Program-made: the position numbers and the translations under genes
In this document: piece by piece, positions 1-64,000 of the stretch
Position numbering within the stretch: the stretch's first letter is position 1
Layout: every line of letters begins with the position of its first letter
Notes under the pieces: model-generated
Seen by the model: only the letters and a program-made list of their open reading frames with translations
What the model was told of the DNA's origin: nothing
Databases searched by the model: none
Assembly: GCF_013377905.1 (NCBI RefSeq)
Contig: NZ_JABKAV010000009.1
Coordinates: 1-64,000 of the forward strand
DNA length: 64,000 bases
Direction: 5' to 3'
From: Hymenobacter terrestris
GTDB lineage: Bacteria; Bacteroidota; Bacteroidia; Cytophagales; Hymenobacteraceae

Positions 1-2
1 GG

Positions 3-134
3 GACAACCGCAGGACAGCGAAGCTAAGCCCCGCCCCTACAGCATACTACCCAACTTGGGTTAAACAGCTTCAAGATAAAGATACCACCATCATCAACTC
101 GCTCACATACCTATACAAAGCAGTTGCCGAGTAG
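3..134 (+). CDS. C-terminal fragment of an unidentified protein (cut by window start)
   Basis: A reading frame is open from the first bases of the window and ends at a TAG at 132-134, giving 43 residues that end in ...LYLYKAVAE-like text (final residues SLTYLYKAVAE). The last 25 residues (VKQLQDKDTTIINSL and onward) are polar and heptad-like, as in a short C-terminal coiled coil such as those ending some small helix-turn-helix regulators; that identity is only a guess. It would converge on the CheB/CheR gene, whose stop is at 164. A 6-bp stem (131-136 with 142-147) overlaps the stop codon. With so little sequence the fragment could also be a chance open frame. Confidence 0.35.
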   Translation, partial: DNRRTAKLSPAPTAYYPTWVKQLQDKDTTIINSLTYLYKAVAE

Positions 135-163
135 CGAGACACGCTACTGCTCAACCTGCCTTG

Positions 164-3100
164 CTATCCGGCAATCACCTCCAGCCCCAGCAATACGTGC
201 CCCGTGGGCTGGCCGGCGCTGAGCAGCAGGCGGGCGAAGGCGCGTACCGGCCGGCCGCCTTTCGGGCCGGGCAGGCGCAGGTTGTCGAAGGCCTGGCCCG
301 AGCCATCGAACAGGGCGCGTAGCTGCTCGTGCAGGGCGCTCAGGTTCCAGCCGACGGGGCCGAGGGCAGCGAGGGGCTGGCCGCGCAGCCGGGCCGCATC
401 GAGTTGGAACTGCTGGGCCAGCGTCTGGCTCACGGTCCGGATGTTGAGCGCGGAGTCGAGCACGAGCAGGGGCTCGTGCATGGTTTCGATGATGCTTTCG
501 GCCAGGCGGGTGCTTTCGCGCAGCCGGGCCTCCAGGTGCTTCAGGCCCGATACCTCGGTAAAGGTGAGCACGGCGCCGCTGATGTAATTATCGAGGGTGC
601 GGTAGGGCAAAATGCGCATCGAAAACCACTCGTTGCCCATGGTTTCGATGGTAGCTTCCACCGTCGTGAGCCGGTTGATGACCTGGCGCACATCCTGCTC
701 CAGGGTGGCGTAGCGCAGGTTGCTGGCAAAGTGCGTAATGGGCCGGCCCACATCGGCCGGCTGCAGGTGCATGATGCGGCTCATGGAAGGCGTAAACCGC
801 TTGATGGTCATGTCGTTGTCGAGGAAGATGGTGGCAATTTCCGTGGCATCGAGCAGGTTCTTCATGTCGTTGGCGGCCTGGCTCAGCTCCTCGGTTTTGC
901 TCAGGTACTGCATGTTCAGCGTCATCAGCTCCTCATTCAGGCTCTGCATCTCCTCCTTGTTGGTCATGGCCTCCTCGTTAGTGCTCTGCAGCTCCTCGTT
1001 GGCGCTCTGTAGCTCCTCGTTCGTGCTTTTTAGCTCTTCGAGGCTGCTTTCCATCTCCTCAATGGTGGTCTGGAGGCGGTGCTTGGTGTACTGCAGCTCC
1101 TTTTCGAGGGTGGCCACCACGGCGTCGCGGCTTTCGTTGGCGGCGCTGAGCTTGGCCGTGCGCACCCTGCGGGGCGTGGGCTGATCTTCGAAAGCCACCA
1201 GCAGCAGCCCGGCCAGCTGCTCGGGCTGCTCGAGGAAGTGCACCGTGAGGCGCAGCAGCTGGAAGCCGGAATCGGTTTTCACCTGCACCCGCTCGGCTAC
1301 CACCGTCTGGCGGGTGGTGCTGGCCTTGTGTACGGCGGCGCTCAGCTCGTAGTTGAGCTCCTCGCGGGCCATCTCAAACAGGTTGAGCCCGCCCAGGCCG
1401 GGGGCCGGCTCGAGGTAGCGGCCGGTGCGGCCGTTCACATACAGGATTTCGCCTTTGGCATTGATGACCACGGCCGGGGGCGCGTAACTCTGCAGCAGCG
1501 TTTTCTGAACCAGCGCCGCGAAGGGCCCGCTTTTGCGGGGCGAAGAAGTACTCATAGCAGTGGCATTGCCCGCCGCCGTGGCCGAGTGCTGGGAGAGGGC
1601 GAACGGGAAGTTGACAAGACGGGTAATAGAAGGCGAAGTATCGTTGCGCCGCGAGATTTTCCACTTCATATCAAGCGGAATAAACAGCTCCTGGTAGCCG
1701 GTCAGGTTTTCGCTGGGCCCCAGAAACAGCAGCGAGCTGGAGTTGAGGGCGTAATGGAAAACGGGCAGCAGGTTTTTCTGCAGCTCGGCCGACAGGTAAA
1801 TCAGTAGGTTGCGGCAGCACAGCAAATCGAGCTTGGTGAAGGGCGCGTCTTTGGTGAGGTTATGCACCGCAAAAATCACCACGTCGCGCACTTCCTTGGT
1901 TATCTGGTAGCTGCCATCGGCCTGGCGCACAAAAAAGCGTTGCAGCCGCTCCGGGCTCACATCGGCCGTAATATTGGCCGGATAGAGGCCGGCGCGCGAA
2001 AAATCGATGGCCGCCGGGTTGATGTCGGTGGCGAAAATCTGGATTTTGAGGTAGCGGGCCGGGTCGATGGCGTCGAGCGATTCGAGCAGCAGCATGGCCA
2101 GCGAGTAGGCTTCCTCGCCGGTCGAGCAGCCGGGCGCCCACACCCGCACGGTGCTGTCGGTGGGCTTGCCGCGCAGCAGTGGGGGCAGGTGCCGCTGCAG
2201 GGCCTGGTAGGCCTCGGGGTCGCGGAAAAACTTCGTGACGCCAATCAGCAGCTCCCGGAACAGGGCTTCCACCTCGGCCGGATTCTCCTGCAGGTAGCGC
2301 ACGTACTGCGGAAACTCGTGAATCTGGTGGGCGTTCATGCGCCGCTCGATTCGCCGAAATACCGTGTTGCGCTTGTAAAAGCTGAAATCGTGGCCGGTCT
2401 GGGCCCGGATCAGGATAAAGATTTTCTGCAGCGCGTGGGCCGGCTGCGAGTCCGATTCGGCCTGCTCGCGGCGGGGGCGCGCGAACAGGGGCTTGTGCAT
2501 GTATTCGAGCAGCTTGGCCGGTAGCTGCCCGGCGGGCAGTACGTAATCGACGAACTCGGTGGCAATGGCCGAGCGGGGCATCGAGTCGTATTCGGCCGTT
2601 TCGGGGCTCTGCACCATCACCATGCCGAAGTTCTCCATCACCATTTTCAGGCCCACGGTGCCGTCGGAACCCATGCCCGAGCAGATGATGCAGATGGCCC
2701 GCTCGCGCGCATCCTTGGCCAGGCTCTGGTAAAAGAAGTCGATGGGCAGGCGGCGGCCCCGGGCCTGGGTGGGCTGAAACAGCAGCAGCGTGCCGTGCAA
2801 CATGCTCATGTCGCGGTCGGGCGGAATCACGTACACGTGGTTGGGCCGCACTTTCAGGCCGTCGGCGGCTTCGTGCACGGGCATGGGCGTGAAGCGCTGC
2901 AGCACGGCCGGCAGCTCGCTGGGCTGGTCGGGGGCCAGGTGCATCACCACCACGAAGGCCATGCCCGGTTTGGGCGGTAGGGCCCGGAAAATGGCTTCGA
3001 AGGCCTGCAAGGAGCCCGCCGAGCCGCCCAGCCCCACAATCGGGAACTTGTCGGTGGTGTTTTCCTGGCTCTGGGCCAGGCGCAGCTGGCGGGGGCTCAC

Positions 3101-3196
3101 CTGGCTTTCAACGGGCGGGGCATCTACGCCAATCGGGGCGGCGGGTTCCTGGTTTTCGAGGTCTTCGGCGTAGGAGGGGGCGGCGGAATCGGGCAT
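164..3196 (-). CDS. CheB-CheR-PAS fusion: chemotaxis methylesterase/methyltransferase sensor protein
   Basis: The 1010-residue product joins both receptor-modification enzymes in one chain. The CheB methylesterase domain (about 50-235) keeps the Ser (GGSAGS), His (VMHLAPDQ) and Asp (GMGSDGT) of the catalytic triad. A CheR methyltransferase domain (about 255-520) follows, with the SAM site WAPGCSTGEEAYS. Then come a PAS-like region, a long coiled coil near 735-830 made of repeated NEELQS/NEELM blocks, and two more PAS-like segments to the C-terminus. There is no histidine-kinase or receiver domain, so it probably signals through partners. No che array genes are nearby; such orphan fusions are common in Bacteroidota and are not necessarily linked to motility. 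The ATG at 3196 was chosen because the frame upstream of it is low-complexity text that looks non-coding. The kinase upstream on the same strand ends 218 bp away, so a functional link is possible but unproven. Confidence 0.9.
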   Translation of the reverse strand: MPDSAAPSYAEDLENQEPAAPIGVDAPPVESQVSPRQLRLAQSQENTTDKFPIVGLGGSAGSLQAFEAIFRALPPKPGMAFVVVMHLAPDQPSELPAVLQRFTPMPVHEAADGLKVRPNHVYVIPPDRDMSMLHGTLLLFQPTQARGRRLPIDFFYQSLAKDARERAICIICSGMGSDGTVGLKMVMENFGMVMVQSPETAEYDSMPRSAIATEFVDYVLPAGQLPAKLLEYMHKPLFARPRREQAESDSQPAHALQKIFILIRAQTGHDFSFYKRNTVFRRIERRMNAHQIHEFPQYVRYLQENPAEVEALFRELLIGVTKFFRDPEAYQALQRHLPPLLRGKPTDSTVRVWAPGCSTGEEAYSLAMLLLESLDAIDPARYLKIQIFATDINPAAIDFSRAGLYPANITADVSPERLQRFFVRQADGSYQITKEVRDVVIFAVHNLTKDAPFTKLDLLCCRNLLIYLSAELQKNLLPVFHYALNSSSLLFLGPSENLTGYQELFIPLDMKWKISRRNDTSPSITRLVNFPFALSQHSATAAGNATAMSTSSPRKSGPFAALVQKTLLQSYAPPAVVINAKGEILYVNGRTGRYLEPAPGLGGLNLFEMAREELNYELSAAVHKASTTRQTVVAERVQVKTDSGFQLLRLTVHFLEQPEQLAGLLLVAFEDQPTPRRVRTAKLSAANESRDAVVATLEKELQYTKHRLQTTIEEMESSLEELKSTNEELQSANEELQSTNEEAMTNKEEMQSLNEELMTLNMQYLSKTEELSQAANDMKNLLDATEIATIFLDNDMTIKRFTPSMSRIMHLQPADVGRPITHFASNLRYATLEQDVRQVINRLTTVEATIETMGNEWFSMRILPYRTLDNYISGAVLTFTEVSGLKHLEARLRESTRLAESIIETMHEPLLVLDSALNIRTVSQTLAQQFQLDAARLRGQPLAALGPVGWNLSALHEQLRALFDGSGQAFDNLRLPGPKGGRPVRAFARLLLSAGQPTGHVLLGLEVIAG

Positions 3197-3318
3197 GGGA
3201 AGGGCACGGACCAGAAAGGAATGGCAGAGCCGGCCGTGCCCAAAGCTAAGCAGGGGGCCGGGGATTCGGCGTGTAGAATTGGGTAGGCCGCAGCAGTCGG
3301 GTAAGCGCAACCGGGTTC

Positions 3319-3428
3319 CCCCAGAACGGGTAGGGTGCGGGGCTTGTCCCCGCCCGCCGTTGAACGACGCAGTTTGAATCGTCCAACGACGGGCAGGCCA
3401 TTAAGCCCCGTACCCTATCCGTTTTGGG
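3319..3428. repeat. Imperfect inverted repeat between kinase and CheB/CheR genes
   Basis: The arm at about 3319-3368 (CCAGAACGGGTAGGGTGCGG then GGCTTGTCCCC) is repeated in inverted form at about 3381-3428, with several mismatches, around a loop of about 12 bases. The right arm covers the last codons and the stop of the kinase gene. It can fold as a long hairpin in the kinase transcript and may act as a terminator. The compound look suggests a copy of a dispersed intergenic repeat, but no second copy lies in this window. Confidence 0.5.
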
Positions 3429-5481
3429 TGTTTTGAGGCAGCGGCAGAATAATGCAGTACTCGGTACCGCGGCCGGGCTGGCTACTAACGCTGAGCGTGC
3501 CGCCGTGGCCGCGGGTAATCAGGTCGTGGCTCAGGGCCAGGCTCAGGCCGGTTTCGGCCCCGGCCGGAAAGCGCTGGAACAACGTAACCAGCGTTTCGGG
3601 GGGCAGCCCTTCGCCGTTGTCGCGCACCCGTATCTCCACGCTGGCCGCCGTGCGGCGGGTGGTCAGCTCTATCTGAGGCACGTACTCTTCGTCGGGTTGG
3701 CGCTGGCGCTGGGCCACGGCCTGCAGGGCGGCGCTGTACACGCCCACCAGCGCCCGGCCCAGGTCCTGGCGCACCACCATTAGGCGCTCCAGCGTGGGGT
3801 CGGGGTGGAGCAGCAGGGCGGCGCTGAAGTGGCGGTTCTTGGCCCGCATATCATGGTACACCAGCCGCAGATACTCTTCGGCCAGGGCGTTGAGGTCGGT
3901 AAGCTGGCGGGCCCCACCGCCGCCCTGCGAATACTCCAGCATACCGCGCACCACCGACTCGGCCCGCTGCCCATACTGCACAATGTGGGTCTGGTTCTGG
4001 TGCAGCGCGTCGAGTAGCTTATCGGCCAGTGCCTGCTGGCTGGGTGGCAGCCACAGCTGGGTGAGGTACTGGCGCAGCTCGTCGCAGAGCTCCGTGCTGG
4101 CAGCCGCGTAGCGGCGGAGCAGGCTGACGGGGCGCTGGATTTCGTGGGCAATGCCGGCCATCAGCTCGCCCAGTGAGGCCATTTTCTCGCGTAGCACCAG
4201 CTGGCCCTGGGTTACTTTAAGCTCTTTCAGCGTCCTCACCAAATCGTCGCGCTGGGTGGTCAGCTCGCGGGCCTGCTGGCCAAGCTGCCGGTGCAGCACT
4301 TCGAGGCGGCGGGTGGCATCCTGCTGCCGGCGGTGGCGGTGCCAGAGCAGCAACAGCGCCAACAGCAACAGCCCGGCCCCGGCCAGCAGCGCGCCTGTGC
4401 GGATGCGAGCCAGCAGCTTGCCGCGTTCGGCCTCCAGCTCCAGCAGCCGGGTGTGCTCATCAAAAGCAATGGCATCGAGCTGCTTGATGCGCCGCGGGTT
4501 GAAGAGGCTATCCTGGGCGGCGAGGAGTACGTGCGTGTAGTACAGGGCGCTGTCGGGTTGCTGGCGGGCTTCGTAGGCTTCCATCAGCAGGGCGCTGTTG
4601 CGCACAACGCCTACCACGTAGGGCAGGTTGGCGGCCAGCGCCAGGGCCCGCCGGGCGTACCAGATACTGGAATCGGGGCGGCCCTGTTGTTTGTGGAGCT
4701 CGGCCAGGTACTGAAAAGCCCGGCTGACGCTGCGCAGGTCGTTTTCGGGCGCGGCCGCCTGGGCACTGCGTTGGTAGTACGCCAGCGCGGCCTGCGGGTG
4801 GCCCAGGGCCAGTTGCAGCAGGCCCAGCTCGCGCAGTACGTAGGGGGCGGGGTTGCCCCAGCAGCTCCAGGCCTGGGGGCGGTGGCGGGCCGTCAGCTGC
4901 CAGGCCTTGTTGAGGTAGAAGGCGGCCGAATCGTAGCGGCGCAGCCCCTCGTAGCTGGCCCCTAGGTTGGCAATTACACTAATGAGCTGCGACGTATCGG
5001 TGGTGCCGGCCTGCCGGTAGCTGTCCAGCGCCCGCAGCGAGTACCGCAACGACGGCCGGTAGTCGTCGAGGGCGAAATAGAGCAGCCCGGTCTGGTTAAG
5101 CGTGCGGGCAGTGCCTTCCAAGTCGTGGCTTTCCTCATTGAGGCGCAGGGCGGCCAGGTTCAGGCGTAGCGCCTGGGGCAGGTTGCCCCGCTCGCCGGGC
5201 AGGATGGCCAGCCGCGACAGGCAGCGGCCCTCGCCCTTGACATAGCCGAGCCGGCGAGCTAGCCGCAACCCCTGGTGGGCATAAAAGCTCACCGAGTCGA
5301 AGCGTGAATAGCGGTACGTAGCGGCCAGATCGGCCAGCAGCAGCACCCGAGCCGTATCGGTGGTGGCGCGGGCCAGGGCCTGGTGCAACGGCCGCGTCTG
5401 CGGGCTCTGGGCCTGTCCGGCTACCGGCCGCAGCACCAGCAGACTTATTAGCAGAAAAGTCCACAGCAGGAAACGGAGCAT
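3415..5481 (-). CDS. TPR-containing membrane sensor histidine kinase with degenerate catalytic motifs
   Basis: The 688-residue product starts with a signal peptide (MLRFLLWTFLLISLLVL). A periplasmic region of about 330 residues follows, made of tetratricopeptide-like helices (for example ALDDYRPSLRYSLRALDSY), then one membrane span near 380-400 (GALLAGAGLLLLALLLLW), a coiled coil, a dimerisation/phosphoacceptor helix and an ATPase domain. The H-box is recognisable as GIAHEIQRP, with Arg where Asn is usual. The N-box position reads GVYSAALQAV and lacks the Mg-binding Asn. The G1 box DNGEG is intact, and the G2 box is TGLSL rather than TGLGL. It may therefore be a weak kinase or a pseudokinase. 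No response regulator is adjacent. The start at 5481 was chosen because it places the signal peptide at the N-terminus. Confidence 0.82.
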   Translation of the reverse strand: MLRFLLWTFLLISLLVLRPVAGQAQSPQTRPLHQALARATTDTARVLLLADLAATYRYSRFDSVSFYAHQGLRLARRLGYVKGEGRCLSRLAILPGERGNLPQALRLNLAALRLNEESHDLEGTARTLNQTGLLYFALDDYRPSLRYSLRALDSYRQAGTTDTSQLISVIANLGASYEGLRRYDSAAFYLNKAWQLTARHRPQAWSCWGNPAPYVLRELGLLQLALGHPQAALAYYQRSAQAAAPENDLRSVSRAFQYLAELHKQQGRPDSSIWYARRALALAANLPYVVGVVRNSALLMEAYEARQQPDSALYYTHVLLAAQDSLFNPRRIKQLDAIAFDEHTRLLELEAERGKLLARIRTGALLAGAGLLLLALLLLWHRHRRQQDATRRLEVLHRQLGQQARELTTQRDDLVRTLKELKVTQGQLVLREKMASLGELMAGIAHEIQRPVSLLRRYAAASTELCDELRQYLTQLWLPPSQQALADKLLDALHQNQTHIVQYGQRAESVVRGMLEYSQGGGGARQLTDLNALAEEYLRLVYHDMRAKNRHFSAALLLHPDPTLERLMVVRQDLGRALVGVYSAALQAVAQRQRQPDEEYVPQIELTTRRTAASVEIRVRDNGEGLPPETLVTLFQRFPAGAETGLSLALSHDLITRGHGGTLSVSSQPGRGTEYCIILPLPQNTQNG

Positions 5482-5622
5482 GAGGAAAGGTAAGTTTCCT
5501 GTAAGTATTATCCTAATTATAAGCCGACCCGCCGATAAATCCAAAAAAGGAATAATACTAAACGCTTCACTAACAACCGGATGAGACAGGCTGTCTTTCA
5601 GTCAGACGAAGCCCAATAAGTG

Positions 5623-5652
5623 GCCGTAAGCTTCTTTGCCGGGACTTACGGC
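5623..5652 (-). terminator. Hairpin at the end of the copper operon
   Basis: An 8-bp stem (GCCGTAAG at 5623-5630 with CTTACGGC at 5645-5652) spans the stop codon of the thioredoxin gene. There is no clear T-run after it on the minus strand, so it is a weak terminator candidate. Confidence 0.35.
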
Positions 5653-6245
5653 CGCGCCGCCAGCTTCTCCAGGGCCTGCCTGAACTCGGGCGTATCGTAA
5701 TCGACCGAGCCTTCGTAACGGGCCGCCACGTGTCCGTCGGGACTCAGGATAACGGTATTAGGAATCGTCTGCGAGTTGAAGGGCGGGGGCAAAGGAGCGG
5801 CCGGGAAGTACACTGGTAACCGGAAGCCCTGGCGCTGCATGAATTTGAGGGCTTTTTCCGGGTTTTTATCCAGCGAAATCAGCACGAAAGCTACTTTGCT
5901 GGTGTCCATGCGCGCGGCCAGCGCCTCAATGCCTGACATCTCAACCCGGCAGGGCGCGCACCAGGTGGCCCACATGCCCACGAACACGGCCTTGCCCCGG
6001 AACTGGTTTAAATCAACCGGCCGCCCCTCGGCCGTTACCAGTTGCAGAATGCCCGCCGTTGGTGCCACATCGGTGCGGCCCAGGATGGCTGGCAGTGAGC
6101 CGCGCTGGGCGGCACCTACCGCTACGGGCGGCGGGCTGGCAAAAGAAAGCAGGCTAAGTGCCAGTAGCGGCACCTGGTAAAGCAAAGTTTTACAGGTCAC
6201 AAGAGGGCTGGATACAGTGTAAAGCGGTAGCCTGGTAAGCGGCAA
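5646..6245 (-). CDS. TlpA/ResA-like periplasmic thioredoxin-fold protein
   Basis: This is a redoxin-family protein with the active-site motif WATWCAPCR, preceded by the usual FRGKAVFVGMWATW strand and followed by a second strand ending in the GHVAARYEGSV-like region. It should act outside the cytoplasmic membrane as a thiol-disulfide reductant, for example keeping Cys residues of a metal-binding partner reduced. The open frame begins with TTG at 6245 (199 residues). A GTG at 6200 gives a cleaner signal peptide (MTCKTLLYQVPLLALSLLSF) and may be the true start. It is the last gene of the copA operon, 24 bp or 69 bp after the plastocyanin-like gene depending on the start. A role in copper handling is inferred from this position. 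Other TlpA-like roles such as cytochrome maturation cannot be excluded. Confidence 0.85.
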   Translation of the reverse strand: MPLTRLPLYTVSSPLVTCKTLLYQVPLLALSLLSFASPPPVAVGAAQRGSLPAILGRTDVAPTAGILQLVTAEGRPVDLNQFRGKAVFVGMWATWCAPCRVEMSGIEALAARMDTSKVAFVLISLDKNPEKALKFMQRQGFRLPVYFPAAPLPPPFNSQTIPNTVILSPDGHVAARYEGSVDYDTPEFRQALEKLAARP

Positions 6246-6268
6246 ATGCCCGTTGGCGGGCCGGCGCG

Positions 6269-6646
6269 CTACCGCACTATCAGGCTGCCGCGCAGCATTC
6301 CCATGCCGCAGGTGAAGGGATAGGTGCCGGCTTTGTCGGGCCGTAGCTCCACGGTGGTGGTCTGGAACGCCGGCAACTCACGGCGGATACCGAAGTCGGG
6401 CAGTAGCAGCTCCTCCGAGCAGCCGGCCGCTTCGTCGCGGTAGAAGTGGAGCTGCACCGGCTGGCCCAGGGCTACCTCCACCACATCAGGCGAGTAGCCG
6501 CCCTTCACCTGAATCGTCACCTGCTGCAGCCCGCCATTGCCGGCCACTGCCGTAGCCACCCGGTGCGGGGCCGCAAAGAAAAACCAGCCCACAAAGCCAA
6601 TCAGGCCGGTACCGAGTAGCGTAACGATAATTTGAGAAGTATCCAT
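6269..6646 (-). CDS. Plastocyanin-like cupredoxin-domain protein (COG4633 type)
   Basis: The 125-residue protein has one N-terminal membrane helix (about 5-26, IVTLLGTGLIGFVGWFFF), anchoring a single cupredoxin domain. It carries the two signatures I know from the COG4633 family: a CSEE motif followed by LLPDFGIRR, and a C-terminal FTCGMGM loop. The Cys and Met residues are the likely copper ligands. Proteins of this type commonly sit beside or fused to Cu(I) ATPases. Here it lies 33 bp downstream of copA on the same strand and 24 bp upstream of a thioredoxin-fold gene, so a single operon is likely. A plausible role is to receive or buffer copper at the membrane. Confidence 0.85.
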   Translation of the reverse strand: MDTSQIIVTLLGTGLIGFVGWFFFAAPHRVATAVAGNGGLQQVTIQVKGGYSPDVVEVALGQPVQLHFYRDEAAGCSEELLLPDFGIRRELPAFQTTTVELRPDKAGTYPFTCGMGMLRGSLIVR

Positions 6647-6679
6647 AGGGCAAGGTCAAAAGTTGGAGGGAAGGCGGGT

Positions 6680-9007
6680 TCAGCCTTTTACCTTGAAACC
6701 GCGCAGGCGCAACGAGTTGGTGAGCACCGACACCGAGCTCAAAGCCATGGCGGCGGCCAGCATGGGCGAGAGCAGCCAACCGGTGAAAGGGTAGAGCAGA
6801 CCCGCCGCAATGGGGATGCCCAGCGTGTTGTACACGAAAGCGAAAAACAGGTTCTGGCAGATGGTGCGCACCGTTTGGCGCGAAAGGGCCATGGCCGTGA
6901 CCACGCCCTGCAAATCGGAGCGCATGAGCGTGATGCCGGCCGCTTCCATGGCCACGTCGGTGCCACCGCCCATGGCCAGGCCTAGGTCGGCGCGGGCCAG
7001 GGCGGGCGCATCGTTGATGCCGTCGCCCACCATGGCTACCACGCGGCCCTCGGCCTGCAGCTCCTGTACTTTGCCAGCCTTGTCGGCAGGCAGCACTTCG
7101 GCGTAGAAGCGGGTGATACCGACCTGCCGGGCTACTTTTTCGGCCGTTTGGTGGTTGTCGCCGGTCATCATCACTACGGTAAGGCCCTGACTCTGGAGCT
7201 GGCGAATGGCGGCTACCGAAGTGTCGCGCACGGTATCGGCCACGCCTGCCAGGGCCACGGCCCGGCCGGCCACGGCGGCGTAAAGCACGGTGCGGGCCTG
7301 GGCCAGCAGCCCGGCGGCGGACTGCTCCAGCTTGGGGCTAAGGATGATGTTGTTTTCTTCGAGTAGGCGACGGTTGCCGATGAGTACAGCTTGGCCGGCC
7401 ACCGTGGCGCCGGCCCCCCGGCCCTCGTGGGCCACAAAATCAGTGGCCTCGGCAGTTTCGCCCGGTGCCGACTGCTGCTGCTCCTCGGCGTAGCGTACCA
7501 CGGCGGCAGCCAGTGGGTGCTCGCTGCGGCGCTCCACCGCCGCCAGCAGCGGCAGCAGGGCGGCCGGTTCGGTGCCCGTGGCGGTGATGAACTCGGTAAC
7601 GGCCGGCTCGCCTTTGGTAATGGTGCCGGTTTTGTCGAGCAGCACGGTATCCACCTGATAGGCTTTTTCGAGGGCCTCGGCATTGCGGATGAGTACCCCG
7701 TGGCTGGCGCCCAGGCCGGTGCCCACCATAATGGCTGTAGGCGTGGCCAGCCCCAGCGCGCAGGGGCAGGCAATGATAAGTACGGCCACAAAGTTGACCA
7801 AGGCCAGCGGCAGCCGCTGCCCGGTCGGGGCCAGCGCAAACCACACCACAAACGTGGCAATAGCCAGCATAATCACTATCGGCACAAACACGGCGCTGAT
7901 TTTGTCGGCCAGCCGCTGAATGGGCGCGCGGCTGCCCTGGGCGTCCTCTACCAACTTCACAATCTGGGCCAGCACGGTGTTGGTGCCTACCTGGCTCACG
8001 CGGAAGCGGAAGGAGCCGGTTTTGTTGATCGTTGCTCCGAACACCGCATCGCCCACCGATTTATCCACCGGCAGGCTCTCACCGGTCAGCATAGACTCAT
8101 CGAGGGCCGAGCGGCCTTCCAATATGATGCCGTCGGTGGCCACTTTCTCGCCGGGGCGCACCAGCACCTCATCGCCGGGGCGCACCTGCTCCAGCGGCAC
8201 GTCTACTTCCTGCCCGCCGCGCAGCACGCGGGCCGTTTTGGCCTGCAGGCCAATGAGGGCTTTGATGGCGGCCGAGGTTTTGGCCTTGGCGCGGCTTTCG
8301 AGCACCTTGCCCAGCAGAATGAGGGCAATGATGGTGGCCGTGGTGTCGTAGTAGACGTCGGGCACAAGGCCCTGGCGCTGGAAAAAATCGGGCGCTACGG
8401 TAGCAGCCAGGCTGTACAGAAAGGCCGCGCCGGTGCCCACGGCAATCAGCGTATCCATGCTGGCCGTCCGGTGGCGCAGGCCGTTCCAGGCCGACACGTA
8501 GAACTCGCGGCCGCTATACAGCAGCACCGGCAGCGTGAGCAGCAGCAGCCCGTAATTGAGCACCGGCATCGAAACCCGGGCCATTAGTGCGGGCCAGAGC
8601 ATGAGCATACTCAGCGGCATAATGATAACGGCCAGCACTACCGCCACTTGAAAGCGGCGCTTGAGGTCGAGGTAGGTGCGGGCTTTTCGATCAGCTAGTT
8701 CCTCATCGGCGGCCAGTACGTTGGAGGCGGCCGGGGCATCGGGCTCGAACACCTGGTAGCCGGCCTGCTCAACGGCTGCCTTTAGCCCGGCGTGGTCTAT
8801 CTGGTTGGGGGCGTACTCAACGGTGGCCTTCTCGGCCGCGAGGTTCACGGTGGCCCGCAGCACGCCGGGCGTGCGGCTCAGGGCCTTCTCCACGAAGCTG
8901 GAGCAGGAGGCGCAGGTCATGCCCTCAATGTGGAGGGTTTCGGTGCGCGGGGCCGCCCCGGTTGGGGCACTGGGCGGGGCAGCGGAAGTGGCGGGGGTAT
9001 TATTCAA
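6680..9007 (-). CDS. copA: Cu(I)-exporting P1B-type ATPase CopA
   Basis: The 775-residue protein pumps Cu(I) out of the cytoplasm. It has one N-terminal heavy-metal-associated domain with MTCASC near residue 30. The membrane segments include the CPC metal site [10 protein letters not shown]. The phosphorylation motif is [10 protein letters not shown], and the ATP-binding region has HP (SEHPLA) and GDGINDAPA. The Asn, Tyr and Met-Ser residues expected of the Cu(I) group are seen in the last helices ([14 protein letters not shown] and [12 protein letters not shown]). The open frame starts with TTG at 9007, and no ATG is found before the HMA domain, so the exact start is uncertain. It heads an operon with the cupredoxin and thioredoxin genes, and is divergent from the small HMA protein gene. 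Confidence 0.95.
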
Positions 9008-9295
9008 GGCAGCTGGGCTGAGGCAGAAGAAAGGAGGGAAGCCGGGAGCTTACGTACCTGTTAAACCCCAAAACCGGCCCGAAAGATGTACACGATTCCC
9101 TTTCCGGGTCTACAACATTTGGCGGGCGGCGCAACCGGGCTGCGGGTGCCCGTCGTTATCCAGCCCTATCCGGCCCCGGGTTTTGCTGATTTTTTTGGGA
9201 ATCCTGTACCACCGCCTGCCGTTTAAGGCCGTATCCTTGTGGTAGATACCGCCGGCCGGTTTGTTCGGCCAACTTTACTTCCAACTGCTCCAACC
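9008..9295. promoter_or_regulatory. Divergent intergenic region between copA and the HMA-protein gene
   Basis: These 288 bases must hold promoters for both metal operons. On the plus strand TATCCTTG at 9232-9239 is one base from the TAnnTTTG box and would give a leader of about 50 bases for the HMA gene. No clear box was found for copA. I saw no obvious dyad typical of CueR or CsoR sites, and there is no metal-regulator gene next to either operon. Confidence 0.4.
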
Positions 9296-9502
9296 ATGAA
9301 CACGCTCCGTTTCAATACCACGATCAACTGCGCCAACTGCGTGCGTGCCATCACGCCTACGCTCAACGGCGAAAAGGCCATCAGCAGCTGGCAGGTAGAT
9401 ACCGAAAACCCCAATAAGATCCTCACCGTCAGCGGCGACTTGTCTGCCGAGCAGGTAGTGGCCCTGATTCAGGAGGCCGGCTTTGAGGCCCGCCCTGCGT
9501 AG
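9296..9502 (+). CDS. Small heavy-metal-associated (HMA) domain protein, CopZ-like
   Basis: The 68-residue protein is a stand-alone ferredoxin-like HMA domain. The metal site is NCANC near residue 12, a CxxC loop in the usual place after the first strand, and the last third has the normal FEA ending. It should bind a soft metal in the cytoplasm and pass it to an ATPase. It sits divergent from copA and 143 bp upstream of the ZntA-like ATPase. That ATPase lacks its own CxxC domain, so the small protein may serve either pump. The ATG at 9296 begins directly at the domain; the longer frame from 9239 would add an unlikely 19-residue extension. Confidence 0.85.
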   Translation: MNTLRFNTTINCANCVRAITPTLNGEKAISSWQVDTENPNKILTVSGDLSAEQVVALIQEAGFEARPA

Positions 9503-9538
9503 GGCTGCGAAGCCCAACCCGGCTAGGCTACAGACATC

Positions 9539-9586
9539 GGTGCCCCTGGGGTTGCCCTGCCAGGTCAGGGTAACCCCAGGGGCACC
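9539..9586 (+). terminator. Strong hairpin between the HMA gene and the ZntA-like gene
   Basis: A 21-bp stem (9539-9559 with 9566-9586, one G-T pair) closes a six-base loop. It lies 37 bp after the HMA stop and 60 bp before the ATPase start. No T-run follows, so it may be a partial terminator, an attenuator or an mRNA-stabilising structure inside a bicistronic transcript. Confidence 0.55.
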
Positions 9587-9645
9587 AGTCCGTTTTGATA
9601 CCTGCTGCCCGGTGGTTTGCCGGGTCCGCCCCAGCCCCGTTCCTG

Positions 9646-11736
9646 ATGCCCGACCCGTACTCCGATAACACCGACGAAGAGCTTAATACCGCCAAGCAGG
9701 TAGACCTGGCCAACGTCGGGGCCCTCAACCGCGAGCAGCTCACGCCCGAAGCCGCCACCGCCCCCCGCGGCCAGGACCATCCGCCCACCGATACGGTCGA
9801 CCACCACAACGAATCGGCCGACGTGCACGCCGGCCACTCGCATGACGGCCTCGACGGGCACGACCACGGCCCCGCTGGCGAGTGGCCTTACCTGTGGCCG
9901 GCCGTCAGCTTGGTGTTGCTGCTGGGCGGCCTAGCGCTCGACTACTTCGATGTGCCGTTTTTCGTGGGCCTGGTGCGGCCGCTGTGGTATGGGGTGGCGT
10001 TTTTGCTGGTAGGCTGGAAGGTGCTGCGAGCGGCCGCCGTGAGTTTGCCCACGGGCAACGTGTTCAATGAGTTTCTGCTGATGAGCCTGGCCACGCTCGG
10101 CGCTTTCGCCATTGGCGAATACCCCGAGGGCGTGGCCGTGATGCTGTTTTACACCGTGGGTGAGCTTTTTCAGGACGCCGCCGTGAACCGGGCCAAGCGC
10201 AGTATCCGGGCGCTGCTCGAAATCCAGGCCACCGAAGTAACCGTGCTGCGTAATGGGCAAAGCCTGGTCGTCGACCCCAAGCAGGTGCAGTTGGAAGACC
10301 TGATGGAAGTGCGCCCCGGTGAGAAAGTCGCTCTCGACGGCCTGCTGGAAGGCGCTTCGGTCAGCTTCAACACCGCCGCTCTCACCGGCGAATCGGCCCC
10401 CCAAACCAAACAGCCGGGCGATATGGTGCTGGCCGGCATGATCAACCTCGACACGCTGGCCCGCGTGCGCGTTACGGCCGCTTTCGCCGATACCAAGCTC
10501 AGCCGCATTCTAGCCATGGTGCAGGACGCGGTGGGGCGCAAGGCCAAAACCCAGCAGTTTATCACCCGCTTCGCCAAAATCTACACGCCCATTGTGGTGC
10601 TGCTGGCCGTGCTGCTGGTGCTGGTGCCAATTGTGGTGGTCGATGACTACGTTTTCCGCGACTGGCTGTATCGGGCGCTGGTGTTTCTGGTGATTTCCTG
10701 CCCTTGCGCGCTGGTAATCAGCATTCCGCTGGGCTATTTCGGTGGCATCGGGGCAGCCTCCAAAAACGGTATCCTGTTCAAGGGCTCCAATTTTCTGGAC
10801 GTAATGCGGGAGATTGATACCGTGGTGATGGACAAAACCGGCACGCTCACCGAAGGCGTATTTGCCGTGCGCGAGGTGGTGGCGGCCCCCGGCACCGAGG
10901 CGGCCGAACTGCTACGGCTGGCCGGCGCGCTCGAAACCAAATCAACCCACCCCATTGCCAAGGCTGTGGTGCAGCACGCCCAGCCCACCGCCGCCGCTAT
11001 TGCCGCCGTGGAAAGCGTGGAGGAAATTGCCGGCCACGGCCTGCGGGGCCAGGTTGCCGGCCGCACCATGCTGGCCGGCAACACCAAACTGCTCCGCAAA
11101 TTCGGCGTGACGTACCCGGCCGAAGTGGATGCCGTGGTGGATAGCATCGTGGTGCTGGCCCTCGACGGGCAGTATGTCGGCTACCTCACCGTGGCCGACG
11201 CCCCTAAAGTCGATGCCGCCCGAGCCGTGCAGGAGTTGCGCGCCGACGGCATCACCAAGCTCGTCATGCTCTCAGGCGACAAAGACAGCATCGTGCAGCG
11301 CGTAGCCGCTGAGCTGGGCATTACCGAGGCCCATGGTGGCCTGTTGCCCGAAGACAAAGCCCGCTACGTGCAGCAATACCTAGATGCTGGCCGCAAGCTG
11401 GCCTTCGTGGGCGACGGCGTAAACGACGCCCCCGTAGTGGCGCTGGCCGACGTGGGCATTGCCATGGGCGGCCTGGGCTCGGATGCCACCATCGAAACGG
11501 CCGACGTGGTTATCCAGACCGACCACCCGAGCAAAATTGCCACCGCCCGCCGCATTGCCCGCGCCACCCACACGGTCGTCTGGCAGAATATCTGGCTGGC
11601 TTTCCTCGTGAAGGGCGTGGTACTGGCGCTGGGCGCGGGCGGCCTGGCTACCATGTGGGAAGCGGTGTTTGCCGACGTGGGCGTGGCCCTACTGGCCATC
11701 CTGAACGCGGTGCGGATTCAGCGCATGAAGTTCTGA
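9646..11736 (+). CDS. ZntA/CadA-like Zn/Cd/Co P1B-type ATPase
   Basis: The 696-residue product is a heavy-metal translocating ATPase. In place of an HMA domain the cytoplasmic N-terminus carries a His/Asp-rich stretch (HAGHSHDGLDGHDHG near residues 63-77). The core has the CPC motif in SCPCALVISIPL, the DKTGTLTEG phosphorylation site, the HP motif STHPIA, and GDGVNDAPV. The CPCALVIS context, the C-terminal DVGVALLAILNAVRIQ and the His-rich tail favour the divalent Zn/Cd/Co group over the Cu(I) group. Its natural partner may be the small HMA protein just upstream. The ATG at 9646 was preferred to the frame opening at 9595 because the extra 17 residues resemble non-coding sequence. Confidence 0.92.
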   Translation: MPDPYSDNTDEELNTAKQVDLANVGALNREQLTPEAATAPRGQDHPPTDTVDHHNESADVHAGHSHDGLDGHDHGPAGEWPYLWPAVSLVLLLGGLALDYFDVPFFVGLVRPLWYGVAFLLVGWKVLRAAAVSLPTGNVFNEFLLMSLATLGAFAIGEYPEGVAVMLFYTVGELFQDAAVNRAKRSIRALLEIQATEVTVLRNGQSLVVDPKQVQLEDLMEVRPGEKVALDGLLEGASVSFNTAALTGESAPQTKQPGDMVLAGMINLDTLARVRVTAAFADTKLSRILAMVQDAVGRKAKTQQFITRFAKIYTPIVVLLAVLLVLVPIVVVDDYVFRDWLYRALVFLVISCPCALVISIPLGYFGGIGAASKNGILFKGSNFLDVMREIDTVVMDKTGTLTEGVFAVREVVAAPGTEAAELLRLAGALETKSTHPIAKAVVQHAQPTAAAIAAVESVEEIAGHGLRGQVAGRTMLAGNTKLLRKFGVTYPAEVDAVVDSIVVLALDGQYVGYLTVADAPKVDAARAVQELRADGITKLVMLSGDKDSIVQRVAAELGITEAHGGLLPEDKARYVQQYLDAGRKLAFVGDGVNDAPVVALADVGIAMGGLGSDATIETADVVIQTDHPSKIATARRIARATHTVVWQNIWLAFLVKGVVLALGAGGLATMWEAVFADVGVALLAILNAVRIQRMKF

Positions 11737-11780
11737 GGCGGCGCGGGCTGCCGGGCTGGTAGTGCATACCGGCCCGGCGG

Positions 11781-13064
11781 TTAATCGATTTTGGGCTTGA
11801 ACAGGATTTTGTCGATGTGGCTGCGGTCCACGTCCACTATTTCGAAGTAATGACCCTCCCAGTTGAAATGCTCGCCGGCACGTGGTAATGAGTTTAGAAT
11901 GTGCAGCGCAAAACCGCCCACGCTATGAAAGCCTGTCAGGCCGCGCCGCGCCGCCAATGGAATGTGGAAACGCTCGGCAAACTCGGCGAAAGGCAGCTGG
12001 GCATCGATAAGAAACGAGCCATCGGTGCGCTCCACAATGGCCGGGTTGCCTTCCGAATCAGGCGAAATGTCGCCTACTAATGCGTCGAGAATATCGTCAA
12101 TCGTCACCATCCCGACCACCCCACCAAACTCGTCCACCACAATGGCCTGGTGCACGCGCCGCAGCCGGAACATTTCCAGGGCATGGTAGGCCTTGCTTGA
12201 AGCGGGCATAAACAGCGGCTCGCGCTGCAGCTCGCTCAGGCGGCCCAGCTGCGTATCCAGCGGTATTTCGTTTACCAGGTCTTTCAGGTACACCATGCCC
12301 CGCACCTCCTCTAGGCTGCCCTGGCAAAGCGGGTAGGCCGAGCGCTTGCGGGCCAGCACCGTCTGACGGGTCGTGTCCAGGTCGGCTTCCAGGTCCAGCC
12401 ACTCTATGTCTTGGCGGCTGGTCATGAGCGAACCCAAGCGCCGGTCGCCCAGGCTGAAGACGTTCTTGACAATGTCATGCTCAATCTCCTGAATTGTGCC
12501 CCCCGTGGCTCCTTCCCGGATCATGGCCTTGATTTCCTCCTCCGTTACCGGGCTTTCCTGGGTGTTAATGCCCAGAACCCGGATGAGAAAGTCGCTGGAA
12601 ACGGTCAGCAGCCAGATAAAGGGCGAGGTAAGCCGGGAAAGCAGCGCCATGGGCGCGGCCATAAACTTGATGATGCTCTCGGGGTTGGTCAGGCCGATGC
12701 GCTTGGGCAGTAGCTCCCCGATCACCACCGATAGGTAGGTGATGAAGATAACCATCAGGACCACGGCAATATTGTGGGCAAAAGGGGCCAGCACGGGTAC
12801 CTGGGCAATTACGCCTTCAAGCTGGGTGGTAAGCCTCGCTCCGCTGAACACGCCCGTGAGGATGCTGATAAGCGTGATGCCGATCTGGACGGTGGAGAGA
12901 AACCGGGTAGGCTGCTGGGCCAGTGCCAGGGCAGCCTGGGCCGGGCGGCTGCCCTGATTGGCCTGGGCTTCCAGCTTGGCCTTCCGCGAAGAAATCAGCG
13001 CAATTTCCGACATGGAAAATACGCCGTTGAGCAAGATCAATAGCAGAATAACAAGTAATTCCAT
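11781..13064 (-). CDS. CNNM/CorC-family transporter (DUF21-CBS-CorC_HlyC; 'hemolysin family')
   Basis: The 427-residue protein has three parts in the usual order: an N-terminal DUF21 membrane domain (about 1-185) with several hydrophobic helices, a pair of CBS domains (about 200-330, with GMVYLKDLV and GVVGMVTIDDILDALVGDI), and a C-terminal CorC_HlyC domain. Members of this family are linked to magnesium or cobalt efflux; the older name hemolysin is historical. It is probably monocistronic: the Kup gene lies upstream on the same strand, but more than 200 bp and a long hairpin separate them. A TACCTTTA box lies 5 bp before the ATG. Confidence 0.9.
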   Translation of the reverse strand: MELLVILLLILLNGVFSMSEIALISSRKAKLEAQANQGSRPAQAALALAQQPTRFLSTVQIGITLISILTGVFSGARLTTQLEGVIAQVPVLAPFAHNIAVVLMVIFITYLSVVIGELLPKRIGLTNPESIIKFMAAPMALLSRLTSPFIWLLTVSSDFLIRVLGINTQESPVTEEEIKAMIREGATGGTIQEIEHDIVKNVFSLGDRRLGSLMTSRQDIEWLDLEADLDTTRQTVLARKRSAYPLCQGSLEEVRGMVYLKDLVNEIPLDTQLGRLSELQREPLFMPASSKAYHALEMFRLRRVHQAIVVDEFGGVVGMVTIDDILDALVGDISPDSEGNPAIVERTDGSFLIDAQLPFAEFAERFHIPLAARRGLTGFHSVGGFALHILNSLPRAGEHFNWEGHYFEIVDVDRSHIDKILFKPKID

Positions 13065-13068
13065 AAAC

Positions 13069-13076
13069 TAAAGGTA
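13069..13076 (-). promoter_or_regulatory. TAnnTTTA promoter box abutting the CNNM-family gene
   Basis: Read on the minus strand the box is TACCTTTA, ending only 4 bases before the ATG at 13064. If it is the -7 element, transcription would begin at about the start codon and give a leaderless mRNA. Confidence 0.4.
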
Positions 13077-13086
13077 GGCAATCAGC

Positions 13087-13161
13087 CTGCCAGCAGTATG
13101 TTGTTACTTTCCGACCACCACATTCGGTGCTAGTCGGAAAGTGACAACATACTGCTGGCAG
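13087..13161. repeat. 29-bp inverted repeat (long hairpin) between kup and the CNNM-family gene
   Basis: Arms at 13087-13115 and 13133-13161 match at 28 of 29 positions around a 17-base loop. It lies 120 bp past the kup stop in the minus-strand direction and has no T-run. It may be a kup terminator or a copy of a dispersed palindromic repeat. The rest of the gap (13162-13281) shows nothing I can name. Confidence 0.6.
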
Positions 13162-13281
13162 AAGGTATGACCTGCCGCATTGATGGAATCGGGTTGGTTG
13201 TACTCAGGATTGATTACCTGTCATTCTGCGAACCAGCAGGGAGGAAGCTTCGCGCTACAGTCTCTTTGCGTAAATCCGGAT

Positions 13282-15216
13282 TTAGAAAATCCGTTGCAGC
13301 GACATCTCGCGCACAGGCGTAATCACCAGCGGCACCTTTTCCACTTTCACTGAGCTGGTATCGAGGCCGAAGTACTTTGCTTCGGAGGCGATAAACTGCT
13401 TGATGTAGAAATAAGACTGCATTACGAGCTTCTCCATAGTCGGGAAGTCGTTTTCGACTGACAGGTACTTTTCCATCACCACGAAGCGGAAGTCGCCGGT
13501 TACGTGCTGCTTGCTCAGCGACTCGTAGCGCGAGGTGATATCTACCTCTTTGTTGCGTACCAGCTCCTCAATCACCTTGCGGAAATAAAGGTTGATTTTC
13601 TGCTCGACGCGGAAACCCAACCGGAACGTAATTCGGAAGGCATCGTCGGGGGCCAGCTCAGTTACCTTGTACTCCATGGTGTAGGGCTGGTCGGTGGTAT
13701 CGACGTGTACGAACCAGTAGATATCGGCCCGTTTGGGGCGCTTCTGGAAGATGGAGTAGATGATTTTGGCCTCAATTTCTGACGCCTGCTCAGCAGAAGT
13801 CAGGAACACGAGGTGGGTGGCGTACTTCGACACGGACTCGTCGGCGCTCAACTCCTTGAGTGCCTCAATGTAGGGGTCAATCTTCACGAACTCGGTGAGG
13901 CGGCGCTTGATGTAGTAGGCCCGCAGCCACACGTACATCACGGCCACCAGTAGCCCGCCAATTAGCAGCGACACCCAGCCGCCGTGCGGAAACTTGATGA
14001 GGTTGGCCACCAGAAAAGAGCCCTCAATGGTGCCATACACCACCACAAACAGCCCAATCACGGCCAGCGGCACCTTCTTCGAGCGCAGCCACACGCTCAG
14101 CAAAACTGTGGTCATGAGCATGGTGAGCGTGATGGCCAGCCCGTAGGCGGCCTCCATGTGCTCGGAGCGGCGGAAGTACAGCACCACCCCGATGCAGCCC
14201 AGCAATAGCAGCCGGTTCATGCTGGGTACAAACAGCTGGCCCTTTACGTCGGTGGGGTAGTTGAGCTTCACCTTGGGCCACATGTTGAGGCGAATGGCTT
14301 CGGCTACGAGCGTAAACGAACCCGTAATGAGGGCCTGCGAGGCAATAACGGCCGCCAGCGTGGCAATACCGATGCCGATGAGCAGAAACCACTCGGGCAT
14401 CAGCTCATAGAACGGGTTGCGGCCGTTAAGCTGCTGGCCCTGCTGCGACATCAGCCAGCCGCCCTGCCCCAGGTAGTTGAGCACCAGACACGATTTTACG
14501 AAGATCCAGCTGATGCGAATGTTGCCCTTGCCGCAGTGGCCCAGGTCGGAGTACAGCGCCTCGGCCCCGGTTGTGCACAGAAACACGGCACCCAGCAGCC
14601 AGAAGCCACCGGGGTAGTTTACCAGCAGGTTGTAGGCATAGTAGGGGTTGAAGGCCTTCAGAATTTCGGGGTGGTGTAGTATCCCGCTCACGCCCAGAAT
14701 GCCCAGCATGGCAAACCACACGAACATAATCGGCCCGAATGCCTTGCCTACAATCTGGGTGCCGAAGCTCTGGAGCAGAAACAGCGCCGCAATGATGCCA
14801 ATGACGATGGGCACCGTTGGGATGCCCGGATACACAGCCTCCAGCCCTTCAATGGCTGATGAAACCGAAATAGGCGGCGTAATTACGCCGTCGGCCAGCA
14901 GGGCCGCACCGCCGATGATGGCTACGGCCGAAAGCCAGGCTCCGCGCCGCCGCACCAGGGCATAAAGCGAGAAAATGCCGCCCTCGCCGTTGTTATCGGC
15001 ATTGAGGGTGAGCAGCACGTACTTGACGGTGGTCTGGAGCGTGAGCGTCCAGATGACGCAGGAGATGCCGCCGTACACGAGCAGCGGGTCAATCTGGCCC
15101 GATACGATGGCTTTCATCACATAGAGTGGCGAAGTGCCGATGTCGCCGTAGATAATACCCAGGGCAATGAGCAAACCGGCCGTCGAAATGGCGGAGTGCT
15201 GGTGTTTAGCATCCAT
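13282..15216 (-). CDS. kup: Kup family potassium uptake protein
   Basis: The 644-residue membrane protein carries the family signature near the N-terminus (GIIYGDIGTSPLYV) and NADNNGEGGIFSLYAL shortly after. About 12 hydrophobic segments follow up to residue 435, then a C-terminal cytoplasmic domain of about 200 residues. It takes up K+ with protons, and its length is normal for the family. The ATG at 15216 directly precedes the signature region. A TACCTTCG box (15258-15265) upstream is a candidate promoter. No other K+ transport gene is adjacent. Confidence 0.95.
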   Translation of the reverse strand: MDAKHQHSAISTAGLLIALGIIYGDIGTSPLYVMKAIVSGQIDPLLVYGGISCVIWTLTLQTTVKYVLLTLNADNNGEGGIFSLYALVRRRGAWLSAVAIIGGAALLADGVITPPISVSSAIEGLEAVYPGIPTVPIVIGIIAALFLLQSFGTQIVGKAFGPIMFVWFAMLGILGVSGILHHPEILKAFNPYYAYNLLVNYPGGFWLLGAVFLCTTGAEALYSDLGHCGKGNIRISWIFVKSCLVLNYLGQGGWLMSQQGQQLNGRNPFYELMPEWFLLIGIGIATLAAVIASQALITGSFTLVAEAIRLNMWPKVKLNYPTDVKGQLFVPSMNRLLLLGCIGVVLYFRRSEHMEAAYGLAITLTMLMTTVLLSVWLRSKKVPLAVIGLFVVVYGTIEGSFLVANLIKFPHGGWVSLLIGGLLVAVMYVWLRAYYIKRRLTEFVKIDPYIEALKELSADESVSKYATHLVFLTSAEQASEIEAKIIYSIFQKRPKRADIYWFVHVDTTDQPYTMEYKVTELAPDDAFRITFRLGFRVEQKINLYFRKVIEELVRNKEVDITSRYESLSKQHVTGDFRFVVMEKYLSVENDFPTMEKLVMQSYFYIKQFIASEAKYFGLDTSSVKVEKVPLVITPVREMSLQRIF

Positions 15217-15257
15217 AAGGAAACTGGTAGAAAAGGGCGAAATGCGCTAAGCGGGGC

Positions 15258-15265
15258 CGAAGGTA
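15258..15265 (-). promoter_or_regulatory. Candidate -7 box for kup
   Basis: On the minus strand it reads TACCTTCG, one base from TAnnTTTG, with 41 bases between the box and the ATG. Confidence 0.35.
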
Positions 15266-15343
15266 ACAGGCGGCCCGTAATCGGTGGCGCACTGACTGCA
15301 GTGCGTAAAGCAAACCGTGCCGATGAGTGCGGTGGGCGGCGGC

Positions 15344-16114
15344 TCAGACCGGGGCGTGCGTGTCGGGCCCGGCCCCTTCGGTGGAGGCGGCAGCGGGGGC
15401 AATAAAGGCAGTTTGCTGCAGCCAGTACCCGGCAGCAGTGGCCGTTTCGTGGTGGCGCTGCCCAATGCGGCGGTTGGCCTCGCGGGCCAGCGCCTGCCAG
15501 CCGTTGGCCGGGCCACTGAGCGAAAAATAGCGGGTTTGCCGGCCCGGCCGGTGCACCCGCCAGCGGTTGGTGCCGCGCAGGCCCCAGGCCAGCAGCGCCA
15601 GCCCCAGCCCGATACCCAGCGCTGCTGGTACCGTTTTCAGCCAAAACTGCAGGTAGGCCGACAGGAAGCCTAAGAAGGTAAAAGCCCCCAGTAACACGCC
15701 CAGCAGCCAGCGTACCGGCTGCACGTCCACGCCCTCCAGTTCGCGCCAGCTAAACTGCTCGTTATTCAACTCCAGCCCGTCATTGGTCAGCACCAACCGG
15801 CCATCTTCGCTTTGTAGCGTGGCAAATTGCTCGGGTGTTGGTGGCGGGGGCGGCAGCGGCTCGAATGCTTCGGTGGGCTGCTCTGGCGAGGGCTCTGGTA
15901 GGGATTCTGCCACTGGCTCTGCCGGGGGCGGAGTAGGCAGCGGCGTAGCGGCCGGCTCCGGCCGATGGGTACCACCGGCAAAAGCCCCGCTGCCACCCGT
16001 GCTGGTTCGTACCCAGTAGGGCGGAACGTGGCGCAGGGGAGGCAGCGGGGCTTGCATGGTTTGGGTAGGCGTAGGTAAAGAAGCAACCAGATGAGGCGGC
16101 AAAGGTGATGACAT
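15344..16114 (-). CDS. Proline-rich two-helix membrane protein of unknown function
   Basis: The 256-residue product is not recognised. Its first 95 residues are rich in Pro, Glu and Ala (for example EPLPPPPPTPEQ). A short folded stretch follows (residues 98-130, ending in FSWRELEGVDV), then two membrane helices near 133-178 (LLGVLLGAFTFLGFL and AALGIGLGLALLAWGL), and a basic C-terminal tail. The mid-region resembles the bPH-like or DUF-type domains placed before paired helices in Bacteroidota membrane proteins, but this is not firm. An internal ATG at 16057 is an alternative start. It lies 36 bp downstream of the FKBP gene on the same strand, so the two may be cotranscribed. Confidence 0.7.
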   Translation of the reverse strand: MSSPLPPHLVASLPTPTQTMQAPLPPLRHVPPYWVRTSTGGSGAFAGGTHRPEPAATPLPTPPPAEPVAESLPEPSPEQPTEAFEPLPPPPPTPEQFATLQSEDGRLVLTNDGLELNNEQFSWRELEGVDVQPVRWLLGVLLGAFTFLGFLSAYLQFWLKTVPAALGIGLGLALLAWGLRGTNRWRVHRPGRQTRYFSLSGPANGWQALAREANRRIGQRHHETATAAGYWLQQTAFIAPAAASTEGAGPDTHAPV

Positions 16115-16150
16115 TCCGCTTACCGGCTCATCTTTCGCTTCGGTTCCACG

Positions 16151-16792
16151 CTACTTGTTCACCTTTACCAGCTCCACATCGAAGATGAGGGTGGTATCGG
16201 GGCCAATGTCGCGGCCGGCACCGCGCTTGCCATAGGCAAGGTCGGAGGGGATGTAGAGGCGCCACTTCGAGCCTTCGGGCATCAGTTGCAGGGCTTCTGT
16301 CCAGCCGGCAATTACCTGGTTTACGCCAAACGTGGCGGGCTGGCCGCGCTGGTACGAGCTGTCGAACACGGTGCCGTTGAGCAGCGTGCCGTGGTAGTGC
16401 GTGGTAACCGACGAGCCGGGACCGGGCTTGGGGCCGCTGCCTTCCGTAATTACTTCGTACTGCAGGCCGCTGGGCAGGGTGGTTACCCCGGCTTTGTTGG
16501 CGTTTTCCTGCAGGAAGGCTTCGCCTTCGGCTTTGCTGTTACCCATATCGTTGGAGTTTTGGTTGTCGTCGTCGTTGTCTTCTTCCATGCCGCCGCCGAG
16601 CTGCTCCTGCAGCTGCTGCATAGCGCTCTGCATCTGCTCGGGCGTGAGGCGGCTGGGCTCGTTGGTAAGGGCCTCCTTCATCGACTGGGCAAAAATATCA
16701 ACGTCGAGGTCGAGACCCTGCTGGGCGAAGTTGTTGGCCATGTCGCGGCCGATGATGTAGCTGATTTGCTCTTTCAAGCCATTCAATTCCAT
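16151..16792 (-). CDS. FKBP-type peptidyl-prolyl cis-trans isomerase
   Basis: The 213-residue protein has an N-terminal helical dimerisation region of the FkpA/Mip type (about 1-65). An acidic linker follows (EEDNDDDNQNSND, about 75-90), then a C-terminal FKBP domain (about 105-213) with the typical VTTHYHGTLLNGTVFDSSY strand, the VIAGWTEAL turn, IPSDLAYGKRG and LIFDVELVKV. It should speed proline isomerisation and aid folding. No signal peptide is seen at this start, so it may be cytoplasmic, unlike many Mip proteins. It is probably the first gene of a pair with the proline-rich membrane protein. Confidence 0.92.
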   Translation of the reverse strand: MELNGLKEQISYIIGRDMANNFAQQGLDLDVDIFAQSMKEALTNEPSRLTPEQMQSAMQQLQEQLGGGMEEDNDDDNQNSNDMGNSKAEGEAFLQENANKAGVTTLPSGLQYEVITEGSGPKPGPGSSVTTHYHGTLLNGTVFDSSYQRGQPATFGVNQVIAGWTEALQLMPEGSKWRLYIPSDLAYGKRGAGRDIGPDTTLIFDVELVKVNK

Positions 16793-17005
16793 AAAGCACT
16801 GGTTTACGCTAATTTCGAACTGCTGCCGCTGCCTTTTTAGGCCGGCAGTCAGGGGTGAAATCAGCTGGTGAGAAACGAAGTGCGCGGCCCCGCACGGGCC
16901 GGCGCTACCGTGAAGTACCGAAAACCGCCGCGAATGGATGTTGTTTTTTCCGGGTACGCCGCTAAGGTGCTGACTATGAAGCCCGGTTTCTGAGGCCCGA
17001 AAACA

Positions 17006-17036
17006 CGCAAGCCCCGCCGGAAGGGCGAGGCTTGCG
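17006..17036 (-). terminator. Terminator of the 45-residue small-protein gene
   Basis: A 13-bp stem with one mismatch (17006-17018 with 17024-17036) encloses a short loop. On the minus strand TGTTTTC follows, fitting a rho-independent terminator about 25 bp after the small gene's stop. The rest of 16793-17059 shows no gene. Confidence 0.6.
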
Positions 17037-17059
17037 GTAACAGAATAGACGGAAGAAGC

Positions 17060-17197
17060 TTAGCAGAAGTGCAGCTCTTCTTCGTCGCGCAGGTCGAAAT
17101 GAAGGCTCAGGTCGCGCAATTGCGCAGCCAGGAAACGGTAGGAGCCGAAGCTGCCCAGCAGCAGCAGCGACGAAAATGTGGCGGTGCTCTTTTTCAT
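17060..17197 (-). CDS. 45-residue small protein of unknown function
   Basis: An ATG at 17197 opens a 45-codon frame ending at 17060. The product starts MKKSTATFSSLLLLGSFGSYRFL, with two Lys then a short hydrophobic run, and ends in an acidic segment with LRDEEELHFC. It has a single Cys as its last residue. The small frame is supported by its setting: a good TATCTTTG promoter box 40 bp upstream and a hairpin plus T-rich terminator downstream, with no other gene in the gap. It could be a membrane-associated microprotein or a short exported peptide. I know no family for it. The alternative is that the transcript is a small RNA and the frame is incidental. Confidence 0.55.
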   Translation of the reverse strand: MKKSTATFSSLLLLGSFGSYRFLAAQLRDLSLHFDLRDEEELHFC

Positions 17198-17237
17198 GGT
17201 ACTAGGGTTAGATAAGTGTCAATCAGCTTATTGACCA

Positions 17238-17245
17238 CAAAGATA
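17238..17245 (-). promoter_or_regulatory. Promoter box (TATCTTTG) for the small-protein gene
   Basis: The minus-strand octamer matches TAnnTTTG exactly and sits in an AT-rich stretch. It predicts a leader of about 35 bases before the ATG at 17197. No good -33 element was seen. Confidence 0.55.
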
Positions 17246-17478
17246 CTACACCTGAATTACTAAATTGTTATGCAAGCATAATAAATTGATGACGCTTTGG
17301 CCGCAGGCGTGAGCTCCCTCAGGTAATCAGTGGGTAGGCAATGCTGCACTATATCTATATTGAATAGCTTGGCGTGGGAGCAGCAAGCTGCCCATAAAAT
17401 CATTTAGCACCCTGTATAGCTGGATTTTCATTCTGGTTGTCTACTTTCACGCCATCTTTTCAGTATAAGATTTTACGG

Positions 17479-18018
17479 ATGAAATACCTGTTTACCTTTC
17501 TCTTCCTTGCCAGTGTACACTTGGCACAAGCTCAAACCAGCCTGCTGCTCGGCGGTGTGCGGGCCGCCACCCAACTAGGCACTATGGCCGCCCGCAACAG
17601 CAAGGCCAAAGCCAAGACCAAGCACAAAACCACCGGTGCAGAAGAGGCCTCGCCGACTACTCCGGTCGTTATCCCGACTCCAAAATCCAACAGCGCCTTT
17701 ACCTATCAGGGCCAGCAAGTCGCGCGCCAGCGTACCGAACCGGGCACTCTTTCCGGCAAGGGTTCTGCCGAAATTGTGGCCCTCGAAACGGTACTGGAGC
17801 AGACCCACCAAGCCCTGCTGGCCGACTCGGCGCAGTCGTTTCTGCCCGCCGCGCAACTGGATGCCATTCGCTCGGCCGCCCGGCAGGCCGCCGCGGCCCG
17901 GCCCTCCTGGGACTATTCGGCCTATCAGCATGAGGTAGCTTTCTACCAGCGTGAAGAGGCCCGTCGGACTCCTCCCGCACCCGCCCCGGCTAAAACCAAA
18001 CCCAGAACCCGTAAGTAG
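17479..18018 (+). CDS. Secreted hypothetical protein
   Basis: The 179-residue product begins with a clear signal peptide (MKYLFTFLFLASVHLAQAQ). The mature part starts with a Gly/Ala-rich stretch and a Lys-rich run (KAKAKTKHKT), continues as polar helical sequence (ETVLEQTHQALLADSAQ) and ends in a basic tail (KTKPRTRK). I do not recognise a family. The ATG at 17479 was chosen over the frame opening at 17437 because it sits directly at the signal peptide. It stands alone and converges on the OmpA-like gene across a perfect hairpin. Confidence 0.7.
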   Translation: MKYLFTFLFLASVHLAQAQTSLLLGGVRAATQLGTMAARNSKAKAKTKHKTTGAEEASPTTPVVIPTPKSNSAFTYQGQQVARQRTEPGTLSGKGSAEIVALETVLEQTHQALLADSAQSFLPAAQLDAIRSAARQAAAARPSWDYSAYQHEVAFYQREEARRTPPAPAPAKTKPRTRK

Positions 18019-18032
18019 GAACTACTTATATG

Positions 18033-18079
18033 AACGCCAAGAGCCCGCTTCTGCCAGTCAGAAGCGGGCTCTTGGCGTT
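18033..18079. terminator. Bidirectional terminator (21-bp perfect stem)
   Basis: Perfect arms at 18033-18053 and 18059-18079 close a 5-base loop between two convergent genes. The ends are A/T on both sides (AACGCC and GGCGTTT), so it can work in both directions. Confidence 0.8.
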
Positions 18080-18110
18080 TAGGGACCAGGTTTTCAATAA
18101 TTGTGGGCGC

Positions 18111-18596
18111 TCATTCTACCACCCGCACTTCTACGCGTCGGTTGCGTTCGTCGGGGGTAGGGTAGAGCGGGCGGGCGTCGCCGTAGCCCACCGTGATGAG
18201 GCGTGCAGCTGCCACGCCGCCTCGAATCAAGTAGGCCCTTATTGCCTCGGCCCGCTGCTCCGAGAGCTTCATATTGTCTTTGGAGCGGCCAATGCGGTCG
18301 GTGTGGCCGGCGAGTTGAATACGGAGAGTGGGGCGGCTTAGCAGTTCCGCCACCAGCAGCTTTAGCGTCGGGGTTGATTCGGGAATTAACTCGGCGGTAC
18401 GTAACTGAAACAGCACGGACTCGAGTACCAGGATTTCATTTAGCCTTAGGGGACGGTAGGGCCACCGTAGCGAGTCGGGCAGCGGAGCAAAGGCCACCTT
18501 CCGGAAGGGTAATGGGGCCAGCCGTGCGGGTGGAAACAGTACCGGACGGTTAACTGGCAGCAGCAGGACGGATAGCAGTAGCAGCGTGTAATTCAT
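18111..18596 (-). CDS. OmpA-family peptidoglycan-binding protein
   Basis: The 161-residue protein has a signal peptide (MNYTLLLLSVLLLPV) and one C-terminal OmpA-like domain of about 100 residues. That domain has the usual strand-helix order, the motif LAGHTDRIGRSKDNMKLSEQRAEAIRAYL split over its core, and the ending YGDARPLYP...RNRRVEVRV. It should anchor to peptidoglycan in the periplasm. The short N-terminal part (about 50 residues) has no known domain. It is flanked by a convergent gene downstream and by the PBP gene upstream, on the same strand but 110 bp away. Confidence 0.88.
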   Translation of the reverse strand: MNYTLLLLSVLLLPVNRPVLFPPARLAPLPFRKVAFAPLPDSLRWPYRPLRLNEILVLESVLFQLRTAELIPESTPTLKLLVAELLSRPTLRIQLAGHTDRIGRSKDNMKLSEQRAEAIRAYLIRGGVAAARLITVGYGDARPLYPTPDERNRRVEVRVVE

Positions 18597-18705
18597 CGTT
18601 CAATTAAAACCACCAGCCAGGAATATGCTGCCAAAGTACCAATACGCTGCTCCAACTATATCCTCGTCGGGTTTTTAGGCTGAACAGCAGCGCTGTGTTG
18701 GACGA

Positions 18706-20544
18706 TTAATACCCGTTGCGGGCGCGGTGCTTCACGCGGGCTTCCCAACGCTTGCGCTTGGGCGCAATGGAGCCGCGCAAATGCTTTTCCATCACCATAA
18801 CGGCGCAGGGCGCGGCGGCAGTGGCCCCGAAACCGGCGTTTTCGAGGTACACAGCTACTACAATCTTCGGGTTGTCGGCGGGGGCGAAGCCGACGAAGGC
18901 GGCGTGGTCGTCGTCATCGTCGCCACCGTTTTCCACGGTGCCGGTTTTGCCGGCCACTGTAATGCCCACGTCGGCGAGGCTGGAGGTTTCGGCCGTGCCG
19001 CCGCGCTGCATCACGCCAAGCATGCCAGGTAGCAGGGCCGCGAAATTGGCGCTGTCGATGAGGGTGTAGCGCTTTTGGGTGAAGCGGGGCAGTGGCCCAT
19101 TGTCGCCGATGCCGCGCACGAGATGAGGCGGGTAGTACCAGCCGCGGTTGGCAATAATGGCCGTTACGTTGGCCATCTGCAGGCCGGTCATATTGATTTC
19201 GCCCTGGCCCACGCTCAGCGAGTAGATGGAGCGGTAGGTCCAGTTGCGGGTTTTGCGGGCCTTGTCGTAGTACGCGGGTGTGGGCAGGAAGCCGGGGGCC
19301 TCGCGGGGGATATCCACGCCCAGCACCGAATCGAGGCCGAACGAGCGCACGTAGCGCCGCCACTCGGCCAGGTTGGCGTGGCGGGCGGCCACGGTATCGG
19401 CCACCAGACTATCGGGCACGCGCTGGATGAGGTTGCGCATGGTCTGGTAGAAGTAGGGGTTGCAGCTGTACTTGAGGCCCACCGTGAGGCTGCTGGGCAC
19501 CGGGTGGTGATGCACGCACTTAATAAGCGTCTGGTCGCACTTGAAGCCGGTGCTGGGCTCAATGGCCCCGAGCTGCAACGCCACGGCCGCATTCACCAGC
19601 TTGAACACCGAGCCGGGCGGGTTGGCCAGCATGGCCGGGCGGTTAAGCAACGGCTTGTTCTCATCATAGAGCATCTCCGAGCGCACCTTGGCCTGGTCGG
19701 GGGCCGTGAGGGTGGCCGGGTCGTACACCGGGCCCGACACGTAGGCCAGGATTTCGCCGGTTTTGGGGTCGAGGGCCACCAGGTAGCCCTTGCGGTTGCC
19801 CATGAGCTGCTCGGCGTAGGCCTGCAGCTTGGTGTCGATAGTCAGGTGTAGGTCCTGGCCCTGGCGGAAGGTGGTATCGGTGGCCCAGCTGCCGCGGTTG
19901 TTGCCCACCGAGTCGATGAGCGGGTGCAGGTAGCCGACGCGCCCCATCAGCAGACCGTTGTAGTAGCCTTCGACGCCGCCGTTGCGCAGTTTATAAAAGC
20001 GGCCGCGCTTGGTGCGTTGGGCTTGCCTGAAAAACGCCTGGGCCTCGGCGGCCGGGTAGCCCAGCACGGCCGCGCCGGCGTTGGCGGTGTAGCGGCGGCC
20101 GACCTGGGTACTGAGCACCAGCGTGGGCCACTGCTTGCGGGCCTTGCGTACCCGTGCGGCTTCGGCCGCCGTCAGCCGCAGGTTCACGGGGTAGCCGGCG
20201 GGGGCGTTATCGTAGGGGAGGGCGTTGGCGATGCGCTGCCTAACGGTAGCGGGACCCCAGCCCAGCAGCTGGCCCAGCGCGCTGGTATCAAGCGGGGCCT
20301 TGCGCGGCAGCTTCAGCAGGTGCAACGTGCCGGTAGCTACCAGTACCGAATCGTTGCGGTCGAGCAACCGGCCGCGAACGAGCGAGTCGGCGCCCACTAC
20401 CACGCGGCGTTGGGTAAAGGTTTCGGTGGGTTCCTGGACCTCCTGCGCCGCCACTTCGGTCGAAGGGGAGGAGCAGGCTGACTGCCCAATCAGCAGCAGC
20501 AGGAGTAGCAACCCCATCTTCGACTTATAGAAAACCATGCGCAT
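18706..20544 (-). CDS. Penicillin-binding transpeptidase (PBP2/FtsI-like)
   Basis: The 612-residue protein crosslinks peptidoglycan. It has an N-terminal membrane segment or signal (GLLLLLLLIGQSACSS; the Cys could be lipidated, but the preceding residues do not fit a standard lipobox). A middle domain (about 60-240) follows, and then a transpeptidase domain with SVFK (Ser312, Lys315), SCN (360-362) and KTG (533-535). An unusual acidic run, GGDDDDDH, follows the KTG motif and precedes the normal VGFAPAD. It is not inside a dcw or mrd cluster, so it is a stand-alone enzyme and could be a secondary PBP. Three ATGs at the front (20544, 20538 and 20517) make the exact start uncertain. Confidence 0.9.
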   Translation of the reverse strand: MRMVFYKSKMGLLLLLLLIGQSACSSPSTEVAAQEVQEPTETFTQRRVVVGADSLVRGRLLDRNDSVLVATGTLHLLKLPRKAPLDTSALGQLLGWGPATVRQRIANALPYDNAPAGYPVNLRLTAAEAARVRKARKQWPTLVLSTQVGRRYTANAGAAVLGYPAAEAQAFFRQAQRTKRGRFYKLRNGGVEGYYNGLLMGRVGYLHPLIDSVGNNRGSWATDTTFRQGQDLHLTIDTKLQAYAEQLMGNRKGYLVALDPKTGEILAYVSGPVYDPATLTAPDQAKVRSEMLYDENKPLLNRPAMLANPPGSVFKLVNAAVALQLGAIEPSTGFKCDQTLIKCVHHHPVPSSLTVGLKYSCNPYFYQTMRNLIQRVPDSLVADTVAARHANLAEWRRYVRSFGLDSVLGVDIPREAPGFLPTPAYYDKARKTRNWTYRSIYSLSVGQGEINMTGLQMANVTAIIANRGWYYPPHLVRGIGDNGPLPRFTQKRYTLIDSANFAALLPGMLGVMQRGGTAETSSLADVGITVAGKTGTVENGGDDDDDHAAFVGFAPADNPKIVVAVYLENAGFGATAAAPCAVMVMEKHLRGSIAPKRKRWEARVKHRARNGY

Positions 20545-20689
20545 GTGCCAAAGCTAGCTAATTGCCAGATGCGCCGCTTTGCCCTTTCGATGAACCGGTT
20601 TATTTGCCGGGCCAGCCGCCACAAGGTCTAGCGTTGCGACATGGCCACCGGCAGAATGCTGCACGGCCCCGCGCCGACACGCTGGCGGA

Positions 20690-21250
20690 TTAGGCCAGCC
20701 GGTGTGCCGGCGCGGGGCCGGTGGCACTGGCACGGCGGAAAGAGAGGGCCGCCCCCAGCCATATCCCCACAAATATCGTGTTGAACCCCAGCACGCCCAC
20801 CGTTCCCCAATCCAGCTCGGGCCGCCAAATGATTAGGGCCAGCAGCGGCACCAGAAACTGGGCCAGGGCTGCGGCGAGCATCGTGCGGGCCAGGCCGCGC
20901 GCCCGCAAGCGGGCTACTGCGGCCCCCACCACCGCCACCAGCAGCACCCCTCCATAGAGCAGGTTGGCCGGGTTGTCTTCGCTGCCGATAATGCCCACCG
21001 CCCCGTTCACCCACACCAGCAGCAGCGCGGCCGCTAGGCCCATGCCCACGCCCAGCCGGTACGCGGTGGTGCCACCCCGGCCAGCTACCAGTTCAAAGGC
21101 CAGCCCGGTGCCGAACAGCAGGAAGCCGGCAAAAGCAAAGTCAAACAAATCCCACTGCACTTCCTGGGTGAAGCGCATGGCCACGAAAGGTATCAGCAAA
21201 AGGCCCCCGGTAATCAGGGCCGGGCGAACAAGACGTTGGGTAAGTGGCAT
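20690..21250 (-). CDS. Multi-pass membrane protein of unknown function
   Basis: The 186-residue product has about five or six hydrophobic helices. Conserved-looking blocks include MRFTQEVQWDLFDF near residue 25 and VNGAVGIIGSEDNPANLLYGG near 80. I have seen close relatives of these blocks in hypothetical proteins of Bacteroidota, but know no function. The ATG at 21250 follows a palindromic ACTTTG-N5-CAAAGT site, which may be its operator. The gap 20545-20689 to the PBP gene downstream shows nothing notable. Confidence 0.75.
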   Translation of the reverse strand: MPLTQRLVRPALITGGLLLIPFVAMRFTQEVQWDLFDFAFAGFLLFGTGLAFELVAGRGGTTAYRLGVGMGLAAALLLVWVNGAVGIIGSEDNPANLLYGGVLLVAVVGAAVARLRARGLARTMLAAALAQFLVPLLALIIWRPELDWGTVGVLGFNTIFVGIWLGAALSFRRASATGPAPAHRLA

Positions 21251-21314
21251 GACAGTAGACGGTTGAGGTTTCCGCAAGCCAGACAATCGGCTTCGTTGCA
21301 AAGGATGTAAAAGA

Positions 21315-21331
21315 ACTTTGTATTTCAAAGT
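21315..21331. promoter_or_regulatory. Operator-like palindrome upstream of the membrane protein gene
   Basis: ACTTTG (21315-21320) and CAAAGT (21326-21331) form a perfect 6-bp dyad with a 5-base spacer, 65 bp before the ATG. It lies in an AT-rich patch that probably holds the promoter. The rest of 21251-21557 has no gene. Confidence 0.35.
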
Positions 21332-21557
21332 AAGTAGACAAATTTGTTATTGGTCTACCAACTGTAACGTTCCTGTAATCAATTGCGCGAAGCCCCGCCG
21401 TGCGTCACCTACCCCCACCCGAAGCGGCCCGTAACGGCAGCAGCGGGCCGGGGAGGGAGCGGCGGAGACAGGTGCGCCGCCCGGAATGGTTGGGGTGGTA
21501 CAATCCGTGCTTTTATCAGCGTAACTTGATGTTTTGTAGACGACTACAATATTAAAT

Positions 21558-22679
21558 TTAATTACTTCTAACCAATCTAGGAGGCCAGACATCTGTGGGT
21601 TTAGGAGGAAAAAAATAGTAGTTGTATTCCCACTTAGTTACTGGTTTTTTAAGGTAATTGATAGCTGTCGGTATGTTCAATTTATCGTACAGCCCTATCT
21701 TCACATTCCTAATTCTGTAGAACCAATTTTGCATTGAATCTATATTTTCAATATTAAATAAAAAGTCCTTATCGCTTTCCTCTTTCTCAAAGCTGAACTC
21801 CATTTTCCCATTTGCTAATATCCTGTGAAGATTTTCTAATAAAACTTCTGCAGGTAACATTGGTATGGGAAGATGAATTCCATATAAATATTTGCTAACT
21901 GAAGTTTGAAGTGAAAATACACAATATATGCTCTCAAGCATTGGTGTATTGCTTAAATTTATTCCATTGTATTCTTCTCTTAAAATTCCATCTTCGATCC
22001 AAAATTTGCCGGGATATATTTTGAATTTTGGATTTCGTATTTGCTTTCTAACTATATCATAAACCGAATCTAAAATAAATGAGTATCCATATCTTTTGAA
22101 TATTAGTAAATACGCCGATTTGAGTAAACCTACTTGCCATCTTGCAAAATCCGTTTTGTTATTTCTATTATTAAATTGAATGTTAATTAAAGGATTAGTG
22201 TCGGGATTGACTCTTTCTATAAAGTCAGCTAATTTACCAGGATGATTAAGTTTGATATCATGGGTCATGGTCATCGTTCCATGCTTATCAACTGCTATTT
22301 TACCTTGGACGGTAACTCCTCCATTAGTTACCTTAACTCTAGTTTCTGTTTCAGGCATAAATGCACGACTTTCAATTTCACGTAACCTACCTACTAAATA
22401 TGCATCTATTTCTGTCCCAGCTGTACTATTACATTCTTTACAAGTAAGTGTTCCGCCACTACCACCTAAGCTCTCTGGGGGGGCGTGCTCAATTGTAAGC
22501 ATATTGGACGAATTGGGGTCAAGGTCGTTTTCCGAAAACTGTCGCAAACATATTGGACATATAAATGTATTAGGATATTTTAATTTAATACCCTTTAAGT
22601 ATCCATTGTCTTTTAAGAATAGCAGATGCTTTGAAAAAAGATTGAATAGGCCCTGATTTCTATTCCCTTTAGTCGCCAT
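21558..22679 (-). CDS. HNH-nuclease-domain protein on an AT-rich insert
   Basis: The 373-residue protein has an N-terminal HNH-type fold (about 35-95): CPIC near residue 41, the core IEHAPPESLGG near 63, and CKECNSTAG near 79. The two Cys pairs would hold a structural zinc, and the His of IEHAPP is the likely metal-activated catalytic residue. The remaining 280 residues have no domain I recognise; they are rich in Asn, Lys and Tyr and end in VWPPRLVRSN. The gene is visibly AT-rich with A/T-ending codons, unlike its neighbours, which suggests recent transfer. Its ATG lies 16 bp past the terminator stem of icmF. No methylase, restriction, toxin or phage gene is adjacent. A defence or homing nuclease is possible; neither is shown. 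Confidence 0.78.
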   Translation of the reverse strand: MATKGNRNQGLFNLFSKHLLFLKDNGYLKGIKLKYPNTFICPICLRQFSENDLDPNSSNMLTIEHAPPESLGGSGGTLTCKECNSTAGTEIDAYLVGRLREIESRAFMPETETRVKVTNGGVTVQGKIAVDKHGTMTMTHDIKLNHPGKLADFIERVNPDTNPLINIQFNNRNNKTDFARWQVGLLKSAYLLIFKRYGYSFILDSVYDIVRKQIRNPKFKIYPGKFWIEDGILREEYNGINLSNTPMLESIYCVFSLQTSVSKYLYGIHLPIPMLPAEVLLENLHRILANGKMEFSFEKEESDKDFLFNIENIDSMQNWFYRIRNVKIGLYDKLNIPTAINYLKKPVTKWEYNYYFFPPKPTDVWPPRLVRSN

Positions 22680-22695
22680 TTATTTGCTTAAAATA

Positions 22696-22726
22696 AAGCC
22701 CCAACGCAAATGAAGTGTTGGGGCTT
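22696..22726 (-). terminator. Terminator of icmF
   Basis: A 10-bp perfect stem (22696-22705 with 22717-22726) is followed on the minus strand by TTATTTT. It lies about 36 bp after the icmF stop and only 16 bp before the ATG of the HNH gene. Confidence 0.8.
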
Positions 22727-22761
22727 AAATTTTTAGATGTTACTTTGATTAAAGAACCGGC

Positions 22762-25700
22762 TTACATATTCCGCCGATACTGCCCGCCGACCTCGAACAG
22801 GGCATTCGTAATCTGGCCGAGCGAGCAGAACTTGACGGTGTCCATTAGCTCCTCGAAGAGGTTGTCGTTGGCCACGGCCACTTGCTGCAGGTGCTTGAGG
22901 CGCGCGGGAGCCTCGGCGGCGTTGCGGGCCTGCAGGGCCTCCAGCATCGTAATCTGGTACTGCTTCTCCTCCTCGGTAGCCCGGATTACCTCGGCGGGTA
23001 TCACCGTGGGCGAGCCCTTGGACGAGAGGAAGGTGTTGACGCCGATAATGGGGTACTCGCCCGTGTGCTTGAGCATCTCGTAGTGCATGCTCTCCTCCTG
23101 AATCTTGCCGCGCTGGTACATGGTTTCCATGGCCCCGAGCACGCCTCCGCGCTCCGTGATGCGGTCGAACTCGGTGAGCACGGCTTCTTCCACCAGGTCG
23201 GTCAGCTCCTCGATGATGAACGAGCCCTGGAGCGGGTTTTCGTTCTTGGCCAGGCCCAGCTCGCGGTTGATGATGAGCTGGATGGCCATGGCCCGGCGCA
23301 CCGATTCTTCGGTGGGCGTGGTAATGGCCTCATCGTAGGCGTTGGTGTGCAGGCTGTTGCAGTTGTCGTAGATGGCGTACAGGGCCTGCAGGGTGGTGCG
23401 GATGTCGTTGAAGTCGATTTCCTGGGCGTGCAGGCTCCGGCCGCTGGTCTGGATGTGGTACTTCAACATCTGCGAGCGGGCGTTGGCGCCGTACTTCAGC
23501 TTCATGGCCTTGGCCCAGATGCGGCGGGCCACCCGGCCAATTACGGCGTACTCGGGGTCGATGCCGTTGGAGAAGAAGAACGAGAGGTTGGGCGCGAAGT
23601 CGTTCACGTCCATGCCCCGGCTCACGTAGTACTCCACAAACGTGAAGCCGTTGCTCAGCGTGAGGGCCAGTTGGGTGATGGGGTTGGCGCCAGCCTCGGC
23701 AATGTGGTAGCCCGAAATCGACACCGAGTAGAAGTTGCGGACCTTCTCGTCGATGAAGTACTGCTGCACGTCGCCCATAAGGCGCAAGGCAAATTCGGTG
23801 GAGAAAATGCAGGTGTTCTGGGCCTGGTCTTCCTTGAGAATGTCGGCCTGCACCGTGCCGCGTACTTGCGTGAGGGTACGGGTTTTGATGCCGGCGTACA
23901 CGTCGGCGGGCAGCACCTGGTCGCCGGTTACGCCGAGCAGCATGAGGCCCAGGCCGTCGTTGCCCTCGGGCAGCGGGCCCTGGTAGTGGGGGCGGGGCTG
24001 GCTGTAGCCTTGGTAGATTTCGTCGATTTTCTGGCTCACCTCATCTTCCAGGCCGTGTTCCTTAATATAGAGCTCGCACTGCTGGTCGATAGCAGCATTC
24101 ATAAAGAAGGCGGCAATGGTAGCGGCCGGCCCATTGATAGTCATGGAAACCGACGTGCTCGGGTTGGCCAGGTTGAAGCCCGAGTAGAGCTTCTTGGCAT
24201 CGTCGAGGCAGGCGATGCTCACGCCGGCATTGCCGATTTTACCGTAGATGTCGGGCCGGTGGTCGGGGTCTTCGCCGTAGAGCGTTACCGAGTCGAAGGC
24301 CGTGCTGAGGCGCTTGGCGGGCAGGCCCATGCTCACGTAATGGAAACGGCGGTTGGTGCGCTCGGGGCCACCTTCGCCGGCAAACATGCGGGTGGGGTCT
24401 TCGCCCTCGCGCTTAAACGGGAACACGCCGGCCGTGTACGGGAACTCGCCGGGCACGTTCTCCTGCAGCTGCCAGCGCAGCAAATCGCCCCAGGCCGTGT
24501 AGCGCGGCAGGCTCACCTTCGGAATCTGGGTGCCCGACAGGCTCTGGGTGTGCGTCTGGAGGCGGAGCTCCTTGTCGCGCACCTTGAACACGAACTCGGG
24601 CGCTTTATAGGCGGCTACCGTTTGCGACCAGTTCTCCAGGAGCTTCCAGTTCTGACCGTCCAGGCGGAGCTTGACCTCCTCGAAGGTGCTCTCCAGGCCG
24701 GCCACGAGTGTTCCGGGCTCGACTCCGGCAGGGCTTGCGCCGCCGCCGCTACCAATTCCTCCGGCACTGTTTCCGGCGAGGCTTTCAACGGCTCCGACGG
24801 CTTGTCGGATTCCATAGAGCTGCTGCGCTGTGGCAGACTGTTTTTGAACCCACTGGTCATACTGGCGGTTGGTTTCGGCTATTTCTGAAAGGTACCGCGT
24901 GCGGTGCGGCGGAATGATGTAAATCTTCTCGGAGTCTTCCACCGAGGTTTCGAGCTTCGAGGCAAAGGCGTGGCCGGTACGCTCCTCCATAGTAGCCAGC
25001 ACGGCGCGGTACAGCCGGTTCATGCCCGGGTCGTTGAACTGCGAGGCAATGGTACCGAACACGGGCATGGTATCGGTCTGCTTGTCCCAGAGGCCGTGGT
25101 TGCGCTGGTACTGCTTGCGCACGTCGCGCAATGCGTCCAAAGCGCCCCGCTTGTCGAACTTGTTGAGGGCAATAACGTCGGCAAAATCGAGCATGTCGAT
25201 TTTCTCCAGCTGGGTGGCCGCGCCGTACTCGGGCGTCATCACGTAGAGGCTGGCGTCGGAGTGCTCGATGATTTCGGTGTCACTCTGCCCGATGCCGGAG
25301 GTCTCCAGGATAATCAGGTCGAAGTCGGCGGCCCGTACCACGTCCACGGCATCCTGCACGTACTTGCTCAGGGCGAGGTTGCTCTGGCGCGTGGCCAAAC
25401 TGCGCATGTACACCCGCGGCGAGTTGATGGCATTCATCCGGATACGGTCGCCGAGCAGCGCCCCGCCCGTCTTGCGCTTGCTGGGGTCGACGGAAATAAT
25501 GGCAATGGTCTTCTCGGGGAAGTCCATCAGAAACCGCCGCACCAACTCATCTACTAACGACGACTTGCCCGCGCCACCCGTGCCGGTGATACCGAGAATG
25601 GGCGTTGCCAGCTTGCCGTCCGTATCGGTAGCAGATGCAGTATCAGCGTTCAGCTTTTTGCTGACCGCTAAGAACTCCTCGGGGAAGTTTTCGGCGGCCG

Positions 25701-26214
25701 AAATCAGGCGGCCGATGTCGCGGGCATTCTTGTCTTTGAGGTGGTCGGCCTCGCCGTTGAGGTTCTGGCCGGTCGGGAAGTCGGCCTGTTCGAGCAGGTC
25801 GTTGATCATGCCCTGCAGGCCCATGGCGCGGCCGTCGTCGGGCGAGTAGATGCGGGTGACGCCGTGGGCCATCAGGTCCTCGATTTCGGAGGGCAGAATC
25901 ACGCCGCCGCCGCCGCCGAAGAGCTTGATGTGGCCCGCGCCACGCTCCTTCAGCAGGTCGTGCATGTACTTGAAGTACTCGTTGTGGCCGCCCTGGTAGG
26001 AGGTAATGGCAATGGCCTGGGCATCCTCCTGAATGGCGCAATCCACGATTTCCTGCACCGAGCGGTTGTGGCCCAGGTGGATCACCTCGGCACCGCTGCT
26101 CTGAATGATGCGGCGCATGATGTTGATGGCGGCATCGTGCCCGTCGAACAGCGCGGCGGCCGTTACAATGCGAACGTGGTTTTTAGGTTTATAAGGCGCT
26201 ACGGGAGCTTGCAT
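22762..26214 (-). CDS. icmF: Fused acyl-CoA mutase with built-in G-protein chaperone (IcmF type)
   Basis: The 1150-residue protein joins all parts of a B12-dependent mutase. A cobalamin-binding domain comes first (about 15-150, motif [12 protein letters not shown] and EVIHLGHN). A MeaB/ArgK-like GTPase follows (about 195-480) with the P-loop GTGGAGKSS and NKFDKRG. A Gly/Ser-rich linker (near 515-535) leads to the large TIM-barrel substrate domain with [12 protein letters not shown] and [11 protein letters not shown]. The Phe in GVFPFKR replaces the Tyr of methylmalonyl-CoA mutase, favouring an IcmF-type substrate such as isobutyryl-CoA/n-butyryl-CoA (family knowledge; substrate not shown). 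The start at 26214 is preferred because the 38 residues encoded upstream look non-coding. It is likely monocistronic. Confidence 0.93.
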
Positions 26215-26248
26215 ATCAAGGGGGGCAGTTGGGTGGGTTTTGGTAGGG

Positions 26249-26256
26249 CTAAGGTA
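26249..26256 (-). promoter_or_regulatory. Candidate promoter box for icmF
   Basis: On the minus strand it reads TACCTTAG, one base from TAnnTTTG, 34 bases before the ATG. Confidence 0.35.
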
Positions 26257-26342
26257 CGAAACAGGCAGCGGGGGCGCGTTGCAAGCGCCCGAAATCTGGG
26301 GCAATACGCAAATGTAGCCGGCCGGCATTCACAGTAGCGCGG

Positions 26343-26350
26343 TAGTTTTA
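26343..26350 (+). promoter_or_regulatory. Promoter box TAGTTTTA next to the membrane protein gene
   Basis: The box ends four bases before the ATG at 26355. A start site at the usual distance would fall on the start codon and give a leaderless transcript. Confidence 0.3.
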
Positions 26351-26354
26351 CGCC

Positions 26355-27107
26355 ATGCCGAAACGAACGCCCCGGAATTTGCAGACGATATGCGCAAGCT
26401 TACTACTGCTCGGATTACTTGCCTGGCTGATGGGGTTTTTTATGCCGGCCTTCATACCCGGCAAGAGTGCCAATGACTTGTACGCCCTGCAGCCGGAGTA
26501 CAGTTCAGGTAATGCAGCAGAAGCCCGGAAAGCCTACTACGCAACCGAAGAAGCCTGGCGCACCAGCCGCAACTCCTGGCTCGATTTCGGCTCTGGCGTA
26601 GCTATCAGCAGCCTCACGATTCTGTTGTTTCTACGCGCCAACCGGGTACAAACCTGGGCACGTTTCCGGCGGCTGAAAACCGTTGGTAAAAGTGGGTTTG
26701 TTATCTGGCTGAACGCTGGCTGGGCCGTATTGTTTGCCGCCCTTTTTTGGTACTACCATTACCGGGGCCTGCGCGGCGACTTCCGGCCCATGGCCGATAC
26801 CATTGCCATTCCACTGATGTATGGGCTAATAGCCTTGTTTGGAGGTTGGCTCGTCAGCAATGCACTATTTCTGCTCGCTTTGAGGCCGGCGCGCCTGCCC
26901 GCGCTACTGTTTGAGAAGCCCAAATACAACTCATGGCCAGCCGTGCTGGTCGATGCACTAGTATTCCTGCCACTAATGTTTACTGGACTCTACACCGTTG
27001 CAACTATCATCGACGGCGACCACCTGACGATTCCCGCTGCGCTGCTGTTCTTCTACCTGCTGCTTATGCTGCGGGCAGTATATATGCGGGCAATCAACGA
27101 ACGGTAA
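26355..27107 (+). CDS. Multi-pass membrane protein of unknown function
   Basis: The 250-residue product has an N-terminal helix (about 11-33, ICASLLLLGLLAWLMGFFM) and an extracytoplasmic segment of about 50 residues rich in Tyr and Ala. At least five further helices follow: near 79-93, 117-137, 155-180, 195-215 and 225-240. The C-terminus is short and basic. No domain or motif is recognised. It is divergent from icmF and convergent with the carboxypeptidase-regulatory-domain gene, from which it is separated by 59 bp. Confidence 0.72.
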   Translation: MPKRTPRNLQTICASLLLLGLLAWLMGFFMPAFIPGKSANDLYALQPEYSSGNAAEARKAYYATEEAWRTSRNSWLDFGSGVAISSLTILLFLRANRVQTWARFRRLKTVGKSGFVIWLNAGWAVLFAALFWYYHYRGLRGDFRPMADTIAIPLMYGLIALFGGWLVSNALFLLALRPARLPALLFEKPKYNSWPAVLVDALVFLPLMFTGLYTVATIIDGDHLTIPAALLFFYLLLMLRAVYMRAINER

Positions 27108-27166
27108 CAGGTGGAAGGCACAGGCACAAGGTGCGATACGAATGAAATGCTATTAAAACCAGCCTC

Positions 27167-28033
27167 TCACCGCCAACTCTGCACGTTCAAATAAATGCTG
27201 GGCCGGGCGGGGTAGAATTTCCAATTGGCCTGGCTTTTATCACGGGTATATATGCGGTGTAGGGGAGAGGGAAGTAGCGCCGGAACATCGAATGATTGGT
27301 AATTGGGCGTTACTCCCACCGCGTCGAGCCACTGCAGCGCCACCACCACCTTCTGCCCTTTACTGAATTGCAGATTATGCGGCCGCAAATCGACCTTAAT
27401 CCAGCCCCGCTGCCGGTCGGTTAGTACCAGTTGGATGTCTTGGGACAATAGCAGTTCCGCGGGCCGGCCGCCGCGCACGGCGTAAAACAGCAGTCGTAAG
27501 CGTACCTGCCGAAACGGGTTGTACTGTACATACACGTTGAAATCATCCACGTAGCAGTTGCGGGGCGAAGTGAGGAAGGTGCCGAACTCCGAGCCGAGCT
27601 TTTCGCGGCGACGGACACTGTCCTTCACAATGCTGTTCGCGCCCCAATGGGCAACGCCACTAGTGCTTGTTCGGCCCAGTACTTGTGGCCGTAATTGCCG
27701 GTGGCGTACCGTTACCTCGCGCAGCACTTGGGGCTGCGTTTTCAGTTTTATGGTCAAATCTGCCTCCCGCAGCTGTCCGAGCAGCAGCCGGGCCGGTCGG
27801 TAGCCTACACCCGTCACGATGACTGAGTCGGTGGCCGCTAACTCAGGCGAATCAGGAAAGCGGAAGCGGCCCTGCACATCGGCTACGGTACCGGCGGCCT
27901 TGCCCTTCACGCCAATGGAAGCGAAGGGAACCGGCGCAGCAGTGGAATCGGCACGCAGCACACGGCCGCTGAGGGTTTGGGCAGACAGGAGCAGAGGAGA
28001 GCCGCAAAGCAGCTGCAATAGCAGGAGGCGCAT
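27167..28033 (-). CDS. Secreted protein with carboxypeptidase-regulatory-like domain
   Basis: The 288-residue product has a signal peptide (MRLLLLQLLCGSPLLLSAQ). A beta-sandwich of the CarboxypepD_reg-like type follows (about 20-105; LSGRVLRADS, FASIGVKGKAAGTVADVQGRF, TIKLK), and then about 180 residues of beta-rich sequence. In this phylum such domains are common on cell-surface and TonB-dependent proteins, but no barrel or plug is seen here, so it is probably a periplasmic or surface protein of unknown role. The ATG at 28033 was chosen for its signal peptide; the frame upstream (to 28279) looks non-coding. Confidence 0.78.
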   Translation of the reverse strand: MRLLLLQLLCGSPLLLSAQTLSGRVLRADSTAAPVPFASIGVKGKAAGTVADVQGRFRFPDSPELAATDSVIVTGVGYRPARLLLGQLREADLTIKLKTQPQVLREVTVRHRQLRPQVLGRTSTSGVAHWGANSIVKDSVRRREKLGSEFGTFLTSPRNCYVDDFNVYVQYNPFRQVRLRLLFYAVRGGRPAELLLSQDIQLVLTDRQRGWIKVDLRPHNLQFSKGQKVVVALQWLDAVGVTPNYQSFDVPALLPSPLHRIYTRDKSQANWKFYPARPSIYLNVQSWR

Positions 28034-28245
28034 TCCGGAAGTGGGGACGGTACGGCCGGAAGAGGGCAGCAGGGCTATTAAACGTTGCAAGGGGGACGCG
28101 GTAAGCCAAGCATGCTTGCCGAAGCTTTCGTGAATTCCGCGCAAATCCTGCCAGAAATTTCTCTCCCAGCTACTCCATTTTAAATCACCGTACGGTCCCC
28201 AGTTTCGCTTGTCAGGTATGGGATAGTGAAATAACAAGCTACAAA

Positions 28246-28275
28246 AAATGCCCCGACGAATCCGCCAGGGCATTT
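28246..28275 (-). terminator. Terminator of the formaldehyde dehydrogenase gene
   Basis: An 8-bp stem (AAATGCCC at 28246-28253 with GGGCATTT at 28268-28275) is followed by TTT on the minus strand, 21 bp after the stop codon. Confidence 0.65.
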
Positions 28276-28296
28276 CCACTATAAATCGAACTGAGC

Positions 28297-29529
28297 TTAC
28301 GCCGTTTCCTTTTCCTTCTTTTTGGCCTTGGGCTTCACCTCCGGAATCAGGTTGTGGGGGTTGATGACAAACTTTTTGGCCACGCCGCTGTCGAATTCCT
28401 CGTAACCGCGGGGCGCGTCGTCGAGGCTGATAACCTCCACGTTCACGGCCTTAGCAATCTGTACTTTGTCGTACAGAATGGCCTGCATGAGCTGGCGGTT
28501 GTAGCTCATCACGGGCGTCTGGCCGGTATGGAACGAGTGGCTTTTGGCCCAGCCCAGCCCGAACCGGATGGAGAGGCTGCCTTTCTGAGCGGCCTTGTCC
28601 TCGGCACCCGGGTCTTCGGTTACGTAAAGGCCGGGAATGCCGATCGAGCCCCCGGCGCGGGTTATTTCCATGAGCGAGTTGAGCACGGCCGCCGGCACTT
28701 CCTTCTTCGAGTCGGTGCCGTGCCCGCTGGCCTCGAAACCTACGCAGTCAACGGCGCAGTCGATTTCCGGCACGCCCAGAATCTGGGTGATTTGCTCGGT
28801 CAGGGTCGCGTCGAGGCTCAGGTCCACGGTTTCGCAGCCGAACGAGCGGGCGTGCGCGAGGCGGGCTTTATTCATGTCGCCCACAATTACCACGGCCGCG
28901 CCCAGCAGCTGGGCCGACGCGGCGGCGGCCAATCCTACCGGCCCGGCGCCGGCAACGTACACGGTGGTACCCGGCCCCACGCCGGCCTTTACGGCCCCGT
29001 GGAAACCGGTCGGGAAAATATCGCTCAGCATGGTCAGGTCGCGGATTTTCTCCATTGCCTGGTCCTTGTTGGGGAACCGGAGCAGGTTGAAATCAGCGTA
29101 GGGCACCATCACGTACTCGGCCTGGCCGCCAATCCAGCCGCCCATGTCTACGTAACCATAGGCACCCCCGGCGCGGCCTTCGTTTACGCTTAGGCAAATG
29201 CCGGTTTTCATCTCTTTACAAGTGCGGCACCGACCACACGCCACGTTAAAGGGCACCGAAACCAGGTCACCTTTTTTAAGGAACTCGACGTCGGTTCCTA
29301 TCTCAATCACCTCGCCGGTTATTTCGTGGCCCAGAATCAGGCCGGCCGGCGCGGTGGTGCGGCCGCGTACCATATGCTGGTCGGAGCCGCAGATGTTAGT
29401 CGATATAACTTTCAGTACTACGCCGTGGGTGATTTTCTTGCCTTTCGGGTTTTTTAGCTCCGGAAAGTCGATATCCTGAACGGCTACTTTGCCGGGTTCC
29501 AGGTAAACTACGCCTCTGTTGTTAGCCAT
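28297..29529 (-). CDS. fdhA: Glutathione-independent formaldehyde dehydrogenase
   Basis: The 410-residue protein is a zinc-dependent medium-chain dehydrogenase that oxidises formaldehyde with NAD+ without glutathione. It shows the catalytic zinc region NICGSDQHMVRGR and GHEITGEV, and the structural zinc cluster CGRCRTCKEMKTGIC. The Rossmann fold has VYVAGAGPVGLAAAASAQ near residue 190. The SDQHMVRGR motif and length match the Pseudomonas-type family rather than common alcohol dehydrogenases. The C-terminus is Lys-rich (KPKAKKKEKE). A GlcG/HbpS-like gene lies 149 bp upstream on the same strand, with a weak inverted pair (CAAACGGC and GCCGTTTG) in the gap; cotranscription is uncertain. Confidence 0.92.
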   Translation of the reverse strand: MANNRGVVYLEPGKVAVQDIDFPELKNPKGKKITHGVVLKVISTNICGSDQHMVRGRTTAPAGLILGHEITGEVIEIGTDVEFLKKGDLVSVPFNVACGRCRTCKEMKTGICLSVNEGRAGGAYGYVDMGGWIGGQAEYVMVPYADFNLLRFPNKDQAMEKIRDLTMLSDIFPTGFHGAVKAGVGPGTTVYVAGAGPVGLAAAASAQLLGAAVVIVGDMNKARLAHARSFGCETVDLSLDATLTEQITQILGVPEIDCAVDCVGFEASGHGTDSKKEVPAAVLNSLMEITRAGGSIGIPGLYVTEDPGAEDKAAQKGSLSIRFGLGWAKSHSFHTGQTPVMSYNRQLMQAILYDKVQIAKAVNVEVISLDDAPRGYEEFDSGVAKKFVINPHNLIPEVKPKAKKKEKETA

Positions 29530-29678
29530 ACTAGTGGGTTTTGGGAGTGGTAGATAAGGTGTAAGACGCCAAACGGCAGCCTTCGCAATAGAGGAAGACC
29601 GCCGTTTGTTGTTCTAATAAAAGGTAGGTTGGCGCCATAAGGTTTGCGGCGGCATCTGGGCGGGCCGGCCGCAACCGG

Positions 29679-30080
29679 CTACTGCAGCGCCTTCATGCCG
29701 GCTTCGGCCACCGTGTGGTCGTTCTCCACCGAGTCGCCCGACACACCGATAGCGCCCACAATTTCATCGCCCTGCTTGAGCGGAATGCCACCGGGGAAGG
29801 TGATGAGGCCACCGTTGGAGTGCTCGATGCCGAAGAGCGAGCCGCCGGGCTGCGAGAGGCCGCCGATATTGCCGGTGGGCATATCGAAGAAGCGGGCCGT
29901 TTTGGCCTTCTTGATGGAGATATCGAGCGAACCGAGCCAAGCGCCGTCCATACGGGCAAATGCCACGAGGTTGGCTCCGGCATCCACCACGGCAATGTTC
30001 ATTTTTACACCCATTTCCTGCGACTTCTGGCGGGCGGCTTCAATAATCTGCTGGGCTTGTTGGAGGTTGATAGAGCTCAT
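29679..30080 (-). CDS. GlcG/HbpS family protein (putative heme- or cofactor-binding)
   Basis: The 133-residue product is a single GlcG/HbpS domain: [19 protein letters not shown] at the N-terminus, the core [42 protein letters not shown] and the final [12 protein letters not shown]. HbpS of Streptomyces binds heme and senses oxidative stress, while GlcG is tied to glycolate genes, so the substrate here is unknown. It has no signal peptide. The ATG at 30080 starts at the domain, whereas the longer frame adds 29 unlikely residues. It stands between the broken GH15 gene and fdhA on the same strand, which gives no firm pathway link. Confidence 0.88.
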
Positions 30081-30242
30081 GAGAACGGGTTTGGTGAGTG
30101 AGGTTGTACGCAGGTATAAGTCGAAAGACGGAAATAGGTTAAATACGAGTTGTTTGACGCGAGCCAAAGGGCCTGCCGCGGCAGACCGGCTAGCTGCGGG
30201 TAAGCGGCGGGGCCGGTCAGGTCTGCGGAGCCGTTGCGGCAG

Positions 30243-32102
30243 CTACACAAAATCGTGCCCCCGGTTGTTGCCGCGGTGGTGGCGGGCGTCGAGGTCGCGG
30301 TTGAGCTGGAAGGCGGCGCTGATGAGGGCCAGGTGGGTGAAGGCCTGCGGGTAGTTGCCGATCTGCGCGCCCTGGGGGCCGATCTGCTCCGAGTACAACC
30401 CCAGCGGACTGGCAAAACCCAATACCTTCTCGAATAGCAGCCGGGCGTTATCCAGGTCGCCGGCCCGCGACAGGTTCTCAATGTACCAGAACGAGCACAT
30501 GGTAAAGGTGCCTTCCTGGCCGGTAAGCCCGTCGGTAGCCCCACCGTCGAGGTGGTAGCGGAACACCAGCGAGTCGACGACCAGTTCCTGCTCTATGGCC
30601 CGCATCGTGGCCTGCCAGCGCGGTTCGGCCGGGCTGAACATGCGGATCAGGGGCAGGGCAATAGAATCGAGCACTTCACCGCCTTTATACTGCACGAAGG
30701 CCTGCTTTTCCTCGTTCCAGAAGTTGTGGTACACCTCCTCGTAAATCTCGTTGCGCACCCGGTGCCAGTCGGCCAGCGGGGCGGGAAACGAGCGGTCCTG
30801 GGCAATGCTGATGGCGCGGTCCAGGGCCACCCAGCACATCATCTTGGCCGACAGAAAGTGCTGTTCCTGGTCGCGCACCTCCCAGATACCGTGGTCGGGC
30901 CGCTGCCAGTTCTCGGCCACGAAATCCACGAGCCGACAGATCTGCTGCCAGAAGGCGTAGGTGATGGCCCCGCCGTACTTATTATAGAGGTAAATCGTGT
31001 CGAGCAACTCCCCATAAATATCAAGCTGGAACTGCTGAGCCGCCCCGTTGCCGATGCGTACGGGCCGCGAGTCGCGGTAGCCGCTCAGGTGCTCCAATTC
31101 CTGCTCGGGCAAATCGGGCGACCCATCTACGCGGTACATGAGCTGGAGGTCGGCGGCATCGGCCAACTGCTCGCACCGGGCCATGATCCAGTGCAGAAAC
31201 GCCTTCGACTCGCCCGTAAAGCCCAGACGCAGGAAGGCGTACATAGTAAAGGCCGCGTCGCGTACCCAGGTAAAGCGGTAGTCCCAGTTGCGGGAGCCGC
31301 CCACGGCCTCGGGCAGCCCGAAAGTGGCGGCGGCTACCGTCGAGCCGTGCTCGAGAGAGGTGAGCAGCTTGAGCGTGATGGCCGAGCGCATCACTATTTC
31401 GCGCCAGCGGCCGGTGTAGGTGCTGCTTTCCACCCACTCACGCCAGAAGCTGAGCGTATCGGCAAAGGCTCCTTCGGTGTAGTGGGCAAGGTCGCGGGCA
31501 ATGAAATCGGGGGCGTCGACGGGCGTGGCCTCCATCACGAAGCTGGCCGTTTCGCCCGCGTGCAGGGTCCAGCTGCCCACCGCGTCGCCGTCGGGGGTTG
31601 CTTCCAGCGGATGGCTGCTCAGGAGCCGGAACTGCAAGTGGGCATCCGCCGTTTCGAGGCCCCGGAACAGCAGGCTGCCGTCGTCCTGGGTTTCCACGCG
31701 GTGGGGGGCGCGGGCATAGTCGAAGCGCGGGGCGCAATTCAGCTGGAATGTGAGGCTGCCCTTAATTACGCGCAGGCTGCGCACCACGGCACAGTTCTGC
31801 TCGTGGCGCTTCACGGGCATGAAATCGGTGAGTTCGGCAATGCCGCCCTCCAGCAGAAACCGCGTCAGCAGCACGCCCGTGTTGGGCAGGTACAGTTGCT
31901 TGGTGCGCACCTCACCTTCGGCCCCGGCCGGCTGAATCGACCAGGAACCACCTTTTTCCGCATCGAGTTAGGCCGCAAAAATGGTGGGCGAATCGAAACG
32001 GGTAAAGGGCAGATAATCGAGCGAGCCGGCCTTCGATACCAAGGCCACGGTGTGCAGGTTGCCAATCAGGCCGTAATCTTCGAGCGGAGTGGTTTGGGAC
32101 AT
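30243..32102 (-). pseudogene. GH15 family glycosidase (glucoamylase/trehalase-like), interrupted by an in-frame stop
   Basis: The full gene would run from the ATG at 32102 to 30243 (about 619 codons). The first 44 codons encode the conserved GH15 N-terminus (PLEDYGLIGNLHTVALVSKAG...RFDSPTIFAA). Codon 45 (31968-31970) is TAA, and the same frame then continues with LDAEKGGSWSIQPAG and the rest of the family: a beta-sandwich domain and the (alpha/alpha)6 barrel with NWDYRFTWVRDAAFT, the general acid region HGIWEVR and the base region SEQIGPQ. Relatives have Leu at this point, as I recall, and TTA to TAA is a single change. It may be a true nonsense mutation, a sequencing error, or a protein restarted near 31910, which would lack the first strands of the sandwich. 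Confidence 0.85.
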
Positions 32103-32273
32103 ATGGAGCAGAAGGAGGGGCGGTGAAGTTGGTTGGCTAGCTCGGTGCTTTGCTAGACGCATACCGCCCTAACAACGCAAATTGAGCTAGGTCCGGCGAG
32201 CCTTTTGGTTGAATTCCGCCGTTCTCTACTGCCGAGCTACTGCCTCGCCGTAGCATATCCCGGCGGCGTTGCG

Positions 32274-32281
32274 TACCTTTG
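32274..32281 (+). promoter_or_regulatory. Promoter box for lepA (TACCTTTG)
   Basis: An exact TAnnTTTG match, 22 bases before the ATG at 32304. Confidence 0.55.
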
Positions 32282-32303
32282 AAGCTAGAAAAAACTGCCC
32301 TCT

Positions 32304-34091
32304 GTGAAGAACATCCGCAATTTCTGCATCATTGCCCACATCGACCACGGCAAAAGCACGCTCGCCGACCGCCTGCTCGAATTCACGAGCACTGTGGCCA
32401 AGCGCGACATGCAGGCTCAGCTGCTCGACAACATGGACCTGGAGCGGGAGCGAGGCATCACTATCAAGAGCCACGCCATTCAGATGCAGTATCCCTACAA
32501 AGGGGAAATCTACACGCTCAACCTGATTGACACTCCTGGCCACGTCGATTTCAGCTACGAAGTAAGCCGCAGTATTGCTGCCTGTGAAGGCGCGCTGCTC
32601 ATCGTCGACGCCTCGCAGGGCATTGAGGCCCAGACGATTTCCAACCTCTACCTCGCCATCGGGGCCGACCTGGAAATCATTCCGGTACTCAACAAAATCG
32701 ACCTGCCCCACGCAATGCCCGAGGAGGTGAGCGACGAAATCGTGGACCTCATCGGCTGCGAGTACGAGGATATTCTGCACGCCTCCGGCAAAACCGGTCT
32801 CGGCATCGAAGGCATCCTCAACGCCATCATTGAGCGGGTACCGGCCCCCAAGGGCGACCCTGAAGCGCCGTTGCAAGCCCTGATTTTCGACTCCGTTTTC
32901 AACTCCTACCGCGGCATCGAAGTACTGTTCCGTATCAAGAACGGCACCATGTGCAAGGGCGACAAGCTCCGCTTTATGGCCACCGGCAAGGAATACGGCG
33001 CTGACGAAATAGGCATTCTGGGCCTCAACCAGGAGCCGCGCCAGGAAATGGGCGCCGGCAACGTGGGTTACCTCATTTCGGGCATCAAGGAAGCCCGCGA
33101 AGTGAAAGTGGGCGACACGATTACCCACGTCGCCAACCCCACCAAGGATGCCATCAAGGGTTTTGCCGATGTAAAACCGATGGTTTTCGCCGGTATCTAT
33201 CCCGTCGATACCACCGAGTACGAGGAGCTGCGCTCGTGCATGGAAAAGCTCCAGCTCAACGACGCCTCCCTGGTCTGGGAGCCCGAAACGTCGGTGGCGC
33301 TGGGCTTCGGCTTCCGCTGCGGCTTTTTGGGCATGCTGCACATGGAAATCGTGCAGGAGCGCCTGGAGCGCGAGTTCAATATGACGGTGATTACCACTGT
33401 GCCCAGTGTGCAGTTCCACGCCACCGGCACCAAAGACCAGCTGCTGACCATCAACGCGCCGAGCGAAATGCCCGAGCCGAACATGATCAAGTACATCGAG
33501 GAGCCCTTCATCAAGGCCCAGATCATCACGGCTGCCGATTACGTGGGTCCCATCATTACGCTCTGCATGGACAAGCGCGGCGTTATCAAAGGCCAAAGCT
33601 ACCTGACTTCCGAGCGGGTGGAGATGACCTTCGAGCTGCCGCTGTCGGAAATCGTATTCGACTTCTTCGACAAGCTGAAAACCATCAGTCGCGGCTACGC
33701 CTCGCTCGACTACGAGCTGATCGGCTTCCGCGAGTCGGATATGGTCAAGCTCGACATCATGCTCAACGGTGAGAAGGTCGATGCGTTGTCGGCCATCGTG
33801 CACCGGAGCAAGAGCTACGAGTGGGGCCGCCGGCTGTGCGAAAAGCTGCGCGAGCTACTGCCTCGCCAGCAGTTCGAAATTGCCATCCAGGCCAGCATTG
33901 GCCAGAAGATCATATCCCGCGAAACGGTGAAAGCCCTGCGCAAAAACGTAATTGCCAAGTGCTACGGCGGCGACATCAGCCGCAAGCGCAAGCTGCTCGA
34001 AAAGCAGAAGGAAGGCAAGAAGCGCATGCGTCAGGTTGGCTCCGTGGAGATACCACAAGAGGCCTTCCTGGCCGTTCTGAAGCTTGACTGA
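32304..34091 (+). CDS. lepA: Elongation factor 4 (LepA), back-translocating GTPase
   Basis: The 595-residue ribosomal GTPase starts with the G1 motif AHIDHGKST and shows RERGITIKS (switch I), DTPGHVDF (G3), NKIDLP (G4) and the EF-2-like middle domains. The C-terminal LepA-specific region has [18 protein letters not shown] and a Lys/Arg-rich tail. Length and domain order are normal. The ATG at 32304 puts the G1 motif at residues 11-19, as in homologues. It has its own promoter box and a strong terminator, so it is probably monocistronic. Confidence 0.97.
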
Positions 34092-34098
34092 TAACTGA

Positions 34099-34125
34099 AA
34101 CGCGCCTGCCACAGGCGCGTTTTTT
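34099..34125 (+). terminator. Rho-independent terminator of lepA
   Basis: A 10-bp perfect stem (34099-34108 with 34112-34121) and a run of T residues lie 8 bp after the stop. Confidence 0.88.
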
Positions 34126-34191
34126 ATACGTACACAATCATTTTCACCTGATGCACTTCTTAACCGGGCGTGTGTTGCTTTCCCTCATACC

Positions 34192-34407
34192 ATGTCTGAT
34201 CATCACCTCGTAAAGAATTGTCGCAGTTACGACCAGCTGGAGAAAATCCGCCGGGGCCAGGAGCGTAAATTCCGCTGGCGCGACGACTGGCCTGTGATGG
34301 AAAAAGCCCTGCTCGCCGCCGGTGCCGAAGCCATTACGGCCTACGAAGCATCGGTTGCCGCCGAATCGTCGCCGGCTGCTACTACCGTTGATAAGCCTTC
34401 TGCCTAA
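34192..34407 (+). CDS. 71-residue hypothetical protein upstream of folD
   Basis: The small protein starts MSDHHLVKNCRSYDQLEKIRRGQERKFRWRDD. It has a basic, Trp-containing front half and an Ala/Ser/Thr-rich, probably disordered tail. No domain is recognised and there is no signal peptide. The spacing argues that it is real: the stop at 34407 is 18 bp before the folD ATG on the same strand, so the two are likely cotranscribed. Codon use is like that of its neighbours. Confidence 0.65.
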   Translation: MSDHHLVKNCRSYDQLEKIRRGQERKFRWRDDWPVMEKALLAAGAEAITAYEASVAAESSPAATTVDKPSA

Positions 34408-34425
34408 CCAACCCCTGTCTGCTGC

Positions 34426-35334
34426 ATGACGACCGCCCCCGACGCCACAACCTACCGCCTCATCGACGGCAAGCAAACCGCCGAGGACATCAAAGTTGAA
34501 ATTGCGGCCGAAGTAGCCGCTCGTAAGGCGGCCGGCCATAAAACGCCCCACTTGGCCGCCATTCTGGTGGGCCACGACGGCGGCTCGGAAACCTACGTGC
34601 GCAACAAAGTGCTGGCCTGCGAGCGGGTCGGCTTCGAAAGCACGCTGCTCCGCTACGAAGACAGCATTACGGAGGCCGAGCTGCTGGCCAAGGTGGCCGA
34701 GCTGAACGAGGACCCGCAAATTGACGGTTTCATTGTGCAGCTGCCGCTACCTTCCCACATCGACACCAACAAGGTGATTGAAGCCGTGCGCCCTGAGAAG
34801 GACGTGGACGGTTTCCACCCGATGAATATCGGGCGGATGGTGGCTGGGTTGCCGGCACTACTGCCGGCTACGCCCTCGGGCATTGTGGAGCTGCTGCGCC
34901 GCTACAACCTCGATACCGATGGCAAGCACTGCGTGGTTATTGGCCGGTCGAACATCGTGGGCACGCCGGTTAGCATCTTGCTGGCCAAGAACCTGGAGCC
35001 CGGCAACTGTACCGTTACTTTATGCCACTCGCGCACTCAGAATCTGCCCGAGATAACCCGCACGGCTGATATTCTGGTAGCGGCCCTGGGCCGCCCCGGC
35101 TTCGTAACGGCCGACATGGTAAAGCCCGGCGCGGTGGTGATTGACGTGGGTACAACTCGGGTAGAGGATGCCAGTAAGAAGGCGGGTTGGGCGCTGAAAG
35201 GCGACGTGAACTTCGAGCAGGTCGCCCCGTTGGCCTCCTATATCACGCCTGTACCCGGCGGCGTTGGCCCCATGACCATTGCCATGCTACTGCTCAACAC
35301 GTTGCGGGCTGCCAAGGCAGAGGTGTACGGTTAG
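34426..35334 (+). CDS. folD: Bifunctional methylene-THF dehydrogenase/methenyl-THF cyclohydrolase FolD
   Basis: The 302-residue enzyme interconverts methylene-, methenyl- and formyl-tetrahydrofolate in one-carbon metabolism. It has the catalytic region [13 protein letters not shown] with the active Tyr and Lys, QLPLPSHID, the substrate loop [14 protein letters not shown] and the NADP site [17 protein letters not shown]. The C-terminal signature is [15 protein letters not shown]. The front 20 residues are a slightly longer N-terminal tail than usual. It follows the 71-residue gene closely and may share its promoter. The terminator is not obvious. Confidence 0.96.
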
Positions 35335-35409
35335 CTGATGCCAGGCAGAAGCTAAGTGACTAAAATCCAATTAGTCTTGCCCGGGCTTTCAGAATCAGGC
35401 GCGTTGTAG

Positions 35410-35417
35410 TACTTTTA
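35410..35417 (+). promoter_or_regulatory. Candidate promoter box before queE
   Basis: TACTTTTA at this point matches TAnnTTTA and would start a transcript upstream of all plausible queE start codons. Confidence 0.4.
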
Positions 35418-35478
35418 AAGTCGGTCTGCCGGGAAAAGCACCAGTTACTGCGGTAGTTGGATTTCCCAGCGGCCCGAC

Positions 35479-36144
35479 TTGTTTTTTTTCAGAAGGTTAC
35501 CCGTTTTGCTACACCAACTTCCAGTTACTTCAGTTACGCCGGCCGCCACTTCGCTGCCCGTGATGGAGCAGTTTTATACCATTCAGGGCGAAGGCTACAA
35601 CACCGGCCGCGCTGCCTATTTCATCCGCCTCGGCGGCTGCGACGTGGGTTGCGTATGGTGCGACGTGAAGGAGTCGTGGCCGCTGGATGCCCATCCGCGC
35701 CACGCTCTTACCGACCTGGTAACGGCCGTAACGGCGCACCCGGGTCGCAATGTGGTAGTAACCGGGGGCGAGCCACTCATGCATGAGCTGGGGCCGCTCA
35801 CGGCTGCGTTGCAGCAGGCGGGTTGCCAAACTTGGATTGAAACCAGCGGCGCTTACCCGCTCAGCGGAAACTGGAACTGGATTTGTGTATCGCCCAAGAA
35901 GTTCAAGGCCCCGCTGCCCTCAGTGCTGGTAGCAGCCCACGAGCTGAAGATTGTGGTGTTCAATAAAAGCGACTTTGCCTGGGCAGAAGAGCATGCCGAG
36001 CAAGTTGGGCCCGATTGTCGCCTCTACCTGCAGCCCGAGTGGAGCAAGGCTGCCAGCATGACCCCGCTTATTGTGGAGTACGTGAAGGCTAACCCGCATT
36101 GGCAGGTATCCTTGCAGACCCATAAGTACCTCGATATTCCCTAG
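35479..36144 (+). CDS. queE: 7-carboxy-7-deazaguanine synthase (radical SAM)
   Basis: This radical-SAM enzyme makes the 7-deazaguanine ring for queuosine. It has the FYTIQGEGYNTGRAAYFIRL front and the cluster motif CDVGCVWC, a CxxxCxxC spacing. VVVTGGEPLMH and WIETSGAYPL, typical of QueE in this phylum, follow, and the C-terminal half has the LQTHKYLDIP ending. The start is not certain: TTG at 35479 opens the frame (221 residues), TTG at 35506 gives about 212, and the first ATG (35563) gives 193 with the core just behind it. The promoter box and family length favour one of the TTG codons. No other queuosine gene is nearby. Confidence 0.92.
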   Translation: MFFFRRLPVLLHQLPVTSVTPAATSLPVMEQFYTIQGEGYNTGRAAYFIRLGGCDVGCVWCDVKESWPLDAHPRHALTDLVTAVTAHPGRNVVVTGGEPLMHELGPLTAALQQAGCQTWIETSGAYPLSGNWNWICVSPKKFKAPLPSVLVAAHELKIVVFNKSDFAWAEEHAEQVGPDCRLYLQPEWSKAASMTPLIVEYVKANPHWQVSLQTHKYLDIP

Positions 36145-36170
36145 CGCCCTCACCTTTTAGCCCGTTCTGT

Positions 36171-38120
36171 ATGCGTCGTTCGCTTTTCGTGCCGTTGGTG
36201 CTGCTACTAACCGCTGGTAGCCTTTCGCCGCGGCCGGCAGCTGCTCAGGCGCAGCTTAGCTCTTCCAATACCAAGGCCCGTAGTCTGTGGGATAAAGCAC
36301 AGGCGCAGGCCAAGGGCCGCGACTTCACCAAGGCCCTCGAAACGCTCGATCAGCTCACCCAGAAATTCCCGTCGTTGGGGCAGCCGTACCTGCTGCGGGG
36401 CTCTTTGCTGAAGGCCATGGGCGAAAACCAAGCGGCTTTTGATGCCTACCGGACAGGCCTGCCCAAGCTGCCCGTCGATGCGGCCCGGAGCAACGACTAC
36501 TTTCTGCTGGGTGAGCTGGCCATGAGCTTTGGCGACTATACCACGGCGGCCGATGCGTACCCGAAGTTCATCAAAACGGCTCCCAAAGGCCAGCGCAACA
36601 TCCCGCAGGCCAAGCGCCAGCTGCTCAACTGCGCGTTTGCGGCCCAGGCCATAGCCGCGCCCACCGGCCCCGAGCCCACCCGGCTGCCCGAGCCGCTTAA
36701 TACTTACCGGTTTCAGTACTTCCCGGTGCTCACGGCCGACAGCCGCTTTCTGCTTTTCACTGGCCGACCCACGGCTGCCAGCGACGAAAATCTGTTTGTG
36801 AGCCGCCAAAACCCCGACGGCACCATGGGCGAGCCGGCTTCCATCTCACCGGCCATCAACACCTCGTTCAACGAGGGGGCGGGTGCTATTTCCGGCGACG
36901 GTAAAACGCTGGTGTTTGCTTCCTGCGACCGGGCCAACTCGGTGGGCAACTGCGACCTGTATATCTCGCGGCGCACCGGTAATGCCTGGAGCAAGCCCGA
37001 AAACCTGGGCCGCAACGTAAACTCGCCCGAGTGGGACTCGCAGCCCACGCTTTCGGCCGATGGCCGCACACTGTATTTCACCAGCACCCGGCGCGGTGGA
37101 CAGGGCCAGGAGGATGTGTACATAACAACGCTCGACGAGCAAGGTAAATGGACGCCTGCCCGTAACTTGGGCACACCCGTGAACACGCCCGGCAAAGACA
37201 TGGCCCCGTTTATTCATGCCAGCGGCACTACGCTATACTATGTAACCGACGGACTGGTAGGCATGGGCGGGCTTGATATTTACCGCTGCGAACTGGTGTC
37301 TGATGGCAAGTGGGATGCGCCCCGCAACCTGGGCTACCCGCTCAATACGTTCGAAAATGAAGCGTCGCTGTTTATCAGTTCCGACAACCGCCGGGGCTTC
37401 TGCTCGCGCTGGCGTACGGCCGAGCCGGGCGTAAAGCGCCAGCGCGACCAGCCGGTAGAGCTGTACTCGTTTGAGACGCCTGCCAGCATCCGTGCCCGCG
37501 AAACCAGCACGTACGCCCAGGGCCGGGTGTTCGATGCCGTGACCAAAAAGCCCATTGCCGCCGACGTGCAGCTCTACGACCTCAACACCAACGAGCTGGT
37601 GCAGTACGTGAACTCCGACGCTGAAACCGGGGAGTATACCGTGGTGCTCAACGAGGGTCGCCAGTACGCCATGTACGCCGCCGCCGACAAATACCTTCTC
37701 CGTAGTCTGAGCTTTGATTACAGCAGCCGCCGCAGCTTCGACCCCCTCACTCTCGACCTCTACCTCGATCCGGTGGGTGCGGGCCGTAGCGTAGTGCTCA
37801 ACAATCTGTTCTTTGATGTGAGCCAGTACGAGCTCAAGCCCAAGTCGCGCACCGAACTCAAGCGGCTGGTGAGCTTCATGAAGCAATACCCCACCATTCA
37901 GGTGGAAGTATCGGGCCACACCGATGATGTGGGCTCCGACGATGACAACCTGGTGCTGTCGCAGAACCGGGCCAAATCGGTGTACCGCTATATGCTAAGC
38001 CAGGGTGTAGAGGCCGCTCGCCTGCGCTACAAGGGCTATGGCGAGGCCCGCCCGCTGGCTCCCAACGACTCCGAAGAAAACCGCCAGCAGAACCGCCGTA
38101 TCGAACTGCGGATTCTGTAG
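36171..38120 (+). CDS. TPR / beta-propeller / CRD / OmpA protein, PorE-like (type IX secretion)
   Basis: The 649-residue secreted protein has a signal peptide (LFVPLVLLLTAGSLS). A TPR region follows (about 35-160; WDKAQAQAKGRDFTKALETLDQL), then a propeller of PD40-type repeats (about 180-430; TLSADGRTLYFTSTRRGG and GDGKTLVFASC). Next comes a carboxypeptidase-regulatory-like domain (about 445-525; AQGRVFDAVTKKPIAADVQL). The C-terminus is an OmpA domain (about 535-649; VEVSGHTDDVGSDDDN and RLRYKGYGEARPLAPN). This order is that of PorE of Porphyromonas gingivalis, a periplasmic part of the type IX system that binds peptidoglycan. I did not see other por/gld genes here, so membership is inferred from architecture. 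Confidence 0.85.
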   Translation: MRRSLFVPLVLLLTAGSLSPRPAAAQAQLSSSNTKARSLWDKAQAQAKGRDFTKALETLDQLTQKFPSLGQPYLLRGSLLKAMGENQAAFDAYRTGLPKLPVDAARSNDYFLLGELAMSFGDYTTAADAYPKFIKTAPKGQRNIPQAKRQLLNCAFAAQAIAAPTGPEPTRLPEPLNTYRFQYFPVLTADSRFLLFTGRPTAASDENLFVSRQNPDGTMGEPASISPAINTSFNEGAGAISGDGKTLVFASCDRANSVGNCDLYISRRTGNAWSKPENLGRNVNSPEWDSQPTLSADGRTLYFTSTRRGGQGQEDVYITTLDEQGKWTPARNLGTPVNTPGKDMAPFIHASGTTLYYVTDGLVGMGGLDIYRCELVSDGKWDAPRNLGYPLNTFENEASLFISSDNRRGFCSRWRTAEPGVKRQRDQPVELYSFETPASIRARETSTYAQGRVFDAVTKKPIAADVQLYDLNTNELVQYVNSDAETGEYTVVLNEGRQYAMYAAADKYLLRSLSFDYSSRRSFDPLTLDLYLDPVGAGRSVVLNNLFFDVSQYELKPKSRTELKRLVSFMKQYPTIQVEVSGHTDDVGSDDDNLVLSQNRAKSVYRYMLSQGVEAARLRYKGYGEARPLAPNDSEENRQQNRRIELRIL

Positions 38121-38161
38121 CAGGCTCGCGCAACTGGCCGCCGCCAGCTGGTTTTGCCTCC

Positions 38162-38230
38162 AACTCCAATCGAAAAAAGGATAATTACGCGAGTAATTGC
38201 ACTTTTTTTGATTGGAGTTTTTCTTTTTTA
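38162..38230 (+). terminator. Composite terminator downstream of the PorE-like gene
   Basis: Outer arms of 18 bp with one mismatch (38162-38179 with 38202-38219) enclose an inner stem AATTAC-GCGA-GTAATT with a GNRA-type loop. A T-rich tail follows. It lies about 42 bp after the stop and is in an AT-rich gap. Confidence 0.85.
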
Positions 38231-38460
38231 TAGCACTATCATCAATCTGATAATGAGATGTTTAATCAATATGTATAAAAGTTATTGATTAGAATAGTGA
38301 TAAAAAAACATTTTATAGTTTAATAATTTGGTGTACATTTGATTATTCCCACAAAGCAGACGGCGCTTGTGGGAGTAGTGGTAACACTCCTTTAATAGGA
38401 GGCATTCCGCTACCAACAGCCCTAAACATTCATCTTCCAACCCTTTCTCCCTCTTTTGCC

Positions 38461-38829
38461 ATGAAGAAAGTTGCACTTTTCGTCTGCCTGCTTATTGCCG
38501 CTCCGGGTGTTATCCTGGCAGCTTCGCGCGCCGACAACCCTACCAGCATTACGGCCCGCGCTACGGCCCTCACCCGCGCCATTTCCGACCGTATCCGGCT
38601 CGATGAAGGCCAGTACCTGCGGCTCAAGCAACTCAATATCCGTATGCTTAGCGAGCAGGAGGAGTTGAAGTCCCGCTTCGCCGCTGAGCAGCCAATGCTC
38701 GACCAGCGCCTGGCCGATGCCCAGCTCTACTACGAAATGGCCCTGCTTGATATGTTGCGGCCCGCCCAACGGTCTTTGTTCGACCAGCACCGCGCCAGCA
38801 TGACGGCCATGGGTACGCTGTCGAAATAG
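38461..38829 (+). CDS. Spy/CpxP-like secreted protein, paralogue 1
   Basis: The 122-residue protein has a signal peptide (MKKVALFVCLLIAAPGVILA). The mature part is an all-helical chain: ATALTRAISDRIRLDEGQYLRLKQLN near residues 35-60, then a charged helix and a final LRPAQRSLFDQH. The L-x-x-x-Q pattern resembles the LTxxQ motif of Spy/CpxP periplasmic chaperones, so a periplasmic folding role is plausible. The gene has a 340-bp AT-rich upstream region, of which 38162-38230 is the terminator of the previous gene. Two small hairpins (38347-38374 and 38387-38401) lie in its leader. A closely related gene follows at 39005. Confidence 0.72.
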   Translation: MKKVALFVCLLIAAPGVILAASRADNPTSITARATALTRAISDRIRLDEGQYLRLKQLNIRMLSEQEELKSRFAAEQPMLDQRLADAQLYYEMALLDMLRPAQRSLFDQHRASMTAMGTLSK

Positions 38830-38843
38830 TAAGCTTGAGCTGC

Positions 38844-38873
38844 CACGGCTCGACTCCCTGGAGTTGGGCCGTG
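38844..38873 (+). terminator. Hairpin after paralogue 1
   Basis: CACGGC and GCCGTG at the ends close an inner ACTCC/GGAGT stem. It lies 15 bp after the stop and has no T-run. Confidence 0.5.
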
Positions 38874-39004
38874 AGCTAAGCTGACAACAGCATCCGAAGT
38901 AAAACAAATATTGCTTATGTCATATTTGTTTAGTATCTTGATAAGACAATTTTGGACAGTGAAGTTGGACGGGTGCTGATTTTTCCACCAAACCTTCTAC
39001 AACT

Positions 39005-39370
39005 ATGAAAAACGTGCTTACTCTACTGGGCCTCGCACTGCTGATGTCCTCCGGAACTCCTACTGTGGCCCAGGCCGATGGCGGGGGCACAACAATGGGC
39101 GAGCGGGCTACGGCCATGACCTGGCGTATTGCCGAGCGCACTCAGCTCAGCGAAGGCCAATACGTCAAGTTGCGCCGCCTCAACGTTGGGCTGCTCTCCG
39201 AAATGGCAACGCTGCGCAACCAGCTCAAAGCCGAGCCTGCAAACCTCGACCAGGCCCTATCCGATCTGCTGCAGCGCTACGAGTGGGATGTAGCAGCCCT
39301 GCTGCAACCCAAGCAGCTCGCCGTCTACGATGGTATCAAATCTGAATTTACGGCTGTCAATATCCGCTGA
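39005..39370 (+). CDS. Spy/CpxP-like secreted protein, paralogue 2
   Basis: The 121-residue product matches paralogue 1 in length and pattern. A signal peptide (MKNVLTLLGLALLMSSG) is followed by RATAMTWRIAERTQLSEGQYVKLRRLN, a long charged helix with LLQRYEWDV, and a final LQPKQLAVYD. The EGQY and L-x-x-x-Q positions align with paralogue 1 at the same distance. The gene lies 175 bp after it on the same strand with its own AT-rich leader, so it may be a tandem duplicate with separate regulation. It converges on gltA through a bidirectional terminator. Confidence 0.72.
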   Translation: MKNVLTLLGLALLMSSGTPTVAQADGGGTTMGERATAMTWRIAERTQLSEGQYVKLRRLNVGLLSEMATLRNQLKAEPANLDQALSDLLQRYEWDVAALLQPKQLAVYDGIKSEFTAVNIR

Positions 39371-39424
39371 TTGACAGTTCTTTACCGGGTATTACTTCAG
39401 GTAACGCTCGAATAATTTGACAAT

Positions 39425-39454
39425 AAAAAAAGCCCGCATAAGCGGGCTTTTTTT
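39425..39454. terminator. Bidirectional terminator between the Spy-like gene and gltA
   Basis: A 7-bp GC stem (AGCCCGC with GCGGGCT) is flanked by A-run and T-run on opposite sides, which extends the stem and suits both directions. Confidence 0.88.
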
Positions 39455-39507
39455 ATGCAGGACTACATGGACTGCGAACCGGCTGAGCCGGCCCACAGTG
39501 CCGTAGT

Positions 39508-40803
39508 TTAGGCATTACGCTGGTCGATGGCCACGTAGTCGCGCTCGGTTTCACCCACGTAAATCTGGCGCGGACGGCCGATAGGCTCCTTGTTCTCACG
39601 CATTTCCTTCCACTGGGCAATCCAGCCGGGCAGGCGGCCCAGGGCGAACATTACCGTGAACATTTCGGTCGGGATGCCGATGGCCTTGTAGATGATGCCC
39701 GAATAGAAGTCTACGTTCGGGTAGAGCTTGCGCTGAACGAAATAATCGTCGGTGAGGGCGGCCTGCTCCAGCTCCTTGGCAATCTTGAGCAGAGGGCTGG
39801 CTTCGAGGCCCAGGGCCTTGAGCACGTCGTCGGCGGCCTTTTTGATGATGGTGGCGCGGGGGTCGAAGTTCTTGTATACCCGGTGGCCGAAGCCCATCAG
39901 GCGGAACGAGTCGTCCTTGTCCTTGGCCTTGTCAATCCATTTCTGGGTGTCGCCACCGTCGCGCTCAATGCTTTCGAGCATCTCCACTACTTCCTGGTTG
40001 GCGCCGCCGTGCAGCGGGCCCCACAGGGCGTTGATACCGGCCGAAACCGAGCCGTAGAGCGAGGCGTTGGCCGAACCCACGAGGCGCACCGTTGAGGTGG
40101 AGCAGTTCTGCTCGTGGTCGGCGTGCAGAATGAGCAGCTTGTTGAGCGCCTTCACCACTACGGGGTTGATGGCATACTTCTCCGTAGGGAAGCTGAACAT
40201 CATGTAGAGGAAGTTGGAGCAGTAATCGAGGTCGTTGCGCGGGTAGTTGAGCGGGTGACCCATGTTGTTCTTGTAGGTCCAGGCCGCGATGGTCGAAATC
40301 TTGGCCATCAACCGGATTACATTCAGGTCGATTTCCTCCTTGCTCAGGTCGGGCGAAACGCTTTCGGGGTAGAAGGCGGTGAGCGAGCAGATAAGGGAGC
40401 TTAGAATGGCCATTGGGTGGGCCGCCGACGGAAAGCCGTCGAAAATCTTGCGCACGTCTTCGTGCACCAGCGTGTGCTGCGTGATTTTCTCGCTGAATGC
40501 GTCGAGCTCAGTCTGAGTAGGCAGTTTGCCGTAAATCAGCAGGTAAGCAACTTCAATAAAAGTGGAGTTTTCGGCCAGCTGCTCAATTGGATAGCCGCGG
40601 TAGCGCAGGATGCCTTCTTCGCCGTCGAGGAAGGTGATGGCGCTTTTGCAGGCTCCTGTGTTCTTGTAGCCGGGGTCGATGGTTACGTAGCCCGTCTGGT
40701 CGCGGAGCTTGCTGATGTCGAAGGCCTTTTCGTGCTCAGTGCCTTCAATTACGGGGAGTGTGTACGACTGCCCGTTGAGCGTCAGTTCAGCAGATTCTGC
40801 CAT
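39508..40803 (-). CDS. gltA: Citrate synthase
   Basis: The 431-residue type II enzyme condenses acetyl-CoA and oxaloacetate at the entry of the citric-acid cycle. It shows the N-terminal strand region of the hexameric bacterial form (VTIDPGYKNTGACKSAITFLDGEEGILRYRGYPIEQLAE). The active-site His residues lie in HADHEQNCSTSTVRLVGSANA and GPLHGGANQEV, with MGFGHRVYKNFDPRA and the Asp region NVDFYSGIIYKAIGIP. Length is normal. A box reading TATCTTTA lies 37 bp upstream with a TTG about 17 bp before it. It stands as a single gene. Confidence 0.97.
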   Translation of the reverse strand: MAESAELTLNGQSYTLPVIEGTEHEKAFDISKLRDQTGYVTIDPGYKNTGACKSAITFLDGEEGILRYRGYPIEQLAENSTFIEVAYLLIYGKLPTQTELDAFSEKITQHTLVHEDVRKIFDGFPSAAHPMAILSSLICSLTAFYPESVSPDLSKEEIDLNVIRLMAKISTIAAWTYKNNMGHPLNYPRNDLDYCSNFLYMMFSFPTEKYAINPVVVKALNKLLILHADHEQNCSTSTVRLVGSANASLYGSVSAGINALWGPLHGGANQEVVEMLESIERDGGDTQKWIDKAKDKDDSFRLMGFGHRVYKNFDPRATIIKKAADDVLKALGLEASPLLKIAKELEQAALTDDYFVQRKLYPNVDFYSGIIYKAIGIPTEMFTVMFALGRLPGWIAQWKEMRENKEPIGRPRQIYVGETERDYVAIDQRNA

Positions 40804-40840
40804 AAAGCGTAGGTTGAAAAGTGGGGGTACAGGGCGAATT

Positions 40841-40848
40841 TAAAGATA
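40841..40848 (-). promoter_or_regulatory. Promoter box for gltA
   Basis: On the minus strand it reads TATCTTTA, in line with TAnnTTTR. A TTG lies about 16-17 bases before it, close to the usual -33 place. Confidence 0.5.
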
Positions 40849-41049
40849 ATAACCGGCAAGCGGGCAACCCGGCCGGCGGTTACTGGCTATAGTACAACCC
40901 GAACAGGATGGTTGTTCGCCATTTCACCTGACGCAAAGAAACGGCGCAGGGCCGATAAATACGGCATTAAGCCCGTTTTTTTACGACTTGTCCGGCCTTT
41001 TTTTGCATTATGGTGCCCAAACCGCGTCACCATTCTATTTCCGCACGCT

Positions 41050-41949
41050 ATGCACTACGCTACCCTGGGTACCACTGATTTGCAAGTAAGCCGCTTGGGC
41101 TTCGGCGGCATGTCGTTGGGGGATGATATGGCCGCCGACCGCCGCCTGCTCGATGAAGCGCGGGCCGGTGGCATCACCCTTTTCGACACGGCCGACCTGT
41201 ACGAGCACGGCCGCAATGAGGAGCTGTTCGGTACTGCCTTCCGCCACTGCCGCGCCCAGGTGGTGCTGGCCACCAAAGTGGGCAACCAGCGGCGGCCCGA
41301 TGGCCAGGGGTGGGACTGGAACCCCTCGGGCGCCTACATCCGGCAGGCCGCCGAAGCCAGCCTGCGCCGCCTCCAAACCGACTATCTCGACCTGTATCAA
41401 TTACACGGCGGCACCCTTGATGACCCGCTTGATGAGGTAGTTGAAGCCTTCGAGCGGTTGCGGGAGCAGGGCAAAATCCGGCACTACGGTATTTCCTCCA
41501 TCCGGCCCAACGTCATCCGGCGCTACGTGCCCGGCACCGGCCTCAGCAGCGTCATGCTGCAGCTCAGCCTGCTCGACCAGCGCCCATTGGAAGCCGTGCT
41601 GCCCCACCTGGCTGCCCACGGAGTAGGCGTGCTGGCCCGCGGGGCGCTGGCCCAGGGCCTGCTGGTCGGCAAGCCCGCCCGCGAGTATCTAAACCAACCG
41701 GTTGGGGCCGTACAGGCAGCAGCAGCTGCCGTGGCCGCTGTGGCCAAGCGCCTGCAACGCCCGCCCGCCGAGGTGGCTGGCCGCTTCGTGCTCGATACGC
41801 CGGGCGTAACGGCCACCGTACTCGGCATCCGGACCGCCGCGCAGCTGGCCGAAGCCTTGCAACTGGCCCGGAGCGCGCCGCTGCCGCCCGATGTCCGCCA
41901 CGAACTGTTGCAGGCCGCACCGGCCAACACCTACCAGGAGCACCGCTAG
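41050..41949 (+). CDS. Aldo/keto reductase
   Basis: The 299-residue NADPH-dependent TIM-barrel enzyme starts MHYATLGTTDLQVSRLGFGGMSLG. It keeps the catalytic Asp and Tyr region (LFDTADLYEHGRNEELFG), the Lys in VVLATKVGNQRR, and the DYLDLYQLHG His. The cofactor region at the C-terminus (VTATVLGIRTAAQLAEAL) is a little unlike the usual GASKVEQL form. The substrate is unknown. The ATG at 41050 begins at the first barrel strand; the longer frame from 40912 is likely non-coding. It converges on mnmE with only 13 bases between the two stops. Confidence 0.9.
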   Translation: MHYATLGTTDLQVSRLGFGGMSLGDDMAADRRLLDEARAGGITLFDTADLYEHGRNEELFGTAFRHCRAQVVLATKVGNQRRPDGQGWDWNPSGAYIRQAAEASLRRLQTDYLDLYQLHGGTLDDPLDEVVEAFERLREQGKIRHYGISSIRPNVIRRYVPGTGLSSVMLQLSLLDQRPLEAVLPHLAAHGVGVLARGALAQGLLVGKPAREYLNQPVGAVQAAAAAVAAVAKRLQRPPAEVAGRFVLDTPGVTATVLGIRTAAQLAEALQLARSAPLPPDVRHELLQAAPANTYQEHR

Positions 41950-41962
41950 GGTCCGGCATATC

Positions 41963-43354
41963 TTACTTGCCGATACAGAACTGAGTGAAGATGCTGGTAA
42001 GTAGGTCGTCGGAGCTGATTTCGCCGGTTATCTGGCCCAGGGCGCCCAAGGCGTGGCGCAGGTCGGCAGCCAGCAGCTCGGTGCCGCCGCCGGTGCTCAG
42101 GCCCACCAGCACGGCGTCGAGGTGGCGGTCGGCTTGCTCGAGGCTGCGGGCGTGGCGCAGGTTGGTAACGATGGTGCTGGCCCCAGTCTGGTCGAGGCCG
42201 TTGAGGCGCACCCGGGCCAGCAGGGCGGCGCGCAATTCCTCAATACCGATGCCCTGGCCGGCAGCCAACAGCAGCGTGTCGGGCCGGGAATGGAAGGGGG
42301 CAGCCTGGGCTTCAGAAGCCAGGTCTAGCTTGTTACCCACGGCCAGTACGCCCACGCCGGCGGGCAGGTTTAGCGCTTCAATTTCCGCGTGAAGCTCAGC
42401 CGGAGAAGTTGTCGAAAGGTCAAACAGATACACGACCAGCGCCGCCTGCTGCACTCGCTGACGGGTGCGCTCCACACCCAGGGCTTCCACCACGTCGGTG
42501 GTGTCGCGCAGGCCGGCCGTATCTACGAACCGGAATCGGATGCCCTCGATGCTCACCTCATCCTCAATCAGGTCACGGGTAGTGCCGGCCACCTCCGACA
42601 CTATGGCGCGGTCTTCGTTGAGCAGGGCGTTGAGCAGGGTGCTTTTACCGGCGTTGGGCCGGCCGGCAATAACGGTGGTCACTCCGTTTTTGATGACGTT
42701 GCCTAGCTCGAAGGAGCGCAGCAACCGGCGTACCAGCGCCTGCACTTCCTGCAGCAGCACTACCAGCCCGGTGCGGTCGGCAAACTCCACGTCTTCTTCT
42801 CCAAAGTCGAGCTCCAACTCCAGCAACGCTGCGAAGTGCACCAGCTGGCTGCGTAGCTCCCGCAGCTCGCGCGAAAAGCCGCCCCGCATCTGGCGCAACG
42901 CTACCTGGTGGCTTAAGGCCGAGTCGGCGGCAATCAGGTCGGCTACAGCTTCGGCCTGGGCTAAGTCGAGGGCGCCGTGCAGGAAGGCGCGCTTGGTGAA
43001 CTCGCCGGCTTCGGCCAGGCGGGCGCCGTGGCGCAGCAGCAGCGCCAGCACCTGCCGCACAATGTAGTCGGAGCCGTGGGTGCTGATTTCCACCACGTCT
43101 TCGCGGGTGTAGGAGTTCGGGCCGCGGTAGAGCGACACGACAACCTCATCCAGAATCTGCGCGCCGTCGCGTAGGGTGCCGTAGTGGAGTGTGTGGCCGG
43201 GCTGCTCGGCCAGGCGCTTGCCGGCAAATACCTCGTCGGTAATGGTAATAGCCTGCGGGCCCGAGAGGCGCACCAAGGCAATTGCGCCGGCGCCGGGCGG
43301 CGTGGAGAGGGCGACGATGGTATCGGAAAGGGAGAGGGGCAGGTCGGCGGCCAC
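41963..43354 (-). CDS. mnmE: tRNA uridine-5-carboxymethylaminomethyl GTPase MnmE
   Basis: The 463-residue protein works with MnmG to modify U34 of certain tRNAs. The N-terminal tetrahydrofolate-binding domain starts DTIVALSTPPGAGAIALVRLSG. A helical domain surrounds the G domain, which has GRPNAGKSTLLNAL (G1), the DTAGLR switch, and VGNKLDL (G4). The final residues are CIGK, with the Cys of the family's C-terminal FCIGK motif. The start at 43354 is standard, with a TACCTTTG promoter box close upstream. It is the last gene in the minus-strand run from the DtxR regulator. Confidence 0.97.
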   Translation of the reverse strand: MAADLPLSLSDTIVALSTPPGAGAIALVRLSGPQAITITDEVFAGKRLAEQPGHTLHYGTLRDGAQILDEVVVSLYRGPNSYTREDVVEISTHGSDYIVRQVLALLLRHGARLAEAGEFTKRAFLHGALDLAQAEAVADLIAADSALSHQVALRQMRGGFSRELRELRSQLVHFAALLELELDFGEEDVEFADRTGLVVLLQEVQALVRRLLRSFELGNVIKNGVTTVIAGRPNAGKSTLLNALLNEDRAIVSEVAGTTRDLIEDEVSIEGIRFRFVDTAGLRDTTDVVEALGVERTRQRVQQAALVVYLFDLSTTSPAELHAEIEALNLPAGVGVLAVGNKLDLASEAQAAPFHSRPDTLLLAAGQGIGIEELRAALLARVRLNGLDQTGASTIVTNLRHARSLEQADRHLDAVLVGLSTGGGTELLAADLRHALGALGQITGEISSDDLLTSIFTQFCIGK

Positions 43355-43377
43355 GGCGGTTGGGTGTGATGGGGCCG

Positions 43378-43385
43378 CAAAGGTA
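43378..43385 (-). promoter_or_regulatory. Promoter box for mnmE (TACCTTTG)
   Basis: An exact TAnnTTTG match on the minus strand, 23 bases before the ATG at 43354. Confidence 0.55.
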
Positions 43386-43401
43386 CGGCGGGTTGAAATC
43401 T

Positions 43402-43484
43402 AAAGAGAGCAAGTAAAAAGTAAAAGCCGTAGAACGAGCATGATGCTGACGTTCTACGGCTTTTACTTTTTACTTGCTCTCTTT
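43402..43484. repeat. Perfect 35-bp inverted repeat between the DtxR gene and mnmE
   Basis: Arms at 43402-43436 and 43450-43484 are exact complements around a 13-base loop that holds AGCATGATGCT, itself a small palindrome. It begins 11 bp after the regulator's stop in the minus-strand direction and can form a very stable terminator hairpin. The A/T-rich arm ends (AAAAAGTAAAAG) are shared in style with the element at 44171-44256. Confidence 0.85.
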
Positions 43485-43495
43485 GACTTTCAGCG

Positions 43496-44155
43496 TTAAT
43501 CCGTCAGCATCAGGTTACGGCTTACCTCGGCTGAAATGAGCTGCTTGCCTTCCTGGTTGATTCTGATTTCAAGCGAATTATCAAACAGAATCTTATCCAT
43601 GACTTCAATGTGGGTGCCGAGACCTACGCCCACCTTGTCGAGGTACTGCAGAAAGGGGGCGGAGGTGTTCCGGACGGATACCACGCGGCCCTGCTCGCCG
43701 GGGCGCAGATCGGCCAGCAGGCGGTGTTCGGGGCGGTGCAGTACACCCTCGGCCGTCGGAATCGGGTCGCCGTGGGGGTCGAGCTGCGGAAAGCCCAGGA
43801 ACTCGTCGAGGCGGCGCACCAGCAACTCGGAGTCGACATGCTCCATCTGCTCGGCCACATCATGCACCTCATCCCAGTGAAACCCGAAGTGCTGAACCAG
43901 AAACACCTCCCAGAGCCGGTGCTTACGGATGGTGGCCAGCGCCACGCGCTGCCCGGCCTCGGTGAGCGTAACGCCCCGGTAGCGGGTGTAGTTGACGAGG
44001 CCCTTCTCGCCGAGGCGCCGCAGCATATCAGTCACCGAAGCGGGCCGGGTCTGCAACTCCTCGGCGACGCTGTTGGTACTTACCTCGGTGCCTGGCTGAA
44101 ACTCCGAGAGTTTATAAACGGCTTTCAGGTAGTTTTCCTCAGTGAAGCTGGGCAT
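43496..44155 (-). CDS. DtxR/MntR-family metal-dependent transcriptional regulator
   Basis: The 219-residue protein has the iron-dependent-repressor helix-turn-helix at the front (YLKAVYKLSEF...STNSVAEELQTRPASVTDMLRRLGEKGLV). A metal-binding and dimerisation domain follows, with HRLWEVFLVQHFGFHWDEVHDVAEQMEHV, and a C-terminal FeoA/SH3-like domain (about 150-219). In relatives it represses uptake of Mn or Fe when the metal is plentiful. No metal-uptake gene is next to it; the metal ATPases are more than 30 kb away. It is bracketed by two long inverted repeats, so it is likely a single-gene transcript. Confidence 0.9.
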   Translation of the reverse strand: MPSFTEENYLKAVYKLSEFQPGTEVSTNSVAEELQTRPASVTDMLRRLGEKGLVNYTRYRGVTLTEAGQRVALATIRKHRLWEVFLVQHFGFHWDEVHDVAEQMEHVDSELLVRRLDEFLGFPQLDPHGDPIPTAEGVLHRPEHRLLADLRPGEQGRVVSVRNTSAPFLQYLDKVGVGLGTHIEVMDKILFDNSLEIRINQEGKQLISAEVSRNLMLTD

Positions 44156-44170
44156 GCGTGTTGAATTAAA

Positions 44171-44256
44171 AATTAAGAATTAAAAGTTAAAAATTGGCCG
44201 TTGACTGGCTGGCATGATGAGGTGAACGGCCCATTTTTAACTCGTAACTTTTAATT
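44171..44256. repeat. Imperfect 32-bp inverted repeat between fabH and the DtxR gene
   Basis: Arms at 44171-44202 and 44225-44256 match at about 27 of 32 positions. The loop contains GGCATGATGAGG, which shares GCATGATG with the loop of the element at 43402-43484. It lies just past the fabH stop on the minus strand and probably terminates fabH. Confidence 0.65.
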
Positions 44257-44263
44257 GAAAAGC

Positions 44264-45283
44264 CTACCACTTAATGAGCGCCGAAGCCCAGGTAAAGCCC
44301 GAGCCGAAAGCGGCCAGGCACACCAAGTCGCCACGCTTGATGCGGCCTTCCTGCATGGCTTCGCTCAGGGCAATGGGCACCGAGGCGGCGGTGGTGTTGC
44401 CGTAGCGCTGAATGTTGCTGAATATCTTGTTGTCGGGGAGGCCCATTTTCTGTTGCACATACTGCGTGATGCGCAGGTTGGCCTGGTGCGGAATAAGCAT
44501 ATCGAGGTCTTGGGGCTGGTAGCCGTTGGCATCGAGAGCCTCCTTGATCACCTGCGGGAAGCGCACCACGGCGTGCTTGAACACGTTCTGGCCGTTCATG
44601 ACGGGATAGAGCTCAACCTCGTTCTCCAGATTCTGGATAAACGCCGTCCGGTCCTGACGATTCGAGCTGGGCTCCTTTACAATCAGCTCCTCGGCGTGCT
44701 CGCCCTGCGAGTGCAGATGCGTACTTAGTACGCCGTGACCCTCGCGGGTGCAGGGACGCATTACTACGGCTCCGGCGCCATCGCCAAAAATAACCGACAC
44801 CGCCCGGCCACGGGTGCTGATATCGAGGCCCGAAGAATGGATTTCGGAGCCTACCACCAGCACGTTGTCGTACATGCCGGTTTTGATGAACTGGTCGGCC
44901 ATGCTTAGCGCGTACACGAAACCCGAGCACTGGTTGCGCACATCGAAGGCCGGTACGGGAGCCTTAATGCCTAGTTCGCGCTGCAGCAGCACGCCCGAGC
45001 CGGGGAAGAAATAATCGGGCGAGAGCGTGGCAAACACAATCATTTGCACGTCGTCGGGCTCGAGGCCGGCCATTTCGAGGGCGCGGCGGGAGGCCTTGGC
45101 GGCCATGTTGGCAGTGGTATCAACGCCCTCGGTAAACCAGCGCCGCTCCTTAATACCGGTGCGTTCCTGAATCCACTCGTCGGTGGTGTCCATCAGGGTG
45201 ATGAGGTCGGCATTGGTAACCACGCGCTCGGGCACATAGTGACCGACGCCGGCAATTTCAGAGTTGCGGAGAGAGTTGTTCAT
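44264..45283 (-). CDS. fabH: Beta-ketoacyl-ACP synthase III (FabH)
   Basis: The 339-residue condensing enzyme starts fatty-acid chains from acyl-CoA and malonyl-ACP. The catalytic Cys is in VRNQCSGFVYAL, the His in PHQANLRI and the Asn in YGNTTAAS. The front has GVGHYVPERVVTN and TDEWIQERTGIKERR, and the end has CLAAFGSGFTWASALI, so the protein is complete. No plsX or rpmF gene lies next to it, unlike many fab clusters, and it may be one of several FabH copies. It is flanked by the DtxR-family gene downstream and a glycosyltransferase upstream, both on the same strand. Confidence 0.95.
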   Translation of the reverse strand: MNNSLRNSEIAGVGHYVPERVVTNADLITLMDTTDEWIQERTGIKERRWFTEGVDTTANMAAKASRRALEMAGLEPDDVQMIVFATLSPDYFFPGSGVLLQRELGIKAPVPAFDVRNQCSGFVYALSMADQFIKTGMYDNVLVVGSEIHSSGLDISTRGRAVSVIFGDGAGAVVMRPCTREGHGVLSTHLHSQGEHAEELIVKEPSSNRQDRTAFIQNLENEVELYPVMNGQNVFKHAVVRFPQVIKEALDANGYQPQDLDMLIPHQANLRITQYVQQKMGLPDNKIFSNIQRYGNTTAASVPIALSEAMQEGRIKRGDLVCLAAFGSGFTWASALIKW

Positions 45284-45379
45284 CGGGGGAGGGATTTGCG
45301 GAGCAGTACAGAAGAAAGCAGGCGCCGAAGGTAAAGAAAAACGGTTCCGGTTCCGTAAACGGGCTGCTAAGGTCGGTAG

Positions 45380-46612
45380 TTACCCAATAGAATCCAGCAG
45401 CGCTAATATTTTTTTGGCTTCCGGCTCCCAGAAGGCCAGCGGCGGTGGCCCCTGCGGGTAATACGTGCCTGCCCGTAGCGCAGCTGCCAGCTTGGCAGCC
45501 GCCGGGTAGGTGGGCTGCTGAAAATCGAAGCCCAAGCCGGCCCCGGCGGCTTCGACCAGCGGCTGCCAGAGCGGGTTGGGGGGCAGCACCAGCGGCAGTG
45601 CCAGGCCCAGATACTCGAACAGCTTGGTAGGTACGCAGCGGGCCGTGCTGGGGTGGGGCCGGTAGGGCAGCAGCCCCAGGTGACTGCGGCGCAGCTCGGC
45701 TACCACGTCCTCGTGGGGCACCAGCGCCGCCCCGCCCACCAGCGTAACGGCCCCATTGGTCGCCGCCACGGCCGCTTGCAGCCGTGCCAGCAGCGCCGGC
45801 TGCTGGCAGGACCCAATAATGGTTAGGTGGGCCAGCGGCCACACCGTGCGCAGGTGGGCCGCAAACCGCAATGCTTCCCATACCCCGTTCAGCTCCGAAA
45901 TGGTGCCCGAATACACCAGCCGCAACGGCTCCGAAACCTCAGGCAGCCGCCGCGGCCAGGCAGCTGGTATTGCATCATAAGGCTGATACTTATTTTCAAT
46001 GATGAGTGCTGGAAGAGGGCCTGTTGTTGTCTGCCTTTTGCCATCCGAAAGGGTAGAATCCCCAGAAGTACTCACGGCTTCCGTTAGCGCGGCTAAGGCC
46101 CCGGCCGCAAAGGGCAGCTCGGCGGCGTAGCTTCGTTCGGCCAGCAGAATGGCGGCGGCGCGGGCGGCAGCCAGCGTTTCGAGGCGACGCACCAGCCCGG
46201 CCAGCAGGTGGCGGGCCCAGGGCGGGTACACGGCCTGCGTCCGGATGTTGAGGGCGTAGTTTTCGCGCACATCATATATAAAGCGCCGGCCCCGGCCCAG
46301 CCACTGCCAGAGCACGGTGGCCGGCAGCAGTTCGGGGGCGTGCACAAATACCAACGTAGGTTGCAGCTGTTGCAGCAATTGCCAGTAGTGCCACTGCGCC
46401 CGTAGCCGCGCCAGGCTCAGGCGGGTGCCACGCAGCAGCTCGTGCACGTGCAGGTTGGGCGGCAAACCGGGCGGCCGGGGCGCGGCGCGGCCCGCTACGT
46501 GCACCTGAGTTCTGGGCCGTTGGGCCAGGGTGCGTCCGAACTTGCCCAGCATCCGCGTATCGTCGAGGGGCTTTAGTACGGAGGCCAGTAGAATGGTGAG
46601 GGCGGGCGGCAT
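45380..46612 (-). CDS. Glycosyltransferase (GT4-like, GT-B fold)
   Basis: The 410-residue product has two Rossmann-like halves. The N-terminal half carries LTILLASVLKPLDDTRM and a DVRENYAL site. The C-terminal half has the nucleotide-sugar region LRLVYSGTISELNG, LTIIGSC and, near residue 335, PTKLFEYLGLALPLV with the Glu typical of GT4 enzymes. A probably disordered insert sits between them (STSGDSTLSDGKRQTT). Donor and acceptor are unknown; a cell-surface polysaccharide or glycolipid is likely. It is divergent from dapD, with 142 bp between the starts. No other glycan genes are adjacent. Confidence 0.85.
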   Translation of the reverse strand: MPPALTILLASVLKPLDDTRMLGKFGRTLAQRPRTQVHVAGRAAPRPPGLPPNLHVHELLRGTRLSLARLRAQWHYWQLLQQLQPTLVFVHAPELLPATVLWQWLGRGRRFIYDVRENYALNIRTQAVYPPWARHLLAGLVRRLETLAAARAAAILLAERSYAAELPFAAGALAALTEAVSTSGDSTLSDGKRQTTTGPLPALIIENKYQPYDAIPAAWPRRLPEVSEPLRLVYSGTISELNGVWEALRFAAHLRTVWPLAHLTIIGSCQQPALLARLQAAVAATNGAVTLVGGAALVPHEDVVAELRRSHLGLLPYRPHPSTARCVPTKLFEYLGLALPLVLPPNPLWQPLVEAAGAGLGFDFQQPTYPAAAKLAAALRAGTYYPQGPPPLAFWEPEAKKILALLDSIG

Positions 46613-46713
46613 AGCAGGGGCGAAGATGGGGTTTTTTGGCTCCTCAAAGGTGGCTTTCGGCTTTCGCAGGGTTTATCGTAGGCGCTATAATCATGCTCTC
46701 AGCTCGTATCCAT

Positions 46714-46721
46714 TACCTTTA
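46714..46721 (+). promoter_or_regulatory. Candidate promoter box for dapD
   Basis: TACCTTTA fits TAnnTTTR and lies 33 bases before the ATG at 46755. Confidence 0.45.
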
Positions 46722-46754
46722 AGCCGTAAATCAACTCCAGCAACCAACACCCCA

Positions 46755-47579
<825 letters not shown>

Positions 47580-47582
47580 GGT

Positions 47583-47864
47583 CACAGATATTGCCAATAG
47601 CGCACATTCGTGCTGGCTTCGGATGAAAAAATGATTGGATAGCCTAGATTTGCTTAGAGCCGTGGCCAGCCGATGAGCAGATAACCGGCTTAGTGGTTGG
47701 CCACCTATCTTTGAGAAGTTTTGATAACTAGCTTTCGACGTCCGTTAGCGCCAACAGAACGACGTGTCATCCGCTCGGCACGACACGAGTCTGCGTCATC
47801 CAATCATTTTTTCATCCGAAGCCAGCACGAATCTGCGCTATCGGCAACATCTGCAACATCTGTG
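47583..47864. repeat. Intergenic element with ~60-bp inverted ends, before the hypothetical gene
   Basis: The left end (47583-47640, with CGTGCTGGCTTCGGATG and AAAAAATGATTGGAT) returns inverted at 47798-47864, with a small insertion and a few changes. About 157 bases lie between the arms. The inner end of the right arm carries CAACATCTGCAACATCTGTG, which ends in the GTG start codon of the next gene. A related element lies at 49291-49443. No transposase is present, so it may be a non-autonomous repeat. Confidence 0.75.
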
Positions 47865-48665
47865 ATTAAGAATGTCGTATCGGCCGCGCAGGCCCGTGAG
47901 GAAGTGCGCGACTACGTGGCCCAGGAGCTGAGCCTCGACCCGGAAACCATCCAGACCCGCGTTGTTTTCAACCGTGAACTGCCTTGGGTAGACGGCCGTA
48001 CCCGGCCCTGCTTCTTGGTAGAATGGGCCGAGCCCAATGGCCGCGACGGCGTAGCGCTGGCCGGACCTTATACCCACAACTTTTTCGAGTTTACCCGTGC
48101 CGAAGCGTATCAGCTGGGAGCTCAAAATGCCTGGCGCCAACAACTGCTCAATCTGTATGCTGGCTGCGAGCTGGTCGTGCACGCCCGCCTCACGCAGACG
48201 CTCACCGACGTGCCCGACCCTACGCGGCTGGCCGTTATTAAACAGAGCCTGCAGGAGCGCAGCAACTGGCGCGTAGCGGTTAACGTATCGTTGCGCGAGT
48301 TTCTGCGCCTGGGCACCGACGAGTACTACATCTTCAACGGTAGCTGGGTCTGGAACCCGCACTACCACTACTCGGCCGTTAAAGGCTTCGTGCCTTTCGG
48401 TGATAAAACCCTGATGACACTGCCCAAGCAGGAATTCATTCCGGTACGTTCGCACTCACCCTTCGAGGCCCTGCCCGAAGTAGGCGAAGACGGTGCCTAC
48501 CCCGGCGAGCTGGTCAGCTTCATCATTGTGCGCAACGACCAGATTATCGAAACCCGCGACCTCGACCTCTATACCCGCACCCTGATGAACCAGGTGGCTA
48601 CCTTCTACGCCCTTGGCCGCGACCAGGGCCCGTTTCAGATAGAAATGGCCCAGCAACAGGGATAA
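47862..48665 (+). CDS. Hypothetical protein with start codon at the edge of a repeat
   Basis: The 267-residue product begins at GTG 47862 (VIKNVVSAAQAREEVRDYVAQ). It has a compact soluble look, with conserved-looking blocks RPCFLVEWAEPNGRDGVALAGPYTH split over residues 45-70, a Trp/His/Tyr-rich core (YYIFNGSWVWNPHYHYSAVKG split near 160-180), and QVATFYALGRDQGP near the C-terminus. I recognise no family. No in-frame ATG lies near the start of the conserved part; a longer frame from 47721 would make the repeat arm coding. The pattern of codons is native. It converges on msrA across a 72-bp palindrome, and both genes carry related repeats right in front of them. Confidence 0.75.
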   Translation: MIKNVVSAAQAREEVRDYVAQELSLDPETIQTRVVFNRELPWVDGRTRPCFLVEWAEPNGRDGVALAGPYTHNFFEFTRAEAYQLGAQNAWRQQLLNLYAGCELVVHARLTQTLTDVPDPTRLAVIKQSLQERSNWRVAVNVSLREFLRLGTDEYYIFNGSWVWNPHYHYSAVKGFVPFGDKTLMTLPKQEFIPVRSHSPFEALPEVGEDGAYPGELVSFIIVRNDQIIETRDLDLYTRTLMNQVATFYALGRDQGPFQIEMAQQQG

Positions 48666-48669
48666 GCAC

Positions 48670-48741
48670 AAAACCGAACAGCCATAAAAAAGCGGTCATC
48701 CTGAATTCAGGATGACCGCTTTTTTATGGCTGTTCGGTTTT
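48670..48741. terminator. 72-bp perfect palindrome between the hypothetical gene and msrA
   Basis: Arms of 36 bp (48670-48705 and 48706-48741) are perfectly complementary, centred on GAATTC. It starts 4 bp after one stop codon and ends 3 bp before the other, with A and T runs inside the arms, so it should act as a terminator both ways. Confidence 0.88.
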
Positions 48742-48744
48742 AAA

Positions 48745-49284
48745 CTATGCTACTTCGCTTTTCAGCTTGTCACCGAACACCGATTTCACTTTATCCACCT
48801 TGCTCTTGACCACAAACTGGCAGTAGGGCTGGCTGCGGTTCAAGTTGTAGTAGTTCTGGTGGTAGGCCTCGGCGGGGTAGAATGTCGGCAGGGGTAGGAT
48901 TTCGGTGGTGATGGGGCCATCGAAGGCGTTGGCGTCAGCAAGCTTCTGCTTGTACGCTTCGGCCAGGCGTTGCTGCTCATCCGAGTGGGTGTAGATGCCC
49001 GAGCGGTACTGGGTGCCCGCGTCGTTGCCCTGGCGGTTGAGGGTGGTAGGGTCGTGAGTCTTCCAAAATACCTCCAGCAGGTCTTCGAAGCTGATAATGG
49101 TGGGGTCGTAGCTTACCTGAATTACCTCGTTGTGGCCCGTCAGGCCACTGCACACTTCCTTGTAAGTAGGGTTGGCAATGCGCCCGCCGGTGTAGCCCGA
49201 CACGACTTTCTCTACGCCCTTCAGGTTCTGAAATACGGCTTCGGTGCACCAGAAGCAGCCGCCGCCAAATGTAGCTTGTTCCAT
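48745..49284 (-). CDS. msrA: Peptide-methionine (S)-S-oxide reductase
   Basis: The 179-residue enzyme repairs oxidised methionine. It begins MEQATFGGGCFWCTEAVFQNLKG, split here over its GCFWC active site, and has YTGGRIANPTYKEVCSG, GHNEVIQVSYDP, the PTTLNRQGNDAGTQYRSG block and YHQNYYNLN. No MsrB domain is fused. The ATG at 49284 starts at the catalytic domain. The upstream element at 49291-49443 provides its leader, so expression may be shaped by a structured 5' region. It is probably a single gene. Confidence 0.95.
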   Translation of the reverse strand: MEQATFGGGCFWCTEAVFQNLKGVEKVVSGYTGGRIANPTYKEVCSGLTGHNEVIQVSYDPTIISFEDLLEVFWKTHDPTTLNRQGNDAGTQYRSGIYTHSDEQQRLAEAYKQKLADANAFDGPITTEILPLPTFYPAEAYHQNYYNLNRSQPYCQFVVKSKVDKVKSVFGDKLKSEVA

Positions 49285-49290
49285 AAAATT

Positions 49291-49443
49291 ACAGATGTTG
49301 CAGATGAAAGGGATAACGCAGATTCGTTCTGCGTTATCCCTATAACGCCTTATGCCCGGTGGCTGTTCATAAACCCCGATAGAAAACCAGCAGGAGGAAT
49401 TATCCACCCAGAACCAGTCTGATTCATCCCTTTCATCTGCAAC
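49291..49443. repeat. Second copy-like inverted-repeat element, in front of msrA
   Basis: Outer arms of 18 bp (GTTGCAGATGAAAGGGAT at 49297-49314 and its complement at 49426-49443) are perfect. An inner 12-bp hairpin (49310-49321 with 49329-49340) overlaps the left arm, so two folds compete. Read toward msrA it ends CAACATCTGTAATTTT just before the ATG, like the element in front of the hypothetical gene at 47862. Confidence 0.75.
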
Positions 49444-49473
49444 GCATGCGCCGTGATTCAGCAGCTGGGTGCT

Positions 49474-50361
49474 TTACTTGCGGAACCGCTCGGCCAGCAC
49501 CAGATCCTTGGTGCCGTGGGTCCAGGAGTAGAAACCTTCGCCCGACTTTACGCCCAGGCGGCCGGCCATTACCATGTTCACCAGCAGCGGGCAGGGAGCG
49601 TACTTGGGGTTGCCCAGGCCGTCGTGCAGCACCCGCATAATGGCCAGGCACACATCCAGCCCGATAAAATCGGCCAGCTGCAGCGGGCCCATGGGGTGGG
49701 CCATGCCCAGCTTCATCACTGTGTCAATCTCCTCAACGCCGGCTACGCCCTCGTGCAGCGAGATGATGGCCTCATTGATCATGGGCATCAGAATGCGGTT
49801 GGCTACAAAGCCGGGGTAGTCGTTGACTTCGGTGGGCGTTTTGCCCAACTGCCGCGACATCTCCATCACTTTAGCCGTCACCTCGTCGGAGGTGGCGTAG
49901 CCGCGAATCACCTCCACGAGCTTCATCACCGGCACCGGATTCATGAAGTGCATGCCAATAACCTGGGTGGGGCGCTTGGTAACGGCCGCAATGCGGGTAA
50001 TGGAAATGGAGGAGGTGTTGGTGGCCAGAATTGCCTGCTCGGGCGCATACTGGTCTATTTCGCGGAAGATGTTGAGCTTGAGCTCCACGTTTTCGGTGGC
50101 CGCTTCTACAACCAGATCGGCCTGCAGAACTCCCTCCGAAAGGCTGGTGTAGGTGGTGATGCGGCCCAGGGTGGCTGTTTTATCGGTCTCGGCCAGGCTG
50201 CCTTTGCTTACCTGCCGGTCGAGGTTTTTTCCGATGGTCGCCATGCCTTTATCAAGGGCCGGCTGGTTGATATCGATGAGGGCAACTGCAAATCCGTGCT
50301 GGGCAAAAACGTGAGCAATGCCATTGCCCATCGTGCCCGAGCCAATAACGGCAACGTTCAT
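49474..50361 (-). CDS. 3-hydroxybutyryl-CoA dehydrogenase
   Basis: The 295-residue enzyme interconverts 3-hydroxybutyryl-CoA and acetoacetyl-CoA with NAD(P)H. The front is a Rossmann fold (VAVIGSGTMGNGIAHVFAQHG, split at GSGTMG). The catalytic Ser/His/Asn set lies in ATNTSSISIT, GMHFMNPVPVMKLVEVI and DYPGFVANRILMPMINEAI. The end has MGPLQLADFIGLDVCLAIM. It is the stand-alone short form, not the FadB fusion. The ATG at 50361 starts at the fold. A TAGCTTTG box lies 68 bp upstream. It could serve butyrate/acyl-CoA flow that also involves the IcmF protein, but the two are far apart. Confidence 0.93.
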   Translation of the reverse strand: MNVAVIGSGTMGNGIAHVFAQHGFAVALIDINQPALDKGMATIGKNLDRQVSKGSLAETDKTATLGRITTYTSLSEGVLQADLVVEAATENVELKLNIFREIDQYAPEQAILATNTSSISITRIAAVTKRPTQVIGMHFMNPVPVMKLVEVIRGYATSDEVTAKVMEMSRQLGKTPTEVNDYPGFVANRILMPMINEAIISLHEGVAGVEEIDTVMKLGMAHPMGPLQLADFIGLDVCLAIMRVLHDGLGNPKYAPCPLLVNMVMAGRLGVKSGEGFYSWTHGTKDLVLAERFRK

Positions 50362-50429
50362 AGAAGTGAGTGAAAACAGGGTGGGAAGAAACGAAAGCGC
50401 GCCGAATAAGGGGTGGGGGCGTGCCTTGG

Positions 50430-50437
50430 CAAAGCTA
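50430..50437 (-). promoter_or_regulatory. Promoter box for the 3-hydroxybutyryl-CoA dehydrogenase gene
   Basis: On the minus strand it reads TAGCTTTG, an exact TAnnTTTG match. Confidence 0.5.
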
Positions 50438-50701
50438 CACCGAAACCCGGCCCCGCCCAATCTGGCAAACGAATACAAGCTGGGTAATGCACTTTTTTTG
50501 TATAGTCTAAATATGCCACTGGAGGTTCAGAAGGCGGTTTTTGTCTCGGAAGATGAAAAATAGATGAAGCCTAATAAAACCTTTTGGGCGAAGGTGCGCG
50601 TACAAACCCGCAGAATGTCTTCCGGCCCGCTAATCTTTCACTGCGAACCGGAAACGCTGTTTTCTCTCTCCCCTTTTTTCCCACTCTCTTCCTTTTCAAC
50701 C

Positions 50702-50860
50702 ATGGGTAATCTGTTGTACATCATCGCCGTCATTCTGGTCATCATCTGGGCTATCAGCTTCTTTGGCGGCTTCTTCACTGGCAGCATCATTCACGTTCTG
50801 CTCGTAATTGCCATTATCGTAATCCTGCTGCGCGTCATTCGAGGCGGTAGCGCGGTATAA
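50702..50860 (+). CDS. 52-residue lmo0937-type membrane protein
   Basis: The short product (MGNLLYIIAVILVIIWAISF... then a Gly-rich turn and a second helix ending RVIRGG) has two membrane helices. It fits the small lmo0937 family of unknown function that is widespread in bacteria and often linked to stress. The ATG at 50702 follows a CTTTTCAACC leader; the longer frame from 50564 adds a stretch unlike a real N-terminus. The gene is alone and ends in a strong hairpin. Confidence 0.82.
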   Translation: MGNLLYIIAVILVIIWAISFFGGFFTGSIIHVLLVIAIIVILLRVIRGGSAV

Positions 50861-50906
50861 GTACCGCACGGCATTCAGCTAACTGGAAACATAGGCTTTC
50901 CAAAAA

Positions 50907-50948
50907 ACAAAGAAGCCCCGCTCAAGCAATTGAGCGGGGCTTCTTTGT
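50907..50948. terminator. Bidirectional terminator with GCAA tetraloop
   Basis: A 19-bp perfect stem (50907-50925 with 50930-50948) closes a GCAA loop between convergent genes. The stem ends in A on one side and T on the other. Confidence 0.88.
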
Positions 50949-50974
50949 GCGTGCCATATGGGCAAATTCAGAAC

Positions 50975-51811
50975 TTATTTCAAATCGAAAAGGAAGTTGA
51001 AGCGAATTTCAGGCTGCCCGTAGGGCGACTTCCGGTTGCCCTGGTTGTCGATGCCGTCGTTGAAATTATAAAGCACCACGATGTCGGCGGCAAACCGCTC
51101 GCCAAACTGGCTGCGATAACCGGCACCGCCCAGCGGCGTGGTGGCTGTGGTATTGCTGGTTATCATACTACCCTGCGCAAACGTAGCCTCACCCCGCAGG
51201 CGGGTTACCTCGTATTCGGCGTGCACAAAAAACTGCTTGTACACCATGTACTGCGCGAAGGCCTTCAGCCCAAGGTTGTTGTACCGGATTTTTTCGGGGT
51301 AGCCGAACTGCTGGTTGAAGGGCGAATAGCTCACGTTGATGTAGGAGTAGCTGATGCCCGGTCCGATGGCAAACTTCTCCGTTACCCGGTAGCCAATGGC
51401 CGGGGCAATACTTGCATTAAACTGCCCGTCGCCGGCGTAGCTGCTGTAGCCCAATCCGAAGTTGGTGTACAGAAAGTACTTGCGCAGCGGTGGTGGGGGC
51501 GGTGCCACACCTGCCCGCTGGGGCAAATCCATGCCCGAGGGCCGGTTGGGGTCGTAGGGCGCGCGTGAGGCCGGTACGTTGGGGTCGGGTTGGTATACGG
51601 GCGGCGCGGTGGGCACTGGCAGCGGCTCGTTGGGGGCCGTGGCGGGCTCCCGCCGACGCCGGGCGGGTGCCGAGCCGGGCGGGGTCGTATTCAGCTGCGG
51701 CTTCACGGTACGAACTGTATCGGTCGGCGTTGTCGTCTGGGCGCGGGCAGCGGTAGGAACCAGCACAAGGCCGGTTCCGCCCAGCAGCAGCGAAAACAGA
51801 AGTCGTTTCAT
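50975..51811 (-). CDS. Outer-membrane beta-barrel protein with proline-rich N-terminus
   Basis: The 278-residue product has a signal peptide (MKRLLFSLLLGGTGLVLVPTAARA). A Pro/Thr-rich linker follows (about 25-100; PNEPLPVPTAPPVYQPDPN and RAPYDPNRPSG), and then about 170 residues of alternating polar/aromatic strands (LYTNFGLGYSSYAGD, GPGISYSYINVSY, YMVYKQFFVHAEYE). It ends in RFNFLFDLK, with a C-terminal hydrophobic strand as expected of a small outer-membrane barrel. No ligand can be named. The ATG at 51811 is chosen for the signal peptide. Confidence 0.82.
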   Translation of the reverse strand: MKRLLFSLLLGGTGLVLVPTAARAQTTTPTDTVRTVKPQLNTTPPGSAPARRRREPATAPNEPLPVPTAPPVYQPDPNVPASRAPYDPNRPSGMDLPQRAGVAPPPPPLRKYFLYTNFGLGYSSYAGDGQFNASIAPAIGYRVTEKFAIGPGISYSYINVSYSPFNQQFGYPEKIRYNNLGLKAFAQYMVYKQFFVHAEYEVTRLRGEATFAQGSMITSNTTATTPLGGAGYRSQFGERFAADIVVLYNFNDGIDNQGNRKSPYGQPEIRFNFLFDLK

Positions 51812-51936
51812 GTATATGGAGTAGATAGGAGAGTAGGTAACCGGCAACGGGTAAAAACGTGAAATGGTGCGCCACTGCTGTTCAATAACGCACCATTTTC
51901 TCTTCCCCGTATGTAACCTGAGGGCTGTTGCTAGCG

Positions 51937-53559
51937 CTACGAAACCAGTTGGTACATGCGGCGGCGCTGCTCGCGGATGTTCTCGTCGTTCAGATACTCC
52001 TCGTACGTCATGCGCCGGTCGATAACGCCGCCGGGCGTCAGCTCGATGATGCGGTTGGCCACGGTCTCAATCACCTTCAAATCGTGCGAGGCAAACAGCA
52101 GCGTGCCGTTGAATTCCTGCAGCGAGTTGTTGAGGGCCGTAATGCTTTCCAGGTCGAGGTGGTTGGTCGGGTCGTCGAGCGTGAGCACGTTGCCGCCTTC
52201 CATCATCATCTTGCTCAACATGCAGCGCACCTTCTCGCCGCCGCTCAGCACGTTGCTTTTCTTGAGCGACTCCTCGCCCGAGAAAAGCATCCGGCCCAGA
52301 AAACCGCGAATAAACGACTCGTCCTTCTCGGTGCTGTACTGGCGCAGCCAGTCCACCAGGTTCAGGTCGGTATCAAAAAACTCGGTGTTCTCCTTAGGGA
52401 AGTAGCTGGGAGTAATGGTGGTGCCCCACGCGAAGCTGCCGGTGGCCGGCTTCACCTGCTCGAACAGAATATCGAAGAGGAGGGAAGCCGCCCGGTCGTC
52501 GCGGCTCACCAGGGCCACTTTGTCGCCCTTGTCGAGCATAAACGACACGTTGCGGAAGATGGTCTGGCCGTCCACCTTGGCGCTCAGGTTTTCCACCGTC
52601 AGCAGCTGGTTACCGGCCTCGCGCTCGGGCTTGAACGCAATGTAGGGGTACTTGCGCGAGCTGGGCTTAATTTCTTCCAGCGTGAGCTTCTGGAGCAGTT
52701 TCTGGCGCGAGGTGGCCTGCTTGCTCTTCGAGGCGTTGGCCGAGAAGCGGCGCACAAACTCTTCCAGCTCCTTGCGCTTGTCCTCGGTTTTCTTGTTCAC
52801 ATCCTGGCGCTGGCGCAGCACCAGCTGGCTGCTCTCGTACCAGAACGAGTAGTTGCCGGGGTACATCGTAATCTTCGAGAAGTCAACGTCGGCCATGTAG
52901 TTACACACCGCGTCGAGGAAGTGGCGGTCGTGGCTAACCACAATTACCGTATTCTGGAACGAGTCAAGAAAGTTTTCGAGCCAGAGGACCGTTTCGGCAT
53001 CAAGGCCGTTGGTGGGTTCGTCGAGTAGCAGCACATCGGGGTTGCCGAACAGGGCCTGGGCCAGCAGCACCCGCACTTTATCGGAGGTGCCCAGGTCGCC
53101 CATCAGGGTCTGGTGCTTGTTTTCGCCAATGCCCAGGCCTGAGAGCAGTTCGGCCGCCTCATACTCGGCGTTCCAGCCTTCGAGGTCGGCAAACTCGCCT
53201 TCCAGCTCGGCGGCCCGCTCACCGTCGGCGTCCGAGAAGTCGGCCTTGGCATACAGGGTGTCCTTCTCTTCCATCACCTTCCAGAGGCGGGTATGACCCA
53301 TAATCACGGTCTGGAGCACCGGAAAGGCGTCGGCCGCAAACTGGTCCTGCTTGAGCACCGACAGGCGCGAGCCCTTGGGCATATCCACCGAGCCGGTGTT
53401 GGCTTCGATTTCGCCCGACAGGATTTTCAGGAACGTAGACTTGCCGGCGCCGTTGGCCCCGATGAGACCGTACACGTTGCCCGGCATGAATTTGATGGTA
53501 ACGTCTTCAAACAAAACGCGCTTGCCGTAGCGCAGGCTTACGTTGGAGGTGCTTATCAT
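51937..53559 (-). CDS. ABC-F family ATPase (YbiT-like) with degenerate second ATP site
   Basis: The 540-residue soluble protein has two ATPase domains and no membrane part, as in ribosome-linked ABC-F factors. The first domain has Walker A GANGAGKST (near residue 35), Walker B LLLDEPTNGLD and a His switch SHDRH. The linker region (about 240-300) is rich in Lys/Arg (KKTEDKRKELEEF). In the second domain the Walker A place reads LVSRDDRAASLL and lacks the usual GKT, and Walker B is LTLDDPTNHLD with Asp for the catalytic Glu, although the signature LSGGEK is kept. The ATG at 53559 starts at the first domain. It is probably translation-related; antibiotic resistance is not indicated. Confidence 0.9.
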   Translation of the reverse strand: MISTSNVSLRYGKRVLFEDVTIKFMPGNVYGLIGANGAGKSTFLKILSGEIEANTGSVDMPKGSRLSVLKQDQFAADAFPVLQTVIMGHTRLWKVMEEKDTLYAKADFSDADGERAAELEGEFADLEGWNAEYEAAELLSGLGIGENKHQTLMGDLGTSDKVRVLLAQALFGNPDVLLLDEPTNGLDAETVLWLENFLDSFQNTVIVVSHDRHFLDAVCNYMADVDFSKITMYPGNYSFWYESSQLVLRQRQDVNKKTEDKRKELEEFVRRFSANASKSKQATSRQKLLQKLTLEEIKPSSRKYPYIAFKPEREAGNQLLTVENLSAKVDGQTIFRNVSFMLDKGDKVALVSRDDRAASLLFDILFEQVKPATGSFAWGTTITPSYFPKENTEFFDTDLNLVDWLRQYSTEKDESFIRGFLGRMLFSGEESLKKSNVLSGGEKVRCMLSKMMMEGGNVLTLDDPTNHLDLESITALNNSLQEFNGTLLFASHDLKVIETVANRIIELTPGGVIDRRMTYEEYLNDENIREQRRRMYQLVS

Positions 53560-53625
53560 AGAGAGAAGTAGGCAAAAAAGAAAGCAACAGACGGCTGGCA
53601 GCACTGGGTACTGCGTAGCCGGCCG

Positions 53626-53633
53626 CAAAAGTA
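53626..53633 (-). promoter_or_regulatory. Promoter box for the ABC-F gene (TACTTTTG)
   Basis: An exact TAnnTTTG match on the minus strand, 66 bases before the ATG at 53559. Confidence 0.5.
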
Positions 53634-53856
53634 CGGAAATTGCCCTCGCCGTTGCATTATCGGGACGTACGCTACGGCAGAAGGGCAAAAAATAGCAATA
53701 AATGACAACCAGCCACCCATCAAGCTTGTATAAAGTGAGACAGAGCTTTTCCGGGCCGTCTAAAGCCAACATGCTACTTGGCTCGACTGGTTCCTGCGCT
53801 GATCCGCCAAAGCCCACCATTCCTGTTTTTACACCTTACCCTTTGATGCTCGTTTT

Positions 53857-54330
53857 ATGGCTGATTCCACAATTACTCCCGAAACCAACGGCGTCCGCTA
53901 CGGTCTCTATACATCAGTAGGCATGATGGTGTACTTCGTTGCTGCTTCGTTTATCAACCTGACCGAACGCATCGAATTTAGCTTCCTGAACGGCTTGATA
54001 CTGGCCGTAGGGGTGTGCTTTGCCATTGTGCGCTTCAAGCGCAGCCGCGACGGCCGAATGGCTTATTTAGCGGGTTTTGGTACTGGTATTATTACGGCGC
54101 TTATTGCCTCCATCGCCTTTGGTTTATTCTTTATTCTTTACGCTGGCGTCATCAACCCCGGTATCATGGATGGCCTGCAGGCCCAGGATCTGTTCGGCTA
54201 CGATCTGTCGGTAACCATTGCCTTCCTTGCCATCATTCTGCAGGGAGCTATGTCGGGCATGATAATTTCGCTCATTGCCATGCAATACTTCAAGAGCCCC
54301 GAACACCAGCCCATGACAGGCCTGGAGTAG
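53857..54330 (+). CDS. DUF4199 family membrane protein
   Basis: The 157-residue protein has four membrane helices: about 16-33, 44-60, 69-97 and 121-144. The pattern is that of DUF4199, common in Bacteroidota: a short polar N-terminus, YGLYTSVGMMVYF, the block MAYLAGFGTGIITALIASI after a charged turn (KRSRDGR), and a last helix with IILQGAMSGMIISLI. Function is unknown. It is a single gene between the ABC-F gene, which is divergent, and the third Spy-like paralogue, with a clear terminator. Confidence 0.88.
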   Translation: MADSTITPETNGVRYGLYTSVGMMVYFVAASFINLTERIEFSFLNGLILAVGVCFAIVRFKRSRDGRMAYLAGFGTGIITALIASIAFGLFFILYAGVINPGIMDGLQAQDLFGYDLSVTIAFLAIILQGAMSGMIISLIAMQYFKSPEHQPMTGLE

Positions 54331-54350
54331 GCCGGTGTTCAGCCAAAGCG

Positions 54351-54397
54351 GGTAATGCAAGCTATGCGCAATGGCTTGTATTACCTTTTTTTATTTT
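54351..54397 (+). terminator. Rho-independent terminator of the DUF4199 gene
   Basis: A 12-bp stem with one G-T pair (54351-54362 with 54374-54385) is followed by TTTTTTATTTT. The remainder of the gap to 54665 is AT-rich and holds a short GAACC-AATT-GGTTC hairpin near 54600-54613, but no gene. Confidence 0.88.
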
Positions 54398-54665
54398 AAT
54401 GAATTGACATTCAGTATTTTGTAAGCTGTTTGATGCATTTCGTCAACTGGTAGAATCAGTAAAGTGGGTTATTACAGGAAGATATAATAAATACATTATT
54501 CTAATATATAGTTTGTTTAAAATGATACAAGGGGGCATTAATGTGGCTTTTTTTTTATATTATTGTATGATGGATATGGGGCTGATGGAATTTTCTGTAG
54601 AACCAATTGGTTCTGCTACCAGCTGGGTTCATTAGCCTCCCCGCCCTACAGCAAGCACACTTATT

Positions 54666-55061
54666 ATGAAAGCGCTTTTCTTTACTCTCCTCTTCATTGC
54701 TAGCCTGGGCTCGGTAGCGCAGGCCCAAAAGCAAGAGCACCATGCCGAACGACCTGATGGTATCGACCAGACAGTTGTGCAGGCTGAGGCGCTAACTCGG
54801 CAGATGACGGCGCAACTACACCTGAACGAAGGGCAGATTGCCCGCCTTTACAAGGTCAACACCATTAAAGTAGCCCAAGCTGATGAAATTCAGTGGCTGC
54901 ACCATCAGAACCCGGTGCAGATGCAACAGGCACTCTCAGAGCTGCAGTCGCATTACGATGCCGAGTGCAGCCGCATTCTGACCCCTACGCAGCTCAGCCT
55001 CATGCGTGGGCCGCAGCCTGCTCCAGCCCCGCAACCAGACACCGATGGCGGGCTAGGATAA
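54666..55061 (+). CDS. Spy/CpxP-like secreted protein, paralogue 3
   Basis: The 131-residue product has a signal peptide (MKALFFTLLFIASLGSVAQA). Its mature part matches the pair at 38.5-39.4 kb: QAEALTRQMTAQLHLNEGQIARLYKVN, a central polar helix, LSELQSHYDAECSRIL and a true LTPTQLSL motif. It ends in a Pro-rich tail (PQPAPAPQPDTDGGLG) that the other two lack. The helical EGQ block and the closing L-x-P-x-Q are in the same order and spacing in all three. A periplasmic chaperone-like or stress-buffer role is inferred. The long AT-rich leader is similar in composition to those of the other two. Confidence 0.72.
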   Translation: MKALFFTLLFIASLGSVAQAQKQEHHAERPDGIDQTVVQAEALTRQMTAQLHLNEGQIARLYKVNTIKVAQADEIQWLHHQNPVQMQQALSELQSHYDAECSRILTPTQLSLMRGPQPAPAPQPDTDGGLG

Positions 55062-55099
55062 ATAAGGTATCTGCAGAAGCCAGCTCTAGCAGCCAATCC

Positions 55100-55142
55100 A
55101 ATTCCGGCCGCTTCCGATTTTAACTCGGGAGCGGCCGGAATT
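55100..55142 (+). terminator. Hairpin terminator of paralogue 3
   Basis: An 18-bp stem with one mismatch (55100-55117 with 55125-55142) is followed by TTTTGTTG. It ends 81 bases after the stop. Confidence 0.75.
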
Positions 55143-55279
55143 TTGTTGTACCACGACGAAAAGGCTGATTGCGCACCGGTTTCGGGAGGTTACTCGTGCG
55201 CGGAAGAGAAACGCTTCAGATCCGACATGGTATCGGGAAGGCCGTCTATTAAGATATATAGAAGATTCGTCCCGTTTAA

Positions 55280-55681
55280 TTATTGGGTTTGCACGGGCAG
55301 AATAACCTCTGTAACGGTGCCAGTAGCGCCGCTACGCAACATCACGCGGTTGGTAGCGGCCCGTGGATGACTGGGGGCGCATTGCGCGCCCGGGGCTACA
55401 TAGTAGATGTATATTTTGTCACTCTGCTCGCCCAACTCCTCCTCATCCGGATGCCCCAGCAGTTCTGTTATATCATTAATGCGCGCCTCAAACAGATCTG
55501 AACGGTGCTTTTCGAGGATTGGTAAAAGCGTAGCGCGCTGCCCACGGCAGCCGTAGGGGTCGGCGCGCCAAACAGCGGCATCGAAACCGGGCAGGCTTGG
55601 CAGCGCGTGGCCACAGCCAGAAAGAGCAAACAACGCCGCTGGGAGTAGCAGCCAGGATAAGCACAATGCAGGGATTTTCAT
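55280..55681 (-). CDS. Lipoprotein of unknown function
   Basis: The 133-residue product has a lipoprotein signal ending in the lipobox LSGC (Cys near residue 23). The mature part has FDAAVWRADPYGCRGQRATLLP, the pattern EARINDITELLGHPDEEEL, and a strand-rich end (DKIYIYYVAPGAQC, RVMLRSGATGTVTEVIL). The small-domain shape, with a D-x-x-x-LLGxPD motif before strands, is like outer-membrane lipoproteins of the SmpA/BamE kind, but the match is weak. It is a single gene; the gap 55143-55279 shows nothing else. Confidence 0.72.
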   Translation of the reverse strand: MKIPALCLSWLLLPAALFALSGCGHALPSLPGFDAAVWRADPYGCRGQRATLLPILEKHRSDLFEARINDITELLGHPDEEELGEQSDKIYIYYVAPGAQCAPSHPRAATNRVMLRSGATGTVTEVILPVQTQ

Positions 55682-55808
55682 GAGCAGGAAAACCAGGAAG
55701 CCGGGGGCAGTTTTGCAGAAAAGATGCTAATTTTGAACTGACCCCGATTGTGGGACATTGCAAGGTACCGCCAAATTCTCTGCTTCCCGTAACGCTCACT
55801 GCAGGCCC

Positions 55809-56663
55809 ATGACGAAGTTGCCGACGCTGACCGCCGGATTTATCCTGACCTTATTCAGCAGTTTCACCCCTGCCGGGCGAGTTTCGAGTGCGCCAGGGGC
55901 TGCTCCCGCCGAAGCAGTGGCTGTAGTACCTGCCAGTTTTCGCCCCAATCTGTTGGTGCCCTCGCTACTGAATCCGGCTGAGCGCACAAGTTACCTGGCT
56001 GCTTTTGAGCAGCATGTGGCTCGTACTTACCTTCGGGCCGGGCTGATGGGGGCCGCGCTGCCGCTGCCCGTGTATCGGCAGGCGCTGCTGGGCTTCTACA
56101 ACCTGCAGCAGCAAGGCCAGATCCAGGCCGGCACCCGCACCCTCACTATTGCCGATTTCAGCCAGTCGAGCAACCGCGAGCGGCTGTGGGTGGTTGATGT
56201 GACCGAAGGCCGGCTGCTGCATCATACACTGGTGGCGCACGGCAAGAATACAGGGGAGGAATTCGCCCGCAATTTCTCCAATGTGGAGGGTTCCGAGAAA
56301 AGCAGCCTGGGCTTCTACGTTACCGGCCCCACTTACCAAGGCAAGCACGGCCTGTCGTTGCGGCTGCAGGGCGTAGATGCGGGCTACAACACCAATGCCC
56401 GCACCAGAGCAATAGTAGTGCATGGGGCCGATTATGTGAGCAAGGCCTTTGCCAGCCAGCACGGCCGGTTGGGGCGCAGCCAGGGCTGCCCAGCGCTGCC
56501 GGCCGCCGAATCGGCCGCCATTATCCGGACGATAAAGGGTGGCACAGTGCTCTACATTCACGGTCCGGCGCAGGTTAGCTACCGCTCGAACCTGCTGGAA
56601 CTGGATGCCGCATTAGTGGCTTTCGCCCGTGAGCAGCAGCGTTTGACCTCGCGGCCGGGCTAA
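55809..56663 (+). CDS. Murein L,D-transpeptidase catalytic domain family protein
   Basis: The 284-residue protein has a signal peptide (LPTLTAGFILTLFSSF) and a catalytic domain of the YkuD_2 type (about 110-270). The domain holds LWVVDVTEGRLLHHTLVAHGKNTG split around its His, SSLGFYVTG, IVVHGADYV and the active-site SQGCPALP with the nucleophilic Cys. Enzymes of this fold form 3-3 crosslinks or attach proteins to peptidoglycan. This subgroup of Bacteroidota is mostly untested. The ATG at 55809 is placed at the signal peptide. It stands alone, converging on a small membrane protein gene. Confidence 0.88.
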   Translation: MTKLPTLTAGFILTLFSSFTPAGRVSSAPGAAPAEAVAVVPASFRPNLLVPSLLNPAERTSYLAAFEQHVARTYLRAGLMGAALPLPVYRQALLGFYNLQQQGQIQAGTRTLTIADFSQSSNRERLWVVDVTEGRLLHHTLVAHGKNTGEEFARNFSNVEGSEKSSLGFYVTGPTYQGKHGLSLRLQGVDAGYNTNARTRAIVVHGADYVSKAFASQHGRLGRSQGCPALPAAESAAIIRTIKGGTVLYIHGPAQVSYRSNLLELDAALVAFAREQQRLTSRPG

Positions 56664-56682
56664 CCCTGGCCCAGGTATCAGA

Positions 56683-56754
56683 CCGCACGTCGTTCAACAC
56701 AAAGCCCGCCGCCGGTACGTACCGGTGGCGGGCTTTGTGTTGAACGACGTGCGG
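56683..56754. terminator. 72-bp near-perfect palindrome between convergent genes
   Basis: Arms of 36 bp (56683-56718 and 56719-56754) differ at one pair and meet at GTAC with no loop. It has the same total length and layout as the palindrome at 48670-48741, but no sequence in common, and lies 20 bp after one stop and 5 bp before the other. Confidence 0.85.
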
Positions 56755-56758
56755 GCGC

Positions 56759-56953
56759 TTAGGTCCGGTCGCTGGTTGTGCGTACCAGATTGATGCCGGC
56801 AAGGAAGAATATAAGGCCCACAACAAAAGGTACCAGTGAATTCATTTTGCTCAGGCCCATGCCCCCAATCTGCAGGAAGGCCAGTGCCGCCCATATAATG
56901 CCAACAATGCCGAGGACGGTAAGAATGCTGCCAAAAGTGCGTTTCTGATTCAT
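56759..56953 (-). CDS. 64-residue two-helix membrane protein
   Basis: The small protein has two membrane helices (about 8-28, ILTVLGIVGIIWAALAFL, and 40-57, LVPFVVGLIFFLAGINL) joined by a Gly/Met-rich loop. The N-terminus is basic (MNQKRTF) and the tail is polar (RTTSDRT). No family is recognised with confidence. The ATG at 56953 gives a compact frame with no room for extension. It is a lone gene and converges on the L,D-transpeptidase-like gene. Confidence 0.75.
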   Translation of the reverse strand: MNQKRTFGSILTVLGIVGIIWAALAFLQIGGMGLSKMNSLVPFVVGLIFFLAGINLVRTTSDRT

Positions 56954-57129
56954 AATCGGGGAGAAGAAGGGTGAAGGAGGGGAAACCCGAACGGGAAAGA
57001 GGTCGGTACGGAGCCTGATACGTGACCCGGGTAGTATAAGGTTTAGGCCAGGGGCGCAACCCTAGCCGCGTGGCCGCGTTACGAAACGCCAACAACCTCC
57101 CTTTCTTCCAATCCTTTTTCTCTCCTGCT

Positions 57130-57939
57130 ATGCGTGGTAACATCCGCTACCTGCTGGCCCTGTTGATGGCCGCGTTTGCTTTCATTCCCTATTACTGCAA
57201 CACCCAGAAAAACGAGGTGACCGGCGAGGTGCAGCACGTCAATATGTCGGCCGATCAGGAAATTGCCCTCGGCCTGCAGGCCGCCCCCGAAATGGCGGCC
57301 CAGTACGGCGGTCTGCACCCCGATCAGGAGGCCCGCGCTGCAGTAGAGCGTATCGGGCAGAAAATTGTGCAAAGCACCAAAGCCAGCCAGACGCCTTACC
57401 AGTTCAAATTTCATCTGCTGGCCGATGAGAAGACCATTAATGCATTTGCCCTGCCCGGCGGCCAGATTTTCATCACGGCCGGCCTGCTGAAAAACCTGAC
57501 CACTGAAGGCCAGGTGGCCGGCGTGCTGGCCCACGAAATCGGGCACGTAGTAGCCCGGCACTCGGCCGAACAGGTGGCCAAGTCGAAGCTGACCAACGGC
57601 CTGACCGGGGCCGCCGCCATTGGCCTCTACGACCCCGAGCGGCCCGGTACGGCCGCCAGTGCCGCCGCCGCCGCCATGGTAGGTAAGCTGCTGACGATGC
57701 GCTACGGCCGTGAAGATGAGCTGGAAGCCGACCGGCTGGCCGTGGACTTCACGCCCCCTGCCGGCTACGATCCGCGTGCCATGCTGCAGGTAATGGAAGT
57801 GCTGGACCGCGGCAACGGCAGCGGCAACCCGCCCGAATTCCTGAGCACCCACCCCAACCCCGGTAACCGAATCCAGGAAATTCAGCGCGATATTCAGTCC
57901 GATTTTCCGCAGGGGCTGCCGGCCGGCCTCAAGCCGTAA
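57130..57939 (+). CDS. M48-family zinc metallopeptidase
   Basis: The 269-residue protein has an N-terminal hydrophobic signal (YLLALLMAAFAFIPYY), followed by a Cys near residue 23 that could be lipidated, although the context is not a clear lipobox. The peptidase core has HEIGHVVARHS (zinc site HExxH) near residue 140 and the third ligand Glu in EDELEADRLAVDF. NAFALPGGQIFITAGLL precedes the site, as in BepA/LoiP-like enzymes. It probably degrades misfolded envelope proteins. The start at 57130 sits at the signal; the longer frame from 57070 is unlikely. A hairpin lies downstream. Confidence 0.92.
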   Translation: MRGNIRYLLALLMAAFAFIPYYCNTQKNEVTGEVQHVNMSADQEIALGLQAAPEMAAQYGGLHPDQEARAAVERIGQKIVQSTKASQTPYQFKFHLLADEKTINAFALPGGQIFITAGLLKNLTTEGQVAGVLAHEIGHVVARHSAEQVAKSKLTNGLTGAAAIGLYDPERPGTAASAAAAAMVGKLLTMRYGREDELEADRLAVDFTPPAGYDPRAMLQVMEVLDRGNGSGNPPEFLSTHPNPGNRIQEIQRDIQSDFPQGLPAGLKP

Positions 57940-57970
57940 TTACGGCGCGCGTTCCGCTCTTTTTTCGCTT

Positions 57971-58010
57971 ACACGAATATAGCCGGCAGCCTAGCCGGCT
58001 ATATTCGTGT
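57971..58010 (+). terminator. Hairpin between the M48 gene and the lipid kinase gene
   Basis: A perfect 17-bp stem (57971-57987 with 57994-58010) closes a six-base loop. It has no T-run after it, so it may stop or slow transcription only in part. Confidence 0.65.
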
Positions 58011-58061
58011 AGAGCCAACAGCCATCTGGACTTCGCCATAGGCCTCTGCTACCGATACGCT

Positions 58062-59000
58062 ATGAAAACCGCATCTTCGGGTCCGTTGCAGCGGTTGCTG
58101 TTCGTGCTCAACCCCATATCGGGCGACATCAATAAAAGCCAGCTTCGCGACACCATTGCCGCGTACTGCGCCGAACGGGGCCGCCAGGCCGAGTTTTTTG
58201 ACACGGCCGGCGAGCAGGACCTGGACCGCCTGCGCCACCTGCTGACTGCCGCCCAGCCGCCCGATGCCGTGTTTGCCGCCGGTGGCGACGGCACGGTGAG
58301 TATGGTAGCCGAGGCGCTGGCGGGCAGTGTGGTGCCGCTGGGCATTCTGCCCCTGGGCTCGGGCAACGGCATGGCTAAAGACTTGGGCATTCCGCTCGCC
58401 CTGACCGACGCGCTGGCCCTTACCTGGCAGCACGACATCCGGCAGTTGGACACGTTGCGGGTGGGCGGTCGGTTCACGGTGCACTTAGCCGATATGGGCT
58501 TCAATGCCTGCGTGGTAAAGCGCTTTGCCGAAGGCGACGTGCGTGGCCCCGGCGCTTACGTACGCATTGCTACCCAGGAGTATGGTAGCTACGAGCCCGG
58601 TACCTACCACATCGAAACCGAGCACGAAAACTGGCAGGGGGATGCCTTTATGCTCACCATTGCCAACGCCAATACCTTTGGCAGCAACGTGGTTATCAAC
58701 CCCGACCGGGAACTGGACGACGGGCAATTTGAAATATGCCTGATTGCGCCCTTCCCAGGGAGGGCGGCCCCCGGCCTGCTCTATCGCCTGTACACCAGTG
58801 ATTTTGATAGTTCGGACTACACCCACCGCCTGAGCTGCCACCGCGCCCGCATTACGGTGCCCGGTGCCAGCGAAGTGCTGGTACAGCTGGATGGCGAGCC
58901 GTATATGCTCTCCTGTCCGGTCGAAATCAGCCTGCAGCCGCGCAGCCTGCGGGTGCTGGTGCCGCCCGTTATGGCCGTGGCACCTCAGCCGCGTCTGTAG
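58062..59000 (+). CDS. Diacylglycerol/sphingosine-kinase-like lipid kinase (YegS/BmrU type)
   Basis: The 312-residue protein has the DAGK catalytic domain at the front: LLFVLNPISGDINKSQL, FAAGGDGTVSMVAEAL with the nucleotide-binding GGDGT near residue 69, and LGILPLGSGNGMAKDLGIP. A C-terminal beta-sandwich follows. It should phosphorylate a membrane lipid. Length and motifs are normal for the family. The 3' end overlaps the end of the convergent metallophosphoesterase gene by 32 bases, so both coding strands are in use there. Confidence 0.92.
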   Translation: MKTASSGPLQRLLFVLNPISGDINKSQLRDTIAAYCAERGRQAEFFDTAGEQDLDRLRHLLTAAQPPDAVFAAGGDGTVSMVAEALAGSVVPLGILPLGSGNGMAKDLGIPLALTDALALTWQHDIRQLDTLRVGGRFTVHLADMGFNACVVKRFAEGDVRGPGAYVRIATQEYGSYEPGTYHIETEHENWQGDAFMLTIANANTFGSNVVINPDRELDDGQFEICLIAPFPGRAAPGLLYRLYTSDFDSSDYTHRLSCHRARITVPGASEVLVQLDGEPYMLSCPVEISLQPRSLRVLVPPVMAVAPQPRL

Positions 59001-60192
59001 CACCAGCCGCTGGTTCGGGGGCCGCGCTCGGACCAGGGCTGAGCTGCAGCCGGAATACCTCGGGCGTGCCCGTGGGGGTTTCGTAGGTGCGAAGCCAGGT
59101 TTCGTGGGGGCCATAGAAGTCCAGCCCAAAAAAGCCTTGGTGCTCGTGCACAAAGGTGGCCTGCCCCCCGGCCTGTACGAAGGCCGTTTTACTACCGGCC
59201 CCGCTCACCAGGTAGTGGCCTCCGCTACGCTCAAAATACTGCAGGTTATGGTCGTGGCCGGCGGCGTAAATAACGCCGGGGAATTCGTGGAGTACCCGCA
59301 GCAGCCGGCGGCGCATTCGGCGGTAGCGGGGGTGGGCCATGTCTTCGGCCGCGCCCACCGTTTTGCGGTACAACGGCAGCAGCGAGCCAATGAACGGTAG
59401 CGGAACATACGCCCGCTTATTGACCGTAGTGAGCGGAAACACGTGCTGCTTGGCGGTAAACTTGCCCCCATGCAGGGCATTGGAGTACAGCGGATGGTGT
59501 CCGGCCACCAGCACCTGCTGATGACGGTTAGCTTGCAGCAGCGCCCGCAGCTGGCGGAAGGGTCGCCACGCATCGGCCGCCGGCCGGGGGCCATTCTGCA
59601 CCCACCACTGGGTATTAAGCACAATCAGGAGCAGGCCCTCGGCAAGCTGCAGGCTCACCGGGCCAGGGGCACCATCAACAGGCAGAAAGTGAGCTGTGGG
59701 CAGATGCTCGCGCACATAGGCCTCCTGGCGGCGCAGGTACTCCCAGCCATCGGAGCGGCCCTTGTTCCAGTCGTGGTTTCCGCTGAGCAGTACCACCCGA
59801 CCATCGAACCGGCCCAATGCCGCCAACAGAGCGTTAAAACGGGCCTCGGCAGCAGCCCGACCGGAGGCGTAGGGGGCCGGCAGTCCCACCGGATAAATAT
59901 TGTCGCCGAGCAGCACTACCGTACCGGCCGGGCCGGCATCCCGCTGCCATTGTTCGAGCAGCTGCAGCACGGGGTCGGAGCCATCGGTGGCCAAGGCGCC
60001 AACGTCGCCGAGCAGGGCCACCCGGTGGTAAGGCTCGCGGCTGGGCTGGGACCGACTCGCCCAGTTATGGGCGCTGGGGGCCACGTAGGGACGGCGGCGG
60101 TAATTTCGCTCCTGCATGTAGCGCCGGGCCAGCCACAGGGTTAGCAGCCCGGCCAATGCAAGTAAGGCGTAAAAGAAGTAGTCGATAGTCAT
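58969..60192 (-). CDS. Metallophosphoesterase
   Basis: The 407-residue protein has one N-terminal membrane helix (about 3-20, DYFFYALLALAGLLTLWLA) and a metallophosphoesterase domain (about 55-330). The metal motifs are in the expected order: LLGDVGA near residue 60, VLLGDNIYPVG, LLSGNHDWNKG, VAGHHPLYS and AAGHDHNLQY. The C-terminal 70 residues include a Pro-rich tail (PGPSAAPEPAAGATDA). The substrate is not clear; purple-acid-phosphatase-like and calcineurin-like enzymes share these motifs. The end overlaps the lipid kinase gene, tail to tail. Confidence 0.9.
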   Translation of the reverse strand: MTIDYFFYALLALAGLLTLWLARRYMQERNYRRRPYVAPSAHNWASRSQPSREPYHRVALLGDVGALATDGSDPVLQLLEQWQRDAGPAGTVVLLGDNIYPVGLPAPYASGRAAAEARFNALLAALGRFDGRVVLLSGNHDWNKGRSDGWEYLRRQEAYVREHLPTAHFLPVDGAPGPVSLQLAEGLLLIVLNTQWWVQNGPRPAADAWRPFRQLRALLQANRHQQVLVAGHHPLYSNALHGGKFTAKQHVFPLTTVNKRAYVPLPFIGSLLPLYRKTVGAAEDMAHPRYRRMRRRLLRVLHEFPGVIYAAGHDHNLQYFERSGGHYLVSGAGSKTAFVQAGGQATFVHEHQGFFGLDFYGPHETWLRTYETPTGTPEVFRLQLSPGPSAAPEPAAGATDAAEVPRP

Positions 60193-60273
60193 CAGTTTAT
60201 GCCTGAAAGACGGAGCCGCATACGGGAGCTGGGCCTCTTTCAGTGGCTGCTATTATCAACTACGTATCGAACC

Positions 60274-60906
60274 CTAAAAAGTAGGTGGCGTAAGATTTTT
60301 GAAGTGGCCGTTGAGGCGCACGCGCTCCTTAAGGCGCTCAGTTTCCTGCAGTACGGGCAGAATGTGCTCGAGGTGGCGAAGCGCCATTATCTGCCGCTCG
60401 GCTTCAGTATCAGCCTCCAGTAGCTCGTATTCCTGCTCGGTACTCATGCCCAACTGGTGGGCTACATCGTAAATGCGGAAGCCGTCGGGCAAGTCGAGAA
60501 ACAAGCGGCGCAGGCCCAGAATGCCATAGAGTTGCTCAATCAGCACACGGGTGCGGGCGTGCAGGGCCGGGTCGGCGTCCCGGTCATCGGTCAGGTCGCG
60601 CACGGTAGCTCCGGCATAGAGCTTACCGGGCAGCTCGCGCTGAAAATCGTCCATTTCAAACACCCCAATAGCTTTGGTCCGGATGTCGAGCTCGCCCGAA
60701 GGATAGTTCTTTTCCACATCTAAAAGGCGCACCTCAGTACCGCGGCGGCTTACGCCCCCGTTCAGATAGGGCGTAATACCGAAGGTAATGCCCTCCATCA
60801 GGCAGTCGCGCACCAACTGCCGGTAACGGGGCTCGAAGATGTGCAGATTGAGCTTTTCGCCGGGAAATACGACCAGATTAAGCGGAAACAGAGCGAGTTG
60901 ACGCAT
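60274..60906 (-). CDS. LON peptidase substrate-binding-domain protein
   Basis: The 210-residue product is a stand-alone N-terminal domain of the Lon type: LALFPLNLVVFPGEKLNLHIFEPRYRQLV split at PLNLV, GITFGITPYL, and a helical C-terminal half with RTRVLIEQLYGILG. It lacks ATPase and peptidase parts. Such proteins are common in Bacteroidota and are thought to bind misfolded or specific protein substrates, but their role is not proven. It is a lone gene divergent from mtgA. Confidence 0.92.
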   Translation of the reverse strand: MRQLALFPLNLVVFPGEKLNLHIFEPRYRQLVRDCLMEGITFGITPYLNGGVSRRGTEVRLLDVEKNYPSGELDIRTKAIGVFEMDDFQRELPGKLYAGATVRDLTDDRDADPALHARTRVLIEQLYGILGLRRLFLDLPDGFRIYDVAHQLGMSTEQEYELLEADTEAERQIMALRHLEHILPVLQETERLKERVRLNGHFKNLTPPTF

Positions 60907-61058
60907 AAAGCAAGCGGGGAGAATAGGAGATGCTGGAGCAGGAAGCTACGGGCCCAGTAGCGTAATAACAATGCCAGTACCCAAATATTCCCGGCCCGGC
61001 CGGCGCTTTATTTGGTAGGTTGCAGCGGTTGGGGTACAGGGTTAGCGCAAAGAGCCAC

Positions 61059-61066
61059 TATTTTTG
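61059..61066 (+). promoter_or_regulatory. Promoter box for mtgA (TATTTTTG)
   Basis: An exact TAnnTTTG match; transcription from it would start near 61073, which rules against any mtgA start codon upstream of that point. Confidence 0.5.
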
Positions 61067-61113
61067 CCCCAACTTCAAAGTCGGGTGAAAGCCTTTTCCA
61101 AGCTGTTGAGCGC

Positions 61114-61857
61114 GTGAGAGATTTTAAACAGATTGCCCGCCGGACGGGCCGGATAGCCCTGCAGGTGCTGGCCGTGGCCTTTCTGACCTCGGTGGCCTGG
61201 GTGCTGCTGTACCGTTGGGTGAGCCCGCCCGCCACCTGGCTGATGCTCGACCGCCGGGCCCACGCCCCGGTTGGCCTAGGCTACCACGGCATCCGCGAAG
61301 CCAACCGCCGCATTCAGTACGACTTCAAAAGTCTGGCCGACGTATCGTCCGAGCTGCCGCTGGCTCTGGTGGCGGCCGAAGACCAGCGGTTTCTGCTGCA
61401 CCACGGCTTCGATGGCGACGCACTGCTAAAGGCGGCCAAATCGAACCTGAGCGGCAGCAAGCAGCTGCGCGGCGGCAGCACTATTACGCAGCAGGTGGCC
61501 AAAAATGTGTTTCTATGGCAGGGCCGCAGCTATGTGCGCAAGGCCGCCGAGGCCTACTTTACCTTGCTCATCGAGCTGCTATGGGACAAGCGCCGCATTA
61601 TGGAAATGTACCTGAACGTGGCCGAAATGGGCGACTGTATTTTCGGGGCTGAAGCCGCCTCGCAGGCCTATTTTGGCAAGCCGGCTGCTAGGCTAAGTGC
61701 CGCCGAGGCCGCCCTTTTGGCCGGTGTACTGCCCAACCCGCTCCGTTTCCGGGCCAGCAACCCGGGGCCCGTCGCCCGCTCCAAGCAGCGCCGGGTACTG
61801 CGCCGAATGCGCGCCCTACGCGGCACCGAATACGTGCGGGAGCTAATGGGAAAGTAA
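61114..61857 (+). CDS. mtgA: Monofunctional peptidoglycan glycosyltransferase
   Basis: The 247-residue GT51 enzyme polymerises lipid II into glycan strands. It has an N-terminal membrane helix (about 13-32, IALQVLAVAFLTSVAWVLLY). The catalytic domain has VAAEDQRFLLHHGFD (general base Glu), RGGSTITQQVAKN, KRRIMEMYLNVAEMG and AALLAGVLPNPLRF. It has no transpeptidase domain, so it is the stand-alone form. GTG at 61114 is taken as the start, because a promoter box at 61059-61066 places the transcript start just before it; the frame is open back to 61012, but that part is unlike coding sequence. Confidence 0.92.
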   Translation: MRDFKQIARRTGRIALQVLAVAFLTSVAWVLLYRWVSPPATWLMLDRRAHAPVGLGYHGIREANRRIQYDFKSLADVSSELPLALVAAEDQRFLLHHGFDGDALLKAAKSNLSGSKQLRGGSTITQQVAKNVFLWQGRSYVRKAAEAYFTLLIELLWDKRRIMEMYLNVAEMGDCIFGAEAASQAYFGKPAARLSAAEAALLAGVLPNPLRFRASNPGPVARSKQRRVLRRMRALRGTEYVRELMGK

Positions 61858-61864
61858 GCTAGTC

Positions 61865-61914
61865 AATTAACGAACCGGATGCTGAGCGGAGCCGAAGCAT
61901 CCGGTTCGTTAATT
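61865..61914 (+). terminator. Hairpin terminator of mtgA
   Basis: A perfect 19-bp stem (61865-61883 with 61896-61914), with a loop GAGCGGAGCCGA, is followed by AATTATTCC. It begins 8 bases after the stop. Confidence 0.75.
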
Positions 61915-61946
61915 AATTATTCCAGTCCAGTTAAGTCCCGTTCGCC

Positions 61947-62417
61947 ATGAAACGCTTGCTATTACCACTGCTATTGCTGGCTTCGGTGGCCACATGGCTG
62001 CCCGCCTGCTCACCGCGCCTGTCTGCAACGCTTACACCAGATACCGAGGCCGCTGCCCGCCACGATATGCTGGCGGTGCTAAGCACCCAAACGGCTGCCT
62101 GGAACCGCGGCGACGTGGCCGGCTTCATGGAGGGCTACTGGCAGAACGATTCGCTGGTGTTTATCGGCAAAAGCGGCCTCACCTACGGCTGGCAGCCCAC
62201 CCTCGACAACTACCGCCGCAGCTACCCCAACCCGGCTGCCATGGGCCAGCTCGATTTCAGTCGCCTGCAAATCCGGCTTCTCAGCCCCGATGTAGCCCAG
62301 GTTATCGGCCGCTGGCACCTGGCCCGCCCTGCCGCCGGCGACTTGCAGGGGCATTTTCTGCTGGTGATGCGCCGCATAGCCGGTAAGTGGGTGGTAGTGG
62401 CCGACCATTCGAGCTAG
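61947..62417 (+). CDS. Lipoprotein with DUF4440/NTF2-like domain
   Basis: The 156-residue product has a lipoprotein-like signal (MKRLLLPLLLLASVATWLPAC). An SnoaL/DUF4440-type fold follows: MLAVLSTQTAAWNRGDVAGFMEGYWQNDSLVFIGKSGLTYGW split along its first helix and strand, NYRRSYPNPAAMG, and strand pairs ending in GKWVVVADHSS. NTF2-like folds serve as small binding or enzymatic domains, and the ligand here is unknown. It is a single gene after the mtgA terminator. Confidence 0.85.
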   Translation: MKRLLLPLLLLASVATWLPACSPRLSATLTPDTEAAARHDMLAVLSTQTAAWNRGDVAGFMEGYWQNDSLVFIGKSGLTYGWQPTLDNYRRSYPNPAAMGQLDFSRLQIRLLSPDVAQVIGRWHLARPAAGDLQGHFLLVMRRIAGKWVVVADHSS

Positions 62418-63037
62418 AGCGGATTTCAAGTGATGTACAATATCCCAATTGCTTTGGCGTGGTAAACCCAGCCCGGCCCGAAGCAACGATTAATAGCCCA
62501 TTTGAATAGGAAACCGGATGGTCCAAGTAAATTGAAAAGTGCTATTTAGTATTTCGAATAAACCACGCGGTAGTGGCGCTTTACAATACCTAGAAGCAGG
62601 TATAATTTGGGGCCGTATAGCCTGAAAAACTAACTGTAAATTCGGCCTGTTTCGTCTGGCCTACTGGGTTATGCCGCTAACTATGCCCAATAGTGAATTA
62701 TTTCGCTCTGCCTGTGGCGGGCGCGCAGGGCAGCGTACGCAAGTTGGCCAGCTGCACCACACTCGCAATCTAGTGGCTGTATTCGGTTCCATTCACGTCT
62801 TGAAAAGGCCGGTCGCGGGTGCTGTGGGCGCGGGCCAAGCTAGGACGCCGGTTCCGGAGTTTCAGGCGTCGAGGATGGCCAGCACCTCGCTCTCGGTCCC
62901 GGCCCGCATCTGGATGTCGCCGAGCAGGGCACCCAGTTAGTCGTCGTGCAAATGATTTCGCCCCTTGTACTTACCAGGGGGATTCTTTGGAGGTGTCACA
63001 AGGTACCAAGGCCTCATCGAGGCTGTCTGCTTGTTGT
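62418..63037. other. 620-bp region without a convincing gene
   Basis: No long frame with coding character is seen. On the minus strand a short frame (about 62869-62937) reads LGALLGDIQMRAGTESEVLAILDA and stops, with further broken pieces such as VVQLANLRTLPCAPATG beyond. This could be the remnant of a decayed gene or part of a degenerate end of the neighbouring CHAT locus. No terminal repeats or transposase were seen. Confidence 0.3.
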
Positions 63038-64000
63038 TCATTCTCCAACCAATACAAAAGCGCCCCAGTAATAGGGCTCGGGATGCTGCTTCCTGACCTG
63101 TTGTTGGGCCGCCAACAGGGCTGCCCGCTTGCTGGACCCGGCCAGCCAAAACCGGTAAAAGGTGGTCATCAGCTCTTGGGTGACGGCGTCATCCACTTTC
63201 CACAAACTCATCATAAGGGTGCGGGCTCCGGCGACAGTGAAGCCGCGTTGCAGCCCGTACACGCCCTCTCCGGCCTGCACCTGCCCCAGGCCCGTCTCGC
63301 AGGCCGAAAGAACGACGAGTTCCGTTCCCTGCAAGTCCAGCAGCGAGGCCTCGTAGGCAGTCAGGATGCCGTCTTCGGTGTCCGGCTTGCTGGGGGCATC
63401 CCGAAAGTTGCTCACCCCGGCCAGCAGCAGGCCGGCGCGTAGCATGGCGTCATTGGCTAGCTCCCCCTTCACAGCATCCGGTGGCCCTTTACCGACCGGG
63501 GCCGCCGCTAGAAAGAAGCCGTGGGTTGCCAGATGCAGTACGCGGGGGCGGCGCACCTGCCGCACATTTTCCTCCGTTGCCGCCGCGCCCACCAACTGCT
63601 GGTTGGGCCAGTTGGCGGCGCGCAACAGCGAGTCGAGCGCGGCCAGCTCCCGGGCCGTGCCGGGCAGGGGCGAAACTTCCCCCGCCGCCAACCAGTAATC
63701 AGAGCGGGAGTAGGTACTGCGTGGCGTCGCGCTGGCCACGGGCAGCGCGGCGGTGAAGGTAGCCGGGGGTAGCGCACCGGGAGCAGGCTCTGGCGGGTTT
63801 GCCGGCAAGTTCTTGATGCGGAATGCAGGGTCACCGACCAGCACCGCATGGGCCGGGCGGGAGGAGGGGGACGTATCCGGCTGCGGGCTTCGCAACAAGT
63901 CCCGGGTGCTGCCCACCAGGCGAAGGTCAAGCTCGTCGAGCAGGTAGCGGCCCGTGGCCGGATTCTGCAGGGTCGCCAGGTTGAGCTGCAGATAAACTCC
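63038..64000 (-). CDS. CHAT-domain protein (caspase-like), N-terminal part outside the window
   Basis: The last 320 residues of a larger protein are present; the frame is open to the window edge. It carries a CHAT domain, a caspase-like cysteine protease fold. The His is in VLHLATHGFFLA and the Cys in VLSACETGLGQV, and LMMSLWKVDD, with the end YYWGAFVLVGE, completes the domain. In this phylum such domains usually follow a long N-terminal TPR array, which would lie outside the window. The substrate and role are unknown; some CHAT proteins serve in defence. The region downstream (62418-63037) gives no partner gene. Confidence 0.85.
   Translation of the reverse strand, partial: GVYLQLNLATLQNPATGRYLLDELDLRLVGSTRDLLRSPQPDTSPSSRPAHAVLVGDPAFRIKNLPANPPEPAPGALPPATFTAALPVASATPRSTYSRSDYWLAAGEVSPLPGTARELAALDSLLRAANWPNQQLVGAAATEENVRQVRRPRVLHLATHGFFLAAAPVGKGPPDAVKGELANDAMLRAGLLLAGVSNFRDAPSKPDTEDGILTAYEASLLDLQGTELVVLSACETGLGQVQAGEGVYGLQRGFTVAGARTLMMSLWKVDDAVTQELMTTFYRFWLAGSSKRAALLAAQQQVRKQHPEPYYWGAFVLVGE

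Follow-up and report, generated by a model that had tools for sequence, protein, structure and literature searches.

A GH15 glycosidase gene of Hymenobacter terrestris is, with a probability of about 0.82, a real and very young pseudogene of an accessory enzyme. The gene lies on the minus strand of the 64,000-nucleotide stretch of DNA that we analysed (the window; contig NZ_JABKAV010000009.1, positions 1 to 64,000). Its frame is disrupted by a TAA at codon 45, the orthologues in relatives are open and an additional lesion, a 6-bp deletion, is private to this copy, which are two of the features expected of a pseudogene. The positions referred to below are as follows.

29679–30167, minus strand: gene of an HbpS-like protein, open neighbour (PF03928, E 1.2e-41)
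30243–31967, minus strand: remainder of the GH15 frame, from codon 46 through the final stop (translation; PF00723 match on the ORF 30243–31910)
30387–30389, minus strand: E572 codon, in YSEQIG; the residue is the predicted general base and is identical in all 32 alignment rows
30657/30658, minus strand: junction of the private 6-bp in-frame deletion (DNA alignment of four Hymenobacter genes)
30879–30881, minus strand: E408 codon, in GIWEVR; the residue is the predicted general acid and is identical in all 32 alignment rows
31908–31910, minus strand: GTG codon 65, the earliest potential in-frame restart after the TAA (translation)
31968–31970, minus strand: in-frame TAA, GH15 codon 45 (translation; a sense codon in all of the best 80 of at least 589 relatives)
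31971–32102, minus strand: GH15 codons 1–44, 5' of the stop (translation, alignment)
32103–32303, no strand: divergent intergenic region between the GH15 and lepA-like genes (alignment; largely common to H. amundsenii)
32304–34091, plus strand: open neighbouring gene, which we take from its sequence to be LepA/EF-4-like

The frame from 32102 to 30243 comprises 619 codons, the TAA included. It begins MSQTTPLEDYGLIGN and ends GNNRGHDFV, and codon 45 is its sole interruption: the translation reads MSQTTPLEDYGLIGNLHTVALVSKAGSLDYLPFTRFDSPTIFAA, a stop and LDAEKGGSW, and no further stop occurs in this frame before the terminal one. The ATG at 32102–32100 lines up with the start codon selected in other Hymenobacter, H. 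amundsenii among them, and the sequence on both sides of the TAA aligns with GH15 relatives along the whole length. We read the homologous codon in the best 80 of at least 589 confirmed relatives among the genome contigs, and found Leu in 57, Met in 12, Ile in 10, His in one and a stop in none; in the closest of these relatives it is a Leu codon, one base from TAA. All 80 (again the best of at least 589) were open from near codon 1 across the stretch aligned. Since both flanks align with GH15 and no stop occurs in these 80 relatives, the TAA is more than a chance feature of an open frame, and the stop is real in the assembly. The initial annotation had described a single in-frame TAA at codon 45 with GH15 sequence on both sides, and had given Leu, one base away, for relatives. 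Translation and alignment bear out the former. As to the latter, most of the relatives read, including the nearest ones, have Leu, and the codon one base away is that of the closest.

It is clear from the profile, the predicted fold and two predicted catalytic glutamates that the gene belongs to the GH15 glycoside hydrolases, as had been proposed. The 555-residue ORF scored 226.3 bits against PF00723 (Glyco_hydro_15; cut-off 22, E 8.5e-67) and 22.2 bits against TREH_N, slightly below the cut-off of 23.1. The best NCBIfam matches, covering nearly the whole ORF, were the archaeal trehalases TreH1 and TreH2 (NF041084 and NF041085), but scores of 320 and 252 bits, obtained without residues 1–64, are far under the curated cut-offs of 820 and 1000 bits, and the gene is not assignable to either. 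A sequence search of the solved structures with the ORF gave no match at E 0.001. The read-through protein was modelled with the TAA set as Leu and with 28 sequences. The mean pLDDT was 82.6 and the pTM 0.87, with values below 50 for residues 34–42, which adjoin the stop, and 611–619. The model predicts an N-terminal beta-sandwich followed by a helical (alpha/alpha)6 barrel of the bacterial GH15 type, and the predicted fold resembles dextran dextrinase 9ju0 (Z 36.6, rmsd 3.7, 541 aligned), bacterial glucoamylase 1lf6 (Z 36.2, rmsd 3.3, 531 aligned) and glucodextranase 1ug9 (Z 35.0, rmsd 3.4, 539 aligned). From what is known of the family, E408 is presumably the general acid and E572 the general base. 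The statement for GH15 in general is that of PMC12446779, and bacterial trehalases are reviewed in PMC10969515. The window gene thus shares its profile, its two glutamates and its predicted fold with bacterial two-domain GH15 enzymes, and differs from them by the stop at codon 45 and by a deletion in a barrel helix.

This deletion, at 30657/30658, had not been described in the initial annotation, which regarded all catalytic regions as intact. That view does not hold: E408 and E572 are present, but the barrel has lost two residues at nearly invariant columns. The six base pairs are missing after gene nucleotide 1445, which takes out a conserved pair of residues where 482 now adjoins 483; in the read-through model this point lies among the first residues of helix 480–487. 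Among the best 80 of at least 589 relatives, one of the deleted columns is Leu in all 80 and the other in 77 (Met, Ile and Val occur once each), and none has a gap at either column. The two-residue gap is therefore peculiar to the window protein among the sequences aligned. Four other sequences of the 81 aligned (L116, L110, L109 and L111) have their own gaps elsewhere, so having a private gap is not in itself exceptional. The relatives' DNA at the site contains a short repeat of period 6, as judged by eye, so the deletion probably arose by replication slippage; it could in principle also be an assembly slip in the short repeat.

We compared the window with two close relatives, H. amundsenii CCM 8682 (G007, L037) and Hymenobacter sp. 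ISL-91 (G026, L038). The H. amundsenii orthologue is 97% identical in amino acids across the read-through frame and its neighbours are collinear; unlike the window gene, it is wholly open and lacks the 6-bp deletion. Thirty-five window genes were tabulated (one interval, 46754–47579, is not a whole number of codons), of which 29 were comparable with both relatives, and private in-frame deletions were found in two of the 29, the GH15 gene and a gene at 22762–26328. The latter encodes a fused B12-binding, MeaB and methylmalonyl-CoA-mutase-type protein, which we take to be IcmF-like, and its deletion removes four residues near residue 481 of the compared stretch.

We also considered that the TAA might be a sequencing or assembly error in a gene that encodes the full-length enzyme. 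The source assembly is a draft (4.18 Mb in 179 contigs, 99.98% complete), the stop concerns a single codon and the remainder of the gene is under strong purifying selection, all of which would suit such an error. When ORFs of the two relatives were compared with the window over the contig up to about 62.4 kb, an internal stop was flagged in 10 of 49 from Hymenobacter sp. ISL-91 and in 6 of 42 from H. amundsenii, the GH15 gene accounting for one row in each set; in a few of the compared rows the coverage was low or the match involved a second frame. We judged the other flagged rows, by their stop positions and the ORF tables, to be opposite-strand ORFs, over-extended starts and short intergenic ORFs. 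In our judgement GH15 is the only truly broken gene among the 49 and 42 ORFs compared over about 62 kb, and widespread local assembly errors were rejected on this ground. The local error rate thus seems low, and in addition the TAA lies outside any homopolymer. A base-call error is disfavoured because two private disruptive lesions, the second at nearly invariant columns, would have to coincide in the one gene judged broken in this stretch, and we consider it unlikely. A search of plasmids returned 84 records with similar DNA, the best from Hymenobacter volaticus at 68.5% identity, and was uninformative on the stop.

The same comparison showed that the segment 18700–34400 of the window is nearer to H. 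amundsenii in every 1-kb bin except the one at 28,000, mostly with 89–96% DNA identity per kb, and that both of its flanks are nearer to Hymenobacter sp. ISL-91 (83–94% versus 73–88%). This suggests a mosaic ancestry, in which the GH15 gene would lie on a recombined segment some 16 kb long. Within it, the stretch around 27167–28279, which encodes a CarboxypepD_reg domain protein, had no match longer than 500 bases in the contigs of either relative.

To return to the GH15 gene as a young pseudogene, its age was estimated from the substitutions. The dN/dS against H. amundsenii was 0.047, within the range of 0.009 to 0.225 of nine other genes measured. By parsimony, 9 nonsynonymous and 48 synonymous changes fell on the window branch and 12 and 63 on the H. 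amundsenii branch, so that no raised nonsynonymous rate was found on the window branch relative to its sister; this is the expected result if the loss was very recent. An absence of constraint over 5% of the branch predicts 16 nonsynonymous changes (probability of nine or fewer, 0.04), and one over 10% predicts 23 (0.0008); without a constrained baseline the probability was 0.076 for 10% and 0.0013 for 15% of the branch. These counts suggest that constraint was lost within roughly the last 5–10% of the window branch, about 5% with the baseline and about 10% without it. At the protein level, with columns that contain gaps or in which all three sequences differ omitted, six replacements could be placed on the window branch and nine on that of H. 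amundsenii. Those on the window branch are mostly mild, and K552N introduces a residue absent from all of the best 80 of at least 589 relatives. Outside the two lesions the gene has no sign of decay and its remainder looks fully constrained. The substitutions alone would fit a very recent loss and continuing constraint equally well, and it is the presence of two lesions that makes a very recent loss the more likely. Of the initial suggestion that the stop is recent or an error, the first part is supported by the branch substitution counts, and the second is the weaker option in view of the second lesion.

Another reading is that an N-terminally truncated protein is still made by internal initiation, either at the GTG of codon 65 or at the earliest in-frame ATG, codon 95 (31818–31820, minus strand). 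The statement that such a product would be without the first 64 residues was correct, as the 555 codons of the downstream open frame begin with GTG 31910. A purine-rich stretch 5' of this GTG can be recognised by eye and the downstream codons look constrained, although constraint older than the stop says nothing about the present. Residues 1–64 hold four predicted strands in the model (10–14, 19–23, 27–30 and 53–58) together with eight residues that do not vary among 32 rows (G11, G14, L21, D37, F42, D47, G51 and G52), all of which would be lost. Together with the deletion in the barrel helix, which the truncated product would still carry, and with the frames of relatives that are open from near codon 1 (80 of the best 80 of at least 589), this makes a functional restart improbable.

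Readthrough of the TAA, through leaky termination or a suppressor tRNA, would restore a full-length protein, and the conservation of the frame on both sides of the stop is what such a mechanism would require. The tRNA genes found with the Rfam model numbered 43; all have sense anticodons and none reads UAA. An extra tRNA-Ala in L159, found by ARAGORN only, has a sense anticodon too. The tRNA set of this draft genome seems incomplete, since none of the 43 genes was labelled tRNA-Ile by ARAGORN; no suppressor occurs among those found, and one in unassembled DNA would be conceivable. Programmed readthrough or recoding is unlikely on the same count, and also because no relative among the best 80 of at least 589 has a stop here. 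Taken as a whole, we regard readthrough as highly improbable.

If the gene has been lost, the loss may be tolerated, since another gene of the family remains. The genome contains a second GH15 gene, which is open over 594 codons and 32% identical to the broken copy. This intact paralogue adjoins a gene which, from its sequence, we assume to be an OtsA/OtsB-type fusion; a transposase-like ORF (L174, 2231–3013; recognised by eye from the translation) lies just upstream of the latter. A GH37 trehalase (PF01204) was not found in the genome. When 36 further genomes of the genus were searched, the broken gene had a close homologue in seven, six at 77–96% and one at 64% identity, whereas a paralogue-type match, assigned by an identity of about 30–33%, was present in 32, including all seven carriers of the homologue. 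Because a close homologue occurs in seven of the 36, we infer that the broken gene is accessory.

We also looked at stops in the GH15 genes of other genomes. Three further members of the genus (G004, G020 and G021) were initially flagged for a stop or split, and G052, outside the genus, for a stop. In G004 (L173, C1:3406300–3409200) a paralogue-type GH15 gene is split between two frames and may be broken or misassembled; the stop in G020, at alignment residue 619, was taken as the natural end, and on inspection the alignments of G021 and G052 had no stop. Recurrent loss of GH15 genes is thus not shown by these four genomes, where the one split concerns a gene of the paralogue type. Our literature search for glycoside hydrolase pseudogenes in Hymenobacter found no report.

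It seems likely, then, that the gene was until recently that of a GH15-type glucosidase built from a beta-sandwich at the N-terminus and a helical barrel at the C-terminus, and that two mutations followed: a nonsense change at codon 45 and the 6-bp deletion, through which a barrel helix has lost two residues at its start. If translated from the normal start, the gene would now give a peptide of 44 residues, and a restart at codon 65 or 95 would yield a protein without conserved strands of the N-terminal domain and with the helix deletion retained, so activity has probably been lost. The loss may have been tolerated with the enzyme being accessory and the intact paralogue kept. Two disruptive lesions in a gene with almost no neutral substitutions as yet would also fit an inactivation that was selected and not merely tolerated, a reading which we consider quite doubtful.

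For the annotation of such genomes the case has a practical side, as a pipeline could start at GTG 31910 and call an enzyme of 555 residues, despite the damage to a barrel helix and the omission of 64 preceding codons that are part of the gene. The general picture of GH15 enzymes and of translation is unchanged, and what we describe is ordinary gene loss in progress. It is a clean example, in which a gene has apparently been caught just after its inactivation, with open orthologues in closely related bacteria and a paralogue retained.
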